A stretch of 64,000 nucleotides of DNA, taken from contig PNKZ01000023.1 of the NCBI GenBank assembly GCA_013822735.1, positions 1 through 64,000 of the forward strand. The letters run 5' to 3'. The position numbers were made by a program, and so were the translations under genes. The stretch comes from Pirellula sp. (GTDB lineage Bacteria; Planctomycetota; Planctomycetia; Pirellulales; PNKZ01). This document shows positions 1 through 64,000 of the stretch, piece after piece. The stretch's first letter is position 1, and every line of letters begins with the position of its first letter. The notes beneath the pieces are model-generated. The model saw nothing but the letters and a program-made list of their open reading frames with translations, was not told where the DNA came from and did no database searches.

Positions 1-119
1 CCGGAAACGTTTTCACAACCTCGCCGACGACTCGCCCCCTCATCCGCCGCTGCGCGGCACCTTCTCCCGCCAGGGGAGAAGGAAATCAACGCAGCTCCCG
101 CCAGGGGAGAAGGGAATGA
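1..119. repeat. Dispersed hairpin repeat, copy A
   Basis: This stretch is closely similar, at roughly nine bases in ten by eye, to 2994-3111. Both begin CCGGAAACGTT, pass through a shared CCCTCATCCGCCGCTGCGCGG segment, and contain two copies of a small palindrome, CTTCTCCC-gcca-GGGGAGAAG or its truncated form. The structure suggests a REP-like or MITE-like non-coding element rather than a gene. The element may continue beyond the left edge of the window. Confidence 0.75.
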
Positions 120-187
120 ATCTTTCGAATTGCAGCGTTAGTCGATCGAAGCTCACCGGGCCATCAAGTTGTTCCGCCCAGCCACTC

Positions 188-229
188 ATCGGCCTCGCAA
201 GGCTGAGCTAGCCTCCCGGGGCCGATTTT
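188..229 (+). terminator. Nested hairpin followed by a T run, upstream of rmlD
   Basis: ATCGGCC (188-194) pairs with GGCCGAT (220-226). Inside it AGGCT (200-204) pairs with AGCCT (210-214), and TTTT follows the outer stem. It resembles a rho-independent terminator for a gene left of the window, and lies 15 bases before the rmlD start. It could instead be an attenuator in the rmlD leader. The T run is short, so the call is tentative. Confidence 0.4.
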
Positions 230-244
230 GCGAAAATCCGCCGC

Positions 245-1213
245 ATGAGCATCACCCCCACCTCGTCGCGATCCGGTCCCGCCGCGCGTCCGCGCATTCT
301 GCTGCTCGGCGCGCAAGGGCAAGTCGGCTGGGAGCTGCGTCGCAGCTTGCGTCCGCTGGGCGAAGTCGTCGCGGCGGCGCGCTCCCCGCAAGCCGGCGAT
401 CGCACGGCCGACCTCGCCGACCATAAGTCGCTCGCCGCGCTCGTGCACGAAGTGCGGCCGGCCGTCATCGTCAACGCCGCCGCCTATACGCTCGTCGATC
501 AAGCCGAAAAGGAGCCGGCCGCGGCCATGGCGATCAACGCCGAGGCCCCCGGCATCTTGCAAGCGGCGGCCAACGCCGTCGGTGCGGCGCTCGTGCATTT
601 CTCCACCGACTACGTCTTCGACGGCTCCGGCACCGCTCCGTGGAAAGAGACCGACGCCGTCGGTCCGCTCGGCATCTATGGCGCATCAAAACTCGCCGGC
701 GAGCAAGCGATCGCCGCCGCCGGCGGAGCGCACCTCATCCTCCGCACCTCTTGGGTCTACGGCATCCACGGCGCCAACTTCGTGAAAAAAATCATCGCGC
801 TGGCCCGCGATCGCGAACAGCTCCGCATCGTCGCCGACCAACACGGCGCGCCGACCTCGGCCCGGTTCCTCGCCGACGTCACGGCCCAAATCCTCGCGCA
901 AGCGCAAGGCGATTTCGCCGGCGTGTTACAAGATAAACGGGGCGTCTACCATCTCAGCTGCGCCGGCGTCACCACTTGGCACGGCTTCACCGAAGCGATC
1001 GTCGCCCGTGCCCGCCGCGCCGGCATGGCGCTGAAGGTCGGAGCGATCGAGCCGATTCCGTCGTCGGCCTTTCCCACGCCGGCCCGCCGCCCCTTGAATT
1101 CCCGGCTCTGCTGCCGGAAATTGGAGGACGCCTTTCACCTGTTTGCCCCCTCCTGGGAGGAGGCGCTCGACGACTCGCTTCCGCTGCTCCTCAAGCAAGA
1201 GTTTGGCGTATAG
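245..1213 (+). CDS. rfbD: dTDP-4-dehydrorhamnose reductase (RmlD/RfbD)
   Basis: This 322-residue protein should catalyse the last step of dTDP-L-rhamnose synthesis, the NAD(P)H-dependent reduction of dTDP-4-dehydrorhamnose, in the cytoplasm. An N-terminal Rossmann nucleotide loop GAQGQVG sits at residues 22-28. STDYVFDG, typical of the RmlD/extended SDR family, is at 120-127, and the catalytic YGASK (Tyr145, Lys149) follows. HLILRTSWVYG is also a family signature. Length is slightly above the usual ~290-300 because of a ~16-residue N-terminal tail before PRILLLGAQG, so a later start cannot be excluded. None of rmlA, rmlB or rmlC is adjacent, so the gene is separated from the rest of the pathway here. 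Confidence 0.93.
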   Translation: MSITPTSSRSGPAARPRILLLGAQGQVGWELRRSLRPLGEVVAAARSPQAGDRTADLADHKSLAALVHEVRPAVIVNAAAYTLVDQAEKEPAAAMAINAEAPGILQAAANAVGAALVHFSTDYVFDGSGTAPWKETDAVGPLGIYGASKLAGEQAIAAAGGAHLILRTSWVYGIHGANFVKKIIALARDREQLRIVADQHGAPTSARFLADVTAQILAQAQGDFAGVLQDKRGVYHLSCAGVTTWHGFTEAIVARARRAGMALKVGAIEPIPSSAFPTPARRPLNSRLCCRKLEDAFHLFAPSWEEALDDSLPLLLKQEFGV

Positions 1214-1219
1214 TCGAAA

Positions 1220-1316
1220 GAAGTAGCTAGTTGTTAGTAGCTGGTAGCTAGTTGCCGGTTTTGAAGTTCGATACGTCTCTTCAACTAGCTACTAGTAACC
1301 AGCTACTAGCTACTTC
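1220..1316. repeat. 35-bp imperfect inverted repeat around the rhomboid leader
   Basis: The arms 1220-1254 and 1282-1316 are each 35 bp and are reverse complements of each other except for a few bases in the middle. GAAGTAGCTAGT at one end and AGTAGCTAGTTG or GGTAGCTAGTTG at the other are conserved. Both arms are built from TAGCTAGT-like words. The loop is 27 bases. It lies between the rmlD stop and the rhomboid start and would form a large RNA hairpin, but it has no T tract. Confidence 0.7.
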
Positions 1317-1332
1317 CTCCACCGAGCCCTTC

Positions 1333-2241
1333 ATGCGTTCCGCCGGATCGACCAGCAATCAGCACGACGCCGCGACCTTCGTCGACTATTTGATGACGCT
1401 CGGCATCACGGCCAAGGCCGAGCGCAGCGGCGACGCGTGGGATGTTTGGATCTTCGACGAAGATCAACTCCCCCGCGGTCGGACCGCGTTCGCCGAGTTC
1501 CAGGCCGATCCGCAAGCCGACCGCTATCGCGACGCCGCCAAGATCGCCGAGCAAATTCGCACGGTCCGCCTCGAGCGAGAACTGTCGGCCCATCGGCTCG
1601 CGACGAACGCGCCCCGGCCGTTGTTTCAATCGACGGCCGGCAAGCGCCCGCTGACGATGGCCCTGCTCACGATGTGCGGCGTCTGCTTCTTGCTGACGAG
1701 TGACAATCCCGACCCGACGGTTCTGAACGAGTTCCGCATTACCGCGCTCGAGCAGATCGACTCGCAACAAATCCGCTGGTACTCGATTCCGGAAATCCGC
1801 GCCGGCCAAGTCTGGCGACTGGTCACGCCGATCTTTCTGCACTTCGGCCTGCCGCACCTCGTGTTCAACATGCTCTGCTTGGTCGATTTCGGCACGCAGA
1901 TCGAATTGAAGCTCGGCTGGAAACGGATGCTCGCCATGGTGCTGCTGTTTTCCATCCCAGGCAACTTCGCGCAATACTACTTCGACGGCCCGATGTTCGG
2001 CGGTTTCTCCGGCGTGCTGTTTGGAATGTTCGGTTACATCGGGATGAAAGTGAAGTTTGAGCCCTGGACCGGCTTGTTCCTGCAACCGCTCACGGTGATG
2101 CTGCTGGCGGCGTCGTTCGTGCTCGGCTTTGCCGGCCTCTTTCCAATGTGCCATTGGTGCAACGGGATCGGTTTGGCCCTCGGTCTCGCCCTCGGTTACG
2201 CGCCGACGATGCGCGGCAAACTGCGCGGCGAAAAACTATGA
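1333..2241 (+). CDS. Rhomboid-family membrane protein (GlpG-like), catalytic His replaced
   Basis: A 302-residue protein. Residues ~10-75 resemble the cytosolic N-terminal domain of GlpG rhomboid proteases, followed by about six membrane segments. The conserved H-x4-H-x3-N rhomboid motif is at His170, His175 and Asn179. The nucleophile motif GGFSG gives Ser226. In the last helix, aligning on GLALG, the catalytic histidine position holds Asn277; the nearest His is 274 in CHWCNG. The protein may therefore be a non-proteolytic rhomboid, or it may use His274. The start at 1333 was chosen because the upstream in-frame codons lie inside the inverted repeat and encode a low-complexity tail. The stop overlaps the next start (ATGA). 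Confidence 0.85.
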   Translation: MRSAGSTSNQHDAATFVDYLMTLGITAKAERSGDAWDVWIFDEDQLPRGRTAFAEFQADPQADRYRDAAKIAEQIRTVRLERELSAHRLATNAPRPLFQSTAGKRPLTMALLTMCGVCFLLTSDNPDPTVLNEFRITALEQIDSQQIRWYSIPEIRAGQVWRLVTPIFLHFGLPHLVFNMLCLVDFGTQIELKLGWKRMLAMVLLFSIPGNFAQYYFDGPMFGGFSGVLFGMFGYIGMKVKFEPWTGLFLQPLTVMLLAASFVLGFAGLFPMCHWCNGIGLALGLALGYAPTMRGKLRGEKL

Positions 2242-2816
2242 GCGGTGCGCGCGGCGAACCTGGGACGGATGGCGCGGCGCACATCGATCGCTTGGAGCCG
2301 GCCCGACCGTTGCCCCCGTACACTTACATCCCAGGCCACGCCCCGCACCCGAAGAGCGACCCGCAAGGGCATGCGTATGGCCGCGACGAACCGCCGCTTG
2401 CGCGCTTCGATCCGATGCATCTCGAAGCGTCCCCCGACTTTCGCTACGGCGTCGACCTCTTCCACGCCGGTTACTATTGGGAAGCGCACGAAACCTGGGA
2501 AGCGCTCTGGCACGCGGTCGGCCACCACGGACCGATCGCCGACTTGCTCAAAGGCCTCATCAAACTCGCGGCCGGGGGCGTGAAGGTGCTCGAACGAGTA
2601 CCGAACGGAGTAACCCGCCATTGCCGCCGCGCCGCCGAACTGCTCGACCAAGCTCAAGCAGGCGGAATTCCAAAGATCGGCCGCACCTCCCTAGCACAAC
2701 TCGCCGCCACGGCCCGCGATCTCTCCGCCGCCCCGCCGCACGCCGACACAAACCATTCTGCGGCACACGCGAGCGCCCATCCACGGCCGGTCTGGCCATT
2801 GCGAATCGATGTGTAG
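2238..2816 (+). CDS. DUF309 domain protein
   Basis: A 192-residue protein whose core, residues ~70-145, matches the DUF309 family: FHAGYYWEAHETWEALWH at 75-92, then LLKGLIKLAAGGVK. These conserved His, Glu and Trp residues define the family, whose function is unknown. The N-terminal ~65 residues are proline-rich with PPYTYIPGHAPHP, often seen in longer DUF309 proteins. Translation starts at an ATGA overlap with the rhomboid stop, so the two are probably co-translated. The C-terminal ~35 residues are low complexity. There is no signal peptide, so it is likely cytoplasmic. Confidence 0.82.
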   Translation: MSGARGEPGTDGAAHIDRLEPARPLPPYTYIPGHAPHPKSDPQGHAYGRDEPPLARFDPMHLEASPDFRYGVDLFHAGYYWEAHETWEALWHAVGHHGPIADLLKGLIKLAAGGVKVLERVPNGVTRHCRRAAELLDQAQAGGIPKIGRTSLAQLAATARDLSAAPPHADTNHSAAHASAHPRPVWPLRIDV

Positions 2817-2822
2817 AGCGCC

Positions 2823-2910
2823 GGGTGGCTGGGGCTGGAGCCAAAGGCGAAGCCCCAGATTGTTCCGCGTTCAACAACTGGGGCATCACTACGTTCTGCC
2901 CCAGCCACCC
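2823..2910. repeat. Nested inverted-repeat element with perfect 13-bp ends
   Basis: GGGTGGCTGGGGC (2823-2835) is the exact reverse complement of GCCCCAGCCACCC (2898-2910). Inside, GCCCCAG (2852-2858) pairs with CTGGGGC (2878-2884). The 88-bp unit could fold as a branched structure on either strand and looks like a small non-autonomous repeat. Confidence 0.65.
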
Positions 2911-2947
2911 ACCGCCTCCTCCCCTCGCCCCTTGCGGGAGAGGGTGG

Positions 2948-2976
2948 CTCGCGACGTGTTGCAAACACGACGCGAG
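2948..2976. repeat. 13-bp hairpin, 3-base loop
   Basis: The arms 2948-2960 (CTCGCGACGTGTT) and 2964-2976 (AACACGACGCGAG) pair with a single mismatch. It lies between the 88-bp nested element and repeat copy B, as part of the repeat cluster. Confidence 0.5.
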
Positions 2977-2993
2977 ACGGGTGAGGGGTTGCA

Positions 2994-3111
2994 CCGGAAA
3001 CGTTCTCGCAACCTCGCCGAAGAGTGCCCCCTCATCCGCCGCTGCGCGGCACCTTCTCCCGCGAGGGGAGAAGGGAATAAGCACAGCTCCCGCCAGGGGA
3101 GAAGGGAATGA
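2994..3111. repeat. Dispersed hairpin repeat, copy B
   Basis: This is the second copy of the element at 1-119, in the same orientation, with scattered single-base differences. It again carries two CTCCCGC(c/g)AGGGGAG palindromes near its right end. The copies flank the rmlD-rhomboid-DUF309 block. Confidence 0.75.
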
Positions 3112-3317
3112 CGACGTTCTTTTGCTCGCGACGGCGAGTCGGGTTGGGTGTGTCATTACTCACCCCTGACCCCTCACCCCTTTCCGCGACCGCGGAATCG
3201 CAAGTCGCACGACTGTAAAACCTTACGCCGCGACGGGTTGACAACCCCCGCCCTTTGCCGCCAAGCTGTCGGTTTCCTCGATTTGCCGTTATTCATTGTT
3301 GAGCCGACGCAGGGTGG

Positions 3318-3467
3318 CCCAGGTTGCTCCGCAACCTGGGTTTACGAGAGGCCGAGACCGGTCAAAGCCGAACTGGATGTTGCATCTCATTGGATATTCG
3401 CGGGCGGCCTGGAAATGCACCGCCGCAAATGTTTCCTCTCCTAGACCCAGGTTGCAAGCAACCTGGG
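3318..3467. repeat. Pair of CCCAGGTTGC hairpins
   Basis: CCCAGGTTGC-tcc-GCAACCTGGG at 3318-3340 and CCCAGGTTGC-aa-GCAACCTGGG at 3446-3467 share identical 10-bp stems and differ only in the loop. They bracket about 105 bp of unassigned sequence. Confidence 0.65.
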
Positions 3468-3506
3468 CTACCCGCGGTTTCCCGGATTCGCTGCAAAGGA
3501 GCCTCT

Positions 3507-4070
3507 GTGGGACGTATTAGCACGGCGTTTCGAGCGTTCTTCCGCGCGCTCGGCGACGCCGATCTTGCCAAGCAGATCGACGAGATTCTCGCGAGCGGCA
3601 GTGCCGCCGCCGGGCCTGCGTCGAAGACCGCGGCCCTGCCTGCGCCCGTCGTCTCGCCGAAGCCTGCGCCACCGAAGGCCCAGCCGAGCCGTAGCGACGC
3701 GTTGAGCTTGCTCTCGGCCTTGCAGCGCGAGGCCCGGCTGGTCGACTTCCTTAAGGAAAAGCTCGACGGCTACAGCGATGCCCAGATCGGCGCTGCCGCC
3801 CGCGACGTGCATCGCGATAGCGGTACGGTGCTCGAACGGATGTTTGCCTTGCGCCCGTTGACCGAAGCCGCCGAAGGGGCGGCGCTCGACGTGGCCGCCG
3901 GCTTCGACCCGCTTCGCTATCAACTCACGGGCAACGTCGTCGGACAGCCGCCGTTTCACGGCACGCTCCGTCACCACGGCTGGGAAGCGACGAAGTGTGA
4001 ACTGCCGGCCTGGACCGGCGGCGAAGCGGCGCAAAAGATCGTGGCGCCGATGGAAGTGGAAGTCCGTTAG
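3507..4070 (+). CDS. DUF2760 domain protein, Hsp70-associated
   Basis: A 187-residue protein. The GTG start is chosen because AAAGGAG lies 5 bases upstream and the frame before it runs through repeat sequence. Residues 1-30 form an amphipathic N-terminus (TAFRAFFRALGDADLAKQIDEIL), followed by an Ala/Pro linker (~31-62). The DUF2760 domain (~64-187) includes LLSALQREARLVDFLKE and a C-terminal PFHGTLRHHGWEA segment. I recall DUF2760 proteins being encoded beside atypical Hsp70 genes, and here two follow at once, only 27 bp away. Its function is unknown; a cofactor or adaptor role for these Hsp70s is an inference from context. No signal peptide is present. Confidence 0.82.
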   Translation: MGRISTAFRAFFRALGDADLAKQIDEILASGSAAAGPASKTAALPAPVVSPKPAPPKAQPSRSDALSLLSALQREARLVDFLKEKLDGYSDAQIGAAARDVHRDSGTVLERMFALRPLTEAAEGAALDVAAGFDPLRYQLTGNVVGQPPFHGTLRHHGWEATKCELPAWTGGEAAQKIVAPMEVEVR

Positions 4071-4097
4071 TTGATTGACAGAAAGTGACCTGCGCCG

Positions 4098-5912
4098 ATG
4101 TCCGCTCGCTTTGCTTTGGGAATCGATCTCGGGACGACGAACTCCGTCTTGGCGTACGCGCCGCTCGATGACGCTGCCACATCGCCGACGGTACTGCCGA
4201 TTCCGCAACTCACGGCCCCCGGCACGGTCGAAAGCCGGCCGCTGCTGCCGTCGTTCCTCTACTTGGCCGGCGCACACGATGCCGGTCAGGCCGGCTACGA
4301 CTTACCTTGGGCGAGCGGGCGCGATTTCGTCGTCGGCGAATGGGCCCGGAAGCAATCGGCCGAGAATGCCACGCGCACCGTGGCCGCGGCCAAGAGCTGG
4401 CTCACCTATTCGCGCGTCGATCGTCGCAAGCCGATCTTGCCGTGGGGCGCACCGGACGAAGTGGCGAAGATCTCGCCGGTCGAAGCGTCGCGCCGGTATC
4501 TCGAACACTTGGTCGCCGCCTGGGAATATGCCCATCCCGACGCCCCGTTTGCCGAACAATCGATCGTGCTCACGGTGCCGGCCTCGTTTGACGCCGCAGC
4601 TCGGGAGCTGACGCGCGAAGCGGCGCTCGCCGCCGGCTTTCCCGAATCGTTCATTCTGCTCGAAGAACCGCAGGCCGCGGTCTACGCTTGGCTGGCCGAC
4701 GTCGGCGACGATTGGCGCAAGCTGTTGGCGATTGGCGATTCGCTGCTCGTCTGCGACATCGGCGGCGGCACCACCGACTTTACGCTCGTGGAAGTGGCGG
4801 GAGCGGCCGGTGCGCTCACGCTCGAACGGGCGGCGGTCGGCAACCATACGCTCGTCGGCGGCGACAACATGGACCTGGCGCTGGCACATTACGCGGCCGG
4901 GCTCTTCGAGAAGCAAGGCGTAAAGCTCGATGCTTGGCAATCGGTCGGCCTCTGGCATGCCTGCCGGGCCGCGAAAGAATCGTTGCTCGCCGAAGGGGGC
5001 GCGGAGCGACATCCGGTTTCGGTGCTCGGACGCGGCAGCAGGCTGATCGGCGGCACGGTTACCACGGAACTCGCGCGCGACGACGTGATGCAGCTGCTCG
5101 TCGACGGGTTCTTCCCGCCGTGCGAAGCTTCGGCCAAGCCGGTGAAGCAGCGCGCCAGCGGCTTCCGCGAGCTCGGGCTGCCGTACGAAAGCGACACGGC
5201 CGTGACGCGGCACTTGGCGGCGTTTCTCAGCACGAACGGCGTGACGAATGCCGCGGCTTCGCCGGACGGCGCGGCGGCACAAGGCAAGCCGCTCCATGTA
5301 TTGTTCAACGGCGGCGTGTTCAAAGCCGAAACGCTTCGCTATCGCGTGCTCGACGTGCTCGAAGGTTGGTGCGGCACGTCGCGCAAGCCGCAAGCCTTGG
5401 CAGGCGACATCGACTTGGATTGCTCCGTGGCGCGCGGGGCGGCGTTTTATGCGCGGTCGAAACTCGGCGGCGGCATTCGCATTCGCGGCGGCGCGGCCCG
5501 CTCGTATTATGTCGGCATCGAATCGGCGGGGCTCGCGATTCCCGGCGCACCGCGACCGCTCCGAGCGTTGTGCGTCGTGCCGTTCGGCATGGAAGAAGGA
5601 ACGGAGATCGACGTGCCGAGCGACGAGATCGGGCTCGTGGTCGGCGAGCCGGCGGAGTTTCGCTTCTTTAGTTCGGCCGTGCGCAAGGAAGATCGGCCCG
5701 GCGATTTGATTCCGCGCTGGACGGAAGACGAGATCATCGAAACCGATACGCTGGCGACCGAACTGCCGGCCTCGGCCGAATCGGACGACGGTTACGTGCC
5801 GGTCCGGTTTCTCGCGAAGCTCACGGAACTCGGCGTCTTCGAACTCTGGTGCGCCGCCGCCAACGGCGCCGACCGCTGGAAACTCGAATTCAGCGTCCGT
5901 GAGAACAGTTGA
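4098..5912 (+). CDS. Atypical Hsp70-family ATPase (first of a pair)
   Basis: A 604-residue cytoplasmic protein with the Hsp70/actin-fold ATPase domain: phosphate-1 loop GIDLGTTNS at residues 8-16, phosphate-2 CDIGGGTTDFTL at 219-230, GGDNMDLALAHY at ~254-265, and adenosine motif VLFNGGVF at 401-408. Unlike DnaK, no recognisable beta-sandwich substrate domain or lid follows; only about 130 residues remain after the nucleotide domain. It resembles the diverged YegD-like or planctomycete Hsp70 group, for which substrates are unknown. It lies 27 bp after the DUF2760 gene and is followed after 198 bp by a second, longer paralogue. It is not the main DnaK, since no dnaJ or grpE is nearby. Confidence 0.9.
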   Translation: MSARFALGIDLGTTNSVLAYAPLDDAATSPTVLPIPQLTAPGTVESRPLLPSFLYLAGAHDAGQAGYDLPWASGRDFVVGEWARKQSAENATRTVAAAKSWLTYSRVDRRKPILPWGAPDEVAKISPVEASRRYLEHLVAAWEYAHPDAPFAEQSIVLTVPASFDAAARELTREAALAAGFPESFILLEEPQAAVYAWLADVGDDWRKLLAIGDSLLVCDIGGGTTDFTLVEVAGAAGALTLERAAVGNHTLVGGDNMDLALAHYAAGLFEKQGVKLDAWQSVGLWHACRAAKESLLAEGGAERHPVSVLGRGSRLIGGTVTTELARDDVMQLLVDGFFPPCEASAKPVKQRASGFRELGLPYESDTAVTRHLAAFLSTNGVTNAAASPDGAAAQGKPLHVLFNGGVFKAETLRYRVLDVLEGWCGTSRKPQALAGDIDLDCSVARGAAFYARSKLGGGIRIRGGAARSYYVGIESAGLAIPGAPRPLRALCVVPFGMEEGTEIDVPSDEIGLVVGEPAEFRFFSSAVRKEDRPGDLIPRWTEDEIIETDTLATELPASAESDDGYVPVRFLAKLTELGVFELWCAAANGADRWKLEFSVRENS

Positions 5913-5926
5913 GATTTTCCAGCAAT

Positions 5927-6078
5927 GGGGATGTGGGGATAAGAGGAGATAAGGGAGATGACAAACTAGAGTTTGTTTAGATTCTTTTCTATTGTTTGAA
6001 TGAGATGATTCAAGCGAGCGTCCTCTTCGTATTTCTGATCTCTTATCTCCCTCATCTCCTCCTATCTCCATATCTCCC
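5927..6078. repeat. Imperfect purine-rich inverted repeat between the Hsp70 genes
   Basis: The left arm (~5927-5959, rich in GGGGATAAGAGGAGAT-type words) is complementary, with a few mismatches, to the right arm (~6045-6078). A small perfect stem, CAAAC-taga-GTTTG, lies between them. The arrangement is like the one between rmlD and the rhomboid gene but with different sequence. It could impose differential expression of the two Hsp70 genes. Confidence 0.6.
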
Positions 6079-6110
6079 TTGCCGCCTCTGCCCTGCTCTG
6101 CTGAATTCGT

Positions 6111-9014
6111 ATGGCTGCCATGAGTCGTGATCCTGACGCCCTGCCGAGTCGTTATGTCGTCGGCATCGATTTGGGGACGACGAATTCGGCGCTGGCGTAC
6201 ATCGATACGGAAGCCCCGTCGGGCGGCGTACAAAACTTAGCCGTGCAAACGCTGGCCGTGCCGCAAATTGTGGCGCCCGGCGTGATCGAGCCGCGCGAGA
6301 CGTTGCCGTCGTTTCACTATGCGCCGGCCGCCGGAGAGTTTGTGCCGGGCGCACTGCGCTTGCCGTGGGAGTCGGCCGAGCACGACTACTGCGTCGGCGT
6401 GTTTGCTCGCGACCATGGGGAAACGGTGCCGGGCCGGTTGATCGCTTCGGCGAAGAGCTGGCTTTGCCATAGCGGCGTTGATCGGATGGCCGAGCTCTTG
6501 CCGTGGCATGGTGCCGCGGACGTGCCGAAGCTGTCGCCGGTCGACGTCGGGGCCCGGTATCTCGAACACTTTCGCCGCACGTGGAACCATCGCTTTCCAC
6601 AACATCCGCTGGAGCGGCAGGAGCTCGTCGTTACGCTGCCGGCTTCGTTCGACGAAGTGGCGCGCGAGCTCACGGTGCGCAGCGCGAAAGCCGCCGGGCT
6701 CGAACGCTTGGTGCTGTTGGAAGAACCGCAGGCCGCGTTCTATGCCTGGATCGCGGCGCATCCGCAGGAGTGGCAGCAGGCCGTGCAGCCTGGGCAGAAG
6801 ATTCTCATCTGCGATATCGGCGGCGGCACGAGCGACTTCACGCTCTTGCGCGTGCGCGCGGGGAGCGACGGCCGCGTGCAGTTTCACCGCGTGGCGGTCG
6901 GCGAGCATTTGATCTTGGGGGGCGACAATCTTGACCTGGCGCTCGCACATCACATCGAGCGCAAGCTCACGGGCGACGGTAACCTCGAGCCGCGCACGTG
7001 GGCCGTGCTCATGAGGAGCTGCCGGAAGATCAAAGAGACGCTGCTCGGGCCCAGCCCGCCGGAGCGGATCACCGTGAACTTGCCGGGGGGCGGCTCACGC
7101 ATGATCGGCGGCTCGCGCAGCCTGGAACTCGCGACGGCCGAGGCGCAGCAGATTCTGATCGACGGCTTTTTGCCGAATGCGGCGCTCGACGACCGCCCGC
7201 AAACCCGCCGCAGCGGCTTTCAGGAATTCGGACTGCCGTTCGCTCCGGACGCCGGGATAACTCGCTATCTTGCCCAGTTTCTCACGGCGCATCGCCACGT
7301 GGCGACGGACGACGCACGAGCTGACGCATATCAGGATCCGGCCCGTCCGGACGTCGTGCTTTTCAACGGCGGGTTCTTTGAGTCGACGCTGCTCCGCGAA
7401 CGGTTGCTCGAGGTGCTCGGCGGTTGGTTCACTCCCAAGGGCGGGCCTCGGTGGCGGCCGCAAGTGCTCGAGAACGACCGGCTCGACTTGGCCGTGGCGC
7501 GCGGAGCCGCGTACTACGGGCTGGTCCGCCGCGGCCAAGGCGTGCGCATCGCGGCAGGCCTGGCGAGGTCGTACTACGTGGGCGTGGGACCGGTCGCCCT
7601 CGGCGAAGGTGCGGCCCCCGTCGAGGCGGCGGTTTGCTTACTCTCGGCGGGCGTGGAAGAGGGACGAGGCTTCGATCTCGAAGGGCGTACGTTCGAGCTG
7701 CGGATACGCGAGCCGGTCGAGTTTCCGCTGTACTACTCCAGCACGCGCCTGACCGATCCGATCGGCTCGCTCGTGCCGGTCGACCCTTTGCAGATGACCG
7801 CCCTGCCGCCGATTCGCACGGTGCTGCAGACTTCGAAGAAGGGACAGGCAGAGACGATTCATGTCGCCCTGCATGCGAAGCTGACGGAGATCGGCACACT
7901 GGAGCTTTGGTGCACTCCGGCGGCGACCGAAGGTGCGAAGGCGTCGACGGCCGTGCAGTGGCGGCTGCAGTTCGACATTCGCTCGGCCGTGCAGACCGAT
8001 CGTTCGGCGCATGGTGGAGCCGGCGAAAGCGGCGGCGTGGTAGATGCGGCGGCGGCGGAGCAGGCACGGGAGCAGATCCGCCGCACGTTCGCCGGAGTCG
8101 ACGCCGCGCACAAGCCGGAGTCGCTCATCAAGCGCCTGGAGGGGGCTTTGGAAGGCCGCCGGTCGGAATGGCCGGTAACGCTGCTACGCGAGCTGTGGCA
8201 AGAACTGCTCGACCAGGAACAAGGCCGGCGGCTTTCGGAGGAACATGAAGCCCGCTGGCTGTGGCTTACCGGCTTTTCGCTCCGGCCAGGGTACGGCTTG
8301 GCCGTGGACGATTGGCGAACCGCGCAGACCTGGAAACTTCTGCAGGCTAAGCGGTATTTCCATGGGCCGCGCGTCCGCGTGGAGTGGCTGATTCTCTGGC
8401 GGCGCATCGCGGGCGGTCTGACGGCGGGCCAACAGCGGGCCTTAGCCGAACCGCTGGTTGCGCCACTGCGGGCCTATTTGCTGTCGCTGCGCAGTGCCAA
8501 GCCGGGCGGTGCGCGCAAGCCAGACTTCGGACTCGCGGGCCACGAAACGGCCGAGGCTTGGCGACTCCTCGGGTCGCTGGAATTGCTCGACGTGACGCTG
8601 AAGGAAGAGATCGCCGCGGCGGCGCTGGCGATTGCGGCCAAGGAGAAGACCCCGGCCGTGCAGGACGCGCTGGTCTGGACGGTCGGGCGCATCGGAAGTC
8701 GGCAGCCGATGTATGGACCTTTGAATACGGTCGTGCCGCGCGAATCGGCGGCCGCTTGGACGTCGGCCATCGCGAAACTCGCCGGCGGCGAACAGACCGC
8801 GGCGTTTGCGATGATGCAACTTACGCGAAAGACCGGCGACCGGCATCGCGACGTCGACGAACACGCACGGCAAACGACAATCCGCAATCTGCGCGAGATG
8901 AACGCCGCGCCGCATCTGATCGAGTTGGTCGCCGAAGGCGGTACGCTGGCGGGTGAGGAGCAGGGACGCATGTTCGGCGAAAGCTTGCCGCAAGGGCTGC
9001 GCCTGGCGCAATAA
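6111..9014 (+). CDS. Atypical Hsp70-family ATPase with C-terminal DUF3731-like region
   Basis: A 967-residue protein. The N-terminal ~630 residues are a paralogue of the preceding Hsp70: GIDLGTTNS at 18-26, LICDIGGGTSDFTLL at 232-246, LGGDNLDLALAHH, and VLFNGGFF near residue 415. Beyond that lies a ~300-residue helical region (about 660-960, with LLRELWQELLD and WLWLTGFSLRPGYG) that corresponds to the DUF3731 extension found in some Hsp70-like proteins. No DnaK-type substrate-binding sandwich is recognised. The start may be this ATG or the one three codons later. The role is unknown; together with the DUF2760 gene it forms a three-gene module. Confidence 0.88.
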   Translation: MAAMSRDPDALPSRYVVGIDLGTTNSALAYIDTEAPSGGVQNLAVQTLAVPQIVAPGVIEPRETLPSFHYAPAAGEFVPGALRLPWESAEHDYCVGVFARDHGETVPGRLIASAKSWLCHSGVDRMAELLPWHGAADVPKLSPVDVGARYLEHFRRTWNHRFPQHPLERQELVVTLPASFDEVARELTVRSAKAAGLERLVLLEEPQAAFYAWIAAHPQEWQQAVQPGQKILICDIGGGTSDFTLLRVRAGSDGRVQFHRVAVGEHLILGGDNLDLALAHHIERKLTGDGNLEPRTWAVLMRSCRKIKETLLGPSPPERITVNLPGGGSRMIGGSRSLELATAEAQQILIDGFLPNAALDDRPQTRRSGFQEFGLPFAPDAGITRYLAQFLTAHRHVATDDARADAYQDPARPDVVLFNGGFFESTLLRERLLEVLGGWFTPKGGPRWRPQVLENDRLDLAVARGAAYYGLVRRGQGVRIAAGLARSYYVGVGPVALGEGAAPVEAAVCLLSAGVEEGRGFDLEGRTFELRIREPVEFPLYYSSTRLTDPIGSLVPVDPLQMTALPPIRTVLQTSKKGQAETIHVALHAKLTEIGTLELWCTPAATEGAKASTAVQWRLQFDIRSAVQTDRSAHGGAGESGGVVDAAAAEQAREQIRRTFAGVDAAHKPESLIKRLEGALEGRRSEWPVTLLRELWQELLDQEQGRRLSEEHEARWLWLTGFSLRPGYGLAVDDWRTAQTWKLLQAKRYFHGPRVRVEWLILWRRIAGGLTAGQQRALAEPLVAPLRAYLLSLRSAKPGGARKPDFGLAGHETAEAWRLLGSLELLDVTLKEEIAAAALAIAAKEKTPAVQDALVWTVGRIGSRQPMYGPLNTVVPRESAAAWTSAIAKLAGGEQTAAFAMMQLTRKTGDRHRDVDEHARQTTIRNLREMNAAPHLIELVAEGGTLAGEEQGRMFGESLPQGLRLAQ

Positions 9015-9036
9015 ACGACGGCGGACTCGCGGTCGA

Positions 9037-11103
9037 CTACGCAACGACCAAGTCCGCGGCAGGGGGCGGCATCGGGCAATCGAGCGCGTCGGAAACCGTG
9101 CGGAGTAGCTCCGCTTCGTCGATGGTGAGTCGCCCGTCGTTGCCGATGGTTTCCGCGCAAGCCATGAGGACCTGCTGCTTTACCGAACCCGCGGAGGCCG
9201 CGAGTTCGACAAGGGCATCGTCGAGGGCCGAGTAGCCGGTTTGCTCGACGTCGAGCAGCGCAAAGGCGCCGTTCAGTCCTAGCTTTGCGGCTCCGGCGGT
9301 GAATGCTTGCGAGGCCTGGGACTCTTGGTCCGCATTTCCCACGCGCGCCAAGGCCGATAAGACGACCCGCAACGGCATGGCGACCGAGGCGAGTTCGTTA
9401 TGGCAGACGTTCACCGGACGGCTCGGCCGGAAGAACGCTACAAGATGTTTGAAGATGATTCGCTGCAAGCAGTATTCAAACAGGCTCACTTTGCGATCGG
9501 CGCGGATCAAGGCGACCACTGTTTGGCGAAATTGTTCAAACTCGCCGGGCGAGAGTTGCCGCAGCGCCGACATGGCGAGTTGCGCGAGGGGCAAACGTGC
9601 GGCAGGCCCGAGCGCGGTGGTCTGCGCGATCAGTTCTCGAACGCGCTCCGACGTCTCGCGGCCGAGCGATCTGGCGAGCATCTGCAGGCCGGGCTCGTCG
9701 TCCGTCGGGTCGGCCTCAAGGAGCAAGGCATAGATAACGCCTGCTGCGCCTGGAGGTTTGTGAATGGCGTCGGCGAGCGATTCGGGCAGTTGATCGATGA
9801 GCGCTGCGGCGTAGTCGAAGTGACGCAGTTTTGGCGCGCCCACATCCGCGACGGCCTGGGCGGCGGTGACTTGCGGCCCGTTTGTCGCCGATGCTTCGCC
9901 GGCTAACGCCGCCGCACCGACGACGGCGCCGATCGGCCCGCGTCCCATGTTGCCGAGTACGGGAAACGGAAAAACGCCCCCTGCTCCGGGCTTGGCGGTC
10001 TTGGACTCGGCCGCCTTCGATTCCTCGTCAGGCGACGGCCACGGCAAACGTTCCGCGGAGAAGTCGCCGTCGAAGGTCGGCTCAATACGGCGGACGCGGT
10101 CGATCAGCGGCGGGTGGGTCGCCAACAACGAGAGGAAGCTCGCTTTCATCCCGTTGCCGAAGTACATGTGGCTTGCTTGCTCCGCCTGGCTGTTCTTGAT
10201 GCGCGAGCCGACGGCGCCGAGTTTCTTCAGAGCTCCGCCGATCCCGCCGGGATTGCGCGTGTATTGCACGGCGGATGCGTCGGCCAAGTATTCGCGCTGC
10301 CGCGAGACCGCACTCTTGATTAGGTGCCCGAAGAAGACGCCGATGTAGCCGATGACGTACAGGCCGAGGCCGATGAGGAATATGGCGAGCAGGATCCCGC
10401 CGCCGTCGTTTTTCTTGTTGTCGCTCGAGCTACTCGACGAACTGCGAGGGCGCGTTTCCATCAGCATGCGCATGACGACGTAGCCGATCATGCTCAGCAG
10501 CAAAATGCCGTGCAACAGGCCGATCAACCTGATATTCAGCCGCATGTCGCCGTTAAGAATGTGGCTGAATTCGTGCGCGATGACCCCTTGGAGTTCATCG
10601 CGCGTCAAAGAATTCACGGCGCCGCGCGTCACGCCGATGACGGCGTCCGTCGTCGTAAAGCCCGCGGCGAAAGCGTTGATCTCCGTTTCCGACTCCAGGA
10701 TATAGACGGCGGGAACCGGCACGCCTGAAGCGAGCGCCATTTCTTCCACGACATTGAGCAGTCGGCGTTCGCGCCAATCGTGCGTCGCGGAGGCAAGCAG
10801 ACGCCCGCCCAGTGTCTCCGCAACATTTTTCCCTCCCCCGGAGAGCGTGGCGGTGCGATAAAGACTGCCGGCGAGAATAGTGGTTCCGACACAGACTGCC
10901 ACGGCGGCGAGCAGGGCCGGATTCCAGAGCGTCTGCAAGTCGATGGGCCGGCCGTCACCGGAATCGCCGGCAAGCAACAGCACGCCGGCGACGACGAGGT
11001 AAACCGCCGCCACGATGGCAACCACCGCGCCTGCAAACAGGAAGATGAGGCGGCCTGACTTTCGCCGGGCGTCATCTTGATGTTGAAAGAAGTCCATCGC
11101 CAC
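9037..11103 (-). CDS. Membrane-bound M48-family zinc metalloprotease with C-terminal extension
   Basis: A 688-residue integral membrane protein of the HtpX/Ste24 M48 family. The zinc motif HEFSH is at residues 177-181, and the third ligand is probably Glu271 in REYLADAS. Membrane segments are predicted at ~18-45, 62-82, 192-212 and 237-262, with a Ser-rich loop (~220-228). After residue ~330 there is a ~350-residue extension absent from HtpX. Its end (IRADRKVSLFEY; NDGRLTIDEAELL) resembles the helical TerB-like fold. The gene starts 3 bp after the lemA stop, so the two form an operon; lemA-M48 pairs are common and suggest LemA helps or is processed by the protease. It runs convergently into the Hsp70 gene, 22 bp apart. 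Confidence 0.9.
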   Translation of the reverse strand: MAMDFFQHQDDARRKSGRLIFLFAGAVVAIVAAVYLVVAGVLLLAGDSGDGRPIDLQTLWNPALLAAVAVCVGTTILAGSLYRTATLSGGGKNVAETLGGRLLASATHDWRERRLLNVVEEMALASGVPVPAVYILESETEINAFAAGFTTTDAVIGVTRGAVNSLTRDELQGVIAHEFSHILNGDMRLNIRLIGLLHGILLLSMIGYVVMRMLMETRPRSSSSSSSDNKKNDGGGILLAIFLIGLGLYVIGYIGVFFGHLIKSAVSRQREYLADASAVQYTRNPGGIGGALKKLGAVGSRIKNSQAEQASHMYFGNGMKASFLSLLATHPPLIDRVRRIEPTFDGDFSAERLPWPSPDEESKAAESKTAKPGAGGVFPFPVLGNMGRGPIGAVVGAAALAGEASATNGPQVTAAQAVADVGAPKLRHFDYAAALIDQLPESLADAIHKPPGAAGVIYALLLEADPTDDEPGLQMLARSLGRETSERVRELIAQTTALGPAARLPLAQLAMSALRQLSPGEFEQFRQTVVALIRADRKVSLFEYCLQRIIFKHLVAFFRPSRPVNVCHNELASVAMPLRVVLSALARVGNADQESQASQAFTAGAAKLGLNGAFALLDVEQTGYSALDDALVELAASAGSVKQQVLMACAETIGNDGRLTIDEAELLRTVSDALDCPMPPPAADLVVA

Positions 11104-11106
11104 GGC

Positions 11107-11724
11107 TTAGAACGAAACCTTGGGCGCTTCGCGCTCGGTCGGGTTCTCGATCTCAAACAACTTGGCCTCGGTGAAGCCGGAAAATCCGGCGACGATGACA
11201 TTCGGGAACGTTTCGCGGCTGGTGTTGTAGGCCATTACCGCGTCGTTGTAACCCTGGCGCGAGAATGCCACCTTGTTTTCCGTGGAGGTAAGTTCTTCCT
11301 GAAGTTGCAACATGTTCGTGTTGGCCTTCAGGTCCGGGTACGCTTCGGCGACGGCAAAAAGCCTCGTCAACGTACCAGTGAGCTGAGCTTCAGCGGAAGC
11401 AAGGCCTTGCATGGCCGATGGATCGCCGGGTGAAGCGGCGGCGCGCTGGCCGGCGGTTGCCGCTTGATTGCGCGCCGCGATGACGGCTTCCAGCGTTTCC
11501 TTCTCATGCTTCATGTAACCCTTGGCCACTTCGACGAGATTGGGGATCAAGTCGTTGCGGCGCTTCAACTGCACGTCGATCTGTGCGAAAGCGTTCTTGT
11601 AGCGGTTGCGAAGGCTGACCAGCGTGTTGTAGATGCCGATGAAGTAGAACAAAACCAAAACGGCAAAGCCGGCGACGGCCAATAAGGCGATCATGCCGGT
11701 CGAAAGGTCGGCGAACAGCGACAT
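11107..11724 (-). CDS. lemA: LemA family protein
   Basis: A 205-residue protein with one N-terminal membrane segment (~10-28, IALLAVAGFAVLVLFYFIGIYN), followed by the helical LemA domain with the signature LRNRYKNAFAQIDVQLKRR and DLIPNLVEVAKGY. The frame is open for more than 100 codons upstream. The start at 11724 is chosen because an AGGAG lies about 9 bases before it, the length then fits the family, and the upstream extension would run across the kinase promoter. LemA proteins are membrane-anchored and of poorly defined function, often paired with M48 proteases as here. Confidence 0.92.
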   Translation of the reverse strand: MSLFADLSTGMIALLAVAGFAVLVLFYFIGIYNTLVSLRNRYKNAFAQIDVQLKRRNDLIPNLVEVAKGYMKHEKETLEAVIAARNQAATAGQRAAASPGDPSAMQGLASAEAQLTGTLTRLFAVAEAYPDLKANTNMLQLQEELTSTENKVAFSRQGYNDAVMAYNTSRETFPNVIVAGFSGFTEAKLFEIENPTEREAPKVSF

Positions 11725-11875
11725 CGATCTCGTCTCCTGGTAAGGTTTGCTCGGCGGCAAGCTGCGGAACGGCGCGCGCCGGGCCGTCTTGCGGCCAATG
11801 TACCGTGGCACTCGTCGACTGTATAGAATACGCGGAAAGTCGCTGCGGCGTGCATACTTTTCGAGGTTTTCTCCT

Positions 11876-14800
11876 ATGGCCGGTCTCGACCATGATCGCA
11901 ACGTTCTGTTCGGCGTTCTGGCCTGGCAAGCCGGATTGGTCGAACGGGGCGCATTGTTGGAGGCGATGTACGACTGCACGATCGGTAAGTGTCGCGACCT
12001 GCCGGCCGCGCTCACCGCCCGCGGTATGCTCGGCGACGCCGACATCCGATGGTTGGAAGACGCCATGCAACGCCACGTGCATGGACATGCAGACGACGCG
12101 AAGCGAACTCTCGCGAGCCTCGATGAGGTGGATTCGCTGAAGAAAGAGCTCGAAGGTGCCGCCGGCGTCGATCAGATGACGACGCTTGCCGCGTCTAATG
12201 AAATCGACCCGCGCGCTCAAACCGTTGCCGCGCAGAAAACAATCGATCAACAACCCGAGCTGGGATTCGAGTTAGGACCGAAGTCGGCCGGACAATCCGA
12301 CAGTTCCCCGGTCGACTCGGGGTCGGATCGCCACGCGCGGTTTCGCGTAGTGCGCTCGCATGCGCGCGGCGGATTGGGTGAGGTCTTCGTGGCCGTCGAC
12401 ACGGAACTACGCCGCGACGTGGCGCTCAAGCAGATCTTGCCCAAACAGGCGACCAACGAAACGAGCCGAGCGAGGTTTTTGCTGGAGGCGGAAATCACCG
12501 GCAATCTTGAGCACCCGGGCGTTGTGCCGGTGTACGCGTTAGGAAGCCAAGCCGACGGATGTCCCTATTACGCCATGCGCTTCATTCGAGGCGAGAGCCT
12601 AGAAGATGCGATTCAAAGTCTGCACAGCGAGGCACATTGGGACGCCGGTGGTGAGAAAGCTTTAGAGTTGCGCGACGTGTTGGGCCGTTTCATCGCCGTG
12701 TGCAATACGATGGAATACGCGCATAGTCGCGGCATCATCCATCGCGACATCAAGCCCGAAAACATCATGCTCGGGCGTTATGGCGAAACGCTGGTCGTCG
12801 ATTGGGGGCTGGCACGGCCGTATCGCAATATTGATTCCGCCTTAGATTCCGAGCAAGAGCTTGCCGATTTGGCCGGTGAGCCGCAAGTGTCGCAATCGAC
12901 GGCGCGACCGACCGTGATGGGGTCGGTCGTCGGAACCCCGCAATTCATGAGTCCCGAGCAGGCCTTGGGACGACTCGACCTCATGGGACCGACGTCGGAC
13001 GTTTACAGTTTGGGAGCGACCCTCTACGCGTTGCTCACCGACCAGCCGCCGTTCACCTCGCCGGATGTTCGGCGAGTGCTGCAGGACGTTCAGCAGGGCA
13101 CTTTCTTGGCTCCGCGACAGGTGCGACCAGACGTTCCCGCGCCGTTGGAAGCGGTGTGCCTGAAGGCAATGAAACTGAAGCCGGAAGATCGCTATGCTTC
13201 GGCACGAGCGCTGGCGGCCGAAATCGAACGCTGGCTGGCGGACGAACCGGTAGCGGCCTACGGCGAAACGCTGTTCGAGCGAACGCAACGGTGGATGCGC
13301 CGCCACAAAACTTGGACTCAAGCTGCCGCCGTCGCCGTCATGGCGGTTGCCTGTGTTGCGGCGACGGCATATGTTCGCGAGGCATCGCTGCGCGCCGATT
13401 TGCAGACGGCATTGGAACACGAGGCTACGGCTCGTTCGGAGGCCGTCGCCGCTCGCAAGTCGGCGGAGGCGAATTCGCAACGGGCCGAACAGCAGAGCGC
13501 CTTGGCGCTTGCCACGTTGAAGACGGTGTTATTCGATATTCAGGTGCGCTTAAAGAATTTGCCGGCGACGCACTCGGTGCGCCTGAGCATGCTCGATAAG
13601 GTCGTCGACGGGTTGCAGCAGGTGACGCGGAGTCTGGATACCGCGCCGGAAGCGGATCTCAGTTTGGTTCGGGCACACCTCGACATCGGGGATATCTACT
13701 GGAACACGGGGACCGGCGACGGTTCCGGTGCGACGCAGCTTGCCGAAGAGCAATATCGTCGAGCGATGGAAATGGCAGAAAAACTTCGCACTGTTCCGGC
13801 GCAACGCGAACAGGCGGAAGCAGATTTGGCGGCCGCGTATCAGCGACTAGGCGACGTCGGCATGCAGCGCGGGCAGTGGACTGCAGGAGTGGAGTGGCTC
13901 AAAAAGTCGCTCGCATTGCGGGAAGAAATCGCGGCGAGGAAGCCGGCGGATCTAAAGGCCCGCAGCGATCTGGCCGCATCGATTCAGCGACTAGGGCTCG
14001 TACATCTATTGCAGGATGAGTTGCCGGAGGCGGAAAAGTTGTTTGCACGATTCCTCGAGTTGAGTCGGAGCTTGCAGGTCGCCGATCCTCAGAACGCCGA
14101 ATACTTGAGAAACCTGTCGGTTGCGGAAGAGCGCATGGGAGATGTGGCTCTACGAAAGGGGGACGTGAAGCAGGCGGAGCCGGCCTTTCGTGAAAGCCTG
14201 AAACTCCGTCGACGATTGATCGAGGACGATCCGGAGAATGCCGCCGCGCAACGAGATCTCTCCGTGACCCTGGATCGACTGGCCGATTTGGCACGCGGTC
14301 GCGGCGAAGCGGAGGCCGCCGACGCGCTACTGCAGGAGAGTCTTACTATCAGAAAACAACTGTACGAAGCCGATGCCGCCAACATGCAAACGCTTCGGGA
14401 TCTAAGCGTCTCGTATGCGATGCTTGGCGATGCCGCGCTGGAGCGCAATAAGACCCGCGAAGCGGCGGAGTACTTCCGCTTCTATTTGGAAATGGTGGAA
14501 CGGCTCACGCAAAGTGATCCCGGCAATGCGCAGTATCAACGGGATTTGGCCGCGGCCCACGATCGCGTGAGCCAAGTCGGCGTACGTCTCGGAAATTGGA
14601 AAGCGGCCTTGGCCTCGGGACGACGGCGAACGGAGATTTGGGCGGCGTTGGTGGATGCGGAGCCGACCAACGCCGATTACTTGCGCGAGCTTTCGACCGG
14701 ATATCGAGAATTGAGCGAGATTGAACTGCAAGTCGGTGAGTTGGGAGCGGTGCGTGCTACCAGCGAAGAATACCTGACGCTCGCGAGGAAACGCGCCGCT

Positions 14801-15601
14801 GCCAATCCCGGTGACGAGACGTTGGCGCGTGTGGTGGCGGATGCATGCTTTCGCGCAGCGACCTCGGCGATGGAACTGAACGATTTTGAATCCGCCAAGA
14901 AGCTCATTGACGAAGCCGTCAAAATTGCCGGCGGAATTGCACTTGCCGCTCCGCGAGACGCGGCGGCTTCGAATAACCTAGCCAACTTTGAAGGCGTCGC
15001 CTTGGAACTGGCCTGGAGGGCGCGCGATATTTCGTCGGCGACTGCCGCCGGTCGTAGTTTGCTTGGTCGCCTCAAGACCCTGCGCGACGCAGCGGAACCG
15101 TCGCAGCGACGTGCCTACGAACAGTGGATAAAGGAAGCGGAGGAACGAATGGCGCAACTAACCAAGGCGCGTGACGTCGTGGATTCGACAACCGATTCCG
15201 AAATGATCAAGCTGCCTGACGAAACGGAGTTGCTCGATTTTCGGGCGTCAGCTCTGATGAAGAAAGGGGACTTACCGTCCGCCAGAAAAGTTGCCGAGCA
15301 AATGGCCGCCGGAAGTGCAAAGTCCGGCGCTGCGCTTTGGGTCACGTCATTGCGTCTGGCCTCGATCTATCAAACTGCGCCCTCTGCAGAGCGCGAACAG
15401 GATGCCAAGCATTGCCTCGCGGCTCTTACGGAATGCTACGAGCTAGGCCTATTTCGAGCCCTCGAAGGAGCGACACGGCTCGAATACGGAACGCAGTTTC
15501 GCGAGCTTTTGCAACGAGCCGACTTTAAAACACTGCTCGACAAGATTCATGCCGACACGCGCCCGGCCGAAACTCTGCGAACGGGCAATGCGACGACCTA
15601 A
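11876..15601 (+). CDS. Membrane Ser/Thr protein kinase with C-terminal TPR-like tail
   Basis: A 1241-residue protein of the PknB-like type enlarged in planctomycetes. An N-terminal ~85-residue domain (LFGVLAWQAGLVERGALLEA) precedes the kinase at ~156-455: Gly-rich loop ARGGLGEV (163-170), Lys185, HRDIKPEN (289-296), and DWG (309-311) in place of DFG. One membrane segment (~482-500) follows, then a coiled coil (~503-545) and about 690 residues of repeated helical pairs such as LGDVGMQRGQWTAGVEWLKKSLALREE, typical of TPR arrays. The kinase would face the cytoplasm and the repeat tail the other side. The start at 11876 was preferred because the upstream residues are Arg-rich and unlike the family. 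It is divergent from lemA. Confidence 0.92.
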   Translation: MAGLDHDRNVLFGVLAWQAGLVERGALLEAMYDCTIGKCRDLPAALTARGMLGDADIRWLEDAMQRHVHGHADDAKRTLASLDEVDSLKKELEGAAGVDQMTTLAASNEIDPRAQTVAAQKTIDQQPELGFELGPKSAGQSDSSPVDSGSDRHARFRVVRSHARGGLGEVFVAVDTELRRDVALKQILPKQATNETSRARFLLEAEITGNLEHPGVVPVYALGSQADGCPYYAMRFIRGESLEDAIQSLHSEAHWDAGGEKALELRDVLGRFIAVCNTMEYAHSRGIIHRDIKPENIMLGRYGETLVVDWGLARPYRNIDSALDSEQELADLAGEPQVSQSTARPTVMGSVVGTPQFMSPEQALGRLDLMGPTSDVYSLGATLYALLTDQPPFTSPDVRRVLQDVQQGTFLAPRQVRPDVPAPLEAVCLKAMKLKPEDRYASARALAAEIERWLADEPVAAYGETLFERTQRWMRRHKTWTQAAAVAVMAVACVAATAYVREASLRADLQTALEHEATARSEAVAARKSAEANSQRAEQQSALALATLKTVLFDIQVRLKNLPATHSVRLSMLDKVVDGLQQVTRSLDTAPEADLSLVRAHLDIGDIYWNTGTGDGSGATQLAEEQYRRAMEMAEKLRTVPAQREQAEADLAAAYQRLGDVGMQRGQWTAGVEWLKKSLALREEIAARKPADLKARSDLAASIQRLGLVHLLQDELPEAEKLFARFLELSRSLQVADPQNAEYLRNLSVAEERMGDVALRKGDVKQAEPAFRESLKLRRRLIEDDPENAAAQRDLSVTLDRLADLARGRGEAEAADALLQESLTIRKQLYEADAANMQTLRDLSVSYAMLGDAALERNKTREAAEYFRFYLEMVERLTQSDPGNAQYQRDLAAAHDRVSQVGVRLGNWKAALASGRRRTEIWAALVDAEPTNADYLRELSTGYRELSEIELQVGELGAVRATSEEYLTLARKRAAANPGDETLARVVADACFRAATSAMELNDFESAKKLIDEAVKIAGGIALAAPRDAAASNNLANFEGVALELAWRARDISSATAAGRSLLGRLKTLRDAAEPSQRRAYEQWIKEAEERMAQLTKARDVVDSTTDSEMIKLPDETELLDFRASALMKKGDLPSARKVAEQMAAGSAKSGAALWVTSLRLASIYQTAPSAEREQDAKHCLAALTECYELGLFRALEGATRLEYGTQFRELLQRADFKTLLDKIHADTRPAETLRTGNATT

Positions 15602-15607
15602 CGTCGA

Positions 15608-17686
15608 CTACGCCCCCTCGCGTGCCGGCGGCTCGGACTTGGGCGATTCGGAAAACTGCCGCGCGTAACGACGCGTAACGTCGAAAGCGATGCCGCCGAC
15701 CAGTTTCGCGCCGTCGCCGCCGCATACTGGGAATTTGATCGATTCCCAATGGACGGGGGGGCCGCCGCACGCAGGAGCTTCTTCGGAGAAAAACCGAGGG
15801 CTATTGGCGCGCAACACTTCTTGATCGTGCTCCCTCAAGTGGGCGGCGACATCCGCCGGGAAAATATCGAAGTCGGTCTTGCCCAATAGTTCGTCGCGAG
15901 AGATTCCCTGTACTTCTAGAAGGCAGCGATTGCCGTAAACGTACTTTCCGTGCTCGTCTTTGATCCAGGCGAGCATCGGCAGGTGATCCATGAAAGAACA
16001 GAATCGATTGCGGCTCTCTCGCAACTCAAGCAGTTCATCTTTGCGGCCGGTGATGTCCGTTGCGATACCGCACAGGCTCGACTTAGAACCGTCGACGCCC
16101 GGAATGGGAAACTTTACCGAGACGTACTCGCGCATCGTTCCGTCGCTGGGGACCGATTCTTCGATCGTAACGGCTTCACCTCGCTCGAGCACCGAGGCAT
16201 CGGTTCGCCGCAACGATTCGGCTATTTCGGCCGGGAATAAATCGAAATCAGTCGAGCCCACAAACTTCGCGGGATCAATGTGAAACAGATCGGAATAGCG
16301 CCGGTTGACGAACTCGTACCTGCCCGCGTCGTCCTTAATAAACACGACGGCCGGCGTGTATTCCAGGAGGGCCTCTAACCGCGTTCGGCTGATGTGAAGT
16401 GCGCGTTCGGCGCGTTCGCCCGCAGCTTTGGCCATCTCTTCGGGATCGAGCGTGGGGACGACGACGGAGACGACGGTTCCCTTGCCCGGTTCGCTGATGA
16501 TTTTGCACCGACCACCGACGGCAGCGGTTCGCTCGCGAATTCCGCGCAGCCCAAACTCACGTTCGGCGACGTGAGCGGTATCGAATCCACGGCCGAAGTC
16601 GGTGATGTCGACGTGAATCTCTTGGTCCTTGATCACAAGTTCCACGCGTGCATCGGAAGTCTCACCGTGTCGACGGACGTTGGACAACGATTCTTGCACC
16701 ACGCGATAGATCGTCATTTCCAAGGTCGGCGACCAGCGTACTCGGCCCGTCGTGTTGCGTAAGTCCACCAGCAAGCCTTGCCGGGCGTTGTCGACGGCAA
16801 GTTCCTCCAGCGCGGCGGCGACGCCGAGATCGTCGAGCGTGGGCGGTCGGATGCCGGAAATAATCCTGCGCGTCTCCGCCAGTGCGCTTTCCAACAGACG
16901 ATGCGCCTCGTGAATCTCCGATGCGCCGGGATGCGTGATCGCGACGTTGCGTAGGCCGGATTCTAAATGCATTCTCGCGGCAATCACATTCTGAATGGCA
17001 CCGTCGTGGATATCGTACGAGATGAACTTCCGCTCGAGGTCTTGCGCATAAAGCAAGTGCTTGAGATAGTCCTGCTGTTCACGAAGGTTTCGTTCCGTTT
17101 GCTTGCGCTGGGCGATCTCTTGATGGAGGAGCTTGTTAAGCTCGGTCAGCTCCGCGGTGCGAAGTTGCACCATCGCCTCAAGCTTTTCCTTATCGGCGCG
17201 CTCGGCCTGGGCGGCAAGCTTTCTTTGGGTGACGTCTTCGGAAATGCCGCAAAGCAACGTGCGCTCCCCCTGGGGATCGCCGACGACAAACAAATAGCCC
17301 CAAATCCACCGCGTTCCGCCGCCGGGCAATACGATGCGATATTCCAGCGGTGCACGCGGTTGGTCTGCCGACAAGCGATAAGCCGTCGCCTGCGCGAGCA
17401 CGCTGTCGCGATCGTCGGGATGGAGCGTTTCCATCCAGCGCGCGGGGTTCTCGTAGAGAAATGAGCGCGGTCGCTCCCAAATGGTTTCAAACGACGGGCT
17501 GACGTAGAAGGTTTCCGTGCCGTCGGGAGCAAACACAAAGAATGCGCGATTGGATTGTTCGATCGCGCGACGGAGAAAATCGGCGCCGATGGTAAGTCCG
17601 CGCAATCGCTCGAGGGCGGCGTCGAGCGGATCGAGCGGCCGTGAGTCGCCGCTGTCCACCGATGGAGTGCTCGCTCGTTCGCTCAT
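15608..17686 (-). CDS. PAS-domain sensor histidine kinase with C-terminal PAS pair
   Basis: A 692-residue soluble sensor. Order: PAS with PAC (~40-155), coiled coil (~157-205), HisKA_3 dimerisation domain (~215-282) with His227 in DIHDGAIQ, and HATPase_c (~318-412) with N-box Asn336 and GRGFDTAHV. Two further PAS domains follow (~430-548 and ~560-673). NarL/DegS-type kinases usually end with the ATPase, so the sensory domains after it are unusual. There is no membrane segment, so the signal is probably cytoplasmic. No response regulator is adjacent. It runs convergently with the kinase gene, 6 bp between stops. The partner is unknown. Confidence 0.92.
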   Translation of the reverse strand: MSERASTPSVDSGDSRPLDPLDAALERLRGLTIGADFLRRAIEQSNRAFFVFAPDGTETFYVSPSFETIWERPRSFLYENPARWMETLHPDDRDSVLAQATAYRLSADQPRAPLEYRIVLPGGGTRWIWGYLFVVGDPQGERTLLCGISEDVTQRKLAAQAERADKEKLEAMVQLRTAELTELNKLLHQEIAQRKQTERNLREQQDYLKHLLYAQDLERKFISYDIHDGAIQNVIAARMHLESGLRNVAITHPGASEIHEAHRLLESALAETRRIISGIRPPTLDDLGVAAALEELAVDNARQGLLVDLRNTTGRVRWSPTLEMTIYRVVQESLSNVRRHGETSDARVELVIKDQEIHVDITDFGRGFDTAHVAEREFGLRGIRERTAAVGGRCKIISEPGKGTVVSVVVPTLDPEEMAKAAGERAERALHISRTRLEALLEYTPAVVFIKDDAGRYEFVNRRYSDLFHIDPAKFVGSTDFDLFPAEIAESLRRTDASVLERGEAVTIEESVPSDGTMREYVSVKFPIPGVDGSKSSLCGIATDITGRKDELLELRESRNRFCSFMDHLPMLAWIKDEHGKYVYGNRCLLEVQGISRDELLGKTDFDIFPADVAAHLREHDQEVLRANSPRFFSEEAPACGGPPVHWESIKFPVCGGDGAKLVGGIAFDVTRRYARQFSESPKSEPPAREGA

Positions 17687-17769
17687 GGTTGCTTAATCGG
17701 AAGTGGGCGAACGACGAAAGGTGCGATAAGAAACACTAAAGGTAAACAGTTAACATTAACTTAAGCCGC

Positions 17770-19563
17770 TTAGGCTCCTCCGACGACGTCAAACTGAGCC
17801 TTCGAGCCTGCGGGTTTCGACATTTCTACGCGAATGATGCTCTGCGGGTTTGCGTCGATGGTCGTGCGCAGGGTCAAGCGATGCAAGCCGGTCGTAAACG
17901 TGTGTCGAACGGACGCTCCGGCATCGAACGGTTCTGCATCGATCCAGAGTTGCGTCCCCTTCGGTGCATCTACGGCAACATAGATCTCGCCCGCGTCGAC
18001 GACTTTGAACTCTCCCTGGAGGAAGAGCGTTTCCCCCGGTTTGCCCAGTTCGGATAACGGTAGGGCGCCGCGCGCCGTTCCGTACGCCGATTGCCAGGTT
18101 TCCGGCGGGGTGTCGAGGACGAATTCTCGGAAGATTTCCACATTGGGAACGTCGCCTTGAAGTTCGGCGGGAAGATTGCGCAGCACCCGCCATCTTTGCA
18201 CCGTGGGGACGGAGCGAATGGCGTAAAGACCCGGCCGACCCAGTTCGGAAATGAACTTAATCAGGTCGACGAGCTCCTCGCGCGTGAGAAACTTCGTGAG
18301 ACCTTGCGGCATCAGCGATTTGCCTTCTTCTTCCTCGTCAATGTCGGCAGTGGGTAGCGTGACCAAGGCCCCGGTTGCGTCGCGGAGGTTAACGCGTTGA
18401 TCGTCGCGGTCAATCACGATGCCCGTGATGGTGCGACCGTCGGTCGTTGCAAAGACGCGCGTAACAAATTGCTCCTTGACGGCGAGGTTCGGCACCAAGA
18501 TCGAATTGGCGACGTAGTCGACCGGCGAGATCGAGCCGATCGCCGAAAGTTCCGGACCGACTTGGCCGCCGGCGCGGGCAATCGAGTGGCACTTTTGGCA
18601 ACTCAAGTCGGACCGTCGAAACACGGCCTCCCCCTTTTCCGCGTCGCCCTTGGCGGCGACTTCGGCGATGAGCTCTCGGAGTTCTTCCGGGGTCGGCGGC
18701 TTTTGGTCGAGCGCGATGCCTGCGGCCTTGCTCAGCACGTCGGAAAGGGCCGCGTCACTGCGGCCGACGGAGTACATGTGACGCAGCGCCAGCTTCGCCG
18801 CGTCAGGCGTGAGCTTGACGCTCGCCAAAGCCACGGCCCATTGCTCCGGCCCTCCCTTGCGAACGAGGAAGGCATCGACGAGCGGTCCGACTTCATCGCC
18901 GGCGGCAGCCGATGCAAGTGTCTCGGCCGCAGTCTGCGAGGCCGCGTTGAGGTCCAGTTTCGTCAAAGCCGCCGCCGCGCGAAAGCGGAGCGACGACGAC
19001 TTGGCCGACGTTGCGATGGCTTTCAGCGTTCCGACGGCGGAAGCATCGCCAAGTGCGGCCAAGCCGTCGATGGCGGCGTTGCGCAGGTCGTCCGTGGCGG
19101 AGTCGTCGGCCGTAATGAGTTGCAATTCTTCGGCAACTCCGGACGTCTTCCAGAGCGCCGCCAGTCGCACGGCAGAGAGTTGGATCGCCGCACCCTCTTT
19201 ACCGGGGCGAGCTTTCATCAATTTTCGGATGCTTTCTAGGTCGCCGGACGGTACTACCTTCCTAACCTGCACTGCGTCAGCCAGTAGCGTCAAAACCTTC
19301 AGCGTGAGCGGTTCATCGAACTCTCCCGACGTCGCGCTCGCCAGCATCACGGCCAAGTCGTCCGGTCCGCCGCGGCTGCAGATCATCTCGACCACGGTCC
19401 CCTTCCGCGCTTCCGGCAACCGGCCGCTCTGCAGGAGCCGCATGAGCGGGGCTACCGTACTTGGCGCATCGGCGGCCGGGGCCGGGAATGCGGCAAACAC
19501 GACGGCGATAACGGTCAGCAGCGCAAGCGGCAAGCGAAACGGCATCGGCGGCAACCTCTTCAA
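17770..19563 (-). CDS. Exported HEAT-repeat / c-type haem protein (TIGR02603-like)
   Basis: A 597-residue secreted protein with a signal peptide (1-31, ending APAADA). Residues ~35-290 are helical HEAT-like repeats. The haem domain has CQKCH at 322-326 and a likely distal Met418 in SLMPQG, which together with VGPELSAIGS fits the Pirellula/Verrucomicrobium putative haem-binding family. The C-terminal ~140 residues are beta-rich and unassigned. An ATG 18 bases further in is an alternative start. It lies 17 bp downstream of the SGNH-dehydrogenase gene and is very likely in the same operon, as an electron acceptor for it. The substrate is unknown. Confidence 0.88.
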   Translation of the reverse strand: MKRLPPMPFRLPLALLTVIAVVFAAFPAPAADAPSTVAPLMRLLQSGRLPEARKGTVVEMICSRGGPDDLAVMLASATSGEFDEPLTLKVLTLLADAVQVRKVVPSGDLESIRKLMKARPGKEGAAIQLSAVRLAALWKTSGVAEELQLITADDSATDDLRNAAIDGLAALGDASAVGTLKAIATSAKSSSLRFRAAAALTKLDLNAASQTAAETLASAAAGDEVGPLVDAFLVRKGGPEQWAVALASVKLTPDAAKLALRHMYSVGRSDAALSDVLSKAAGIALDQKPPTPEELRELIAEVAAKGDAEKGEAVFRRSDLSCQKCHSIARAGGQVGPELSAIGSISPVDYVANSILVPNLAVKEQFVTRVFATTDGRTITGIVIDRDDQRVNLRDATGALVTLPTADIDEEEEGKSLMPQGLTKFLTREELVDLIKFISELGRPGLYAIRSVPTVQRWRVLRNLPAELQGDVPNVEIFREFVLDTPPETWQSAYGTARGALPLSELGKPGETLFLQGEFKVVDAGEIYVAVDAPKGTQLWIDAEPFDAGASVRHTFTTGLHRLTLRTTIDANPQSIIRVEMSKPAGSKAQFDVVGGA

Positions 19564-19580
19564 CTCAAGTCTCGGCGACG

Positions 19581-22391
19581 TTACTTGGCTTTTCCCGTGC
19601 CGACGCGCGGCACCACCGGCGCGACCGATTCCGGTTGGCCGCGCCGCTTCTCGGCGTCGCGGCTCTTCTTCTCGCGCTCCGTCGGCTTATCGGCAATCGT
19701 CGTGAAGCCGTTCACGCGTCGCTCCAAAGTCTTCAGCGTTTCATCGAGCGTGTACTTCAAGTAGTCGTCTTGGTCGTAGATCAATGATTCGACGACGATG
19801 TCCAGCGCTTCCTGACTGTCGAAAAAACTCAACGCACGCACCGCTTCGAGCCGCACGCGCGGATGTTCGTCGTTCACTTGTTGCTGCAAGAGCGCGAGCG
19901 GCTCCTTCACGCGATCGCGCCAGTAGCAAAGCACGCGCGTCGCGGCGGCGCGGGCCTTCGGTTCCGGCGACTTCAGCATCTTCGCCAAGAACGCCTCATC
20001 TACCACGTCGTGCGCTTGATGCAGCCACAACGCTTCGAGCAGATGATGCTCGTAGTTTGCCTCCTTCGCGTCGAGGCCGGCGGTCCAACTCTTGAGTTCC
20101 GTCACCACGTCCTGCGTCGGCCGGTTCCAAAGTTCCGTGCGCACGCGATATCGCGTCCGTTCCTCGGGCTCGTTCTTCAGCAAGTTCAGCAGCGCGGGAA
20201 TCGGCTCGCCGGCGATCTTCGGGGCCTGAACGAGCGGCTTCTTCGTGTAGGCGATCCGCCAGATCCGCCCGTGCTTGTGGTCGCGATTCGGGTCACGCAA
20301 GTTGTGCTGCATGTGGCCCACTAGCGGATTGAACCAATCGCAAACGTACAGCGCGCCATCGGGTCCAAACTCAATATCGACCGGCCGGAAGTTTACATCG
20401 GTCGACTTTAGCAACGGGTCGACCGGATCGGCGGCAAAGCCCGACGCGTCCTCACGCATCTTGTATTGCAGCACCCCTTGAAAGCCGATGCAGTTGTTCA
20501 ACAGGTAGTTGCCTTGCGCTTCGTCCGGAAAATTGCGGCTCGAAACCAGTTCGCAGCCTGCCGTCGGCCGCCATTGCTTGGTGAGGAATTGCTTGAGGTT
20601 GCCGTGCTTGTTCGGGTAGTCGACATCGCCCGAGAACGCGGTGCCGAAATAGTTGGCGCCCGGCGAAGCATCAGCCACGAAGTTCTGTCCCCACGAGTCG
20701 ACCACGTGACCCCACGGGTTCGCGAAGCCGTACGAAACAAACACGTCGAATCGCCACGTGCGCGGCTCCCACCGAAACACGCCGGCGTTCGCACAGCGAC
20801 GGGGTCCGTACGGCGTCTCTACTTGCGTATGGTGGAACGTCCCTTCCTCGAAGTAGAGCGCGCCCCCTTGGTCGTAAGTGAACGCGCTGATCGAGTGGTG
20901 CGAGTCGGCTGAATCGAAGCCGTGCATTACGAGTTCGCGCACGTCCGCTTTGTCGTCGCCGTCGGTGTCTTTAAGAAACAAGATGTTCGGCTGCTGCGCG
21001 ACGAACACGCCTCCTTTGCCAAACTCGATTCCGGTCGGCACGTGCAGCTTGTCGGCGAACACGGTTTCTTTATCCGCACGGCCGTCGCCGTCGGTGTCTT
21101 CGAGAATCAGAATCTTGTCGTCGACCGGCGTGCCGGGCAGATACATCGGGTACGATTCCATCGTCGTCACCCACAGTCGCCCCCGGGCGTCGAACGCAAA
21201 TTGCACGGGGTTCGCCAGCGCCGGAAAGTCTTGCTCCGACGCGAACAGGTTCACGGCGTAACCTTCCGGCAATTCAAACATCTTCGCGGCCGCTTCGGGG
21301 GAAGTGAGCGACACCGCCTTCTTAAAATTCGTTTCGATCTTCGTGAATTCGCCGGTGCCGGAGTCGTCGGGCTGCGGCGACACTTCCTTCCCCTGCGCGA
21401 CGTCCCAAATGCGCCGATCGCGCACGGCGATCATCTTCCGCAGCTTGGCAAATTCGGCCGGAAAGTTGACGACGCCGAACGGCGCCTTACGGCCGCCGTA
21501 GATATAAAAGCCGTTGATCGCGCGATAGTCGTAGAAGAACTGCAGGTTCTTCTCGTTCACTTCCCCCTTCAATCGCGCGAGGTCGACCTTCGCCGAACTC
21601 TCCGGCACCGCGCCAAACAGAGCATGGTCCAACGCCGCGCCGACCACGGCGTCGCCATGTTCGCTGAGATGCACGCCGTTGATGGTGAGCTTCTTCTCCG
21701 CTCCGGCCTTCATGAGCTCTTGCGAGATTGTGAAGAGATCGATCACCGGCACTTGGTTCTTCGCGCCGACGCGCTGCATTGCTTCCGCATACAGCTTCAA
21801 GTCCTTGTTGCGAGCAGCGCCGTCGGGCAAGCTCGGGTCGTTTAGGTTCTCGTGCGCGAGCGGCGTCACGAGCACGATCTGCCGCAACGTCTCCAGCTTG
21901 GCCAGATCGACGTCTTTATCCGCGGTCTTGTCCCATTGGCTTCGAGCGCTTGTGAACTGATCGATCCCTTGCGGCGCCTTCAGAAAGCCGTCGAGGTCGG
22001 CCTCGAATTTCGCCAAGCCTTTCTCGCCCGCGAATGATTCATTGAACCCGAAGAACGCCAGCAGCACGTTCGGCTTGTGATCGGCCAGCGTATGGCCGTG
22101 GTCGCGGAAGTCTTTCGAGCGCGGACGGAGCGTGATCTCGTCGGCCGACCAACCGAGATTGCGGACCACGAGTTCGAGTTCGGGAAACCGTCGATGCAGC
22201 AACGTTTCGAAGCCGCCGAAGTATTGCATCCGCTCGGCCAGCGTATTGCCGACCAAAACGACATGGTCTCCCTTTTCCAACTTCAACGTCGGCGCTTCGG
22301 CCGCCGTAGTTGAATTCACACAGATTGAATTCACACCAAACAACAAGGCGCAAAAAAGAAGCCAAGCCGAGCGCGAACAGAGACGCGACAT
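19581..22391 (-). CDS. Exported SGNH-like / PQQ-type dehydrogenase / HEAT fusion (TIGR02604-like)
   Basis: A 936-residue secreted protein (signal peptide ~1-31). Residues ~40-260 have an SGNH-hydrolase fold: block I reads VGNTLAER, with no Ser at the usual GDS position; GFNES gives Asn117; and NGVHLSEHG provides the histidine block. Residues ~370-720 form a beta-propeller of the membrane-bound dehydrogenase family, with Ca-binding-like loops DTDGDGRAD and DTDGDDKAD and the WFNPLVGHMQHNLRDPNRDH segment typical of TIGR02604. The end (~760-900) is HEAT-like. Proteins of this type are thought to oxidise sugars or alcohols in the periplasm, handing electrons to the downstream haem protein. The specific substrate is unknown. 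Confidence 0.88.
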   Translation of the reverse strand: MSRLCSRSAWLLFCALLFGVNSICVNSTTAAEAPTLKLEKGDHVVLVGNTLAERMQYFGGFETLLHRRFPELELVVRNLGWSADEITLRPRSKDFRDHGHTLADHKPNVLLAFFGFNESFAGEKGLAKFEADLDGFLKAPQGIDQFTSARSQWDKTADKDVDLAKLETLRQIVLVTPLAHENLNDPSLPDGAARNKDLKLYAEAMQRVGAKNQVPVIDLFTISQELMKAGAEKKLTINGVHLSEHGDAVVGAALDHALFGAVPESSAKVDLARLKGEVNEKNLQFFYDYRAINGFYIYGGRKAPFGVVNFPAEFAKLRKMIAVRDRRIWDVAQGKEVSPQPDDSGTGEFTKIETNFKKAVSLTSPEAAAKMFELPEGYAVNLFASEQDFPALANPVQFAFDARGRLWVTTMESYPMYLPGTPVDDKILILEDTDGDGRADKETVFADKLHVPTGIEFGKGGVFVAQQPNILFLKDTDGDDKADVRELVMHGFDSADSHHSISAFTYDQGGALYFEEGTFHHTQVETPYGPRRCANAGVFRWEPRTWRFDVFVSYGFANPWGHVVDSWGQNFVADASPGANYFGTAFSGDVDYPNKHGNLKQFLTKQWRPTAGCELVSSRNFPDEAQGNYLLNNCIGFQGVLQYKMREDASGFAADPVDPLLKSTDVNFRPVDIEFGPDGALYVCDWFNPLVGHMQHNLRDPNRDHKHGRIWRIAYTKKPLVQAPKIAGEPIPALLNLLKNEPEERTRYRVRTELWNRPTQDVVTELKSWTAGLDAKEANYEHHLLEALWLHQAHDVVDEAFLAKMLKSPEPKARAAATRVLCYWRDRVKEPLALLQQQVNDEHPRVRLEAVRALSFFDSQEALDIVVESLIYDQDDYLKYTLDETLKTLERRVNGFTTIADKPTEREKKSRDAEKRRGQPESVAPVVPRVGTGKAK

Positions 22392-22541
22392 AGAGCAGTT
22401 CCGTGGCCAGAGAGAGGGGGCGCAGCGTAAGGCTCGCGCCGCGGCAGGAAACGACCTCCCTAAATTATGCTCGTTGCAGGGGTGTCACAAGTGGGCGATT
22501 CCGATCACTGGGGACATCCATCGAATTAAACTGAATGCACT

Positions 22542-24008
22542 TTAGAAGTCGTCGAGCCGCTCCGGAGCCGGTCCCGGCGATAGCACGGTCTCATACGTGG
22601 TCGACTTCGTGCGCGCAGCAAAATCCTTGCGCGCTGCGGCGATGAGTTCGGGTTGCTCGAAAACATCGATCGTCGTCGCCGCCAGCACCTCCGCGGCGAC
22701 GACGCTGCCGCGCGTTCCCAGCGGCGAACCGGCGCAAGCGGTCATGGCCCAACTATGAGCCGGAATCTCGCGCGCCGCCGTGGCGATGCCCAGCCCTGCC
22801 GTCGGCACAGTCCAGGAAACATCGCCGACGTCGGTCGAGCCCTGCGTGGCATCGGTGCCGAATTTTTCCACGTCGCCGACAATCGGACGCTCTTCCGGAG
22901 GAGACGCGACGCCGAACTCTTTACGAATCGCCGCGGCGAAGGCGAGCTCTTCGGCGGAAAATTGCGGCGGTCCGACGGCGCGCAGGTTGGCGTCCATCGC
23001 CTTGGCCAAAGGTTCGTTGACGAGGACCTCGTAGCTTCCGGTGACCATGCGTAGTTCGTGCTTCGTTTCGGTCATGAGCGAGGCACCTTCCGCGATCTTG
23101 CGCACGCGGGCATAGATCGCCTGCGCTTCGGCCATCTTCGGGGCGCGAATGTAGTACCAGGCCTCGGCTTCTTGCGGCACCACGTTCGGCCGCTTGCCGC
23201 CGTTGGTGATGACGTAATGGATGCGGGCCGTCGACGGAACGTGTTCGCGCAAGAAGTTAATGCCCGTGTTCATCAGTTCGATGCCGTCGAGCGCGCTACG
23301 TCCCAAGTGCGGGCTGCCGGCCGCATGCGCCGAGACGCCGGTGAACCTGGCGCGAAAGCGAATGATCGCCAAGCTCGTGCGCATCGACGCTTGATTCGAA
23401 GTGCCGGGATGCCAATGGAGGGCGACGTCGACATCTTTCATTTCGCCGGCGCGGATCAAATAGGCTTTGCCGCAGCCCCCTTCTTCGGCCGGACAACCGT
23501 AGACACGTAGGGTCCCTGCGAGCTTGTGCTTCTGCATCGCTTCTTTGGCCGAAACGGCGGCACCGACGATCGCCGCGCCGAAGAGATTGTGCCCGCACCC
23601 ATGGCCGGCGACTTGGCGCGGCAACGGCCGCATCACCGGCTCGGCCGCTTGCGAAAGGCCGGGAAGCGCATCGTATTCGGCCAAGAGCCCGACGACCGGC
23701 TTGCCGGAACCAAACTCGGCGACAAACGCCGTCGGCATTTCGGCGACGCCGCGCCGCACGGTAAAGCCTTCTTTTTCCAGAGTCTCGGCCAAGAGCGCCG
23801 AGGAGCGATGCTCTTGAAACGCCGGCTCGGCAAATTCCCACACTTGCTTGCCGAGCGAACCGATCTGATCGGCCCGCGCGACGACACCGGCCCGCGCCGC
23901 CTGCTTGGCCCGCGATGCCGGTTGTTCGTCGGCCGCGAGCGCGTGCCGGCCGAGACCCAGAATCGCAAGCAGCGCCAACGATAGGAGCGAGGAAATCCTC
24001 AAACGCAT
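22542..24008 (-). CDS. Exported M20-family amidohydrolase (AbgB-like)
   Basis: A 488-residue protein with a signal peptide (1-25, LLSLALLAILGLGRHALA). Metal-binding and catalytic motifs of the M20/amidohydrolase family are present: LAEYDALPG near 109-117, HGCGHN at 136-141, and PAEEGG with Glu175-Glu176. The closest characterised relatives by motif are p-aminobenzoyl-glutamate hydrolase subunits. An HSWA-type histidine occurs towards the C-terminus. The signal peptide implies a periplasmic scavenging role on an N-acyl or aminobenzoyl amino acid, but the substrate cannot be told from sequence. The stop lies 150 bp upstream of the SGNH-dehydrogenase start on the same strand. Confidence 0.88.
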   Translation of the reverse strand: MRLRISSLLSLALLAILGLGRHALAADEQPASRAKQAARAGVVARADQIGSLGKQVWEFAEPAFQEHRSSALLAETLEKEGFTVRRGVAEMPTAFVAEFGSGKPVVGLLAEYDALPGLSQAAEPVMRPLPRQVAGHGCGHNLFGAAIVGAAVSAKEAMQKHKLAGTLRVYGCPAEEGGCGKAYLIRAGEMKDVDVALHWHPGTSNQASMRTSLAIIRFRARFTGVSAHAAGSPHLGRSALDGIELMNTGINFLREHVPSTARIHYVITNGGKRPNVVPQEAEAWYYIRAPKMAEAQAIYARVRKIAEGASLMTETKHELRMVTGSYEVLVNEPLAKAMDANLRAVGPPQFSAEELAFAAAIRKEFGVASPPEERPIVGDVEKFGTDATQGSTDVGDVSWTVPTAGLGIATAAREIPAHSWAMTACAGSPLGTRGSVVAAEVLAATTIDVFEQPELIAAARKDFAARTKSTTYETVLSPGPAPERLDDF

Positions 24009-24327
24009 AGCATCACCGAAGCGGACTATATAAGTGGTGGGCGACGAAACGGCGACGACTAGTTTAGTCCAAATCCACAGGGACCGTAGCGCACGGCTTG
24101 AGGTTTCTGTTCGCGTCAGAGAATCGATACAGGAACCGGGATGGATTTGTTCGCATGGGTAAGCGCAATTTGCGATAATTCGGGATAGCGAGCTTCGAGT
24201 CGGCGGCGGCCCGCTCGCTCAGGTTACGCTTGCGGGTTGCATTTGGCCGGGCAAGCGCGAGCTATTAAATTGGAAGGCCGCCCGATGGATCCTCGGTCGG
24301 CATCGGATCGAATGTTTGAGAGAACGC
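24009..24327. other. Divergent intergenic region (319 bp)
   Basis: This separates the minus-strand amidohydrolase from the plus-strand DUF1549 gene and must hold both promoters. On the minus strand an AT-rich ACTTATATAGT block lies about 25 bp before the amidohydrolase start and is a possible -10, though I see no good -35. Nothing coding was recognised. The right end contains a short AT-rich ATTAAATTGGAAGG stretch that may lie near the DUF1549 promoter. Confidence 0.35.
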
Positions 24328-26697
24328 ATGAACGGGTATCGAACTACCATCGCGATCGTAGCAACCTGGCTTGGCGCCGCCGGCTTCGGCATTGCCGAAG
24401 GGCGCGGCGCGGAGCCGGTCGATTTCGAGCGGCAGATCCTGCCGCTGCTCTACAACCGCTGCTTCAGTTGCCATAGCGAGAAGCAAGCCGAGCCGAAGGC
24501 GGGGCTCCTGCTCGATTCGGCCGAGGGGCTGAAAGCGGACGGCGTGATCAACGTGGCGAAGCCGGACGAAAGCGAAATGTTGATTCGCGTTTCGCTGCCG
24601 CATTCCGATGAGAGCCTGATGCCTCCCTTGAAAGGAGGCGGGCAGCCGCTGAACGAAGCGGAGCGAGCCTTGCTGCGACGTTGGATCGCCGAAGGGGCCC
24701 AGACGCAAGACTGGAGGCGGTTCGACCATCGTGAGCCGGCAGTCGAATACGACCGGAAGCCGCTCGGCCGGACCGAAGTTCCGCGGTTGGCCCGGGAAAT
24801 GGACGCGATTGTGCAGAAGTTTCACCGGGCGAACGAAGGCGCAAAAGACGGGGCGGACCAGAGCTCGCTCAACCCGGCGATCGACGACGCCACGTTCGTG
24901 CGCCGCATTTATCTCGACGTCGTCGGCCGGATTCCCAGCTATGAGGAATCGCAAACCTTCCTCGAAGACACCTCGCCCGACAAGCGAGCGCGGCTGATCG
25001 ATCGGCTGCTGGCGAGCGAAGGCTATGTGAGCCACATGTTTCAATGGAAGGCCGACCAATTGCGCGTGCTGACGCGCGGCTTTCCCGGTCAGCCGGGCTA
25101 CAAGTACGACGAGTGGGTGAAGGAGTCGATTCGCAGCGGCATGGCGTACGATGAGTTCGTCCGCCGCCTCGTCACGGCCGACGGATATCTGTGGGAGAAC
25201 GGCGCGGTCGGCTTCTATCAACGTGATCTCGGCATGCCGTTCGACCACATGTCGAACATGGTGCGCATCTTTCTCGGCACACGGTTGGAATGCGCGCAGT
25301 GTCACGACCATCCGTTTGAACCGATCACGCAGGCCGACTTTTACCAACTGACGGCGTACACCTACGGCGTTTCGAATTTGTACTCGGCGGCGGGCTATTC
25401 CACCGACAACGTGCCGCAGTGGCCCGAGCTGCAGAAGAAGCTCGATGCGATGGATGCGCCCAAGGGACTACGCGACTTCGTGAGCGTGACCGTCGCTCCG
25501 CTCAAACGCCTGACGAAAGACACGCCCCACGGCTTGAAGTATCCGGACCATGCGCCGACGGCGGAAACGCGCCGCGGCAAACCGGTCGACTGCCGCACCC
25601 CGTTCGGCGACGAAGCCCCGGCGACGGTCGACAATAGACGTGAAGTGCTTGCTGCCTGGATGACGTCGCCGCGCAACCCGCGCTTCACGCGGAACATCGT
25701 CAACCGGCTGTTTCGCCGGGTGATGGGGATCGGGCTCATCGAGCCGGTCGATAGTTTGTCGCCCGTGAATCGCCCCCAGCAAGCGGAACTACTGAATTAT
25801 CTGACCCAAACCATGGCCGACTTGCGCTACGACGAACGGGCGCTCTTGGCCGTGTTGCTGAACAGCAAGCTTTATCAAAGCGAGTGTGATCGCGAAGAGC
25901 CGGAGCCGGGGGAGCCGTTTGCGATGCGCGGGCCGCTCTTGCGACGATTGTCGGCCGAGCAGATTTGGGACTCGCTGCTGACGCTCTTAGTCGAGGGGCT
26001 CGACGAACGGAAGCCGAGGTTCAACGATCGCGGAATGTTGGAAGGGAGCTACCTTGAGAGGCTGACGAAGATGTCTGCATCCGAGGTGCTCGATCGCTCG
26101 AAGGTGGTGATGGAGCATCACGCGGCCCGCCGCGCGCACTCGCTCGAACTGGAGCAGCAACGGATCGCTTTGAAACAGGCCCGCGATTCCGGCGACAAGG
26201 AAGCCTATGCGAAGCTACACAAACAGTTTGCCCTGGTGAACGACGCGTTTGAACGTTACTCGCTTTCGCTCGGCATGGGAGGCGGGGAAGCGCCGAAGGA
26301 GACTGATCGGCGCTGGGCCGGGTTGCCGCCGAGCTGGCTGCGTGCCGCGGAACTGCCGACGCCGGTCGCCTTAGGACACTTTCTCCGCCAGTTTGGACAA
26401 TCGGATCGTCGCGAGATCGACGCCTTTAATAAGAACCCGAACATCACGCACTCGCTCGCCATGATGAACGGCGAACTTACCGAGGCGATCGTCGACGAAC
26501 ATTCGTACTTGCGAGCCGGCTTGCGCAACCTCGACGAGGGGGAACGCATTGCCGTGATTTATCAAGCGATTCTGGTTCGTCGTCCGACGAGCGATGAACT
26601 CGCGCACGTGAAGCAACTCTTCGCGGAGAGCGGCACGCCGGAAGCCGATTTGATTTGGGCGCTCGTCAACTCACCGGAATTTCTCTTTTTGCAATAG
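24328..26697 (+). CDS. Exported cytochrome c-like / DUF1549 / DUF1553 protein
   Basis: A 789-residue secreted protein with a signal peptide (~1-28). The planctomycete-type cytochrome c domain has CFSCH at 45-49 and a SLMPPLKGGG distal-ligand segment. DUF1549 follows (FVRRIYLDVVGRIPSYEESQ and LGTRLECAQCHDHPFE, with a second CxxCH). DUF1553 makes up the C-terminal ~400 residues (NPRFTRNIVNRLFRRVMG). This three-part architecture is highly multiplied in Planctomycetes and has no established activity; a role in polysaccharide breakdown or electron transfer at the cell surface has been suggested. An alternative ATG lies 12 bases upstream. It is 9 bp before a DUF1501 gene, its usual partner. Confidence 0.9.
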   Translation: MNGYRTTIAIVATWLGAAGFGIAEGRGAEPVDFERQILPLLYNRCFSCHSEKQAEPKAGLLLDSAEGLKADGVINVAKPDESEMLIRVSLPHSDESLMPPLKGGGQPLNEAERALLRRWIAEGAQTQDWRRFDHREPAVEYDRKPLGRTEVPRLAREMDAIVQKFHRANEGAKDGADQSSLNPAIDDATFVRRIYLDVVGRIPSYEESQTFLEDTSPDKRARLIDRLLASEGYVSHMFQWKADQLRVLTRGFPGQPGYKYDEWVKESIRSGMAYDEFVRRLVTADGYLWENGAVGFYQRDLGMPFDHMSNMVRIFLGTRLECAQCHDHPFEPITQADFYQLTAYTYGVSNLYSAAGYSTDNVPQWPELQKKLDAMDAPKGLRDFVSVTVAPLKRLTKDTPHGLKYPDHAPTAETRRGKPVDCRTPFGDEAPATVDNRREVLAAWMTSPRNPRFTRNIVNRLFRRVMGIGLIEPVDSLSPVNRPQQAELLNYLTQTMADLRYDERALLAVLLNSKLYQSECDREEPEPGEPFAMRGPLLRRLSAEQIWDSLLTLLVEGLDERKPRFNDRGMLEGSYLERLTKMSASEVLDRSKVVMEHHAARRAHSLELEQQRIALKQARDSGDKEAYAKLHKQFALVNDAFERYSLSLGMGGGEAPKETDRRWAGLPPSWLRAAELPTPVALGHFLRQFGQSDRREIDAFNKNPNITHSLAMMNGELTEAIVDEHSYLRAGLRNLDEGERIAVIYQAILVRRPTSDELAHVKQLFAESGTPEADLIWALVNSPEFLFLQ

Positions 26698-26706
26698 AGC
26701 CACGGT

Positions 26707-28008
26707 ATGCTGAATCTGCAGTGCGAACATAATCGCCGTGTGTTTGTGCAGGCGTTTGCCCAAATGACGCTCGGTGTGCGGCTGCTGGGCTTGCGGGGCG
26801 AGGCGTACGGGGCGTCGCCCGCAGTAAAATCGACGGGGAAGCCGGCGGCGCGAACGCGCGCGAAGAACGTGATCTTCCTCTACATGCGCGGCGGGATGTC
26901 GCACATTGATACGTTCGACCCGAAGCCCGGGCGGGAGGAAATGGCCGGCGTGCAATCGATCGCGACGAGCGCACCGGGCATCGAAGTCTCCGAGTGGTTT
27001 CCGCGGACGGCCCGGCAGATGCACCAAGTGGCGCTGGTGCGCTCGATGACGTCGACCCAAGGGGTGCACGAGCGCGGCAATTATCTGGCGCACACCAGCT
27101 ACTTCCAAACGCCGACGATCACGCATCCGGCGCTCGGCGCCTGGACGCTCAAGCGTTTGGGTTCGGGGAATCCGCTACTGCCGGGGAACATTCTCATCAA
27201 CGGCAGCCCGCAACATCCCGGAGCGGGCTACATGGAATCGCATTTAGCGCCGTTGCCGATCGTCGATCCGGCGGCCGGATTGCAGAACTCGGCGGCGCCG
27301 GCGGGCGTGCGCGAATTCGACTTCGCACGCCGCACGAAGTTTGCGGAGCTGCTTAACCGGCCGTTTCTCGAGCGCACGCCGCATCGCGCCGCCGCGGCTT
27401 ACGACAAGATCCACACGAAAGCCGTCGAGCTGATGCGCAGTAAGGATCTCAAGGCGTTTGACATTGCTCAAGAGAATGCCGCCACGCGCGCCGCTTACGG
27501 CGACAGCACGTTCGGACAGGGATGCCTGCTCGCGCGGCGCTTGATCGAACACGGCGTTCGGTATGTGGAAGTGGAAGACGACCAGAATTGGGATACACAC
27601 AACGACCAGCTCGTGCAGATGAAGCAAATGACTCCCGCAGCCGATCAATCGTTCGCCGCATTGCTCAGCGATCTCCACGAGCGCGGCCTGCTCGAATCGA
27701 CGCTCGTGGTGATGGCCACGGAGTTCGGTCGAACGCCGAAGATGAACGAAGTAACTAGCGGGCGCGGCCATCATCCGGCGGCGTTTACGTGGTGGCTCGC
27801 CGGCGGCGGCATCAAGGGGGGCTTCGTCTACGGTAAGTCGGACGCTGCGGGCGATCGCGTGGCGGAAAGTCCGGTCGAAATGCCCGACCTCAACGCCACG
27901 ATCGCGATGGCGCTCGGCATCGACTTGGAGCAAACGGAAACGTCGCCGTCGGGGCGGCCGTTTACCGTCGCCGATAAGGGGCGTCCGGTGATGCCGCTGT
28001 TCGCCTAG
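26707..28008 (+). CDS. DUF1501 (sulfatase-like fold) protein
   Basis: A 433-residue protein. NVIFLYMRGGMSHIDTFDPKPG marks the start of the DUF1501 domain, and VMATEFGRTPKMNE with GRGHHPAAFTWWLAGGGIKGG marks the metal-binding end. These residues match the alkaline phosphatase/sulfatase superfamily, whose members bind metals through Asp and His. The N-terminus (CEHNRRVFVQAFAQMTLGVRL) resembles a degenerate Tat-type leader, so export is likely. It belongs to an operon with the upstream DUF1549 protein. The reaction is unknown. Confidence 0.9.
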   Translation: MLNLQCEHNRRVFVQAFAQMTLGVRLLGLRGEAYGASPAVKSTGKPAARTRAKNVIFLYMRGGMSHIDTFDPKPGREEMAGVQSIATSAPGIEVSEWFPRTARQMHQVALVRSMTSTQGVHERGNYLAHTSYFQTPTITHPALGAWTLKRLGSGNPLLPGNILINGSPQHPGAGYMESHLAPLPIVDPAAGLQNSAAPAGVREFDFARRTKFAELLNRPFLERTPHRAAAAYDKIHTKAVELMRSKDLKAFDIAQENAATRAAYGDSTFGQGCLLARRLIEHGVRYVEVEDDQNWDTHNDQLVQMKQMTPAADQSFAALLSDLHERGLLESTLVVMATEFGRTPKMNEVTSGRGHHPAAFTWWLAGGGIKGGFVYGKSDAAGDRVAESPVEMPDLNATIAMALGIDLEQTETSPSGRPFTVADKGRPVMPLFA

Positions 28009-28034
28009 CACCACGTCGTGCGTAGCCCGCGCGG

Positions 28035-30866
28035 TTACGGCAGTTCGCCGGCCGAGGCGCGGCGTTTGTCGTCGGGCGAAGCGGCTTCGTCGACTTCCGC
28101 GGCGACGAACGTAGCGGCGGGCGTGGGAAGTTCGGCGAGGTGCATGCCGATGTCGCTGCCGTCGGCCCCGCCGCGCAGCGCCTTTTGCGGCGGTGTGCCT
28201 TCGGCCAGCGTGAGATCGCCGGGCTGCATGGTGTGGAACGAGTAGGTCGAAGGCAACGGGCGACGCCAACGAATCTCGCGCCACGCGGCTTGGAATTCTC
28301 GTTGCGGGCCCCACTGCGCTCGCCAATCGTCGTAGGTGAGCATTTGCGTGACGTCGTCCCCCGACGCCATCCGCCAGAAGTTTTCGGCTTGATAACCTTC
28401 GTAGAACGTTCGCTCGCCGGTCCATTGGAACGTGTTGAGAAAATCGTTGCGAACGTCGATGCCGTCGTAGTCGACCAGCGGCGTGCCCGAGGTGGAGAGC
28501 AGGATGGAGTCGGCGCAGGTGACGGAAACGTTCGGCACGAAAGGGGTTTCGAAGCCGTCGGAAATGCGAATGAGGCCGCCGGCGGTGACGGCAGTGACGT
28601 GGCTCAGGTCGAACTGCACCTCGGTTTCGGCATTTTGCGCTTGGCCGCCGGTGACGATGAGGGCCGATTCGCTGACGGCGAGCAGGCCGTTGTGCCAACG
28701 GAGCGCGACGGGTTGCATGTCGGCGACGCGCAGCAGCGACGCTTCGCCGCGCACGATGCAATGCTCGAGAGAAACGTCGACTGCCTGCGGCGCGGCGGCG
28801 GCGGGAGCGGCCTCGCCCGGCATGCGCATGTTGAGCATGGCCGGCGAGCCCGGCGGGAGGCTCATCGCAATCACGGCGACGTCCGGATGATACGTCTTGC
28901 CTTCCGACGACGCGTTGCGGACGGTCAGCACGCATTGCTCCAGGCCTAGGTAGTCGGCCTGTTGCAGCGTGAAGAGCGACCATTGATCGGCCGGCAACTC
29001 TTGCGGCGAAGGAACGTCGAAGCCGATCTCGAGTTTGACGAACGAGAGGCGGCCGCCGACGACGGCGATCATCGAGTGCGGCAAGTTCGGAATGGCCGCT
29101 TCGGCCGGACGGAAACGTACGGCCGGCTTGTAGCCGTCGCCGGCGCGGACCGTGATCTTCAGGTTGTTGAGCATCAGCGGACGCTCGATGCGCTCGCCGT
29201 CGTAACAGAGCTCGATCACGTCGCCGTTCTTCGCGGCAAAGCAGGCCGCGCGGAGGCTCGTGAACCGGCCGGCGTCGTCAGGCGTGTCGCACACGACGAG
29301 CACCCCTTCGCGCGGGTCGGGAAGTTTGCGCGGTGCGGGGACTTCCGTAGGCGACACGGCGGCGACGGCCGGAGCGGTCGACATGGCGCCGGGAGTGCCC
29401 GTCGGGAGGGGTGCAATGTTGGGTGCGATCTGCAGTGGAGCCGTGCCGGACGCGCTCACCGCAGGTAACAGAGCGGCCGTGCCCGACGGCGCGGCCGGAG
29501 TTACGGCCGTTGCGCCGTTGCCGACGGTCGCCGGATTCGGGAGCCCCTGCTCTTTCCAAGCGGTGTTCCAGCGGTTGTCGGCACGGCGATCGACCACTTC
29601 GAGGCCGACGACCACGGCCGCGAGCACGGCGACCGGGAGAATCCACGGCAAATGCCGTTGCCAAAGGGGCATGTCGCCGCCGGTCGATTCCCACTTCGTG
29701 GCGAGCCGCACCTCGTTGCGCTGGATGCCGAGCCGCTCGGCTAGGTGCAACAAGTCGGCGATCAGATCGGCGGGAGTTTGATAACGTCGTTGCGGATCTT
29801 TCGCCAGCATCTTGCGCAGGATGGTCGTCACCGCATCCGGCAAGTTCGGGTTGTACTCGCGCGGGTCGATCGGGTCGTCGCTGTTGTGTTGCAACAGTTT
29901 TTGCAACACCGTTCCTTCGGGAAACGGCGGCCGACCGGTGAGCATGAAGTAGAGCGTGCAGCCGAGCGAATAGATGTCGCTGCGCACGTCGGCGCTGCGC
30001 GGGTCGCGCGCTTGCTCGGGGGAGATGTAGTCGAACGTGCCGAGCGTCACGCCGCTGGCCGTCAAGTCTTCGCCGCCGGGCTTCAGGCCGTGCAAGCGGG
30101 CGAGGCCCATGTCGACGAGCTTCGCCTTGCCTTGGCTGTTGATAATGATGTTCGACGGCTTGATGTCGCGATGCACGACTTCGCGCGTCGAGGCGTGGGC
30201 CAAGGCGTCAGTGATTTGCAGCGTATAACTGAGTGCGTCGTCGAGCGGCAGCACGCCGCGGCGATCGACGAGTTGCCGAATGTTAACCCCTTCGATGAAT
30301 TCAAAGACGATGAAGTGCAGCCCGCGATCCTCGCCGACGCTATGGACGCGGGCGATGTTGTCGTGGTCGAGCCGGGCTGCGCTTTGGGCTTCGTTCTTGA
30401 AACGTTTGAGCGTTTCTTCGTCGCATGCCTGATCGCGCGAGAGGACCTTGATGGCGACTTCGCGATGGAGCGTGACGTCGCGCGCACGGAAGACGGCCCC
30501 CATCCCGCCGCCGCCGGCAAACTCGATGAGTTCGTACTGGCCGAGGCGTTCGCCGGCGAGGAGTTTGGAGAGTTCGTGGGAAGGGGCGGGAACAATCGTG
30601 CCGCCGGGAGGAGCTGGTCCGGCGTCGCCCCCTTGCGGAGAAGAACCTGAAAAGCGCGCGGCCGGCGAAATCACGGTGAGTTCGTCGGCCACGACCTCGG
30701 CCGCCGGTCGGGGGGCCGGTGCGGGCGCGTTGGCGGCGGGCGAACCGCTCGGGGCACGTGACGAACTGCCCGACGGCGCGGTGTTACCCGACGGCGCAGG
30801 GCTACCGCCCGCCGGTCGAGTCGGTTCGGCCGGGGGCTCGTTCGTGAATTGTGCCGTGGAACCCAT
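28035..30866 (-). CDS. Membrane Ser/Thr kinase with Pro-rich linkers and beta-helix-like C-terminus
   Basis: A 943-residue protein. A Pro/Ala/Ser-rich, low-complexity N-terminus (~1-95) precedes a PknB-like kinase (~110-375): GGGGMGAV at 118-125, Lys140, HRDIKPSN at 232-239, DMG at 252-254 in place of DFG, and GTFDYISPEQA. A membrane segment (~407-425) and a second Pro/Thr-rich linker lead to a ~400-residue extracytoplasmic domain. Its start (VLVVCDTPDDAGRFTSLRAACFAAKNGDVIELC) resembles right-handed beta-helix or pectate-lyase folds. The start at 30866 was chosen because the upstream frame is Arg-rich and crosses the promoter. It runs convergently with DUF1501, 26 bp between stops. Confidence 0.9.
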   Translation of the reverse strand: MGSTAQFTNEPPAEPTRPAGGSPAPSGNTAPSGSSSRAPSGSPAANAPAPAPRPAAEVVADELTVISPAARFSGSSPQGGDAGPAPPGGTIVPAPSHELSKLLAGERLGQYELIEFAGGGGMGAVFRARDVTLHREVAIKVLSRDQACDEETLKRFKNEAQSAARLDHDNIARVHSVGEDRGLHFIVFEFIEGVNIRQLVDRRGVLPLDDALSYTLQITDALAHASTREVVHRDIKPSNIIINSQGKAKLVDMGLARLHGLKPGGEDLTASGVTLGTFDYISPEQARDPRSADVRSDIYSLGCTLYFMLTGRPPFPEGTVLQKLLQHNSDDPIDPREYNPNLPDAVTTILRKMLAKDPQRRYQTPADLIADLLHLAERLGIQRNEVRLATKWESTGGDMPLWQRHLPWILPVAVLAAVVVGLEVVDRRADNRWNTAWKEQGLPNPATVGNGATAVTPAAPSGTAALLPAVSASGTAPLQIAPNIAPLPTGTPGAMSTAPAVAAVSPTEVPAPRKLPDPREGVLVVCDTPDDAGRFTSLRAACFAAKNGDVIELCYDGERIERPLMLNNLKITVRAGDGYKPAVRFRPAEAAIPNLPHSMIAVVGGRLSFVKLEIGFDVPSPQELPADQWSLFTLQQADYLGLEQCVLTVRNASSEGKTYHPDVAVIAMSLPPGSPAMLNMRMPGEAAPAAAAPQAVDVSLEHCIVRGEASLLRVADMQPVALRWHNGLLAVSESALIVTGGQAQNAETEVQFDLSHVTAVTAGGLIRISDGFETPFVPNVSVTCADSILLSTSGTPLVDYDGIDVRNDFLNTFQWTGERTFYEGYQAENFWRMASGDDVTQMLTYDDWRAQWGPQREFQAAWREIRWRRPLPSTYSFHTMQPGDLTLAEGTPPQKALRGGADGSDIGMHLAELPTPAATFVAAEVDEAASPDDKRRASAGELP

Positions 30867-31038
30867 ATCCCTGGTCTCTAGCCCCGGTCTTCGAAAACCG
30901 TGCGGCGTCCTGCCGTCGCGGCGTGCATGGCCCGTCTGCCGATCAAAATGCCGGAACCGGCGTACCTTCGCCCGATTTGCTCGGCGGCGGAGACGCATGT
31001 CCCGAGCCGCTAGGAATCGGCGCAAAGCGTTACTAGAT

Positions 31039-31098
31039 AAGCAGCACTTATGGTATTTGCAAAGCTGCTTAGCGTCAACGAATTTGCTCGACGCAAAT
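31039..31098 (-). promoter_or_regulatory. Kinase promoter with two flanking palindromes
   Basis: Read on the minus strand there is TTGACG (31073-31078), a 17-base spacer and TACCAT (31050-31055), a good sigma-70-type match about 185 bp upstream of the kinase start. The inverted repeat AAGCAGC (31039-31045)/GCTGCTT (31064-31070) spans the -10. ATTTGC-tcgac-GCAAAT (31082-31098) sits just upstream of the -35. Both could be operators; the binding protein is unknown. Confidence 0.5.
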
Positions 31099-31172
31099 CG
31101 CCCAAATTACCATAGGTTTAGTTGCCGCGATCGTGGCAATCTTGCCGGTTGTGCCGGTGCGTAGTCGCACCG

Positions 31173-32108
31173 TCAGCGGGCGCCAGACGTTACGCCGGTG
31201 AGCGGATGGTTGCTCACGGCTTCCCAAGCCAGCTCTTGGAGCAGCTTATTCAGAGCTTCCTTCTGGTCTTCGGGAATTTCTTTATCGCGCGCCAGCATCG
31301 TAGGAACGGCCAAGCCGACGGGGCTCCGACGATAGATCACGGCGAAGTGACAATAGCCGGAGAGCGCCATCAAGGCCGGCTTGGCGTGCCCCCACGTGTC
31401 GCGAAACAGATCCCATTGTGCTTTGAGGCCGGGCGCTTTGCCCGCCACGATCCTCTCTCGCAACGCCACCGAAGCAACGCCGACAGGCACGACGTAGGCC
31501 ACGTCCCGGCCGACCTTCTTGTTGATCGCGCGGACATGTTCTTCGATGTCGCGACAGTACGCGTCGTTGCTTTTGCTTAGTTCCTTAATGTCGGTCGCGT
31601 CATGGTCGACCTTCTTGCGCGTGTCGAGCGGATACTTGGGTTCGTAGGTGTCGTTGGGCAGCCAGTATTCTTGCACCAGCACGCGGACGTTCGGATTGTG
31701 CTCCGCCGCGAGCGTGATGAACTTTTCGATGCCGTCGTCCGGAAGCCAAATCGGCGACAGCGTCAGTACGTCGACCTTGCCTTCGCGCAGTGCGGGCTTG
31801 GCGATGTTTTTGTCGTCCGGCACGTCCCAATGTTGCATCACGCGCGAACCGCCGATGCGCGAGATGCCGACCATCTCTTGGTCTTTGATGCCGGCCGATT
31901 CCGCAAGCTCAGGCAGCATTGCGTAAACGAACACATGGAAGCTGTGGCCGCAGGTGAAGATGCGCTGGCCTTTGGTGATTGGCGCCGTGGCCGATTTCGG
32001 ATCCTCGGCGCGAGCCGTTGGCGTCGCGGAGCAAGCTCCCGCCACAACGAGTAGCACCATGGAAAGCGATGCGAAGATGACTCGAGCAAATAGGCTGCAG
32101 CGTCGCAT
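31173..32108 (-). CDS. Exported SGNH-like protein
   Basis: A 311-residue protein with an N-terminal signal (1-26) ending in VVAGAC, a weak lipobox with Cys26, so it may be a lipoprotein. The mature part opens with a block-I-like TCGHSFHVF (52-60) and GISRIGGSRVMQHWD, features of planctomycete SGNH/GDSL-like hydrolases; VDVLTLSPIW may be a further block. A clear DxxH block near the C-terminus is not obvious, so enzymatic activity is uncertain. The ATG at 32108 was preferred over an upstream one because it places the signal peptide at the N-terminus. The natural substrate is unknown. Confidence 0.68.
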   Translation of the reverse strand: MRRCSLFARVIFASLSMVLLVVAGACSATPTARAEDPKSATAPITKGQRIFTCGHSFHVFVYAMLPELAESAGIKDQEMVGISRIGGSRVMQHWDVPDDKNIAKPALREGKVDVLTLSPIWLPDDGIEKFITLAAEHNPNVRVLVQEYWLPNDTYEPKYPLDTRKKVDHDATDIKELSKSNDAYCRDIEEHVRAINKKVGRDVAYVVPVGVASVALRERIVAGKAPGLKAQWDLFRDTWGHAKPALMALSGYCHFAVIYRRSPVGLAVPTMLARDKEIPEDQKEALNKLLQELAWEAVSNHPLTGVTSGAR

Positions 32109-32274
32109 GAGAGCTTTATTCTCGGGAGTAGTCGTTGGTGGTTGTCGTCTACGCGTCGTCTCGCGCGTAGTGAAAGACAAACGAATGGCGGCACGCGTGA
32201 GTAGACGTTAGTGTGCGGCGAATCGCCGATGAGTCAAATGTTCGCTCGTTTACGTAACGCGGTACGCGCGCCAT

Positions 32275-32318
32275 AAAAAACCGCGGGCAGGAAAGTCGGG
32301 TGACTCTCCTGCCCGCGG
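32275..32318 (-). terminator. Rho-independent terminator of the Gfo/Idh/MocA gene
   Basis: A perfect 12-bp stem (CCGCGGGCAGGA at 32281-32292 with TCCTGCCCGCGG at 32307-32318), a 14-base loop and, on the minus strand, six Ts at 32280-32275. It lies about 40 bp after the oxidoreductase stop. It is the cleanest intrinsic terminator in the window. Confidence 0.9.
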
Positions 32319-32354
32319 CGATTAGATACTTCGTCGAGTTCGACGAAAGCGGTG

Positions 32355-33707
32355 TTAGACCACCTTCGTTTGGCCCGGCACGGCGACGAACGGCTTCGGG
32401 GCCGGTTCGTCCCACGAGAGGGAGTCGTACGGGCCGAGGACGATCTTCGAATTCAGCGCGTCTTCGGCGCTGACTTCCTTGCCGCCGTAGGTCGCCATGC
32501 GGCCGAGAATCGCGGTGAGCGTGCTTAGCGCGCCGTTTTCACCTTCGTTAATCGGGTTGCCGGCGCGAATGCTCGCTTGCAGTACGTCGTGCTCCACTTG
32601 GTATGGGTTGCCGTCGTTCTTGCCGCGGTAGGCCCAGCTTTCGCCTCCCTTGACGTCAATGCGCCCCTTGTCGATTTGCGCGGTGCCCTTGGTGCCGTGC
32701 ACCGCTTCGCTGACACTATTCCAACAGTTAGGAATGTGGCGGCAGTAGCTGAACATCCGCGAGCCGTCGGCGTAGACGAACTCCACGGCGTGGTGATCGT
32801 AGATTTCCCCGTACTTGGGGTCGATGCGCACTTGGCGGCCGCCCATACCTTCAGCGCTCACCGGGTAAGCGTTCTTCACCCAGTTGATCACGTCGATGTT
32901 GTGGATGTGCTGTTCGTTGATGTGATCGCCGGAGAGCCAGTTGTAGTAGTACCAGTTGCGCACTTGGTACTCGAGGTCTGACTTCACTTGCTCGCGCGTA
33001 ACGCGCGGGTCCCACACGCCGCCGCCGTTCCAATAGGCACGGCCAGCGATGATGTCGCCGATCGCACCGTCTTGCAGACGCTTGATGGTTTCAATGTACG
33101 ACTGTTGGTGATGGCGTTGCAGACCGACGCCCATGCCGAGCTTTTTCTTCTTCGCTTCGGCAACGGCGGCCAACACGCGACGAACGCCTGGACCGTCGAC
33201 GGCGACCGGCTTCTCCATGAACACGTGCTTGCCGGCCGCAACGGCCGCTTCCACATGCACGGGGCGATAACCGGGAGGCGTGGCGAGAACGACGAGATCA
33301 ACGTCGCACTCGAGCACCTTCTTGTAAGCGTCGAGACCGTAGAAGCGGCGCTCCTTCGGGCAGTCGATGCGTTCGGCGACGGAGCCCCCTTGGTTGTTCT
33401 TGCCCTTGCCTCCCTTGCCGCTGGCAAGGTTCTGGTAGGCACGTTCGACGGAGTCTTCGAAGGCGTCGCCCATCGCGACGAGCTTCACGGGGCCTTCGGT
33501 CGAGAGAGCTTGCTGAGCCGCGCCGGTGCCGCGTCCGCCGCAACCGATCACGCCGATCTTGATCGTTTCGTCGGCTCCGGCGCCATGCGCGAAGCGGGCG
33601 GCACCCAAGTTCAGCGCCAACCCGCCGGCGGCGATCGCGGCCGAGCTACGGGAAATGAAATCGCGGCGCGAGCTGCGCGGCGTGGGGTTCTGCGGGGCGT
33701 CGCTCAT
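32355..33707 (-). CDS. Tat-exported Gfo/Idh/MocA-family oxidoreductase
   Basis: A 450-residue protein with a twin-arginine leader (RSSRRDFISRSSAAIAAGG, residues 11-29). The mature domain has the Rossmann motif IGVIGCGGRG (51-60) and the family's EKPVAVDG (165-172), followed by the Gfo/Idh/MocA C-terminal beta domain. Such proteins bind NAD(P) and act on sugars or related molecules. Export by Tat means it would fold with its cofactor before transport. The ATG at 33707 has TTGGAGAA just upstream. It has its own terminator and a long leader with a 10-bp direct repeat. The substrate is unknown. Confidence 0.9.
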   Translation of the reverse strand: MSDAPQNPTPRSSRRDFISRSSAAIAAGGLALNLGAARFAHGAGADETIKIGVIGCGGRGTGAAQQALSTEGPVKLVAMGDAFEDSVERAYQNLASGKGGKGKNNQGGSVAERIDCPKERRFYGLDAYKKVLECDVDLVVLATPPGYRPVHVEAAVAAGKHVFMEKPVAVDGPGVRRVLAAVAEAKKKKLGMGVGLQRHHQQSYIETIKRLQDGAIGDIIAGRAYWNGGGVWDPRVTREQVKSDLEYQVRNWYYYNWLSGDHINEQHIHNIDVINWVKNAYPVSAEGMGGRQVRIDPKYGEIYDHHAVEFVYADGSRMFSYCRHIPNCWNSVSEAVHGTKGTAQIDKGRIDVKGGESWAYRGKNDGNPYQVEHDVLQASIRAGNPINEGENGALSTLTAILGRMATYGGKEVSAEDALNSKIVLGPYDSLSWDEPAPKPFVAVPGQTKVV

Positions 33708-33773
33708 ACGGTTCTCCAAGGAAGGAAGGTTTGTGCGGTTAGGAGACGTTCGGGAGGGAAGGAATATCGTACT

Positions 33774-33798
33774 CGGACAAGTTCGTAACGGACAAGTT
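33774..33798 (-). promoter_or_regulatory. Direct repeat and possible promoter before the oxidoreductase gene
   Basis: CGGACAAGTT occurs at 33774-33783 and again at 33789-33798, a 15-bp period, seen on the plus strand. Read on the minus strand, the upstream copy supplies TTGTCC, followed after 18 bases by TACGAT, a plausible -35/-10 pair. The repeat could be a regulator site overlapping the promoter. Confidence 0.35.
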
Positions 33799-33876
33799 AT
33801 TCGGTGCTTGGCCGCCGCGGCCACGCGGCGTTTCGAGCCGGTCGTGGCCGACCGGGCTAAGCAAGGAATTGCTGAA

Positions 33877-34935
33877 CTACTGCGGCGGACCAGCGGCCCA
33901 GGTCTTCGCCTGTTCTTCGGCCGAGGGCTGCTCCAGCGGGCGAACCACGCGGAAGCCGACGAACAGGGCGTCCGTGTAGTACCAGATGCTTTGCGGAATC
34001 TGCGGGTCTTGTTGCTTCCAATCGACGGTCGACGGCACGCGGGCCGCGCTGCGCAGCAACTCCGGATCGTCGTCCCACGAGCCGCCGCGGACGACGCATG
34101 GTTCCGTAAGCTTCGGCGGATTGAGCGGGTTTTTGGCGCCCGACTTGGCGTAGAAGCCTTCGTCGTACTGATCGAAGACCCATTCGCTCACGTTGCCGTG
34201 CATGTCGTGCAGACCCCAGGGATTCGGCTTCTTCGTGCCGATCTCGTGGTACTTGCCGTCGCTGTTTTCATAGTGCCAAGCGTAATCGTCGAGTTGCGAG
34301 GCGTCGTCGCCGAAGCTGTATTTCGTGGTCGTGCCGGCGCGGCAGGCGTACTCCCATTCGGCTTCGGTCGGCAAGCGATAGTAGCGGCCGGTCTTCTTCG
34401 TGAGCCATTCGCAATACTTCATCGCCGAGTATTGCGTCATGCAAATCACCGGGTGCTTCTCCTTGCCCATACCGAACGTCATGTCGGTGTAAGGCTTCGT
34501 CGGCTTGGAGCAAGCATCGGCGGCTTTGTCGGCGGCGGTCGGTTCGCGGCTGTCAATCTTGCGACGGGCCACGTCGAGCTGGAACATGAATACTTCGTAC
34601 TCGTCCCAACTCACTTCGTGCTTGGCCATCCAAAACGGTGCGATTTCGACTTCGTGCACGGGGCCTTCGTCGTCGCCGCGTTTGTCTTCGTCGTCGGGGC
34701 TTCCCATTTTGAATTTGCCGCCGGGGATCGGCAGCATTTCAAATTCGCCGTCGGAATCGATAATTGTTTCGAGATAGGGCTTCATCGCGGCGGCGTCTTT
34801 CACGCCGACTGTTTCGTCGCCGGAAGGAAGTTTATCGGCCGCGGCGGCCGAGCCTGCAAACGCGAGAGAGAAAACCAAGCCGGCGGCCCAGCGCGAAGCA
34901 TGGCCGACGAACAAGTTGCGGGTTAGGCTGAGCAT
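33877..34935 (-). CDS. Exported SUMF1/FGE-fold protein, catalytic cysteine not seen
   Basis: A 352-residue protein with a signal peptide (1-33, ending GSAAAA). Residues ~68-345 have the formylglycine-generating-enzyme/SUMF1 fold: GGKFKMGSP (72-80), EVSWDEYEVF, RLPTEAEWEYACRAGT, GNVSEWV and RGGSWDD. At the C-terminus the sequence is GFRVVRP where true FGEs have GFRC, and no other candidate active-site Cys is evident. It is therefore more likely a structural or binding variant than a sulfatase activator. The start at 34935 has GAGGA upstream. It is followed on the same strand by the Gfo/Idh/MocA gene after 169 bp. Confidence 0.85.
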   Translation of the reverse strand: MLSLTRNLFVGHASRWAAGLVFSLAFAGSAAAADKLPSGDETVGVKDAAAMKPYLETIIDSDGEFEMLPIPGGKFKMGSPDDEDKRGDDEGPVHEVEIAPFWMAKHEVSWDEYEVFMFQLDVARRKIDSREPTAADKAADACSKPTKPYTDMTFGMGKEKHPVICMTQYSAMKYCEWLTKKTGRYYRLPTEAEWEYACRAGTTTKYSFGDDASQLDDYAWHYENSDGKYHEIGTKKPNPWGLHDMHGNVSEWVFDQYDEGFYAKSGAKNPLNPPKLTEPCVVRGGSWDDDPELLRSAARVPSTVDWKQQDPQIPQSIWYYTDALFVGFRVVRPLEQPSAEEQAKTWAAGPPQ

Positions 34936-35037
34936 GTACGAGTAGTCCTCGGGAGAACTGAGGCAAGGCGGGAATTGCGGAGCCGGAATTTGAACCAACG
35001 TACCGAAGCTCGAAATCAGAATGCGCGCCATCCGCGG

Positions 35038-36063
35038 ATGGTTGCCGCGGCGGGGCTGATCTTGTCGCTCGCTTGGTGCGTATTGTGCGCCGGAGCGGAG
35101 CACGATGCGCGGCAGCGGTACGAGTATTCCGAAGTCCACATGGGTGCGGAAATCAGGCTCGTATTGTATTCCGCGAGCGCGTCGACCGCAAACCGTGCGG
35201 CCGAAACGGCCTACGCTCGAATCGCCGAATTGAACGGGATTCTGAGCGATTATGACCCGAAAAGTGAACTCTCTTTACTGAGCGCGACGTCCGGCTCCGG
35301 GCGCGTCGTGCCCGTCGGGAAAGACCTCTGGTTCGTCTTGGAGCGATCACAACGATTGGCGGAGGCGACCGAGGGGGCGTTCGATGTGACGGTCGGCCCG
35401 CTGGTGAAAGCGTGGCGCAGCGCGCGGCGCAGCCATACGTTTCCTTCGGACGATCGCTTAGCTCGGGCTCGTGCGCCGGTCGGCTACAAGCACCTGCGAC
35501 TCGACCCGAAGGCGCACACCGCCGAATTGCTCGTGCCGGATATGTTGCTCGATCTCGGCGGCATTGCGATGGGTTACACGGCAGACGAGGTGCTCAAGGT
35601 GCTGGCAAGCCATGGCATTCGCAGCGCAATGATCGACGCCTCCGGAGATGTAGCGTGTAGCGATGCTCCGCCGGGCAAAGAGGGGTGGCGCATCGGCATT
35701 GCACCGCTCACGGAAACGAAGGGGCCGCCGAGTCGCTACGTGATGTTGAAGAATGGGGCATTGACGACGTCGGGGGACGCATTTCAATTTGTGGAACTCG
35801 ACGGACGGCGCTACTCCCACATCGTCGACCCGAAGACAGGGCTCGGACTCACGACGCGCTCGAGCGTCACCGTCGTAGCACGCGATTGCGTCACAGCCGA
35901 TAGTTTGGCGACTGCCGTGAGCGTGCTGGGGCCGGAGAAGGGAATGCGCTTGGTCGAGCAAACGCCGGGGGCTTCGGTGCTGATCGTACGAGGAGAGATC
36001 GACGGAATTCGTGCCCTGGAATCCGACAACTTCGTCAGCGAGTTCGCTAAAGCGGGGATGTAG
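35038..36063 (+). CDS. apbE: FAD:protein FMN transferase (ApbE family)
   Basis: A 341-residue protein with a signal sequence (VAAAGLILSLAWCVLCAGA). The ApbE domain is recognised from ILSDYDPKSELSLL, AFDVTVGPLVKAW, LDLGGIAMGYTADEVLK, MIDASGDV and the metal-binding HIVDPKTGLG. The family transfers FMN from FAD onto Thr of target flavoproteins in the periplasm, for example Rnf/Nqr subunits. None of those targets is adjacent. The ATG at 35038 is preferred; a TTG 63 bases upstream in the same frame is possible but would precede the signal sequence. It is divergent from the SUMF1 gene, so the two share a promoter region. Confidence 0.88.
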   Translation: MVAAAGLILSLAWCVLCAGAEHDARQRYEYSEVHMGAEIRLVLYSASASTANRAAETAYARIAELNGILSDYDPKSELSLLSATSGSGRVVPVGKDLWFVLERSQRLAEATEGAFDVTVGPLVKAWRSARRSHTFPSDDRLARARAPVGYKHLRLDPKAHTAELLVPDMLLDLGGIAMGYTADEVLKVLASHGIRSAMIDASGDVACSDAPPGKEGWRIGIAPLTETKGPPSRYVMLKNGALTTSGDAFQFVELDGRRYSHIVDPKTGLGLTTRSSVTVVARDCVTADSLATAVSVLGPEKGMRLVEQTPGASVLIVRGEIDGIRALESDNFVSEFAKAGM

Positions 36064-36144
36064 CGATGGGGGCCCGTTGCGCCGCCGGGTGAAGGTGTGA
36101 GTTTAGCGCTCGAACGGCGTGGAACACGGTCGAACTGCCTCATC

Positions 36145-36156
36145 GGCACATGTGCC
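36145..36156. repeat. 12-bp palindrome GGCACATGTGCC
   Basis: A perfect palindrome about 80 bp upstream of the Pho-box-like repeat of pstS. A related hairpin, GGCACAT-gg-ATGTGCC, occurs in the mraZ-rsmH spacer at 59058-59073. It could be a regulator site or part of a dispersed hairpin family. Confidence 0.4.
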
Positions 36157-36226
36157 AACTACTTGTCCAAGCACGGCTTACGGTCAAGTAATCGTCGTAA
36201 ACCCCAATCCGCGAACTTTTGAAACG

Positions 36227-36258
36227 CTAACATATCCCTAACAATCGACCGGTATGCT
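36227..36258 (+). promoter_or_regulatory. Pho-box-like direct repeat and -10 upstream of pstS
   Basis: CTAACAT (36227-36233) and CTAACAA (36238-36244) are 7-bp direct repeats with a 4-bp spacer, an 11-bp period. This is the geometry of PhoB/PhoP boxes, and CTAACA resembles the TTAACA-type half-sites of Bacillus PhoP. A possible -10, TATGCT (36253-36258), follows after 8 bases, and no -35 is needed in such promoters. It lies about 90 bp before the pst operon, which PhoB/PhoP normally controls. Confidence 0.55.
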
Positions 36259-36333
36259 CGTCAGTCCTTGAAACCGTCGGCTGACGGCCGGTGCCGGCAA
36301 GCTGGTCTTTGATTCCTATCATCAGATTAGAAA

Positions 36334-37398
36334 GTGACTTCCCGTATGTATTCCTCGTGGCGCAAGACGTTGGTGTGCGTAGCAATGATTGCCTTCGCGG
36401 CGGCGGAAGGTTGCTCGTCGAAAACCAATTCGTCCACAGGTTCTCACTCGGGTGGCGCCGGAGCCGCGGCCGCAGGCGATTCCGTCATCAAGATCGATGG
36501 TTCGAGCACCGTGTTTCCCGTAACGGAAGCGGTGGCCGAAGAGTTTCAAGCCGCCACGAAGATTCACGTGACCGTCGGTATCGCGGGCACGGGGGGCGGA
36601 TTCAAGAAGTTCTGCCGCGGCGAAACCGATGTTTCGAACGCGAGCCGTCCGATCTTGGCGGAAGAAATTGCCTTGGCAAAAGAGAACGGCGTGGAATACG
36701 TCGAGCTGCCGATTTGCTTCGACGCTCTGACCGTCGCGGTCAATCCGCAGGCCACGTGGGTCGATTCGATCACGGTGGAGGAACTGAAGAAGATCTGGGA
36801 GCCGGGCGCACAAGGCAAAATTACGAAGTGGAATCAGATCCGCCCGGAATGGCCGGATCAACCATTCGTGTTGTTTGGGGCGGGCTCCGATTCCGGGACG
36901 TTCGACTACTTCACCGAAGCGGTCTGCGGCAAGGCCAAGGCAAGCCGCGGCGACTTCACCGCCAGCGAAGACGACAACGTGCTCGTGCAAGGTATCGAAG
37001 GCAACAAGTACGCTTTGGGCTATTTGCCGTTCGCGTACTACGAGCCGAACAAGGCCAAGCTCAAGGCTTTGGCCGTCGATTGGGAAAAAGACAAGATTGG
37101 CGCCACGCTTCCCAGTGCCGAAGCGATCATCGGCGGTAAGTACAATCCCCTCTCGCGCCCGCTGTTCATCTACGTGAGCAAGAAGTCCGCGGCCCGTCCG
37201 GAAGTGAAGCAGTTTATCGAGTTCTATCTGAAGAACGTGACGGAGCTGGCGACGGAAGTGAAGTACGTACCGCTGCCGCCGGCCGCCTACACGGCGATCA
37301 GCGAGCGCTTCGCGAAGATGAAGACGGGCAGCGGATTCGGCGGCGTTCCGGAAGTCGGGTTGGCGGTGGAAGACATTCTCAAACGCGAGCCCAAGTAA
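36334..37398 (+). CDS. pstS: Phosphate ABC transporter substrate-binding lipoprotein PstS
   Basis: A 354-residue periplasmic binding protein of the Pst high-affinity phosphate system. A signal sequence ends in AAAEGC, a lipobox-like site with Cys27. Phosphate-binding segments are DGSSTVFP (55-62), GIAGTGGGFKKFCRGETDVSNASRP (~83-106, shown as GTGGGF and SNASRP) and GAGSDSGTFDYF further on. Length and motifs fit the larger PstS variant of the PstS/SphX type. It heads pstS-pstC-pstA-pstB, with 36 bp to pstC. The upstream Pho-box-like repeat suggests induction under phosphate starvation. An ATG four codons in is a possible alternative start. Confidence 0.93.
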   Translation: MTSRMYSSWRKTLVCVAMIAFAAAEGCSSKTNSSTGSHSGGAGAAAAGDSVIKIDGSSTVFPVTEAVAEEFQAATKIHVTVGIAGTGGGFKKFCRGETDVSNASRPILAEEIALAKENGVEYVELPICFDALTVAVNPQATWVDSITVEELKKIWEPGAQGKITKWNQIRPEWPDQPFVLFGAGSDSGTFDYFTEAVCGKAKASRGDFTASEDDNVLVQGIEGNKYALGYLPFAYYEPNKAKLKALAVDWEKDKIGATLPSAEAIIGGKYNPLSRPLFIYVSKKSAARPEVKQFIEFYLKNVTELATEVKYVPLPPAAYTAISERFAKMKTGSGFGGVPEVGLAVEDILKREPK

Positions 37399-37434
37399 CT
37401 CGCGCCATCGCACGATGCGCTTTCTGGAGATCGA

Positions 37435-38397
37435 ATGAAGCCGACTGCCACGGTCGTCGCGGCGGATGCGGGATCGCTGCTCGCAGGCAAGCCTGCAAGG
37501 AGCGACGGCATCACGGCTTTCGTTGCGCGCCGCCGATTTGTCAATTCCGTTGCGGCCACGATCATGTTTGCCGCGGCGGCTTCGTCGATCGTCATCACGT
37601 GCGGCATCGTCGCCATTCTCACCTTTGAGTCGGCGACGTTTTTCAGCCACGTTTCCCTGCTGGATTTCTTAACCGACACGATGTGGACGCCGCTCTTTGC
37701 GGACGCCCACTTCGGTATTCTGCCGCTCGTCGCGGGCACGCTCGTGACGACGGCCGTAGCGCTCTTCATCGCATTGCCGATGGGGACGATCATCGCCGTG
37801 TATTTGAGCGAATTCGCGCCGCACAAAGTCCGCGAAGTCATCAAGCCCGCCACGGAATTGCTGAGCGCCGTGCCGACGGTCGTATACGGCTACTTCGCGC
37901 TGCAGTTCGTGACTCCCGCGTTGCAGCATGTGGTGCCGGACTTGCCCACCTTCAATATGCTCAGCGCGGGCATCGTGATGGGGATTATGATCATCCCCTA
38001 CGTCAGCTCGCTCAGCGAAGATGCCTTGCGGGCCGTGCCGATGCTCCTGCGCGAAGGCTCATACGGCATGGGAGCCAGCCGGATTCAAACGGCCTTTAAG
38101 GTCGTGATGCCCTCGGCCGTTTCCGGCATGGCGGCGGCGTATATCTTGGGCATCTCGCGCGCGATCGGCGAAACCATGATCGTGGCCGTCGCCGCCGGAA
38201 TGCAGCCGAACCTCACAATCGATCCGCGTCAGCCGGCCGAAACGATCACGGCCTATATTGTGCAAGTGAGTCTTGGCGATTTGCCGCACGGCAGCGTCGG
38301 GTACCAATCGATTTTCGCCGCCGGCGCGACCTTGTTCCTGATGACGCTGGCGTTCAACGTTCTAGGTCACTATCTGCGGAAGCGGTTCCGTCACTAG
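37435..38397 (+). CDS. pstC: Phosphate ABC transporter permease PstC
   Basis: A 320-residue inner-membrane permease with about six transmembrane segments. After a cytoplasmic N-terminus (~1-35), the first segment is ATIMFAAAASSIVITCGIVAIL. The transporter cytoplasmic coupling loop is seen as EDALRAVPMLLREGSYGMGASRIQT (EAA-type loop), and [16 protein letters not shown] is a PstC/PstA signature. It pairs with PstA to form the channel. It is the second gene of the operon; its stop is 9 bp before pstA. Confidence 0.95.
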   Translation: MKPTATVVAADAGSLLAGKPARSDGITAFVARRRFVNSVAATIMFAAAASSIVITCGIVAILTFESATFFSHVSLLDFLTDTMWTPLFADAHFGILPLVAGTLVTTAVALFIALPMGTIIAVYLSEFAPHKVREVIKPATELLSAVPTVVYGYFALQFVTPALQHVVPDLPTFNMLSAGIVMGIMIIPYVSSLSEDALRAVPMLLREGSYGMGASRIQTAFKVVMPSAVSGMAAAYILGISRAIGETMIVAVAAGMQPNLTIDPRQPAETITAYIVQVSLGDLPHGSVGYQSIFAAGATLFLMTLAFNVLGHYLRKRFRH

Positions 38398-38406
38398 TTA
38401 CTCGAC

Positions 38407-39318
38407 ATGGATAAGCAAACCGCAAAAATCGTCGCCCGCCGGAAGCTTGAAGATCGAATCTTCAACGCCCTGGGGATTTTCTGCACGCTGGTCGCGTTGT
38501 CGACGCTCGCGCTATTGCTGGGCGACCTGCTCGTCACCGGGCTATCGCGCATCGATTGGCAATTTCTCACATCGTTCCCCTCGCGCAAGGCGGAGCGTTC
38601 CGGAATTCTCTCGTCGTGGGTCGGTTCGTTGGTCGTCATGTGCGTCACAGGTTGCACGGCCGTGCCGTTGGGCATCGCGGCCGGCGTGTATATGGAAGAG
38701 TACGGACGCAAGGGGCGTATCAACACCATCATCGAAGTGAATATCGCCAACCTCGCCGGCGTCCCGTCGATCATCTACGGGCTCATGGCGCTTGGCATTT
38801 TCGTGTATTACCTGGGCCTCGGGCAAAGCGTCTTGGCGGGCGGATTGACCCTAGCCGTGTTGATTCTGCCGATCGTGATCGTTTCCACGCGCGAGGCGTT
38901 GCGAACCGTTCCCGTGCAAATTCGCGAGGCCGCTTACGCCCTAGGTGCGAGTAAATGGCAAGTGATTTCGCATCACCTGCTGCGTTATTCGCTGGGGGGG
39001 ATTTCCACGGGGGTGATCATCGCCATCTCGCGAGCCATCGGCGAAACGGCGCCGCTCATTACCATCGGCGCGTTGACGTTTATCGCGTTCTTGCCGACCA
39101 GTCCCTTGGCCGAGCCGTTTCCCGAACATCTGACGGACTGGTTGCACTCGCCGTTTGCCGTGCTCCCGATTCAAATGTTTAACTGGACGTCACGTCCGAC
39201 GGAAGATTTTCATCGCAATGCCGCGGCGGCGGGAATTATCCTGATTGCCGTAACTTTGTCGCTGAACGCCGTTGCAATCTTTGTTCGCCATCGCGTGCGA
39301 CGCCACATCAAATGGTAA
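38407..39318 (+). CDS. pstA: Phosphate ABC transporter permease PstA
   Basis: A 303-residue permease with about six membrane segments. Family features are [50 protein letters not shown] and an EAA-type coupling loop, [25 protein letters not shown], then [16 protein letters not shown]. Its 3' end overlaps pstB by 7 bases (ATGGTAA), consistent with translational coupling and stoichiometric assembly of PstA with PstB. Confidence 0.95.
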
Positions 39319-40235
39319 ACTCGTCGACCTCCGCCACAAACTTGCGTCTAAGCAAGCCGGGGAATATCGCTCCGATGCCCACACGAGCCGAAACAGAAGC
39401 ACGCTTCGTCGCGGCCGAGCCGCTTGCCAAACTAACTATGCCTGAATCGCATCGTTCCCACGCTCCCGCCATGCCGCCGTGCAAAGCCGAAGTGAAGAAG
39501 TTGAGCTTCTTCTACGGCACGATGCAGGCCTTGCATCAGATCGACTTGCCGTTGGCGGATAAGCATGTGACCGCCTTGGTCGGACCTTCGGGATGCGGAA
39601 AAAGCACCCTGCTACGCTGCTTCAACCGCATCCACGACCTCTACCCGAACACCCGCTACGACGGGGAAATCATTCTTTATCCGAGCGGCGCGAACATCGT
39701 CGACAAGAGCATCGACCCGATCGAGATGCGAATGCGGATCGGCATGGTGTTTCAAAAGCCGAACCCGTTTCCGAAATCCATCTTTGAAAACGTCGCCTAC
39801 GGTTTGCGCCTGAAGGGCATCACAAACAAAACGGAATTGAAGGATCGGGTCGAAGTGGCGCTCACTTCCACCGCGATTTGGGAAGAAATCAAAGACCGGT
39901 TGAACAAGTCGGCCTACGAGCTTTCCGGCGGACAGCAGCAGCGGCTATGTATCGCGCGAGCCGTGGCGGCGGAGCCGGAAATGTTGTTGATGGACGAACC
40001 CTGTTCCGCGCTCGACCCGATTGCTTCGGCCAAGATCGAAGATCTTATTCGCGAACTGCGGAAGAAGTACGCCGTATTGATCGTCACGCACAACATGCAG
40101 CAGGCCTCGCGAGCCAGCGACTACACGGCCTTCATGTATCTCGGGCGATTGGTGGAGTTTGGCACCACGACGGATATCTTCACGAATCCCAAATCTAAAG
40201 AGACGGAAGATTACGTAACCGGCCGCTTCGGTTAA
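39312..40235 (+). CDS. pstB: Phosphate ABC transporter ATPase PstB
   Basis: A 307-residue ATPase. Walker [10 protein letters not shown] is at 91-99; [14 protein letters not shown] is the ABC signature, [13 protein letters not shown] is Walker B, and [22 protein letters not shown] holds the switch His. [24 protein letters not shown] is typical of PstB. It has ~58 extra N-terminal residues beyond the usual ~250, without a recognised domain; ATGs at codons 22 and 54 could be the real start, but the 7-base overlap with pstA favours 39312. No phoU follows, which is less usual for the operon. Confidence 0.94.
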
Positions 40236-40614
40236 GAATCTGCAAAGAGGCTCTTCACCCTTCACTAAGCATTCGCCCCTACGGCGACTTGGAATTTCCC
40301 GACGAATTGCCGCCATACTTCTAAAATGGCGGCGTAAATGAAACTTTTGTCGGCAACCGGGCGTCTTACCTGCGCGCGGATTTGAGGCGCTCGTGCGACG
40401 GTGCCGGCCGGCGGGGGGCTCGCAGGTTCGTCCTTGCTCCCTTTGGGGAGTTTGTAAATAATATTTAGATTCCAGCGAATGTCTCTCTGAACCGTCGCTT
40501 GCTCGCCCGGCCGTGAAATGTGCCGCCTGAGCTGTGTTCCCTGCGACGGCGAGGCCGCGATTGTCGGCCTGAAAAGGGCACCCTGCTTCAGAGACTGTTC
40601 TACGAGGTGTTTCG
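40236..40614. other. Intergenic region after pst (379 bp)
   Basis: No gene is recognised. GCCGCCAT (40309-40316) pairs with ATGGCGGC (40326-40333), a hairpin lacking a T tract that might end pst transcription. A small CTCCC-tttg-GGGAG stem is followed by an AT-rich TGTAAATAATATTTAGAT block (about 40452-40470), the best candidate for a promoter of the next gene, though no strong -35 was found. Confidence 0.4.
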
Positions 40615-42363
40615 GTGTCCGAGAAATTCAACCCTTTGAAGACCTGGCTCGGCGTTACCGCCGGGAAACCGAGCTATTACCAACTTCTTGGGCTCGAAAA
40701 CTTCGAAAGCGAACCTCCGGTCATTGCAGAAGCGGCCGATCGGGCCATTCGGAAAGTGCAGAAGCACCTGCAAGGCGAACATCGCGAGACGGCAGAAAAG
40801 CTGGCCCGCGATTTAGCAACTGTCAAAAGCGTGCTGACTTCCTCCGAAAAGCGCCAAGCATACGATGCGCAATTGCGCGGCAAGCTGGGCGTAAGCTCGT
40901 CGCCGCGGCTTGCCCCCGCCCCCGCCGCGGCCGTCGTATTGCCCCAGGCCATTGAAGCGGCCGACTCGCCCACGATGATGCTTCCTCCCGGTGCGCTTTC
41001 CGCCGCGCTGGGGTTGCCGAGCGCCGCACTTCCTCCTTCCACGTTGCCCCCGCAGGCTCACGGGCCTGGCGGAGCATATGGTGCTCCTCCAAATCCTTAC
41101 GGTGCGCCGAATCCGACCGGTTACGGCGACCCCGGCGCGTTCGGCCTGCCGCAGCCGCAAGCCGGTTCGAATCCCTTCGCTCCGCAGGGAGCCTATCCGC
41201 AGCCGTATGGTCAGGAGAATCAGACGCCCGGCTATTCGGCTCCGTACGGCGGTGAGCAAGTCGGCCAGTTCAACTTTGGTCCGCCGGGCGCGGCGCCCTT
41301 GGCCTCCCCGACGCCGATGGCGGCCAACCCGATGATGCCGCAAGCTGCCGGACCATCGGCCGGAGCCGGCGTGCCGTTCGCGCCGAAGACTGCCGGGGTT
41401 CGCACACGCGTCGCCGGTCGCAAACAGCAACAATCCAATTTCACCGTGGCTCTCGCCGTACTCGGCGTAGCGGCCGTCGTGTTGGTGATTGTGATCGTCG
41501 TCGTGAGTCAACAAAAGGCCGATCACGACGCGGAACAGGCGAAACTGACTCCGCCTGTCGCGCCTCATCCGCAGCCGGTCGTCGCTCCGTTGCCGTCGCA
41601 AAACATTCCGCTCCCTCCCGTAATTCCGAGTTCGGGCAATTCCGCGATGACGCCGACGGTGTTCGAACCGCCGATGGAATCCGAATCGGAACGCGAACGT
41701 CGCATGGCTGCGGAGAAGGCCGCGATGGCGGAGTCTCCGAAGCCGGCCATGACAACCGAGCCCGCTCCGAAGGAAGCCGTGCCGGTCGGAATGCGCGGCG
41801 TCGAAGTGACACCGGTGGTCATGGAGGCGAGCCTGCCCGAGGATGCGGTTCGCGCGAAATCGGTGCCGACGATGCTCTCCGCCGCTCGCACGGCGATTCG
41901 CACGCGCGATTACTTCAAAGCGGAAGACGTGATCCTGCAGGCCCAAATCACCGCCGATTCTCCGGCACTCGTGCAGTCGACTCTCGATCATGCCCGCGCG
42001 TTGGACTTGGTGCGTAGCTTCTGGGAAGGAGTTCGCGAAGGGATCAAGGGACTCAAGGCGGGGGACGAACTCACCTTCAATGCCAAGACCGCGGTGGTCG
42101 TGCGACATGACGAGGTGAATCTCGTCGTCAAGCAAGACAACAAAGAGATTCCGCTCGTGATCGACAAGCTGATCCCGGGCCTGGCCGCGCAACTCGCGGA
42201 ACGCGGGCTCGCGAAGGATGCCGCTTCGACGAAACTCGTCGTCGGGATGTTCCTCGCGCTCGATCAGTCGGGCGACCATGCCGCGGGACGGACGCTGTTC
42301 GACGAAGCGGCCGCCGGCGGACTCGACGTCGGCACGCTCCGTCCGATCATCGAAGCCAAGTAG
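40615..42363 (+). CDS. Membrane protein with degenerate J-like N-terminal domain
   Basis: A 582-residue protein starting at GTG, with GAGG 7 bases upstream. Residues ~20-90 (YYQLLGLENFESEPPVIAEAADRAIRKVQKHLQ, then LTSSEKRQAYDAQLRGKLG) resemble a J-domain in length and in the closing YDAQL helix, but the HPD tripeptide that activates Hsp70 is absent. A Pro/Gly/Ala-rich segment (~95-265, with PNPYGAPNP and YPQPYG) precedes one membrane helix (~276-298). A charged linker and a ~190-residue C-terminal domain follow. Such proteins recur in planctomycetes without assigned function. The N-terminus would be cytoplasmic. Confidence 0.75.
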   Translation: MSEKFNPLKTWLGVTAGKPSYYQLLGLENFESEPPVIAEAADRAIRKVQKHLQGEHRETAEKLARDLATVKSVLTSSEKRQAYDAQLRGKLGVSSSPRLAPAPAAAVVLPQAIEAADSPTMMLPPGALSAALGLPSAALPPSTLPPQAHGPGGAYGAPPNPYGAPNPTGYGDPGAFGLPQPQAGSNPFAPQGAYPQPYGQENQTPGYSAPYGGEQVGQFNFGPPGAAPLASPTPMAANPMMPQAAGPSAGAGVPFAPKTAGVRTRVAGRKQQQSNFTVALAVLGVAAVVLVIVIVVVSQQKADHDAEQAKLTPPVAPHPQPVVAPLPSQNIPLPPVIPSSGNSAMTPTVFEPPMESESERERRMAAEKAAMAESPKPAMTTEPAPKEAVPVGMRGVEVTPVVMEASLPEDAVRAKSVPTMLSAARTAIRTRDYFKAEDVILQAQITADSPALVQSTLDHARALDLVRSFWEGVREGIKGLKAGDELTFNAKTAVVVRHDEVNLVVKQDNKEIPLVIDKLIPGLAAQLAERGLAKDAASTKLVVGMFLALDQSGDHAAGRTLFDEAAAGGLDVGTLRPIIEAK

Positions 42364-42429
42364 AGCTTCGCGACAACGCATCGACCGTCGCGCGGCAAGC
42401 AGGCGATTTTGCGCCGCGGCCGTCGCCGA

Positions 42430-43866
42430 CTACGTCAAGATCGGATGAATCACTTCACCGGCGACGTCCGTCAGGCGGAAGTTGCGGCCGGCGAAATTGT
42501 ACGTCAGCTTCAAGTGATCGAGACCGAGCAGGTGGAGCACCGTCGCGTGCAGGTCGTGCATGTGCGTCTTGTTCTCGACCGCCATGTGACCAAACTCGTC
42601 CGTCGCTCCGTACGAGAAACCCGGCTTCACGCCTGCGCCGGCGAGCCACACGGTGAAGCCGTCCGGGTTGTGATCGCGGCCGGTGCCGTTCTTTTCGGCG
42701 AACGGATTGCGGCCAAATTCGCCCCCCCACCAGACGAGCGTATCTTCGAGCAAGCCGCGACGCTTTAAATCGGCCAAGAGTCCCGCGATCGGGCGGTCGA
42801 CCGCCTTAGCATGTTCGCCGTGCTTCGGCATGTTCGAATGTTGATCCCAGGCGGGGTTGTTCGAGTTGTCGCTATAGTTCACCTGGATATAGCGCACGCC
42901 GGACTCGGCCAACCGCCGAGCCATCAAGCATTGGCGGCCGTAGTTGTCGGTTTCCTTTTGGCCGATGCCGTAAAGGTCCAACGTTTCTTGCGACTCGGCG
43001 GCGAGGTCGAGAATGCCGGGCGCGAATTGCTGCATCCGATAGGCGAGCTCGTACGAATCGATCACGGCGTCGAGTTCGGTGTCGGCCGCGATGCCGCGCG
43101 CCGCGCGAGCGGAAATCTGCTCGCGATTGAGGGCTTGAACCAGATCGAGTTGCTCGCGCTCCTCCAGATCGTTGCGGCGTTCGTTGAGCAGGTAGCGAAT
43201 CTTCGCGTCTTTGGCCGGAATGCCCGGCTTCCCGATGGCCGTGCCTTGAAATACCGACGGCAAGAACGCATTACCGTAGTTGCGCGGACCGCCGTTTCCC
43301 ATGGATGGAGAAAGGGTCACGAAGCCGGGGAGGTTTTCGTTCTCGGTCCCCAGGCCGTACGTCACCCAAGAGCCGACCGACGGGCGAATTTGCGTCGTGC
43401 TGCCGGTGTGAAGAAATAGCGTCGACGGACCGTGCGCGACCCCTTCGGTGTGCATGCCGTGCAAGAAGCAGAGGTCGTCGACATGTTCGCACATTGCCGG
43501 GAAAAGTTCGGAAGCCCACTTGCCCGACTTGCCGTGCTGATTGAATTTCCAAAGCGACTTCATCACGCGCGCCGGCGCCCCCTTACCGTTGCGGGCAAGG
43601 TTACGGGCATCGTTGAATTCGCGCGACTTGCCGTCTTCCTTATCCAGCAACGGCTTGTGGTCGAAACTATCGACTTGGCTCACGCCGCCGGCCATGAATA
43701 AGAAGATCACACGTTTGGCTTTTGCCGGCAGGTGCGGGATCTTCGATGCGAGCGGGCTTGCGGCGATGCCGGGCTTGTTCAACAGCCCGGCCAAGGCGAG
43801 CGAGCCGAATCCGCAGGCGGTCGATTGCAACAAGCGACGACGTGAGAAGGAGGTTGGGTTCCACAT
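42430..43866 (-). CDS. Tat-exported DUF1501 protein
   Basis: A 478-residue protein with a Tat-like leader (SFSRRRLLQSTACGFGSLAL, residues 6-25). The DUF1501 domain starts at RVIFLFMAGGVSQVDSFDHKP and continues with CLMARRLAESGVRYIQV, VWWGGEFGRNPFAE and GTGRDHNPDGFTVWLAG, the family's metal-binding region. It is downstream of the DUF1549/DUF1553 gene by 6 bp, in the same operon. It is longer than the copy at 26707 and from a different branch. The reaction is unknown. Confidence 0.9.
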   Translation of the reverse strand: MWNPTSFSRRRLLQSTACGFGSLALAGLLNKPGIAASPLASKIPHLPAKAKRVIFLFMAGGVSQVDSFDHKPLLDKEDGKSREFNDARNLARNGKGAPARVMKSLWKFNQHGKSGKWASELFPAMCEHVDDLCFLHGMHTEGVAHGPSTLFLHTGSTTQIRPSVGSWVTYGLGTENENLPGFVTLSPSMGNGGPRNYGNAFLPSVFQGTAIGKPGIPAKDAKIRYLLNERRNDLEEREQLDLVQALNREQISARAARGIAADTELDAVIDSYELAYRMQQFAPGILDLAAESQETLDLYGIGQKETDNYGRQCLMARRLAESGVRYIQVNYSDNSNNPAWDQHSNMPKHGEHAKAVDRPIAGLLADLKRRGLLEDTLVWWGGEFGRNPFAEKNGTGRDHNPDGFTVWLAGAGVKPGFSYGATDEFGHMAVENKTHMHDLHATVLHLLGLDHLKLTYNFAGRNFRLTDVAGEVIHPILT

Positions 43867-43872
43867 CAGACC

Positions 43873-46872
43873 TTACTCCAGATAACGGAAATCGAGACAA
43901 CCGAAGAGGGCTTGGAATACGCGTTCCCAAGCAACCTGCCGGCCGTCCGACGACGAGGCTTCACTATTTTGATCGATACTTTTCGAATCACGGGCCAGCG
44001 CTGCGAGCACCGCCGACTTTTCACCGTCGGTCGGCTTACGCCCCAAGGCTTCGCGGAATGCCCGCTCGACGCGGGCTTCGTCGCTCGCTGCGGGCTCTTC
44101 GGCCAACAAACGAGCGCCGGCTGCGGCGGCCTGATCCATTACAAACGGACTGTTCAAAAGGTACAGCGCTTGCGGCGCCACGGTGCTTACGTTGCGTTTT
44201 CCGGCGACGGTGTTCGGGTCGGCGAAGTCGAACGCTTCAAACAGTTCCAACGTTCGATTGCGGAACGCCGGCGTGTAAACGCTGCGGCGCGTGTCCAAGA
44301 ACTCGTAGGTGTATTCCGTGGGCGTCACCGTGCCGACTCCCTTCAGAACACTGGGGTCGTTCACGCCGGGGCCTCCTGCTCGCAGGTCGAGCTTGCCGCT
44401 GACGGCCAGCATCGCATCGCGGAGCGCTTCGGCGTCGAGTCGGCGACGATTCATGCGCCACAACAACCGATTTTCCGGATCGGTTGCCGCGGCCTGCTTG
44501 TTGTCGGCAGTGCTCAGGCGGTAGGTCCGTGAGAGGACGATCTGACGGATTAATTTTTTGGTCGACCAACCGTTGTCCGTGAATTGCCGGGCGAGGTAGT
44601 CCAGAAGTTCAGGATGCGAAGGGGACTCCCCGGTGGTGCCGAAATTGTCGACCGTTCGCACGAGGCCCGCGCCGAACAGGTAGTACCAAACACGATTCAC
44701 ATAGACGCGCGAAGTGAGCGGGTTCTCTGCGTCGGCGATCCACGAAGCGAGCTCGCGTCGGCCGCTGCCGTCCGGCGGCATTTGAGGGGCCTTGCCGACC
44801 GTGGCCACTTGCAGCACGCCGCGCGGTACCGCTGCGCCGCGATTGTGGACGTTGCCGCGGATGCAAATTTTGCAGTCTTCAATGGTCTCGGCGTCGTCGA
44901 CCGCCATCGTCTTCGGCACGTCCGGCGCCGTCGCCGTGAGCGACTTCATCTCTCGTTCGAGTTTGACGACGGCCGCCGCCGCCTTCGCGGCTTCGTCGGA
45001 AACTGTATTGTCGACAGCCTGACCGGCTTTCGGTGCGTCGGCGTCGGCGACATCGGTCTTCACCGGCGCCGCGACTTCGTCCACAGGGACAAACTGCACG
45101 CAATCGACGGTCACGAAGCCTGCGGTACCCTCGTTGGAGATCATTACGAACCATTGGTTCGAAGGATCGAATCGGTACTTGCCTAGCGAGAGGAAGCGGC
45201 CGTCGATCGGCGGCTCCTCGCGCATGTTGACCTTTACGTCAATCTCGCCGTCCGCCGTCAGCAACGACACCGGCACCGACTCGGCACGATTTCCCAGCGA
45301 GACATAGCTCAAGCGGACGTCGTACAGGCCTGCCTTCTTGAATTCCGGTTGAAACGTCAGCGTCTTCTCACCTTTGCCGAGGTCGTCGTCGGTGAGGTAG
45401 CCTTCGCCGACGTATTGCTTGACGTGACGCGACGTACTCCAATCGCCAACGCGTTTGGCTTGCGTGTCGTCGATGACGATACCGGGCAGTTCCGAGGCGG
45501 CGATCGGACCGGACTTTAGGATTCCAGCCGGAGTCAGCTTTTTGGCGAGTTTCTTCGCGGCGGTCAGTTTGCCTTGGAGTTCGGCGACGGCGGCCTCGTG
45601 TTTTGCGACGGCCGCTTCCGTTTCCGGCGACATCGGCAGCGGACGCTCGGTCCATTTCGAAACATTCTCGTGGATCAGCATGTGCGTGCTGCGGAAAATG
45701 CCCGCCAGCGCATAGTAGTCGGCCGTCGGAATCGGGTCGAACTTGTGATCGTGGCATCGAGCACAGCTGATGGTCATGCCGAGCAGGCCCTTACCGACGG
45801 CGTCGATTTGCTCGTCGGCGACGTCCATTTCTAGAACGCGCTTGTCCTGCTCTTCGTAATTGTTGGCGCCTAGCAGCAGATACGACGTCGCGACTAGATG
45901 CTCCCGTTCGACTTCCGGAGTTTCATGGGTGAGTAAGTCGCCTGCAAGTTGTTCGGCGATTAATTGCTTGAACGGTTTGTCGGCGTTGAACGAATCGATA
46001 ACGTAGTCGCGATAGCGCCAGGCTTCTTTAAACACCATTGAACGGCCGCCGCCGCTGGATTCGGCGAAGCGGGCAACGTCGAGCCAATGGCGACCCCAGC
46101 GTTCGCCGAATTGCGGTGATGCAAGAAGTCGATCGACGACCGCGGCATAGGCATTTGGCGATTTGTCGGCCAAGAAGGCGTCTATTTCGGCCGGGCTCGG
46201 AGGTAGACCGATTAAGTCAAACGTCACGCGACGCAGCCATGTGCTGCGATCGGCATCGGCGACCGGCTTCAGCTTCTTCGCTTCCAATTTCGCGAGAATG
46301 AAGCGGTCGATGTCGGAGCTTGCCCATCGCTTGTCGGCAACCTTCGGCGGTTCGGGACGACCAATCGGCGTGAACGACCAGAACTTGCGGCCTGCTTCGA
46401 GGTCGATCCCTTTTTTGGCGATCGCCGTCGTGGCCGTGCGCGGATCGGGTGCTCCGATCTTCACCCAATGCTCAAAGTCTTTGATAACCTGAGCCGAGAG
46501 TTTGCCCGAAGGGGGCATTTCGAAGCCTTCAAACTTCAAGGCTTGAATCAACAGGCTTTCATCCGGCTTGCCCGGTTCGATGCTGGGGCCGGAATCGCCG
46601 CCGATGAGCACGCCTTGCTTGGTATCGAGCAGGAGTCCGCCCCGCAGGGCCTTGGCATCGGCCGAATGGCACGAGTAGCACTTCTCGGCGAGCACCGGAC
46701 GAATCTTGGCTTCGAAGAACTCGATGCCGTGCGCGTCGGACTTAGCGTCGGCTGCCGGCGAAGTCGCGTAGCTCGGGCTAACGCATAGCCCGATGACGCA
46801 ATAGGCCAGCACACCCGCGCAAGTGTGCGGAATCGACCGTTGGAAGGAACACAAAGCACGGAGCTTGAGCAT
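43873..46872 (-). CDS. Exported cytochrome c-like / DUF1549 / DUF1553 protein with CBM-like insert
   Basis: A 999-residue secreted protein with an N-terminal signal region (~1-36). The cytochrome domain has CYSCH at 65-69 and a likely distal Met119 in GFEMPPSG. DUF1549 follows (FILAKLEAKKLKPVADA, LRRVTFDLIGLPPSPAEID and ISCARCHDHKFDP, a second CxxCH). Between DUF1549 and DUF1553 is an insert (~480-640) with GLYDVRLSYVSLGNRAESVPV and GFVTVDCVQFVPVDE, typical of a golvesin/xanthan-lyase-like carbohydrate-binding domain. DUF1553 ends the protein. The start at 46872 is the best ATG; an in-frame extension upstream lacks signal features. It heads the operon with DUF1501. Confidence 0.88.
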   Translation of the reverse strand: MLKLRALCSFQRSIPHTCAGVLAYCVIGLCVSPSYATSPAADAKSDAHGIEFFEAKIRPVLAEKCYSCHSADAKALRGGLLLDTKQGVLIGGDSGPSIEPGKPDESLLIQALKFEGFEMPPSGKLSAQVIKDFEHWVKIGAPDPRTATTAIAKKGIDLEAGRKFWSFTPIGRPEPPKVADKRWASSDIDRFILAKLEAKKLKPVADADRSTWLRRVTFDLIGLPPSPAEIDAFLADKSPNAYAAVVDRLLASPQFGERWGRHWLDVARFAESSGGGRSMVFKEAWRYRDYVIDSFNADKPFKQLIAEQLAGDLLTHETPEVEREHLVATSYLLLGANNYEEQDKRVLEMDVADEQIDAVGKGLLGMTISCARCHDHKFDPIPTADYYALAGIFRSTHMLIHENVSKWTERPLPMSPETEAAVAKHEAAVAELQGKLTAAKKLAKKLTPAGILKSGPIAASELPGIVIDDTQAKRVGDWSTSRHVKQYVGEGYLTDDDLGKGEKTLTFQPEFKKAGLYDVRLSYVSLGNRAESVPVSLLTADGEIDVKVNMREEPPIDGRFLSLGKYRFDPSNQWFVMISNEGTAGFVTVDCVQFVPVDEVAAPVKTDVADADAPKAGQAVDNTVSDEAAKAAAAVVKLEREMKSLTATAPDVPKTMAVDDAETIEDCKICIRGNVHNRGAAVPRGVLQVATVGKAPQMPPDGSGRRELASWIADAENPLTSRVYVNRVWYYLFGAGLVRTVDNFGTTGESPSHPELLDYLARQFTDNGWSTKKLIRQIVLSRTYRLSTADNKQAAATDPENRLLWRMNRRRLDAEALRDAMLAVSGKLDLRAGGPGVNDPSVLKGVGTVTPTEYTYEFLDTRRSVYTPAFRNRTLELFEAFDFADPNTVAGKRNVSTVAPQALYLLNSPFVMDQAAAAGARLLAEEPAASDEARVERAFREALGRKPTDGEKSAVLAALARDSKSIDQNSEASSSDGRQVAWERVFQALFGCLDFRYLE

Positions 46873-47051
46873 CAGGCGCCGTCCGATAATAGGTGGGCTC
46901 GAATTGGTTGCCGGGAGGCAACCGGAGGCAGGGCTTTTATCATAGCCGATTGCCGCGATCGCCGAAAAGCGAATTTGGCGGAAAATCAATCGAGGAAACA
47001 GGTTCCCTCACAGATTCGCCAATTTGTCGCAGCCTCTGCGGCCGTGGGAAC
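46873..47051. other. Upstream region of the DUF1549/DUF1501 operon
   Basis: This contains no gene. On the minus strand TATGAT (46939-46944) is a good -10 lying about 65 bp before the operon start, but no convincing -35 pairs with it. GGTTGCC-gggaGGCAACC is a short hairpin at about 46904-46921. Confidence 0.35.
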
Positions 47052-47318
47052 TTAGACCCCCAGCGTCCGATACCGAAGAATCACGGCCACGATTGCGAAA
47101 TCGACGACCGCGGTACCTAACAGACCGATGATCGCCTGCGGTTCTCGGTATTTCTCGACGTAGAGATAAAGGCACAGGTTGGCGATGCCGAATAGCGTCC
47201 AAGTCAGCGCACTGGCCCCGTCGCTGCGCCCCGCCTGCCACAGGGTCCAAAGTTGCGTGATGGTCGCCGCCGGAAAAATAATCGAAGGAATGTAGCCAAG
47301 CGTCCGCGTCCACTGCAT
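47052..47318 (-). CDS. SemiSWEET/PQ-loop-like small transporter
   Basis: An 88-residue protein with three hydrophobic helices (~7-27, 36-55, 62-82), the size of bacterial SemiSWEET sugar transporters. The first helix contains FPAATITQLWTLWQ, similar to the PQ-loop signature, and the second has LTWTLFGIANLCLYLYV, with an Asn (in GIAN) at the conserved substrate-site position. SemiSWEETs form dimers that carry a small sugar across the membrane. It is not clearly in an operon with either neighbour. The match rests on pattern only, so other PQ-loop proteins are possible. Confidence 0.72.
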   Translation of the reverse strand: MQWTRTLGYIPSIIFPAATITQLWTLWQAGRSDGASALTWTLFGIANLCLYLYVEKYREPQAIIGLLGTAVVDFAIVAVILRYRTLGV

Positions 47319-47362
47319 GGTCGCCTCTTTCCGCCTTGAGGATGTCTATTGAGACGCCGGCC

Positions 47363-48634
47363 TTAGCCGATGAACGGACCCGCGTGCCGACTGTCGAGCT
47401 CTTTGCGGACGTCGGTCCCGGAGAGTTCGTGAGTCGTGAGCTTCCGTGCCACGGCCACGGCCGCGGCCGTACCGGCGGCTTCCCCCATCGCCATGGCCGT
47501 CACCGTTACACGAGTACTGCTCGCCGCTTCTTTCGAAGCCGAGTGGCATCGACCCGCCACGAGGAGATTCGTGACCTTCTGCGGCTGCAGCGAACGATAT
47601 GGAATGTCATACGGGCCGGGCTGAAAGCCATGGCCGACGTTGGCCGAACCGACCGTCACCGATTGCGGGTGCACGTCGAGGTACCAGCAACCGGTAGCAA
47701 TGGCATCGTCGAACTTGCGGTTGGAGCGAATGTCGTCTTCCGTCAGCACGTATTCGCCGACGAGTCGCCTCGTTTCGCGGATGCCGATGTAGGGCCCGGT
47801 CGAAATGAGATACGACTCCTCAAAACCGGGCACGTTCTTTTTCCACCGGCTGAACATGGTCCAGACGTCGGCACGGCCCTGCATTTCGGCACGGGTGAGA
47901 TCGTCGGCGTCGGTCGCATCGGCGACGACGCGGATTGCGTGTACATACGCCTCGTTCGGGGCGAAAATGTAGCTCAAACCAGGGCCGTAGTAGAGTTGCA
48001 ACTCTCCGGCGGCGTGGGCCTCGGCCAACTGCTTCGCACAATTCGGCTTCATTTCCAAGTTGCGTTGCACGTTACCGATGCGGAAGTGCATGGTAAGCGG
48101 CATCAGCGGATTGTTCTTCTCCGTCGGTGCTCCAGACCAAGCGGCGACGTCGCCGTCGCCCGTGCAATCGACTACTTCGCGAGGGCGAATGCGCATCAGG
48201 CCGCTCTTATTGGCCACGGCTACTTCCGAGATGCGGTCGCCCGAGGTCGTGACCTCGCACACGGTGCTGTGAAATAGAACTCGCAGCAGGTCTTTTTGGG
48301 CCGTGAGCTTGCGATCGGTCAGGAGTTTGAACTGTTCCGTATTGCGAATCACCGGATTGTGGGGACGGACTTCGGTGTCGCCCTGCCGGCAAACGCCCAT
48401 CTCGGAGAGCAGTTCCAACGGGATGCCGCGCACGAGGATGCGGTAGTCGCGCGGGATGGCGATGCCGTCGAAGAACGGGAGCCCGACGGTGGTAATAATC
48501 CCGCCGGCGAACCCGGCGCGTTCGACGAGGATCGTGCGAGCACCGGCCCGCGACGCCGCCAAGGCAGCTGCAACGCCGGCGCAACCCCCGCCGCAAACCA
48601 GCACGTCGGTCTCGATCGTATCGCGTGTCGCCAT
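47363..48634 (-). CDS. FAD-dependent oxidoreductase
   Basis: A 423-residue protein opening with an FAD-binding Rossmann motif, VLVCGGGCAGVAAALAASRAGARTILVERAG (motif GGGCAG, residues 15-20, and acidic residue at the second strand). The C-terminus has MAMGEAAGTAAAVAVARKL, the FAD-closing segment of this family (FAD_oxidored type). Such genes are common in planctomycetes and are annotated as FAD-dependent oxidoreductases acting on unknown substrates. There is no signal peptide. No obvious partner lies beside it. Confidence 0.88.
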   Translation of the reverse strand: MATRDTIETDVLVCGGGCAGVAAALAASRAGARTILVERAGFAGGIITTVGLPFFDGIAIPRDYRILVRGIPLELLSEMGVCRQGDTEVRPHNPVIRNTEQFKLLTDRKLTAQKDLLRVLFHSTVCEVTTSGDRISEVAVANKSGLMRIRPREVVDCTGDGDVAAWSGAPTEKNNPLMPLTMHFRIGNVQRNLEMKPNCAKQLAEAHAAGELQLYYGPGLSYIFAPNEAYVHAIRVVADATDADDLTRAEMQGRADVWTMFSRWKKNVPGFEESYLISTGPYIGIRETRRLVGEYVLTEDDIRSNRKFDDAIATGCWYLDVHPQSVTVGSANVGHGFQPGPYDIPYRSLQPQKVTNLLVAGRCHSASKEAASSTRVTVTAMAMGEAAGTAAAVAVARKLTTHELSGTDVRKELDSRHAGPFIG

Positions 48635-48715
48635 CGTTCATTGCTCCGCAGTATCAAGGGATTGCCGCGCCGGATCGATTTAAACGTTTCGTGGACGTGC
48701 TACGAGTAAGCGCGG

Positions 48716-49435
48716 CTATGTTTTCGACGCCGCCTTTTTTTCGGAACGCAATTGCAATACTTCGACAAACAGCGAGAACGCCATGGCGAAGTAAACGTAC
48801 CCCTTGGGAATTTTATAATGAAACCCCTCGGCCACGAGCAGGCCGCCGATCATCAATAAGAACGAAAGTGCGAGAATCTTAACGGCCGGGTTGGCTTCAA
48901 TGAACCGCACGATGGCGCCGGAAAAGGCCAGCATGACCACGACGGCAATCAGCACGGCCGTGACCATGACGGCAATCGAATCCGACATGCCGACCGCCGT
49001 AATCACGGAATCGAGCGAGAAGACGATGTCGACGGCGACGATCTGCAGAAGAACGGCCTGCAAGGAAACGACGCTTGCCTTGGACGTGCTGCCGGGGTTC
49101 TCTTGCTTCACGCGGTGGTGTATTTCGTAAGTTGCCTTGCCCAGCAAAAACAAGCCGCCGCCGATCATGACGAGGTCTTTACCCGAAATACCGTGCTTCC
49201 ACACCGAGAAAAGAGGTTGCGTAAGGTGCACGACCCAGCTGATGCCGAGCAATAAAACAATCCGGGAGACTACCGACAAAAGTATGCCGAGCCGACGCGC
49301 CCGGTCGCGATGCTCCGGCGGCAGCTTTCCGGCCAATATCGCGATGAAGACAATGTTGTCGATGCCGAGCACGACTTCGAGGCTGGCCAGCGTCGCCAGG
49401 GCGATGCCGTTCTCGACCGTGAGTAGTTCCGTCAA
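48716..49435 (-). CDS. TerC-family integral membrane protein
   Basis: A 239-residue membrane protein with seven or so helices. The TerC signatures are LEVVLGIDNIVFIA near residues 18-31 and VDIVFSLDSVITAVG near 134-148, where the acidic residues are thought to bind a metal ion. Members of the family act as manganese or calcium exporters or membrane-associated stress proteins, and some confer tellurite resistance. No metal riboswitch was seen upstream; only about 20 bp separate it from the phosphoesterase gene, so the two are probably co-transcribed. Confidence 0.93.
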   Translation of the reverse strand: MTELLTVENGIALATLASLEVVLGIDNIVFIAILAGKLPPEHRDRARRLGILLSVVSRIVLLLGISWVVHLTQPLFSVWKHGISGKDLVMIGGGLFLLGKATYEIHHRVKQENPGSTSKASVVSLQAVLLQIVAVDIVFSLDSVITAVGMSDSIAVMVTAVLIAVVVMLAFSGAIVRFIEANPAVKILALSFLLMIGGLLVAEGFHYKIPKGYVYFAMAFSLFVEVLQLRSEKKAASKT

Positions 49436-49454
49436 TTGAGAGATCCTTTAGCCG

Positions 49455-50399
49455 TTAGGTCTTCACGGCCTTCCAGCCGTATGCTTCGTAGCCGTATTCG
49501 AATTCATCGCCCGTTACGTCGATCACGCCATAGCCTTCAGGATGCTCGCCGATCGTCGGGCCTTTCCACCATTGGCCGCTCACGGCGCCCGACTGGATAT
49601 ACGAAATCCGGCCGTAGTCGATCCGCTCGCGCACATGCACGTGCCCTTGCAGCACGAGCCGGAGGTTCTTCTTGAGCAGACCCTTCCGCAACGTGTGGGC
49701 ATTGGCGACCATCGTCTTCTCGCCCGGGAGCTTATTGGGGCCTTGGGCCATCGTGATGTAGGCCGTGTAGAACGGAATGTGCGTTACAAACACGATCGGC
49801 GTCGTGGGCGCAACCTGATCTACGTCAGCCTGTAGCCACGCAATTTGCTCGTCGTCCAAAAGCCCCATGTAATCGGGCTTTCCCGGCTGTTGGCCGATCG
49901 AGTCGAGCAGTACGAAGTGCCAGCCTTGGAAGTCGAACGACGTGTAAACCTTGCCCCGGCCGGCACGTTCGGCAAAGAGCTTCTTGCCGTAGTCCATGTC
50001 GTCGGGCGTGACGAGCGCCTTGCTCGACCAGCCGACGATGTCGTGATTGCCGATCGTGTTGTAGACCGGCATCTCGAAGTCGCGGCAGCACTCTTCGTAC
50101 ATCTTCCAAAGCTTGAGCGTACGCGCCTTGTCGACCTCGAGCGCATCCATCAGCAAGTCGCCGCCGGTGATTACAAAGTCGGGGCGCGGCCGAAGTTCGT
50201 TCACGTGGGCAATGCATTGTCGGAAGCCGCGCTCGGCGTCGAGTTCCGGTTGCAGGTGAATGTCGGTGAGATGCGCGAAGCGAAATTTACGCGGCGTCGC
50301 TTCCTCGGCGGCAAGCAAACCGCTCGGTGCCGCAGCAATACTCGCCGTGGCGGCGGCGCCGAGTTTCAAAAAGTTGCGACGTGCTATCGGGTCGTTCAT
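49455..50399 (-). CDS. Tat-exported calcineurin-type metallophosphoesterase
   Basis: A 314-residue protein with a Tat leader (ARRNFLKLGAAATASIAAAP, residues 6-25). The metal-binding motifs of calcineurin-like phosphoesterases are complete: LTDIH (44-48), GGDLL (79-83), GNHD (117-120), VFVTHIPF and QGHVHVR. It would hydrolyse a phosphoester in the periplasm, but the substrate cannot be identified. The gene is followed by terC on the same strand and is divergent from the SDR gene. Confidence 0.9.
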   Translation of the reverse strand: MNDPIARRNFLKLGAAATASIAAAPSGLLAAEEATPRKFRFAHLTDIHLQPELDAERGFRQCIAHVNELRPRPDFVITGGDLLMDALEVDKARTLKLWKMYEECCRDFEMPVYNTIGNHDIVGWSSKALVTPDDMDYGKKLFAERAGRGKVYTSFDFQGWHFVLLDSIGQQPGKPDYMGLLDDEQIAWLQADVDQVAPTTPIVFVTHIPFYTAYITMAQGPNKLPGEKTMVANAHTLRKGLLKKNLRLVLQGHVHVRERIDYGRISYIQSGAVSGQWWKGPTIGEHPEGYGVIDVTGDEFEYGYEAYGWKAVKT

Positions 50400-50485
50400 G
50401 GAAACTCGCTCGGAAGAAAGCTATAACGGCGGCGCACGCGAAGAAACGATTATCAGCGGAGGCTTGCCGAAGGCAAGGAGTTTGC

Positions 50486-51169
50486 ATGGGTTTGCGCATT
50501 CTCGTCACCGGCGCCACGCGCGGGCTCGGCCGTGCGATGGCCGAAGGCTTCGCAGAGCTCGCGCATACGGTCGTCGGCTGCGGTCGCGATGCCGGGGGAG
50601 TTGCAGAGCTGGCAAAACAATTCGGTGCGCCGCATCGATTCGACGTCGTCGATGTCGCCGATGATGAGCAAGTTGCGCGCTGGGCGGACGGGGTCGGTGC
50701 AAGCTCGGAGCCGTTCGACATCCTCATCAACAACGCGGCGGTGATGAACGACACCAAGCCGCTCTGGGAGATTTCGGCCGCGGAAATGCAGAAGCTCGTC
50801 GACGTGAACATCGTCGGCACGGCGAACGTGATACGACACTTTCTCCCCGCGATGGTTGCGCGCCGTCACGGGGTCGTCGTCAACTTCAGCTCCGGTTGGG
50901 GACGTTCAACGTCGCCTGAAGTCGCTCCCTATTGCGCGACGAAATATGCAATTGAAGGGCTCACGCTGGCCCTGGCCCAAGAGCTGCCGAAAGGCATGGC
51001 CGCCGTTCCGCTGAATCCCGGCATCATCGACACCGACATGCTGCGCAGCTGCTGGGCCGATGAGGCCGGCCATTACCCCGGCCCGGCACGTTGGGCGGAG
51101 AAGGCCGTGCCGTTCATCTTGAGCTTCGGCGCGAAGCACAACGGCCAATCACTTACCGTGCCGATATGA
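50486..51169 (+). CDS. Short-chain dehydrogenase/reductase (SDR)
   Basis: A 227-residue cytoplasmic SDR. TGATRGLG (8-15) binds the dinucleotide, NNAA (82-85) is conserved, Ser135-136 and the Tyr149-x3-Lys153 pair (YCATK) form the active site, and NPGIIDTDM fits the C-terminal family region. The ATG at 50486 was chosen because AAGGAG lies 5 bases upstream; the frame continues open across the divergent promoter. The substrate, an alcohol or ketone, is unknown. Confidence 0.9.
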   Translation: MGLRILVTGATRGLGRAMAEGFAELAHTVVGCGRDAGGVAELAKQFGAPHRFDVVDVADDEQVARWADGVGASSEPFDILINNAAVMNDTKPLWEISAAEMQKLVDVNIVGTANVIRHFLPAMVARRHGVVVNFSSGWGRSTSPEVAPYCATKYAIEGLTLALAQELPKGMAAVPLNPGIIDTDMLRSCWADEAGHYPGPARWAEKAVPFILSFGAKHNGQSLTVPI

Positions 51170-51229
51170 CGGGCAGGCGCTAGGCGTCGGGCGTTAGACG
51201 CTAGCGAGGACGACGTTCTGGAAACGAAC

Positions 51230-51670
51230 ATGGCGACTTCGAACGACAACTTTCATCTCGAGCGTTTCGTCGCGGCTCAAAACCCCGTGTATGACGAAGT
51301 CGTCGCCGAGCTTCGTTCCGGACGAAAGACGTCGCATTGGATGTGGTTCGTCTTTCCACAAGTCGCCGGGCTCGGGCATAGCTCGATGGCGCAGCGCTAT
51401 GCGATCTCGTCGTTCGATGAGGCTCAGGCGTACTTCAGGCATCCGATTCTCAACGCCCGGCTGCTCGAATGCGTTGCGCTGGTCCACGCCGTCGAGCGGC
51501 GCTCGGCCGTGCAGATATTCGGATCCATCGATGCACAGAAACTTCGCTCCTGTCTCACGCTATTCGAACTTGCATCCGACGGCCACCCAGCCTTTGCTGC
51601 AGCGTTGGATAAGTATTATGAAGGCCATCGCGACGATGCGACGCTACGTCTCCTAAGCGAGCACCCCTGA
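51230..51670 (+). CDS. DUF1810 family protein
   Basis: A 146-residue protein matching DUF1810: LERFVAAQNPVYDEVVAELRSGRKTSHWMWFVFPQ near the start, AQRYAISSFDEAQAYFRHPIL, and FELASDGHPAFAAALDKYYEGHRD near the end. These proteins are widespread, small and soluble, without an assigned function. The gene has no signal peptide. It follows the SDR gene after 60 bp on the same strand and precedes the isomerase gene after 25 bp, so the three may share a transcript. Confidence 0.9.
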   Translation: MATSNDNFHLERFVAAQNPVYDEVVAELRSGRKTSHWMWFVFPQVAGLGHSSMAQRYAISSFDEAQAYFRHPILNARLLECVALVHAVERRSAVQIFGSIDAQKLRSCLTLFELASDGHPAFAAALDKYYEGHRDDATLRLLSEHP

Positions 51671-51695
51671 ACAACGGGAAGTAAGAATCCAAATC

Positions 51696-52517
51696 ATGAA
51701 ACTCGGCCTCATCAATTCCGCGTGGGTGCAAACCGGTAAGCCGACCGTGTACGGTTTGCAGAAGACGAAAGAGATCGGCTTCGACACGGTCGACTTGTTC
51801 GTCGACCCGCTCGATCTAGAACCGGACGAGCGGCGGTTGATCCTGGGCGAATGCAAGCGACTGGAATTGCCGATCGTGTCGCTCTGTTGCGTCGCCGTCG
51901 GGCTGATTGATTTGAACCCGAGCGTGCGGCGGTTTCATCTCGACCGCGTGAAGAAATATCTCGACCTGGCGGCCGAGTATCAGGCCAAGAACGTACTCTT
52001 GGTGATCGGCGAATACATCTGGAATCGCGAGGTGATTCCGCCGGCCGAGCAATGGCAGTGGGCCGTGGAAGCTTGCCGCGAGCTCGGTGCGTATGCGGCG
52101 AAGCACGGCGTGGAGATCGTCATCGAACTGGAGCCGTTCCCGCTCTCGCTCGTCAACGACATCGACACGATGGTCCGCTTCCTCGACGACGTGAACTCGC
52201 CCGCCGTACGGGCGAATATCGACATCTCGCACTTGGTGCTTTCGAAGGTCCGGCCGGAAGAACTCCGCCGACTGCGCGGCCGGGCCGGCCATGTGCATAT
52301 CTCCGATTGCGACGGCGTAAAGCACGGCGACCTGCCGCCGGGACGCGGCGTGGTGCCGTTTGCGCCGTATCTGGCCGAGATCAAAGCGCTGGAGATCGAC
52401 GGCGTGGTTTCCATCGAGCTGGAATACTCGCCGGAGCCGGAGCGGATCACGGAGTGGGTCGAGGAAGCGTATCGGGCAACGGCGGATTTGATGCGCGCGG
52501 CGGGGTTGCGGCCTTAG
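51696..52517 (+). CDS. Sugar-phosphate isomerase/epimerase family (TIM barrel)
   Basis: A 273-residue protein of the xylose-isomerase-like TIM-barrel family. Metal-binding acidic and His residues are seen in VEIVIELEPFP, NIDISHLVLSK, GHVHISDCDGVKHGDLPPG and VVSIELEYSPEPE. The family includes hydroxypyruvate, inosose and tagatose/psicose isomerases or epimerases, and the substrate cannot be fixed from sequence. It is the third gene of the SDR-DUF1810-isomerase run and ends at a large inverted repeat. Confidence 0.88.
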   Translation: MKLGLINSAWVQTGKPTVYGLQKTKEIGFDTVDLFVDPLDLEPDERRLILGECKRLELPIVSLCCVAVGLIDLNPSVRRFHLDRVKKYLDLAAEYQAKNVLLVIGEYIWNREVIPPAEQWQWAVEACRELGAYAAKHGVEIVIELEPFPLSLVNDIDTMVRFLDDVNSPAVRANIDISHLVLSKVRPEELRRLRGRAGHVHISDCDGVKHGDLPPGRGVVPFAPYLAEIKALEIDGVVSIELEYSPEPERITEWVEEAYRATADLMRAAGLRP

Positions 52518-52585
52518 CGAGCGGCGGGGTTTATCCCCGCCGTCCGAAAATTGCAGCAGACGCCGGGATAAACCCCGCCACTCGC
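52517..52585. terminator. 21-bp inverted repeat between isomerase and methyltransferase genes
   Basis: The arms 52517-52537 and 52565-52585 are reverse complements with one mismatch (core GGCGGGGTTTATCCC). The left arm also contains its own GGCGGGG-tttat-CCCCGCC hairpin. Placed between convergent genes, it could terminate both transcripts, although T tracts are weak. The element looks like a dispersed planctomycete hairpin. Confidence 0.45.
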
Positions 52586-52598
52586 AATGCTTTCGTCA

Positions 52599-53255
52599 CT
52601 ACCGCTTCACGACATAAAAGTCGATCTCGCGCTTGCGGCCTTCTTCTTCCGTCGTGCGGACGAAGCAGTTCACCTTCAAGCCGAGCTTGCGGCAGTCGTC
52701 CGCGAAGGAGCTTGCCGCGCCCCGTTGCGGGTCGGTGCAGTAGCCGATGCCGTCGGGCTTCATAAAGCGGTCGAACATCGCGGCGACGAGCGGCACGTTC
52801 GGGCGTTCGTAAAGCACGTCGGCGGCCGTGACGACGTCGAACGTGCCGAGTTCGTCCGGCGGGGCACGCCAGTCGAGTAGATAAGTCGACAGCGTTTCGA
52901 GCTCGTTCAGCTTCGCGTTGGCTTCGACGAACTCGAGGGCTTCGGCGTAGTAGTCGGTAGCGATCGTCTCATAGCCGAGGCCCGCGGCCACGAGCGACGA
53001 GAATCCGACGCCGCACCCTAGCTCCAGCAGCCGGCCTTTGTTCGCACCGCGTTTGTTGAGCTCGTCGGCCAGCACGCGCGACGAGGTCCAAACATCGGCC
53101 CAATACGGAATGCGGCCGTCTTTCTGGAAGGCTTCTTCGTCGATGAGGTCGTCGGCCGATTTCGGGCGCGCGAGTTTCCAAACGCGTCCTTCGCGCTCGA
53201 TTTCCTGCACGATCACGTCGAACCGCCCTTGCAGGCCGGTGAGCAATTCGGTCAT
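52599..53255 (-). CDS. SAM-dependent class I methyltransferase
   Basis: A 218-residue protein with SAM-binding motif [14 protein letters not shown] (76-88, GCGVG core), then acidic TDYY (Asp101) and [13 protein letters not shown]. It belongs to the lysine methyltransferase-like METTL21/nicotinamide-N-methyltransferase group by motif. Residues 1-45 carry an N-terminal extension. The ATG at 53255 overlaps the thioesterase stop (ATGA), so the genes are coupled. The substrate, possibly a protein lysine, is unknown. Confidence 0.85.
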
Positions 53256-53656
53256 GAGCGCGGCTCCAAGGCAGGCACGTGGAGCCATTCCGGCACGCGT
53301 TGCACCCGTCCTTCGCGATCGACGCAGGCCAAGGTGCTGTGCCCTTCGCAAAGCAGTTCTTCGCCGCGGTACATTTGATATTCGTGCTCGATTTTCGCGG
53401 CCGTCACGCGCGTCGTTACCGTGTGCAGACGGAGTACGTCGTCGTAGCGGGCCGGGCGGCGATAGTTGCAGCCGATCTTCACGATCACCATCAGCAGACC
53501 GCCGTCTTCGAGGTCGCGGTACGATTTCCCGTTGGCGCGGAGGAGCTCGGTCCTCCCCATTTCGAAGTAGGTGAAGTAGTTGGCGTGATGCAGCACGCCC
53601 ATGGCGTCGGTCTCTTGGTACCGGACGCGGATTTCGAGATCGTGTTCGCGAATCAT
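53252..53656 (-). CDS. Acyl-CoA thioesterase, YbgC/4HBT hotdog family
   Basis: A 134-residue protein with the hotdog-fold thioesterase signature: [23 protein letters not shown], in which Asp17 is the catalytic acid and HANYF is typical of YbgC and 4-hydroxybenzoyl-CoA thioesterases. It hydrolyses acyl-CoA or related thioesters in the cytoplasm. The stop overlaps the methyltransferase start. It is not next to tol-pal genes as in other bacteria, so the physiological substrate is open. Confidence 0.9.
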
Positions 53657-53790
53657 GACGGAAGCGGGAAGGTTGCGGAGAAGTAAGATCGCCGATTCTA
53701 CGGGCGACCATACGAGTCGCCAATGCTTCGCCGCGTGCGCCCGCCCGACGTGCGTTGACGGTTTTCCCGCGGCTCGATAGCTTACTAAAC

Positions 53791-54288
53791 ATGAGCATCG
53801 ACGAAGGGGCGGGAGCCGGCGTAGGTTTCGACACCATGCGGGGACGGAATTATCCGTCGATCCGCCAGTTCACCGTTTTCTTGGAAAACCGCGTCGGAAG
53901 CCTGCTCGAAGTGGTGCGCCGCTTCGAAGGGACGCGCGTCCGCATCGTCGCGCTGTCGATCAACGACGCCGCCGAGTGCGCCTTTGTTCGATTTCTCTTG
54001 AGCCACCCCGAGCAAGGGCGCGAAATTCTTGAACGGGCCGGCTTGGCGATCATCGAGAGCGACGTGATCGGCGTCGAACTGCCGGAGGACCAGCAACCGC
54101 TATTGCGAGTTTGCACGGCGCTGCTGCAGGGCGAAGTGAACATCATCCAGGCCTACCCGCTCTTGGTGCGCCCGCACGGCCGGCCGGCGGTGGCCGTGAT
54201 GGTCGACAACATCGAGATGGGGCTGGAAATTCTAGCCCGCGCCGGCTTCAAGACGATCGAAGAAAACGATCTGCACGATGACGATTAG
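53791..54288 (+). CDS. ACT-domain protein
   Basis: A 165-residue protein with two ACT-like modules. The first (~25-95) is [21 protein letters not shown] with [20 protein letters not shown], and the second (~105-160) contains [24 protein letters not shown] and [13 protein letters not shown] domains bind amino acids and regulate enzymes, but here no catalytic domain is attached, so it may be a stand-alone sensor. The start is the ATG at 53791; an ATG 45 bases in (MRGRNYP) is also possible. It is convergent with the kinase gene. Confidence 0.85.
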
Positions 54289-54354
54289 TCTTGCCGGGTT
54301 CCGTCGGCGCAGCGTGTCGGTTCGGTTCCGCACGACGATGCGGATACTGCTGCA

Positions 54355-56931
54355 CTAGTTTGCGGCCGAGCGCAACAACGAGAACATGCGTTGTAGTTCT
54401 CGGTGAACCGGCGTTGATTGATCGATAACCATGGTTTTGCCGTCAGGCAAGAACTTGGCGATGCCGAACGCTCCGGCATCGGCCCACTCCGACGGGGCTA
54501 CCAGCCATTCCATCGCCGTACGCGAACACTCGGTTCCCGAAATCACTCTCGTCGATTTAGCGGAGGGTCTGATGGGATGGAGGCCTTCGAAGTAACGATT
54601 GAGATCCGACGCGTCGTACTCAAGAGGGTATCGCGTCGCTTCCGCATCCGCTTTCGTCGTGACGACGAGCATGTCGTTGACGAGCTTATAGTCTAGTGCG
54701 TTCTGCAATAACAGGAGTTCTAGAGCTTGCGACAGTTGCAACGAATCCAAATCTAAACTGCAAATTGTTTCGGTCCCTTTTCCGTCCCTGGAAAGTTCAT
54801 CGGCGTCAATGGAAATGCTCAGATTGCATTGTTGTTCGATTTCCTTGACGGCGTCCGCCAGATGAACTTCGTTCAATTTCAGAGTTACGGGCGTTCGCAT
54901 CGCTTGGGCAATGTCCGGCGGCAGCGGTACGACGTCGGCCGTTAGCTCAACCTGACGCAAAACCGATCGAAAACGACGCGCGATTTCACGGTTGGTCGCA
55001 TAGGAAGTGCGGGTCAATAGGATACCTTTACCAAGCACTAAGTCTCCTCCGACCCCTCCGTTGCTTCTCCAGGAATCAGCCTCCACCGTCTCGATCATCT
55101 CGATGAACTCGCCGCGCCGTTCATCGGCTACCGGAGGTTCGACGATAAAGGCTTGAATGTCAAACGGCTCCCTTTCCGCCCGCGTGCGTGACGTAATCCA
55201 CAGCACGTCGCCGTGAACGAGCGCCGTGAGGCCTCGCGGCTTGAGCGCCATTCCGAGTGCAAATTCGAGCGTGCCTTTCGGATTCGTCCAATTAACGGTT
55301 GAATCAGTTGCGGATACACCGTCCGCAGAGAGAGCGCTTACGTCGACAAATGTATTAATCCCGTATTCCTTGCGGAGTTGCATCGCAAGTTCTCCGTAAG
55401 ACATATCCTGCCAAGTCGACTTGAGTGGCCCGCCGAGAGTTTCCAAAATCTCCTGGTGCAACAATGGAAACGTTCCGGGCGCGCGCGATGGTACCGTCCG
55501 TCCGGCACCTGCGGGAACGGTGGAATTTGGGGCGCGAAAAGACGCCGCTGCCGAGGCTGCTGCCGGATTCGGCGATTGGGCAGCGTCGTCGCCGTTGAGA
55601 AACAACGATACGCCCCAGAGCAAGGGTAGTGCCAGCAATACCGAAACCCCGAGCCCCGCGACGAGGCGCTTTCTTGAAGGGTTAAGGCTCTTCGAAGTCG
55701 GAAGTCTTACGGTCGGACGCGGCAAATGCGTTTCGGTGACAAAGTTCGGAAACCGTCCGGAAGCCGTGTCGCCGATGACAATCGAAGCCGCCGGCGACAC
55801 GTCGTCGGTGTCGCCGGCGATCCGGTTCGGTGTTTCGTGGGAGTCGGCGATTTCAACACTCATCACGGGTCCCGGCTGGGCGGAACTGAGCTTGCTGAAG
55901 TCGAATGCTGATACAGTGACCTGCAGTGCCGCGACCAACTCGCTCATGCTTGCGAATCGATCTTCTGGTCGTTTAGCGACCATTCGGCGAAAAATAACAT
56001 CAAACTCAGACGCTGCGCCCTGTTTCGAAGGAATGAGCGGGGGTATGGCCCCCTCGCGATGCGCAAGCAACCGCTTCATGAGCGTGTCGCCGTCGAAGGG
56101 TCGGCGACCGTTTACTAAGTAGTAAAGCGTGCAGCCGAGCGAATAGATATCTGTTCGCGCATCGACATGTTTGGAGTCGAACGCCTGCTCCGGCGACATG
56201 AAGTCGACGGTCCCCATGATGTTGCCGGTACCGGTCAGGTGTTCGTCGGCTCCCCCTCCCAGTGCGTCATCGATGCGAGCTAGGCCAAGATCTAAAATCT
56301 TGACGGTCCCTTGCTTGTCGATGAACAAGTTCGACGGTTTTACGTCGCGATGAATGAGCCCGCACTGGTGTGCATATTCCAAGCCGCGCGCCGCCTGCAC
56401 GATGCATGCGACGGCCTGCTTCATCGAGAGCGGCCCCTTCTTGATCACCAAATCTCCGAGATTGCGTCCGTCGATGTACTCCATCACCAAGTAGTGCACG
56501 CCGCGCGATTCGCCGGCATCGTGTGCTGCGACGATATTCGGATGGACGACTTTACCGGCAGCGCGAACTTCCCGTTGAAAGCGTTTGACGGCATCCTGGT
56601 CTTGCGTCATGTGATCGGCGAGAATCTTGAGCGCCACAATTTTGTCGAGGCGACGATGGTGGGCCTTAAAGACTTGCCCCATCCCGCCGGCGCCGATGCG
56701 TTCGACAATTGTGTAATCGCCGAGCACCAACGGGCTCTTACGTCCCCGGAGAAGCTCGTTGGCTTGATAACGATTCAGTTTGCCCGCGGCGACCAAATGT
56801 TCCGCGAATTCGTCGGAAGTGTGGGGGCGAGAATCAGAGGGAATTTCGGCCCAAATCGACTTGAGTTCCGAACCGGCCAACAGGCCCGACGCTAGAACCG
56901 AACGTCCAAATTCTTCGAGCGTGGTAGCCAT
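54355..56931 (-). CDS. Membrane Ser/Thr kinase fused to an STN-like domain
   Basis: An 858-residue protein. An N-terminal ~65-residue domain (FGRSVLASGLLAGSELKSIWAEI) and a PknB-like kinase (~70-340) have GAGGMGQV (80-87), Lys102, HRDVKPSN (194-201), DLG (214-216) in place of DFG, and GTVDFMSPEQA. A membrane segment (~422-445) leads to an extracytoplasmic part of about 400 residues. Its repeated segments, including LKLNEVHLADAVKEIEQQCNLSISID, resemble the STN/secretin short domain, and VTLKLNEVHL is its start. The start at 56931 was chosen because the upstream frame lacks any family similarity. It lies 132 bp downstream of queA on the same strand. Confidence 0.9.
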   Translation of the reverse strand: MATTLEEFGRSVLASGLLAGSELKSIWAEIPSDSRPHTSDEFAEHLVAAGKLNRYQANELLRGRKSPLVLGDYTIVERIGAGGMGQVFKAHHRRLDKIVALKILADHMTQDQDAVKRFQREVRAAGKVVHPNIVAAHDAGESRGVHYLVMEYIDGRNLGDLVIKKGPLSMKQAVACIVQAARGLEYAHQCGLIHRDVKPSNLFIDKQGTVKILDLGLARIDDALGGGADEHLTGTGNIMGTVDFMSPEQAFDSKHVDARTDIYSLGCTLYYLVNGRRPFDGDTLMKRLLAHREGAIPPLIPSKQGAASEFDVIFRRMVAKRPEDRFASMSELVAALQVTVSAFDFSKLSSAQPGPVMSVEIADSHETPNRIAGDTDDVSPAASIVIGDTASGRFPNFVTETHLPRPTVRLPTSKSLNPSRKRLVAGLGVSVLLALPLLWGVSLFLNGDDAAQSPNPAAASAAASFRAPNSTVPAGAGRTVPSRAPGTFPLLHQEILETLGGPLKSTWQDMSYGELAMQLRKEYGINTFVDVSALSADGVSATDSTVNWTNPKGTLEFALGMALKPRGLTALVHGDVLWITSRTRAEREPFDIQAFIVEPPVADERRGEFIEMIETVEADSWRSNGGVGGDLVLGKGILLTRTSYATNREIARRFRSVLRQVELTADVVPLPPDIAQAMRTPVTLKLNEVHLADAVKEIEQQCNLSISIDADELSRDGKGTETICSLDLDSLQLSQALELLLLQNALDYKLVNDMLVVTTKADAEATRYPLEYDASDLNRYFEGLHPIRPSAKSTRVISGTECSRTAMEWLVAPSEWADAGAFGIAKFLPDGKTMVIDQSTPVHRELQRMFSLLRSAAN

Positions 56932-57063
56932 GAAAACGCGACCCGAAATGCTAGAAGCTTGACGGGCCCAAGTATATTCACCCCTCTGCGGAAGGGAAGC
57001 TTTGGAGCTTATTTTCCTCTGCTCATGAGTGTAATGCGAAACCAAGGATAAATCCGTCGCGCA

Positions 57064-58110
57064 TTACAGAATCAGCATCGCGTCGCCGTAGCTGAAGAAG
57101 CGGTATTTCTTGGCCACCGCTTCTTCGTAGACGCGGCGCATGAGGTCGTCGCCGCTGAACGTGCGTACCAATACCAGCAGCGTCGAGCGCGGCAGGTGAA
57201 AGTTGGTGAGCAGGCCGTCGACGACGTTGAACTTTCGGCCGGGGCGGAGGAAGAGATCGGTCGGCCCTTCAAACGGTTCCAACTCGCCGCTTTGCGCCGC
57301 GGTTTCTAAGGTGCGGCAGGCCGTGGTGCCGACGGCGATGCAACGCCCGCCCGCCGCCCGCAAGGTGCGAATTCGATCGACGGCCGCTTCGTCGATGCGG
57401 CAGAATTCCGTGTGCATGACATGCTCATCGAGCTTGTCGACTTTGATCGGCCGAAACGTGTCGAGGCCCACGTGCAACGTGACGCGCACGGGGGTCACGC
57501 CGCCGTCGATGAGCTTGCGCATCAGCTCGTCGGTGAAGTGCAGGCCGGCCGTCGGAGCGGCGGCGCTGCCCGGCTCGCGGGCGTAAATGGTTTGGTACCG
57601 CGTGCGGTCGTCGTCGGTCATTTCGCCGCCGCGAATGTAATGCGGCAACGGCACGCGACCGACACGCGCGAGTAGATCCCAAGCCGGTTCTTCCGTCTCG
57701 GGATACACGAGCCACTGCCCGCCCTCTTGCTGTTCGATAAGCCGGAGGCGGACGTCTTCCTTGGCCCTGCGATTGATCAGCACGATCTGATCGCCCGGCT
57801 TTTGGTGCCCGCGCGTCTTGCAGAGGATTCGCCAAAAGCCTTCTTCCGTGACGGAGAGGAACAGCCCTTCCCATTTGCCTTGACTCACGGAACGTTTGCC
57901 GATGAGTCGGGCCGGTACGACCTTGGTGTCGTTGATCACCAGGGCATCGCCGGAGACGAGCAACTCGGGCAGATCGCGGATATGCAAATGTTCCCAGCTG
58001 CCGCGGGCTCGATTGACGACCAGGAGCCGGGCATCGCTACGAACCGCGAGCGGCTCTTGGGCGATGAGCTCTTTCGGGAGGTCGTAATCGTAAGCATCGA
58101 GTTCCGACAT
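57064..58110 (-). CDS. queA: tRNA preQ1(34) S-adenosylmethionine ribosyltransferase-isomerase (QueA)
   Basis: A 348-residue cytoplasmic enzyme of queuosine synthesis, transferring the ribosyl part of SAM to preQ1 in tRNA. Family features are YDYDLPKELIAQEPLAVRSDARLLV at the start, INDTKVVPARLIGKR, EPGSAAAPTAGLHFTDEL, LHVGLDTFRPI and NFHLPRSTLLVLV near the end. Length is normal. No tgt or queC-F gene is adjacent. It is divergent from mraZ over 302 bp. Confidence 0.96.
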   Translation of the reverse strand: MSELDAYDYDLPKELIAQEPLAVRSDARLLVVNRARGSWEHLHIRDLPELLVSGDALVINDTKVVPARLIGKRSVSQGKWEGLFLSVTEEGFWRILCKTRGHQKPGDQIVLINRRAKEDVRLRLIEQQEGGQWLVYPETEEPAWDLLARVGRVPLPHYIRGGEMTDDDRTRYQTIYAREPGSAAAPTAGLHFTDELMRKLIDGGVTPVRVTLHVGLDTFRPIKVDKLDEHVMHTEFCRIDEAAVDRIRTLRAAGGRCIAVGTTACRTLETAAQSGELEPFEGPTDLFLRPGRKFNVVDGLLTNFHLPRSTLLVLVRTFSGDDLMRRVYEEAVAKKYRFFSYGDAMLIL

Positions 58111-58345
58111 GGCGTCCGCGCTGACTGGGCGATGAGTTAGGAAATCATGCGTCGCGCATATCGAAACGTTTCGACGCGGCGCGCATGACGGGAACTGTAG
58201 CGGTAGGCGACAAGGGGGCGGTAGGGGAAACTCCCGCCCGGCACCACCCGATGGAAAACCGCGGCAAAAAAATCGGCCGACGATTCATCGAGAAATAGTG
58301 CCGTTTTCGTCGCAACGGCCGTAATTCACGGGCTCAGAATTCTGC

Positions 58346-58373
58346 TTGACGAAAAGGGGCGAAGTCTTATCTT
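58346..58373 (+). promoter_or_regulatory. mraZ promoter
   Basis: TTGACG (58346-58351), a 16-base spacer and TATCTT (58368-58373) form a good sigma-70-type promoter. The start of transcription would be at about 58380, 33 bases before the mraZ ATG, so the leader is very short. Confidence 0.6.
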
Positions 58374-58382
58374 TGGGTCCAT

Positions 58383-58408
58383 GTGGAGCGAAGTGGGGAG
58401 TTGTGGTG
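58383..58408 (+). promoter_or_regulatory. Putative MraZ operator: three GTGG repeats at 10-nt spacing
   Basis: GTGGAG (58383), GTGGGG (58393) and GTGGTG (58403) are spaced exactly 10 nt apart and end just before the mraZ ATG at 58413. MraZ is known to bind 5-base repeats of TGGGN spaced 10 nt apart in its own promoter. The repeats here lie just downstream of the predicted start site and overlap the ribosome-binding region, so they fit repression by MraZ. Confidence 0.65.
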
Positions 58409-58412
58409 ATTC

Positions 58413-58883
58413 ATGCTGCTGACCGGCACTTTTGCACGTGTCGTGGACGACAAGCAGCGCATCGCCCTGCCGAAACGGATTCGCGAAATTCTAGAAGCGG
58501 GGGCGGACGGGAAAGAGCGGGGGCTTTTTCTCACGCCCGGTACCGATACGTCGCTGGCCCTGTACACGGAGGAAGTTCTGACAACGCTCGGGCAGCGGCT
58601 CGCCGAGACATCGCCCAACCGACGCGATGTGCGGGCCTTTGGGCGGGTGTTCTACTCGCAGGCCGAACGCGTGGAGCTCGACGAACAGAATCGATTTCGC
58701 ATTCCCGCCGTGCTCTTGAAGCACGCCGGAATCACGAAAGAAGCCGTGCTGGTCGGCGTACAGGATCACTTGGAGATTTGGGATAAGCTGCGTTGGGAAC
58801 AGTACTTGGCGGAGCAAGCGAAGGAATTCGACCGCATTGCCGAGGAGGCCTTCGGGCCGCAGCAGCCGCCCGTTAATGGCTAA
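58413..58883 (+). CDS. mraZ: Transcriptional regulator MraZ
   Basis: A 156-residue protein with two AbrB/MraZ-type halves. The first has FARVVDDKQRIALPKRIRE (DxxxR motif within DDKQR) and the second VELDEQNRFRIPAVLLKHAG (DEQNR), the expected pair of DNA-binding motifs. MraZ assembles into rings and represses the dcw cluster that it heads. Here the cluster is very short. Length is a little above the usual 140-150. It is followed by a 335-bp structured spacer and then rsmH, whereas the two genes are usually close together. Confidence 0.95.
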   Translation: MLLTGTFARVVDDKQRIALPKRIREILEAGADGKERGLFLTPGTDTSLALYTEEVLTTLGQRLAETSPNRRDVRAFGRVFYSQAERVELDEQNRFRIPAVLLKHAGITKEAVLVGVQDHLEIWDKLRWEQYLAEQAKEFDRIAEEAFGPQQPPVNG

Positions 58884-58933
58884 TAGAACTCATCAGGAAG
58901 TTTGATTGCAGCGTCCGTCCGAGGTTTGCAGCG

Positions 58934-58987
58934 CTTGCTTGAGCGGGCGACGATCACGGCCACCGATCGTCGCCTGCCTCAAGCGAG
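58934..58987 (+). ncRNA. Candidate structured RNA, main hairpin
   Basis: A 10-bp stem (58934-58943 with 58978-58987, one G-U pair) and, beyond a 2x3 internal loop, a perfect 10-bp stem GGCGACGATC (58946-58955) with GATCGTCGCC (58965-58974) and a 9-base loop. Two more stems follow: GTCGC-aagaa-GCGAC (58992-59006), and a GCCGGCAG/CTGCGGC stem with inner GTCG/CGAC (59007-59044). Whether it is a distinct RNA or a leader is unknown. Confidence 0.4.
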
Positions 58988-59044
58988 GCGGGTCGCAAGA
59001 AGCGACGCCGGCAGACCGAAAGCAGTCGTCCTCCGACCTGCGGC

Positions 59045-59083
59045 ACCCACCCCCCTTGGCACATGGATGTGCCGAAGGTGGGT
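59045..59083 (+). repeat. Nested hairpin GGCACAT-gg-ATGTGCC
   Basis: The outer stem ACCCACC (59045-59051) pairs with GGTGGGT (59077-59083), and the inner stem GGCACAT (59058-59064) with ATGTGCC (59067-59073). The inner sequence is nearly identical to the palindrome upstream of pstS, so it may belong to a dispersed hairpin family. Confidence 0.5.
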
Positions 59084-59218
59084 TGCTATTAGCTGATTTG
59101 GGCACCTTTGCTACAGTGCCGCCCCCCGCAATGGCGCGGAGGCGGCGTCGGCCCCGATCGATGCGCTTCCGCGAGCCGGCTTACAGCCCGACTTACGCGT
59201 AGCGAATCGCAAACGGCC

Positions 59219-60127
59219 ATGACCGACACTTCCACTCAGCACGTTCCGGTGCTCTTCGAGGAAGTGCTTGCGCAGTTGAATCCGCAGCCGGGGCAAGTAC
59301 TGGTCGACGGTACCCTCGGCGGCGCCGGCCATGCCCGCGCCTTGGCGCAGCGCGTGGCCCCGAACGGTCGTGTATACGGGCTCGATCGGGATCGCCGCGC
59401 CGTGGAAGCGGCCCAGAAAGTGGTCGGCGATCTGCCGCTCACGCCGCTCTGGGGCAACTACCGCGACTTAAAGCTCGTGTTGCGCGATGTCGGCGTTTCG
59501 CAGCTCGATGGCGCGCTGATCGACATCGGTCTTTCCAGCGACCAGCTGGCCGACGCCACGCGCGGCTTCAGCTTTATGGCCGACGGACCGCTCGACTTGC
59601 GGTTCGACGCCACGGAAGGCTTTCCGGCGAGCGAGATCGTTCGCAAAAAGGGTGAGCAGGATCTCGCCGATCTGATCTATCGCTATGGCGAAGAGCGCCA
59701 CAGCCGGCGAATTGCCCGAGCCATCGTCGAGCGGCGCCGCGACAAGCCGATCGAAACGGCCGGCGACTTGGCCGAAATCGTCAAGAAGGCCGTGCCGCGC
59801 ACGCCCGACGCCGACCGCATCCATCCGGCCACGCGCACGTTTCAGGCGTTGCGCATCGCGGTCAACGACGAACTCGGCGCCTTAGAAACATTTCTTCGCG
59901 ACGCGCCGGAGTGTGTGCGAACCGGCGGGCGCGTGGTGGTGATTACGTTTCACTCGTTGGAAGATCGCATTGTGAAGGAAGCGTTTCGTGATGATGCGCG
60001 CTGGACGCCGCTCACCAAGAAACCGATCACGGCGACGGAAGCGGAGTTGGCGCGCAATCCGCGAGCGCGGAGCGCCAAACTAAGAACGGCAATGGTCAAC
60101 CAATTGGCAGGGATGCCCACAGCATGA
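59219..60127 (+). CDS. rsmH: 16S rRNA (cytosine(1402)-N4)-methyltransferase RsmH (MraW)
   Basis: A 302-residue SAM-dependent methyltransferase that modifies C1402 in the decoding site of 16S rRNA. Signatures are HVPVLFEEVL, VDGTLGGAGHA (29-39, SAM-binding), ALIDIGLSSDQLADATRGFSF, LDLRFD, RIHPATRTFQALRIAVNDEL and ITFHSLEDRIVKEAF. The ATG at 59219 was chosen because it places HVPVLFEEVL at the usual position. The stop overlaps the next start (ATGA), so the downstream protein is translationally coupled. Confidence 0.97.
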   Translation: MTDTSTQHVPVLFEEVLAQLNPQPGQVLVDGTLGGAGHARALAQRVAPNGRVYGLDRDRRAVEAAQKVVGDLPLTPLWGNYRDLKLVLRDVGVSQLDGALIDIGLSSDQLADATRGFSFMADGPLDLRFDATEGFPASEIVRKKGEQDLADLIYRYGEERHSRRIARAIVERRRDKPIETAGDLAEIVKKAVPRTPDADRIHPATRTFQALRIAVNDELGALETFLRDAPECVRTGGRVVVITFHSLEDRIVKEAFRDDARWTPLTKKPITATEAELARNPRARSAKLRTAMVNQLAGMPTA

Positions 60128-61704
60128 ACTTTCGAAAGCGTCAGCGCGTGGAAACAAAAGGGGCCACGGAAGGCCCGACGACCAAAGATCGACCGAGTAA
60201 ACCTCGGCCTCAAGGAGGAGGCGCTATGGGCTTGGAGAAAAAACTAGGCTTAAGCTTTGTCGGAATGCTGTTCTTGGCGTTTTGCGGCGTCCTGACGATG
60301 CGGCTCACCGATACGACGCCGGAGGAGAAAGTCGAAATCAACATTGGTGCGACGGCAACGCAAGACGCGGCGCCGGCACAATCACCGGACCCTTCGTCCA
60401 GCGGCAACATGTCGTTCGCCAACAATCGAGGTGCGGCTCCTACGCAACCTGCCGGAGGTTATGCGGCGAACAACCGCGCCGCGCAGCCGAACATGCAAGC
60501 GAGTGCGCTTCCCCAAGCTCCGTCCTACGGCGGAGCATCGCGCTACGGCAATGCGCCGGCGTCGCCGCAAGCAACTTTGCCGCCGCCGAACTTTGCTACT
60601 GCCGCATCTGCGACCGCGCCTTCGTCTCCCCTTGCGCCGCCGACGGTCAGCGGCGTTCCCGCGGTTGCCGATGTGGAGCGATCGCTGGCCAACGCGCGCT
60701 ATTCCACGCCGACGTCGGTGCCCGCCTCCGCGCCGATGTCTAATCCGATGCCGACCTCTGCGTCGCCGGCGATTCCGCCTGCGGCCGTTGCCGGAGCGAA
60801 TCCGTTGCGTGAGATCAGCTCGCCGGCGACTCCTTCCGCCGCCATGCCGACTAACGATCGGTATGCGTCGCCGAACATCGCCGCGGCATCGCCGTCGGCA
60901 AGCGCCGCCGTTGCCGCAACTCCGTACGGCGCCTCACCGTATGGGACCGCACCGTATGGGACCGCACCGTATGGGACCGCACCGTATGGGACCGCACCTA
61001 CGACCACGCGAGAACCTCGTCCGCTCGATACCGGCGCCGCACGGCCGCAGCCGCTCGCAGCCGCTCCCTCTCCGCCGGCCGTGGCTCAGCCTAACTTGGC
61101 GACATCAAACGGGACTTCACCGACTCTTGCCCCACCGCGATCGCCGGGCGTGGCGGCGCTCGCGCCTCCCGGCAGTGATGCTCGTGTCCTCTCTGCGCCC
61201 ATGACCGCGGCTCCCATCGCCACGGCGCCGACGAACTCCGGCAACGTCGCGACGGCGTCGGCCGTGGCGCCGGTCGCATCCGGCCGCGATCAACCGTACG
61301 TCGTGGCCCCCGGCGACAACCTCTTCGAAATTAGTCGCAAGGCGTATGGCGACGGCTCGTACTATCGGGCTCTGTTCGCCTACAACAGCGACCGCTATCC
61401 GCACGCCGAAGATATCCGTAGCGGCAATGTGCTCGATGTCCCGCCTGTGGAATACCTGAAGCAGCGCTATCCCGAACTCATCGGCGGCGCTTCCGACGGC
61501 TCGGCAGGTGAGGCAATGCTCGGCCGCGCGACGGCCGCGGCCGGCTCCAGCTATACGGTGCGCGAAGGAGACACGCTCTTCGACATTGCTCGCAAGCAGC
61601 TCGGACAGGCGTCGAGGTGGACGGAACTTTATGAACTCAACCGAGCAGCGCTCGGCGAAAACCTGGAAAACCTCCGGCCCGGCCTGACGCTGCGATTGCC
61701 GTAG
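60124..61704 (+). CDS. Membrane-anchored protein with two C-terminal LysM domains
   Basis: A 526-residue protein encoded exactly where ftsL is expected after rsmH. It has a basic cytoplasmic N-terminus (~1-40), one membrane helix (~41-58, LGLSFVGMLFLAFCGVLT), a long Ala/Pro-rich linker (~65-385), and two LysM domains: YVVAPGDNLFEISRKAYG at ~392-441 and YTVREGDTLFDIARKQLG at 477-526. The topology puts LysM on the peptidoglycan side. The linker includes five PYGTA-type repeats. No FtsL/FtsB-like coiled coil is evident. Its position and coupling to rsmH suggest a role in wall growth or division, but no function is established. Confidence 0.88.
   Translation: MNFRKRQRVETKGATEGPTTKDRPSKPRPQGGGAMGLEKKLGLSFVGMLFLAFCGVLTMRLTDTTPEEKVEINIGATATQDAAPAQSPDPSSSGNMSFANNRGAAPTQPAGGYAANNRAAQPNMQASALPQAPSYGGASRYGNAPASPQATLPPPNFATAASATAPSSPLAPPTVSGVPAVADVERSLANARYSTPTSVPASAPMSNPMPTSASPAIPPAAVAGANPLREISSPATPSAAMPTNDRYASPNIAAASPSASAAVAATPYGASPYGTAPYGTAPYGTAPYGTAPTTTREPRPLDTGAARPQPLAAAPSPPAVAQPNLATSNGTSPTLAPPRSPGVAALAPPGSDARVLSAPMTAAPIATAPTNSGNVATASAVAPVASGRDQPYVVAPGDNLFEISRKAYGDGSYYRALFAYNSDRYPHAEDIRSGNVLDVPPVEYLKQRYPELIGGASDGSAGEAMLGRATAAAGSSYTVREGDTLFDIARKQLGQASRWTELYELNRAALGENLENLRPGLTLRLP
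60922..60996 (+). repeat. 15-bp tandem repeat encoding PYGTA
   Basis: Five adjoining 15-bp units. The first (60922-60936, CCGTACGGCGCCTCA) is diverged, and the other four (60937-60996, CCGTATGGGACCGCA) are identical. They encode PYGAS then four PYGTA repeats in the linker of the LysM protein. Identity of the last four suggests recent slippage expansion. Confidence 0.9.
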
Positions 61705-61737
61705 CCGCAGTCCTTGACTTAAGTCGCTGCGAAACCG

Positions 61738-62565
61738 TTACTCGACGCCGTCGAGAAATGCCGCGAGCTCGCGAAAGTAGCTCGGCGGCTGCGGATCGTT
61801 GTGACCGCCGTCGGCGATATTGAAAAACTGCTTCTTCTTCGCGGGGGCCGTTTCGAAAAGGGCGCGCCCCATCGCGTACGGCACCAGTTCGTCGGCATCG
61901 CCGTGGCTGACGAACAGCGGTCCCTGATACGCGGCGATCTTGCTCAGCGAATCGAAGCGCGTGCGCATCACCGTACGCACCGGAAGAAACGGGTAAATGC
62001 GCGCCGCGACATCGGGAAGCGACGTGAAACTGCTCTCCACGACGAGCGCTCGACAGCCGTCTAGCGCGAGATCGCACGCAACGCCCCCGCCGAGCGAACG
62101 CCCGATCAACACGATACGCTCCTCGGACACGCCGCTGAGTTCGGCAAGCCGGCGCCGCGCCGAGCGGGCATCGTCGAGCACCCCTTTTTCGCTCGGCGAC
62201 CCTTCGCTGAGGCCGTAGCCGCGGTAGTTAAAGCCGAGAATCGTGGCGTCGAGTTGCAGTTGGAGCGTTTTGAAATAGTCGGCCCAATACGACATGTTTC
62301 CGCCGTTGCCGCAGGCGAAGAGCACGACGTTACGCGGCCGTGCGCGAGGCAAGTACCAGCCGGAGAGCTTCGTGCCGTCGCTCGCGGAGAATGTGATTTG
62401 CTCTCCTTGCGCAGTCGGCGGATTCCAAGTGCCGCGCGGATTGCGGCTCGGAAAGAAGATCAGGCGATTTTCAATAAACAACAGCATCAACAGCACGCCT
62501 AAGTACGCGACCGCCGTAAAACGCAGCAGTCGCCAAGGAATTATTCTCTGCATCGTTCGAAGCAT
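61738..62565 (-). CDS. Membrane-anchored alpha/beta hydrolase
   Basis: A 275-residue protein with an N-terminal membrane helix (~13-31, LLRFTAVAYLGVLLMLLF) and an alpha/beta-hydrolase domain. The nucleophile elbow GRSLGGG (155-161) gives Ser157; Asp223 or Asp225 and His255 (GGHNDP) complete the triad, and FNYRGYGLSEG is conserved near 112-122. It matches the bem46/YfhR-like group of uncharacterised hydrolases. An ATG at codon 5 is an alternative start. A sigma-70-type promoter lies just upstream. It is convergent with the LysM gene, 33 bp apart. Confidence 0.9.
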   Translation of the reverse strand: MLRTMQRIIPWRLLRFTAVAYLGVLLMLLFIENRLIFFPSRNPRGTWNPPTAQGEQITFSASDGTKLSGWYLPRARPRNVVLFACGNGGNMSYWADYFKTLQLQLDATILGFNYRGYGLSEGSPSEKGVLDDARSARRRLAELSGVSEERIVLIGRSLGGGVACDLALDGCRALVVESSFTSLPDVAARIYPFLPVRTVMRTRFDSLSKIAAYQGPLFVSHGDADELVPYAMGRALFETAPAKKKQFFNIADGGHNDPQPPSYFRELAAFLDGVE

Positions 62566-62612
62566 GAAAGCGTCCGCCGCCGGTGAATGCCCGTGCGTTG
62601 CACGACCGAGTC

Positions 62613-62641
62613 ATTATAGGGTACACGTTCTCGCTGGTGAA
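62613..62641 (-). promoter_or_regulatory. Promoter of the alpha/beta hydrolase gene
   Basis: On the minus strand TTCACC (62641-62636), a 17-base spacer and a perfect TATAAT (62618-62613). Transcription would start near 62606, about 40 bases before the ATG. Confidence 0.6.
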
Positions 62642-62740
62642 AACTCGTCGGCAGGTTTCGGCTCGCCTCGACGCCGGCAATCGCCGGTGAGTAGACTGGC
62701 GCGCGACCGTCTCGCAAGTCCACAGGCCACGTTCCGCCGC

Positions 62741-63913
62741 ATGTCCTCGAAATCGCGCCATCGCCGCACTACGAAGACGATCGGAGAGAAGCCGATCGCG
62801 GACGAGCAGTTCGCTGCGCCGTCGCCGTCGTCGGACGTGAGCGGGATGCTCGTCTACGGCTTGCGCGCGTGGATTGCCGCGATGTACGCCGCGACGCTGT
62901 GGGTAACACATCGGTTGTGGATCGAGCGTGCCGAGCCGCCGCTATTGCCTTTGGTCGAACTGCCCGCCTTCAGCGGCTACGGCGAATTGCTCTTTGCCAC
63001 GGCCTGCCTATTCGTCGTCTGGCCGAGGTTCGGGCTGCTTGCCAACGTCGTCGTCGGCCTCATCGCCATGACGGCCGATCAAACCCGTATGCAGCCGCAA
63101 ATCGTTTCGTTTTGGTTGCTGATGCTCGGCACGTGGGGTGCGCCTTCGGCGCAATTGCTCGGCCGAACACATCTCGCCTCACTTTGGTTCTTCTCCGGGC
63201 TTCACAAACTGCTCAGCCCCGAATACTTCACGGTCGTGGGGCCGTGGATGTGGCAAGGCTTGTTTCCGCCAGGCCTTTGGCCCGACGTGCCGGACTACTC
63301 GCGACCGTTCGCGGGCCTGGTCGCCACGACGGAGCTAACGCTCGGCTTGCTTGTATGGTGGCGTCGGGCGCGACCGGTGGTTGCCGGCGTGGCGGCGTCG
63401 ATGCATATCGGCATCGTCGGCCTGCTCTACTCGATGGACGGCTGGAACACTTCGGTTTGGGGTTGGAACCTGGCGCTGGCCGCAGCGGCGATCGTGCTTG
63501 TCGGCGGCTGGCGCTTGCCGCTGGTCGAGCAGTTGCGACTCTGCGGCCCGGGCGCCTCGTTGGCGGCATTGCTGCTGTTCGTGTCGCCGGCGTTGTTTTA
63601 TGTCGGAACGCTCGACGCGTACCTGAGTCATTGCCTGTACTCGGCGAACGTTCCGACCGCCCAGTTTGTGCCGGGCCCCGAAACACACACGGCCCCCTAC
63701 CAACTTCAGGGGATCGAAGGCCCCTACTGGAAAAACCTCAACGTTCCCCAGCCGCCAACTCACAGGAACTTCGAACTTTACTTCCGGAGAGTGGCTCGAA
63801 AGGGCGATAAACTCCTAGTGTCCGACTCTCGGGTTTGGGCGCTTCGAAGCGGTTGGGGGCGATATGCGTGGGAGTTTGGCGAGTCGGGCATTCAGCGTAT
63901 TCCCTTACCCTGA
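62741..63913 (+). CDS. Polytopic membrane protein, unassigned
   Basis: A 390-residue protein with about eight hydrophobic segments. After a basic N-terminus (MSSKSRHRRTTKT), helices begin at LRAWIAAMYAATLWVTHRLW. WFFSGLHKLLSPEYF and a GLLVWWRRARPVVAG loop recall HTTM/DoxX-like membrane proteins, but I cannot assign a family with confidence. The C-terminal ~70 residues (AQFVPGPETHTAPYQL and GPYWKNLNVPQPP) form an extracytoplasmic tail. The start at 62741 was chosen because the upstream frame is antisense to the hydrolase gene and its promoter. No function is proposed. Confidence 0.75.
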   Translation: MSSKSRHRRTTKTIGEKPIADEQFAAPSPSSDVSGMLVYGLRAWIAAMYAATLWVTHRLWIERAEPPLLPLVELPAFSGYGELLFATACLFVVWPRFGLLANVVVGLIAMTADQTRMQPQIVSFWLLMLGTWGAPSAQLLGRTHLASLWFFSGLHKLLSPEYFTVVGPWMWQGLFPPGLWPDVPDYSRPFAGLVATTELTLGLLVWWRRARPVVAGVAASMHIGIVGLLYSMDGWNTSVWGWNLALAAAAIVLVGGWRLPLVEQLRLCGPGASLAALLLFVSPALFYVGTLDAYLSHCLYSANVPTAQFVPGPETHTAPYQLQGIEGPYWKNLNVPQPPTHRNFELYFRRVARKGDKLLVSDSRVWALRSGWGRYAWEFGESGIQRIPLP

Positions 63914-63945
63914 GACGGTTTACCGCAGAATGGCAGTCAAAAATA

Positions 63946-63990
63946 CATGTTAAATCGGCATGGTCACGCTGATCTGCACAGTTTAACATG
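63946..63990. repeat. 9-bp inverted repeat at the window end
   Basis: CATGTTAAA (63946-63954) and TTTAACATG (63982-63990) are exact reverse complements separated by 27 bases. They lie 33 bp after the membrane protein stop. The function is unknown; it could be a regulator site for the gene beyond the window. Confidence 0.4.
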
Positions 63991-64000
63991 GCGGCTCCCA

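Follow-up and report, generated by a model that had tools for sequence, protein, structure and literature searches.

Positions 3507 to 9014 of the window (the stretch of 64,000 nucleotides of a Pirellula sp. contig that was analysed) hold three genes that lie on one strand (+) in the order D-S-L, and all features described here are on this strand. D (3507..4070) starts with a GTG codon at 3507, upstream of which lies AGGAG, and encodes a DUF2760 protein of 187 aa that matched PF10816 with E=1.6e-45 (154.4 bits; gathering score 25). S (4098..5912) encodes a short, lidless Hsp70 of 604 aa, recognised by its match to PF00012 (E=1.6e-15) and by the family alignment. L (6111..9014) encodes a long Hsp70 of 967 aa, in which the match to PF00012 (E=1.6e-16) is followed, C-terminal to the Hsp70 ATPase, by a DUF3731 domain (PF12531, E=1.9e-73; 247.8 bits, gathering score 25). 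These matches bear out the gene assignments of an earlier note on this DNA, which had proposed that a DUF2760 gene and two Hsp70-type ATPases form a stand-alone chaperone-like module. The gap between S and L (5913..6110) is taken up by a dispersed inverted-repeat element with a predicted hairpin (-76.5 kcal/mol, z -6.2), partial copies of which were found at 18 further sites in the genome.

As that note had also said, neither dnaJ nor grpE lies beside D-S-L; the only other Hsp70 of the Pirellula sp. genome is a single canonical DnaK, encoded on a separate contig. The J-like protein that it had placed at 40.6 kb is present as an open reading frame at 40615-42363, unlinked to the three genes.

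Domains and conserved residues of S, L and D

The nucleotide-binding domain of S (4098..5462) was delimited by profile alignment to E. coli DnaK and by motif counts, and that of L (6150..7550) by the alignment of its family and a Foldseek match to the DnaK nucleotide-binding domain 7rax (target-normalised TM 0.75). Neither protein belongs to a curated Hsp70 type, as both scored at most 87 bits against the DnaK, HscA and HscC models (TIGR02350, TIGR01991 and others), the cut-offs of which are at least 620 bits, and S is about 26% identical to DnaK over aligned columns. In a tree of the two families S was monophyletic and L apparently paraphyletic, with an outgroup that was very distant (stem 3.8); S is the slower-evolving of the two (mean pairwise distance 1.18, vs 1.65 for L).

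The equivalents of DnaK D8, K70, P143, R151, E171, T199 and D201 fell on conserved positions of S in the profile alignment with E. coli DnaK, T199 corresponding to T225 of S, and those of K70, E171, T199 and D201 were near-invariant in both S and L. The main catalytic motifs were present in nearly all of the 98 S and 72 L proteins over which motif counts were taken, so that the nucleotide-binding motifs are indeed intact in both, as the earlier note had read them, and S and L would be expected to bind and hydrolyse ATP. The region through which DnaK meets its J-proteins has changed. The DnaK motif R167-x-x-N170-E171-P172-T173 reads x-L-L-E-E-P-Q in S, the changes of N170 to E and of T173 to Q being shared by nearly all S proteins and by the majority of L proteins, whereas E. 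coli HscA and HscC retain the R, the N and the T. R167 has been lost in S and is retained in 24 of the 72 L proteins, and a hydrophobic linker of the VLLLD type is absent from both families. R167 and the linker are contacts of the J-domain (PMC8215388). Since R167 is retained in this part of the L family, a J-protein from another locus might still contact L.

In both S and L the ATPase is followed by a conserved stretch of beta type, about 150 residues long. In S this domain (residues ~465-604; 5490..5909), defined by alignment conservation and by homology to L, occupies the position of the DnaK SBDbeta and forms the end of the protein, so that, contrary to the earlier note, S does not stop short after the ATPase; neither a helical lid nor DUF3731 is present in its 604 aa. 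The corresponding domain of L (residues 487-622; 7569..7976) was delimited by DSSP on an AF2 model (pLDDT 78) and by Foldseek. This model matched DnaK chains that comprise the nucleotide-binding domain and SBDbeta (7kzu/7krv) with a target-normalised TM of 0.67-0.72 over ~635 columns. As the match to the isolated nucleotide-binding domain (0.75, 393 residues) explains only ~0.55 of a 540-residue target, part of SBDbeta was superposed as well. Profile-profile comparison (hhalign) of the L beta domain with DnaK SBDbeta found nothing, and the domain is thus probably SBDbeta-like by predicted fold and not by sequence; the C-terminal domain of S, being homologous to this part of L, would be SBDbeta-like too. 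The earlier view that these proteins have no recognisable substrate-binding domain thus stands for sequence and is probably wrong for the predicted fold. L ends, as noted before, in DUF3731 (PF12531 at residues 709-965; 8235..9005), which is all-helical in the model (helices at 646-955). L therefore carries DUF3731 where DnaK has its SBDalpha lid, and S is lidless.

D consists of an N-terminal hydrophobic helix and a variable linker, followed by a conserved core made up of a helical hairpin and a small beta part. Its AF2 model (pLDDT 90) had no match in the PDB below E=1, and no sequence relative of D was found there. We considered whether D is a J-domain protein and rejected this, as D matched no J family and no J-domain fold and its alignments contained no conserved HPD. 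A window of 19 residues with a mean hydropathy above 1.6, N-terminal to the core, was our criterion for a transmembrane helix, and 26 of 88 D proteins (~30%) had one; a plain transmembrane helix was seen in D of Vibrio, Photobacterium, Moritella, the Methylococcales and relatives. In several such proteins the helix is followed by basic residues or by a repetitive VEKIVE linker, and the basic residues would, by the positive-inside rule, place the core in the cytoplasm. D of Pirellula sp. has a short hydrophobic helix only and no clear transmembrane helix, and in D proteins of the non-transmembrane type the amphipathicity of the N-terminal helix, located with a crude motif search, was no better than that of shuffled sequences. 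The adaptor role that had been suggested for DUF2760 is thus favoured by the membrane anchor of several lineages and less so by the protein at this locus.

Co-occurrence and gene order across genomes

In a set of 149 class-level genomes DUF3731 was present in 104 and DUF2760 in 105; both were found in 102 genomes and neither in 42, which left five discordant (Fisher p=6e-31). Two of these had L only (G076, G142) and three had D only (G132, G144, G148; 68-83% complete), the discordant genomes being mostly incomplete. Among 299 Pseudomonadota both were present in 20, L only in none, D only in two (G251, at a contig edge, and Allochromatium) and neither in 277 (p=3e-29). These Fisher values ignore shared ancestry and so overstate independence, and repeated joint losses make the better argument. 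S orthologues (at least 775 bits) tracked the class-level genomes positive for D and L, and genomes without these two had matches at the level of DnaK only (E values of 1e-24 or above). In most class-level genomes D, S and L are unlinked, yet they have been kept or lost jointly. Families, and even a single genus (g29), are mixed in this respect: G002 has the genes, and G025 and G037 have only DnaK-level Hsp70s; among Myxococcota, DUF3731 was found in 24 of 58 genomes.

The order D-S-L was found in 55 of the 80 loci located through S in named genomes, and many of the remainder lie at a contig edge or in a planctomycete with L elsewhere. Eight phyla are represented among the loci: Planctomycetota, Verrucomicrobiota, Acidobacteriota, Pseudomonadota, Myxococcota, desulfobacterial lineages, Lentisphaerota and, with a single MAG, Bacillota. 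In several Pseudomonadota the stop codon of D and the start codon of S overlap by a few bases, and among 20 planctomycete loci in which D is apart from L, D adjoins S in 10. Intact D-S-L sets are also carried by two different conjugative Bradyrhizobium plasmids, on one of them near groES-groEL. At two loci non-conserved genes separate S from L (a sigma factor and a nuclease at one, a solute-binding protein at the other). No conserved fourth gene was found, no Pfam family occurring more than twice among 75 flanking open reading frames, and the flanks yielded a single, weak J-domain match. Apparent open frames of 1548 aa in one genus suggested a fusion of S and L; a stop codon separates the two, and no gene fusion was found.

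L is dispensable, as D and S persist without it in four Chromatiaceae records. We examined 17 genomes, chosen mostly because L did not adjoin S, for an L gene at a distance and found one in 14; the exceptions were Allochromatium and two Thiocapsa, in which we found neither an L-like protein nor a candidate for a substitute Hsp70. The fourth record is the Thiodictyon plasmid pTs485, where L neither adjoins D-S nor lies elsewhere on the plasmid. The adjacency of D and S and their occurrence without L make these two the core, with L as a nearly constant third member. The proposal of a stand-alone module is thus upheld by a near-strict three-way co-occurrence and by an order conserved across phyla; of the findings that had been named as arguing against it, frequent loss of one member was seen only in the Chromatiaceae, and a loose gene order occurs in Planctomycetota, where the unlinked genes have still been retained together.

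A proposed role for D-S-L and its alternatives

A 2021 review recognises three types of bacterial Hsp70, DnaK, HscA and HscC, each with J-proteins; HscA and HscC have dedicated J-proteins and need no exchange factor, and the J-proteins of HscC are membrane-anchored (PMC8215388). We give about even chances to the interpretation that D-S-L is a dedicated, often membrane-recruited and J-protein-independent Hsp70 system, distinct from all three. S would be its core ATP-driven chaperone, composed of the ATPase and an SBDbeta-like domain and working without a lid. D would be the obligate targeting factor and co-chaperone of S, standing in for a J-protein; in many lineages it would be anchored in the inner membrane, the conserved core facing the cytoplasm, and may recruit S to the membrane. 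L, a paralogous partner with a swapped lid, might modulate S or broaden the range of clients and could be lost, and the clients would form a narrow, non-essential and stress-related set, probably at or near the membrane. The physical complex, the independence from J-proteins, the direction of regulation and the membrane clients are what we infer here, and the J-like role of D is functional guesswork.

What S and L have in common with DnaK/DnaJ/GrpE is the Hsp70 ATPase fold with its catalytic residues and, to judge from the predicted fold of L, probably an SBDbeta-like domain; they differ in that S has no lid and L has DUF3731, in the absent VLLLD linker and altered J-contact residues, and in having D as the partner gene in place of a linked J-protein or GrpE. 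A likeness also exists to HscC with DjlB/DjlC, tail-anchored J-proteins, as HscC is another Hsp70 that is divergent and non-essential and has a partner that is anchored in the membrane and encoded close by. However, HscC has kept the J-contact residues that S has lost, and DjlB and DjlC carry J-domains, which D does not resemble. D-S would be a parallel solution to that of HscC and its membrane-anchored J-proteins, reached with an unrelated partner.

The role of L allows a more specific version, which we entertain only tentatively, in which a widespread bacterial machine works free of J-proteins, the ATPase cycle of its lidless Hsp70 being driven by the membrane-anchored DUF2760 protein, and the DUF3731-Hsp70 is an Hsp110-like partner. 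It is likewise doubtful that L is a nucleotide-exchange and holdase partner of S after the manner of Hsp110, such that the triad would mirror the eukaryotic J-protein, Hsp70 and Hsp110 with parts that are unrelated or paralogous. Two Hsp70 paralogues of unequal length work as a pair in the Hsp110/Grp170 systems of eukaryotes, as is proposed for S and L, and L is a long paralogue with an extended helical C-terminus, the model of which had Hsp110 (Sse1, 2qxl; 3c7n) among its Foldseek matches. L can moreover be dispensed with, as can exchange factors for HscA and HscC (PMC8215388). However, the Hsp110 matches ranked below DnaK, DUF3731 had no sequence relative in the PDB, Hsp110 included, and L retains the full set of hydrolysis motifs. 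We know of no nucleotide-exchange activity of L. The yeast ribosome-associated complex (RAC) offers another model, in which S would be a lidless regulator like Ssz1, D would resemble zuotin, and L or DnaK would be the working chaperone, the part that Ssb plays there. S is lidless as Ssz1 is, the tightest pairing is that of D with S, beside a second Hsp70, and RAC structures were among the fold matches of L; yet S retains all hydrolysis residues, D had no J-domain fold match, and L is the dispensable member, so that lineages which keep D and S and lose L would have dropped their effector. We regard this model as quite unlikely.

That S and L are ordinary additional Hsp70s, which use the DnaJ and GrpE of the cell and are merely co-inherited with D in an operon, is also unlikely, if less so than the model based on Ssz1. 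Many bacteria have extra Hsp70s (PMC8265645), R167 is retained in a third of L proteins, and the phenotypes are mild. However, co-inheritance in an operon leaves unexplained why the unlinked genes of Planctomycetota are retained together, and neither the altered N170, T173 and linker nor the retention of D, a dedicated non-Hsp70 gene, would be expected. Very improbable is an island gene set of accessory or defence type, as might be suggested by the occurrence of D-S-L on plasmids and of the Thiodictyon D-S among anti-phage genes. PADLOC gave no credible match (L against PDC-M61B reached only 3.7e-5, inside the ATPase), none of the sets was found in phages, no defence neighbours are conserved, and in many chromosomes the set is single-copy and stable.

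One published mutant may bear on the J-protein-independent system that we favour. MXAN_5323 of Myxococcus xanthus, an Hsp70 of 925 aa with the accession WP_011555288.1 in which only the nucleotide-binding domain was matched, is non-essential and cannot substitute for dnaK in E. coli; its deletion caused mild defects, with fewer spores and sensitivity to H2O2 (PMC8265645). L of M. dinghuensis, counted from its first ATG, is exactly 925 aa long, and from this length and the domain type, not from its sequence, MXAN_5323 is probably an L orthologue. It was treated as a single Hsp70, and the main text is silent on its neighbours and on a DUF2760 partner (PMC8265645). In the literature searched, which mostly excludes subscription papers, so that earlier notice is possible, no paper named DUF2760, DUF3731 or their Pfam/InterPro identifiers.

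If the proposal is true, D-S-L would be a further bacterial Hsp70 type that spans phyla, with another kind of helper and two Hsp70 paralogues, and the independence of an Hsp70 from J-proteins would become directly testable through it. DUF2760 and DUF3731 would then gain a function, together with a link to the M. xanthus mutant phenotype.

Genes and repeats around the cassette

The gap between S, the short lidless Hsp70 gene, and L, the long Hsp70 gene with a C-terminal DUF3731, is filled by a dispersed inverted-repeat element (5913-6110) with arms of about 40 bases, which as RNA gave a z of -6.2. Partial matches to this element were observed at 18 other places in the genome, many of them as inverted pairs, and it is possibly a REP/MITE-like element. 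Convergent to L is an M48 peptidase gene (9037-11103, minus strand), directly upstream of which lies a gene for a protein that is LemA-like by appearance (11107-12066, minus strand); M48 was also found near the DUF2760 (D)-S-L cassette in two further loci. Unlinked to the cassette, a gene at 40615-42363 (plus strand) encodes a protein with a degenerate J-like N-terminus, without the HPD loop motif, followed by a Pro/Gly-rich middle, and a hydrophobic segment is also present.

Cassette composition in a myxobacterial locus

At the myxobacterial locus L143, D is followed by two S-type Hsp70 matches in succession. The contig breaks off within the second, which may represent either a duplication of S or an incomplete L that scored as S.

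Plasmid-borne cassettes

Thiodictyon plasmid pTs485 carries D-S without L, flanked by DUF1156 and phospholipase D-like genes with anti-phage annotations on one side and by a gene for a TIR protein on the other. On the Bradyrhizobium conjugative plasmid pCB82_1, D-S-L is intact approximately 1 kb upstream of groES-groEL, an arrangement that can be described as a mobile chaperone island.
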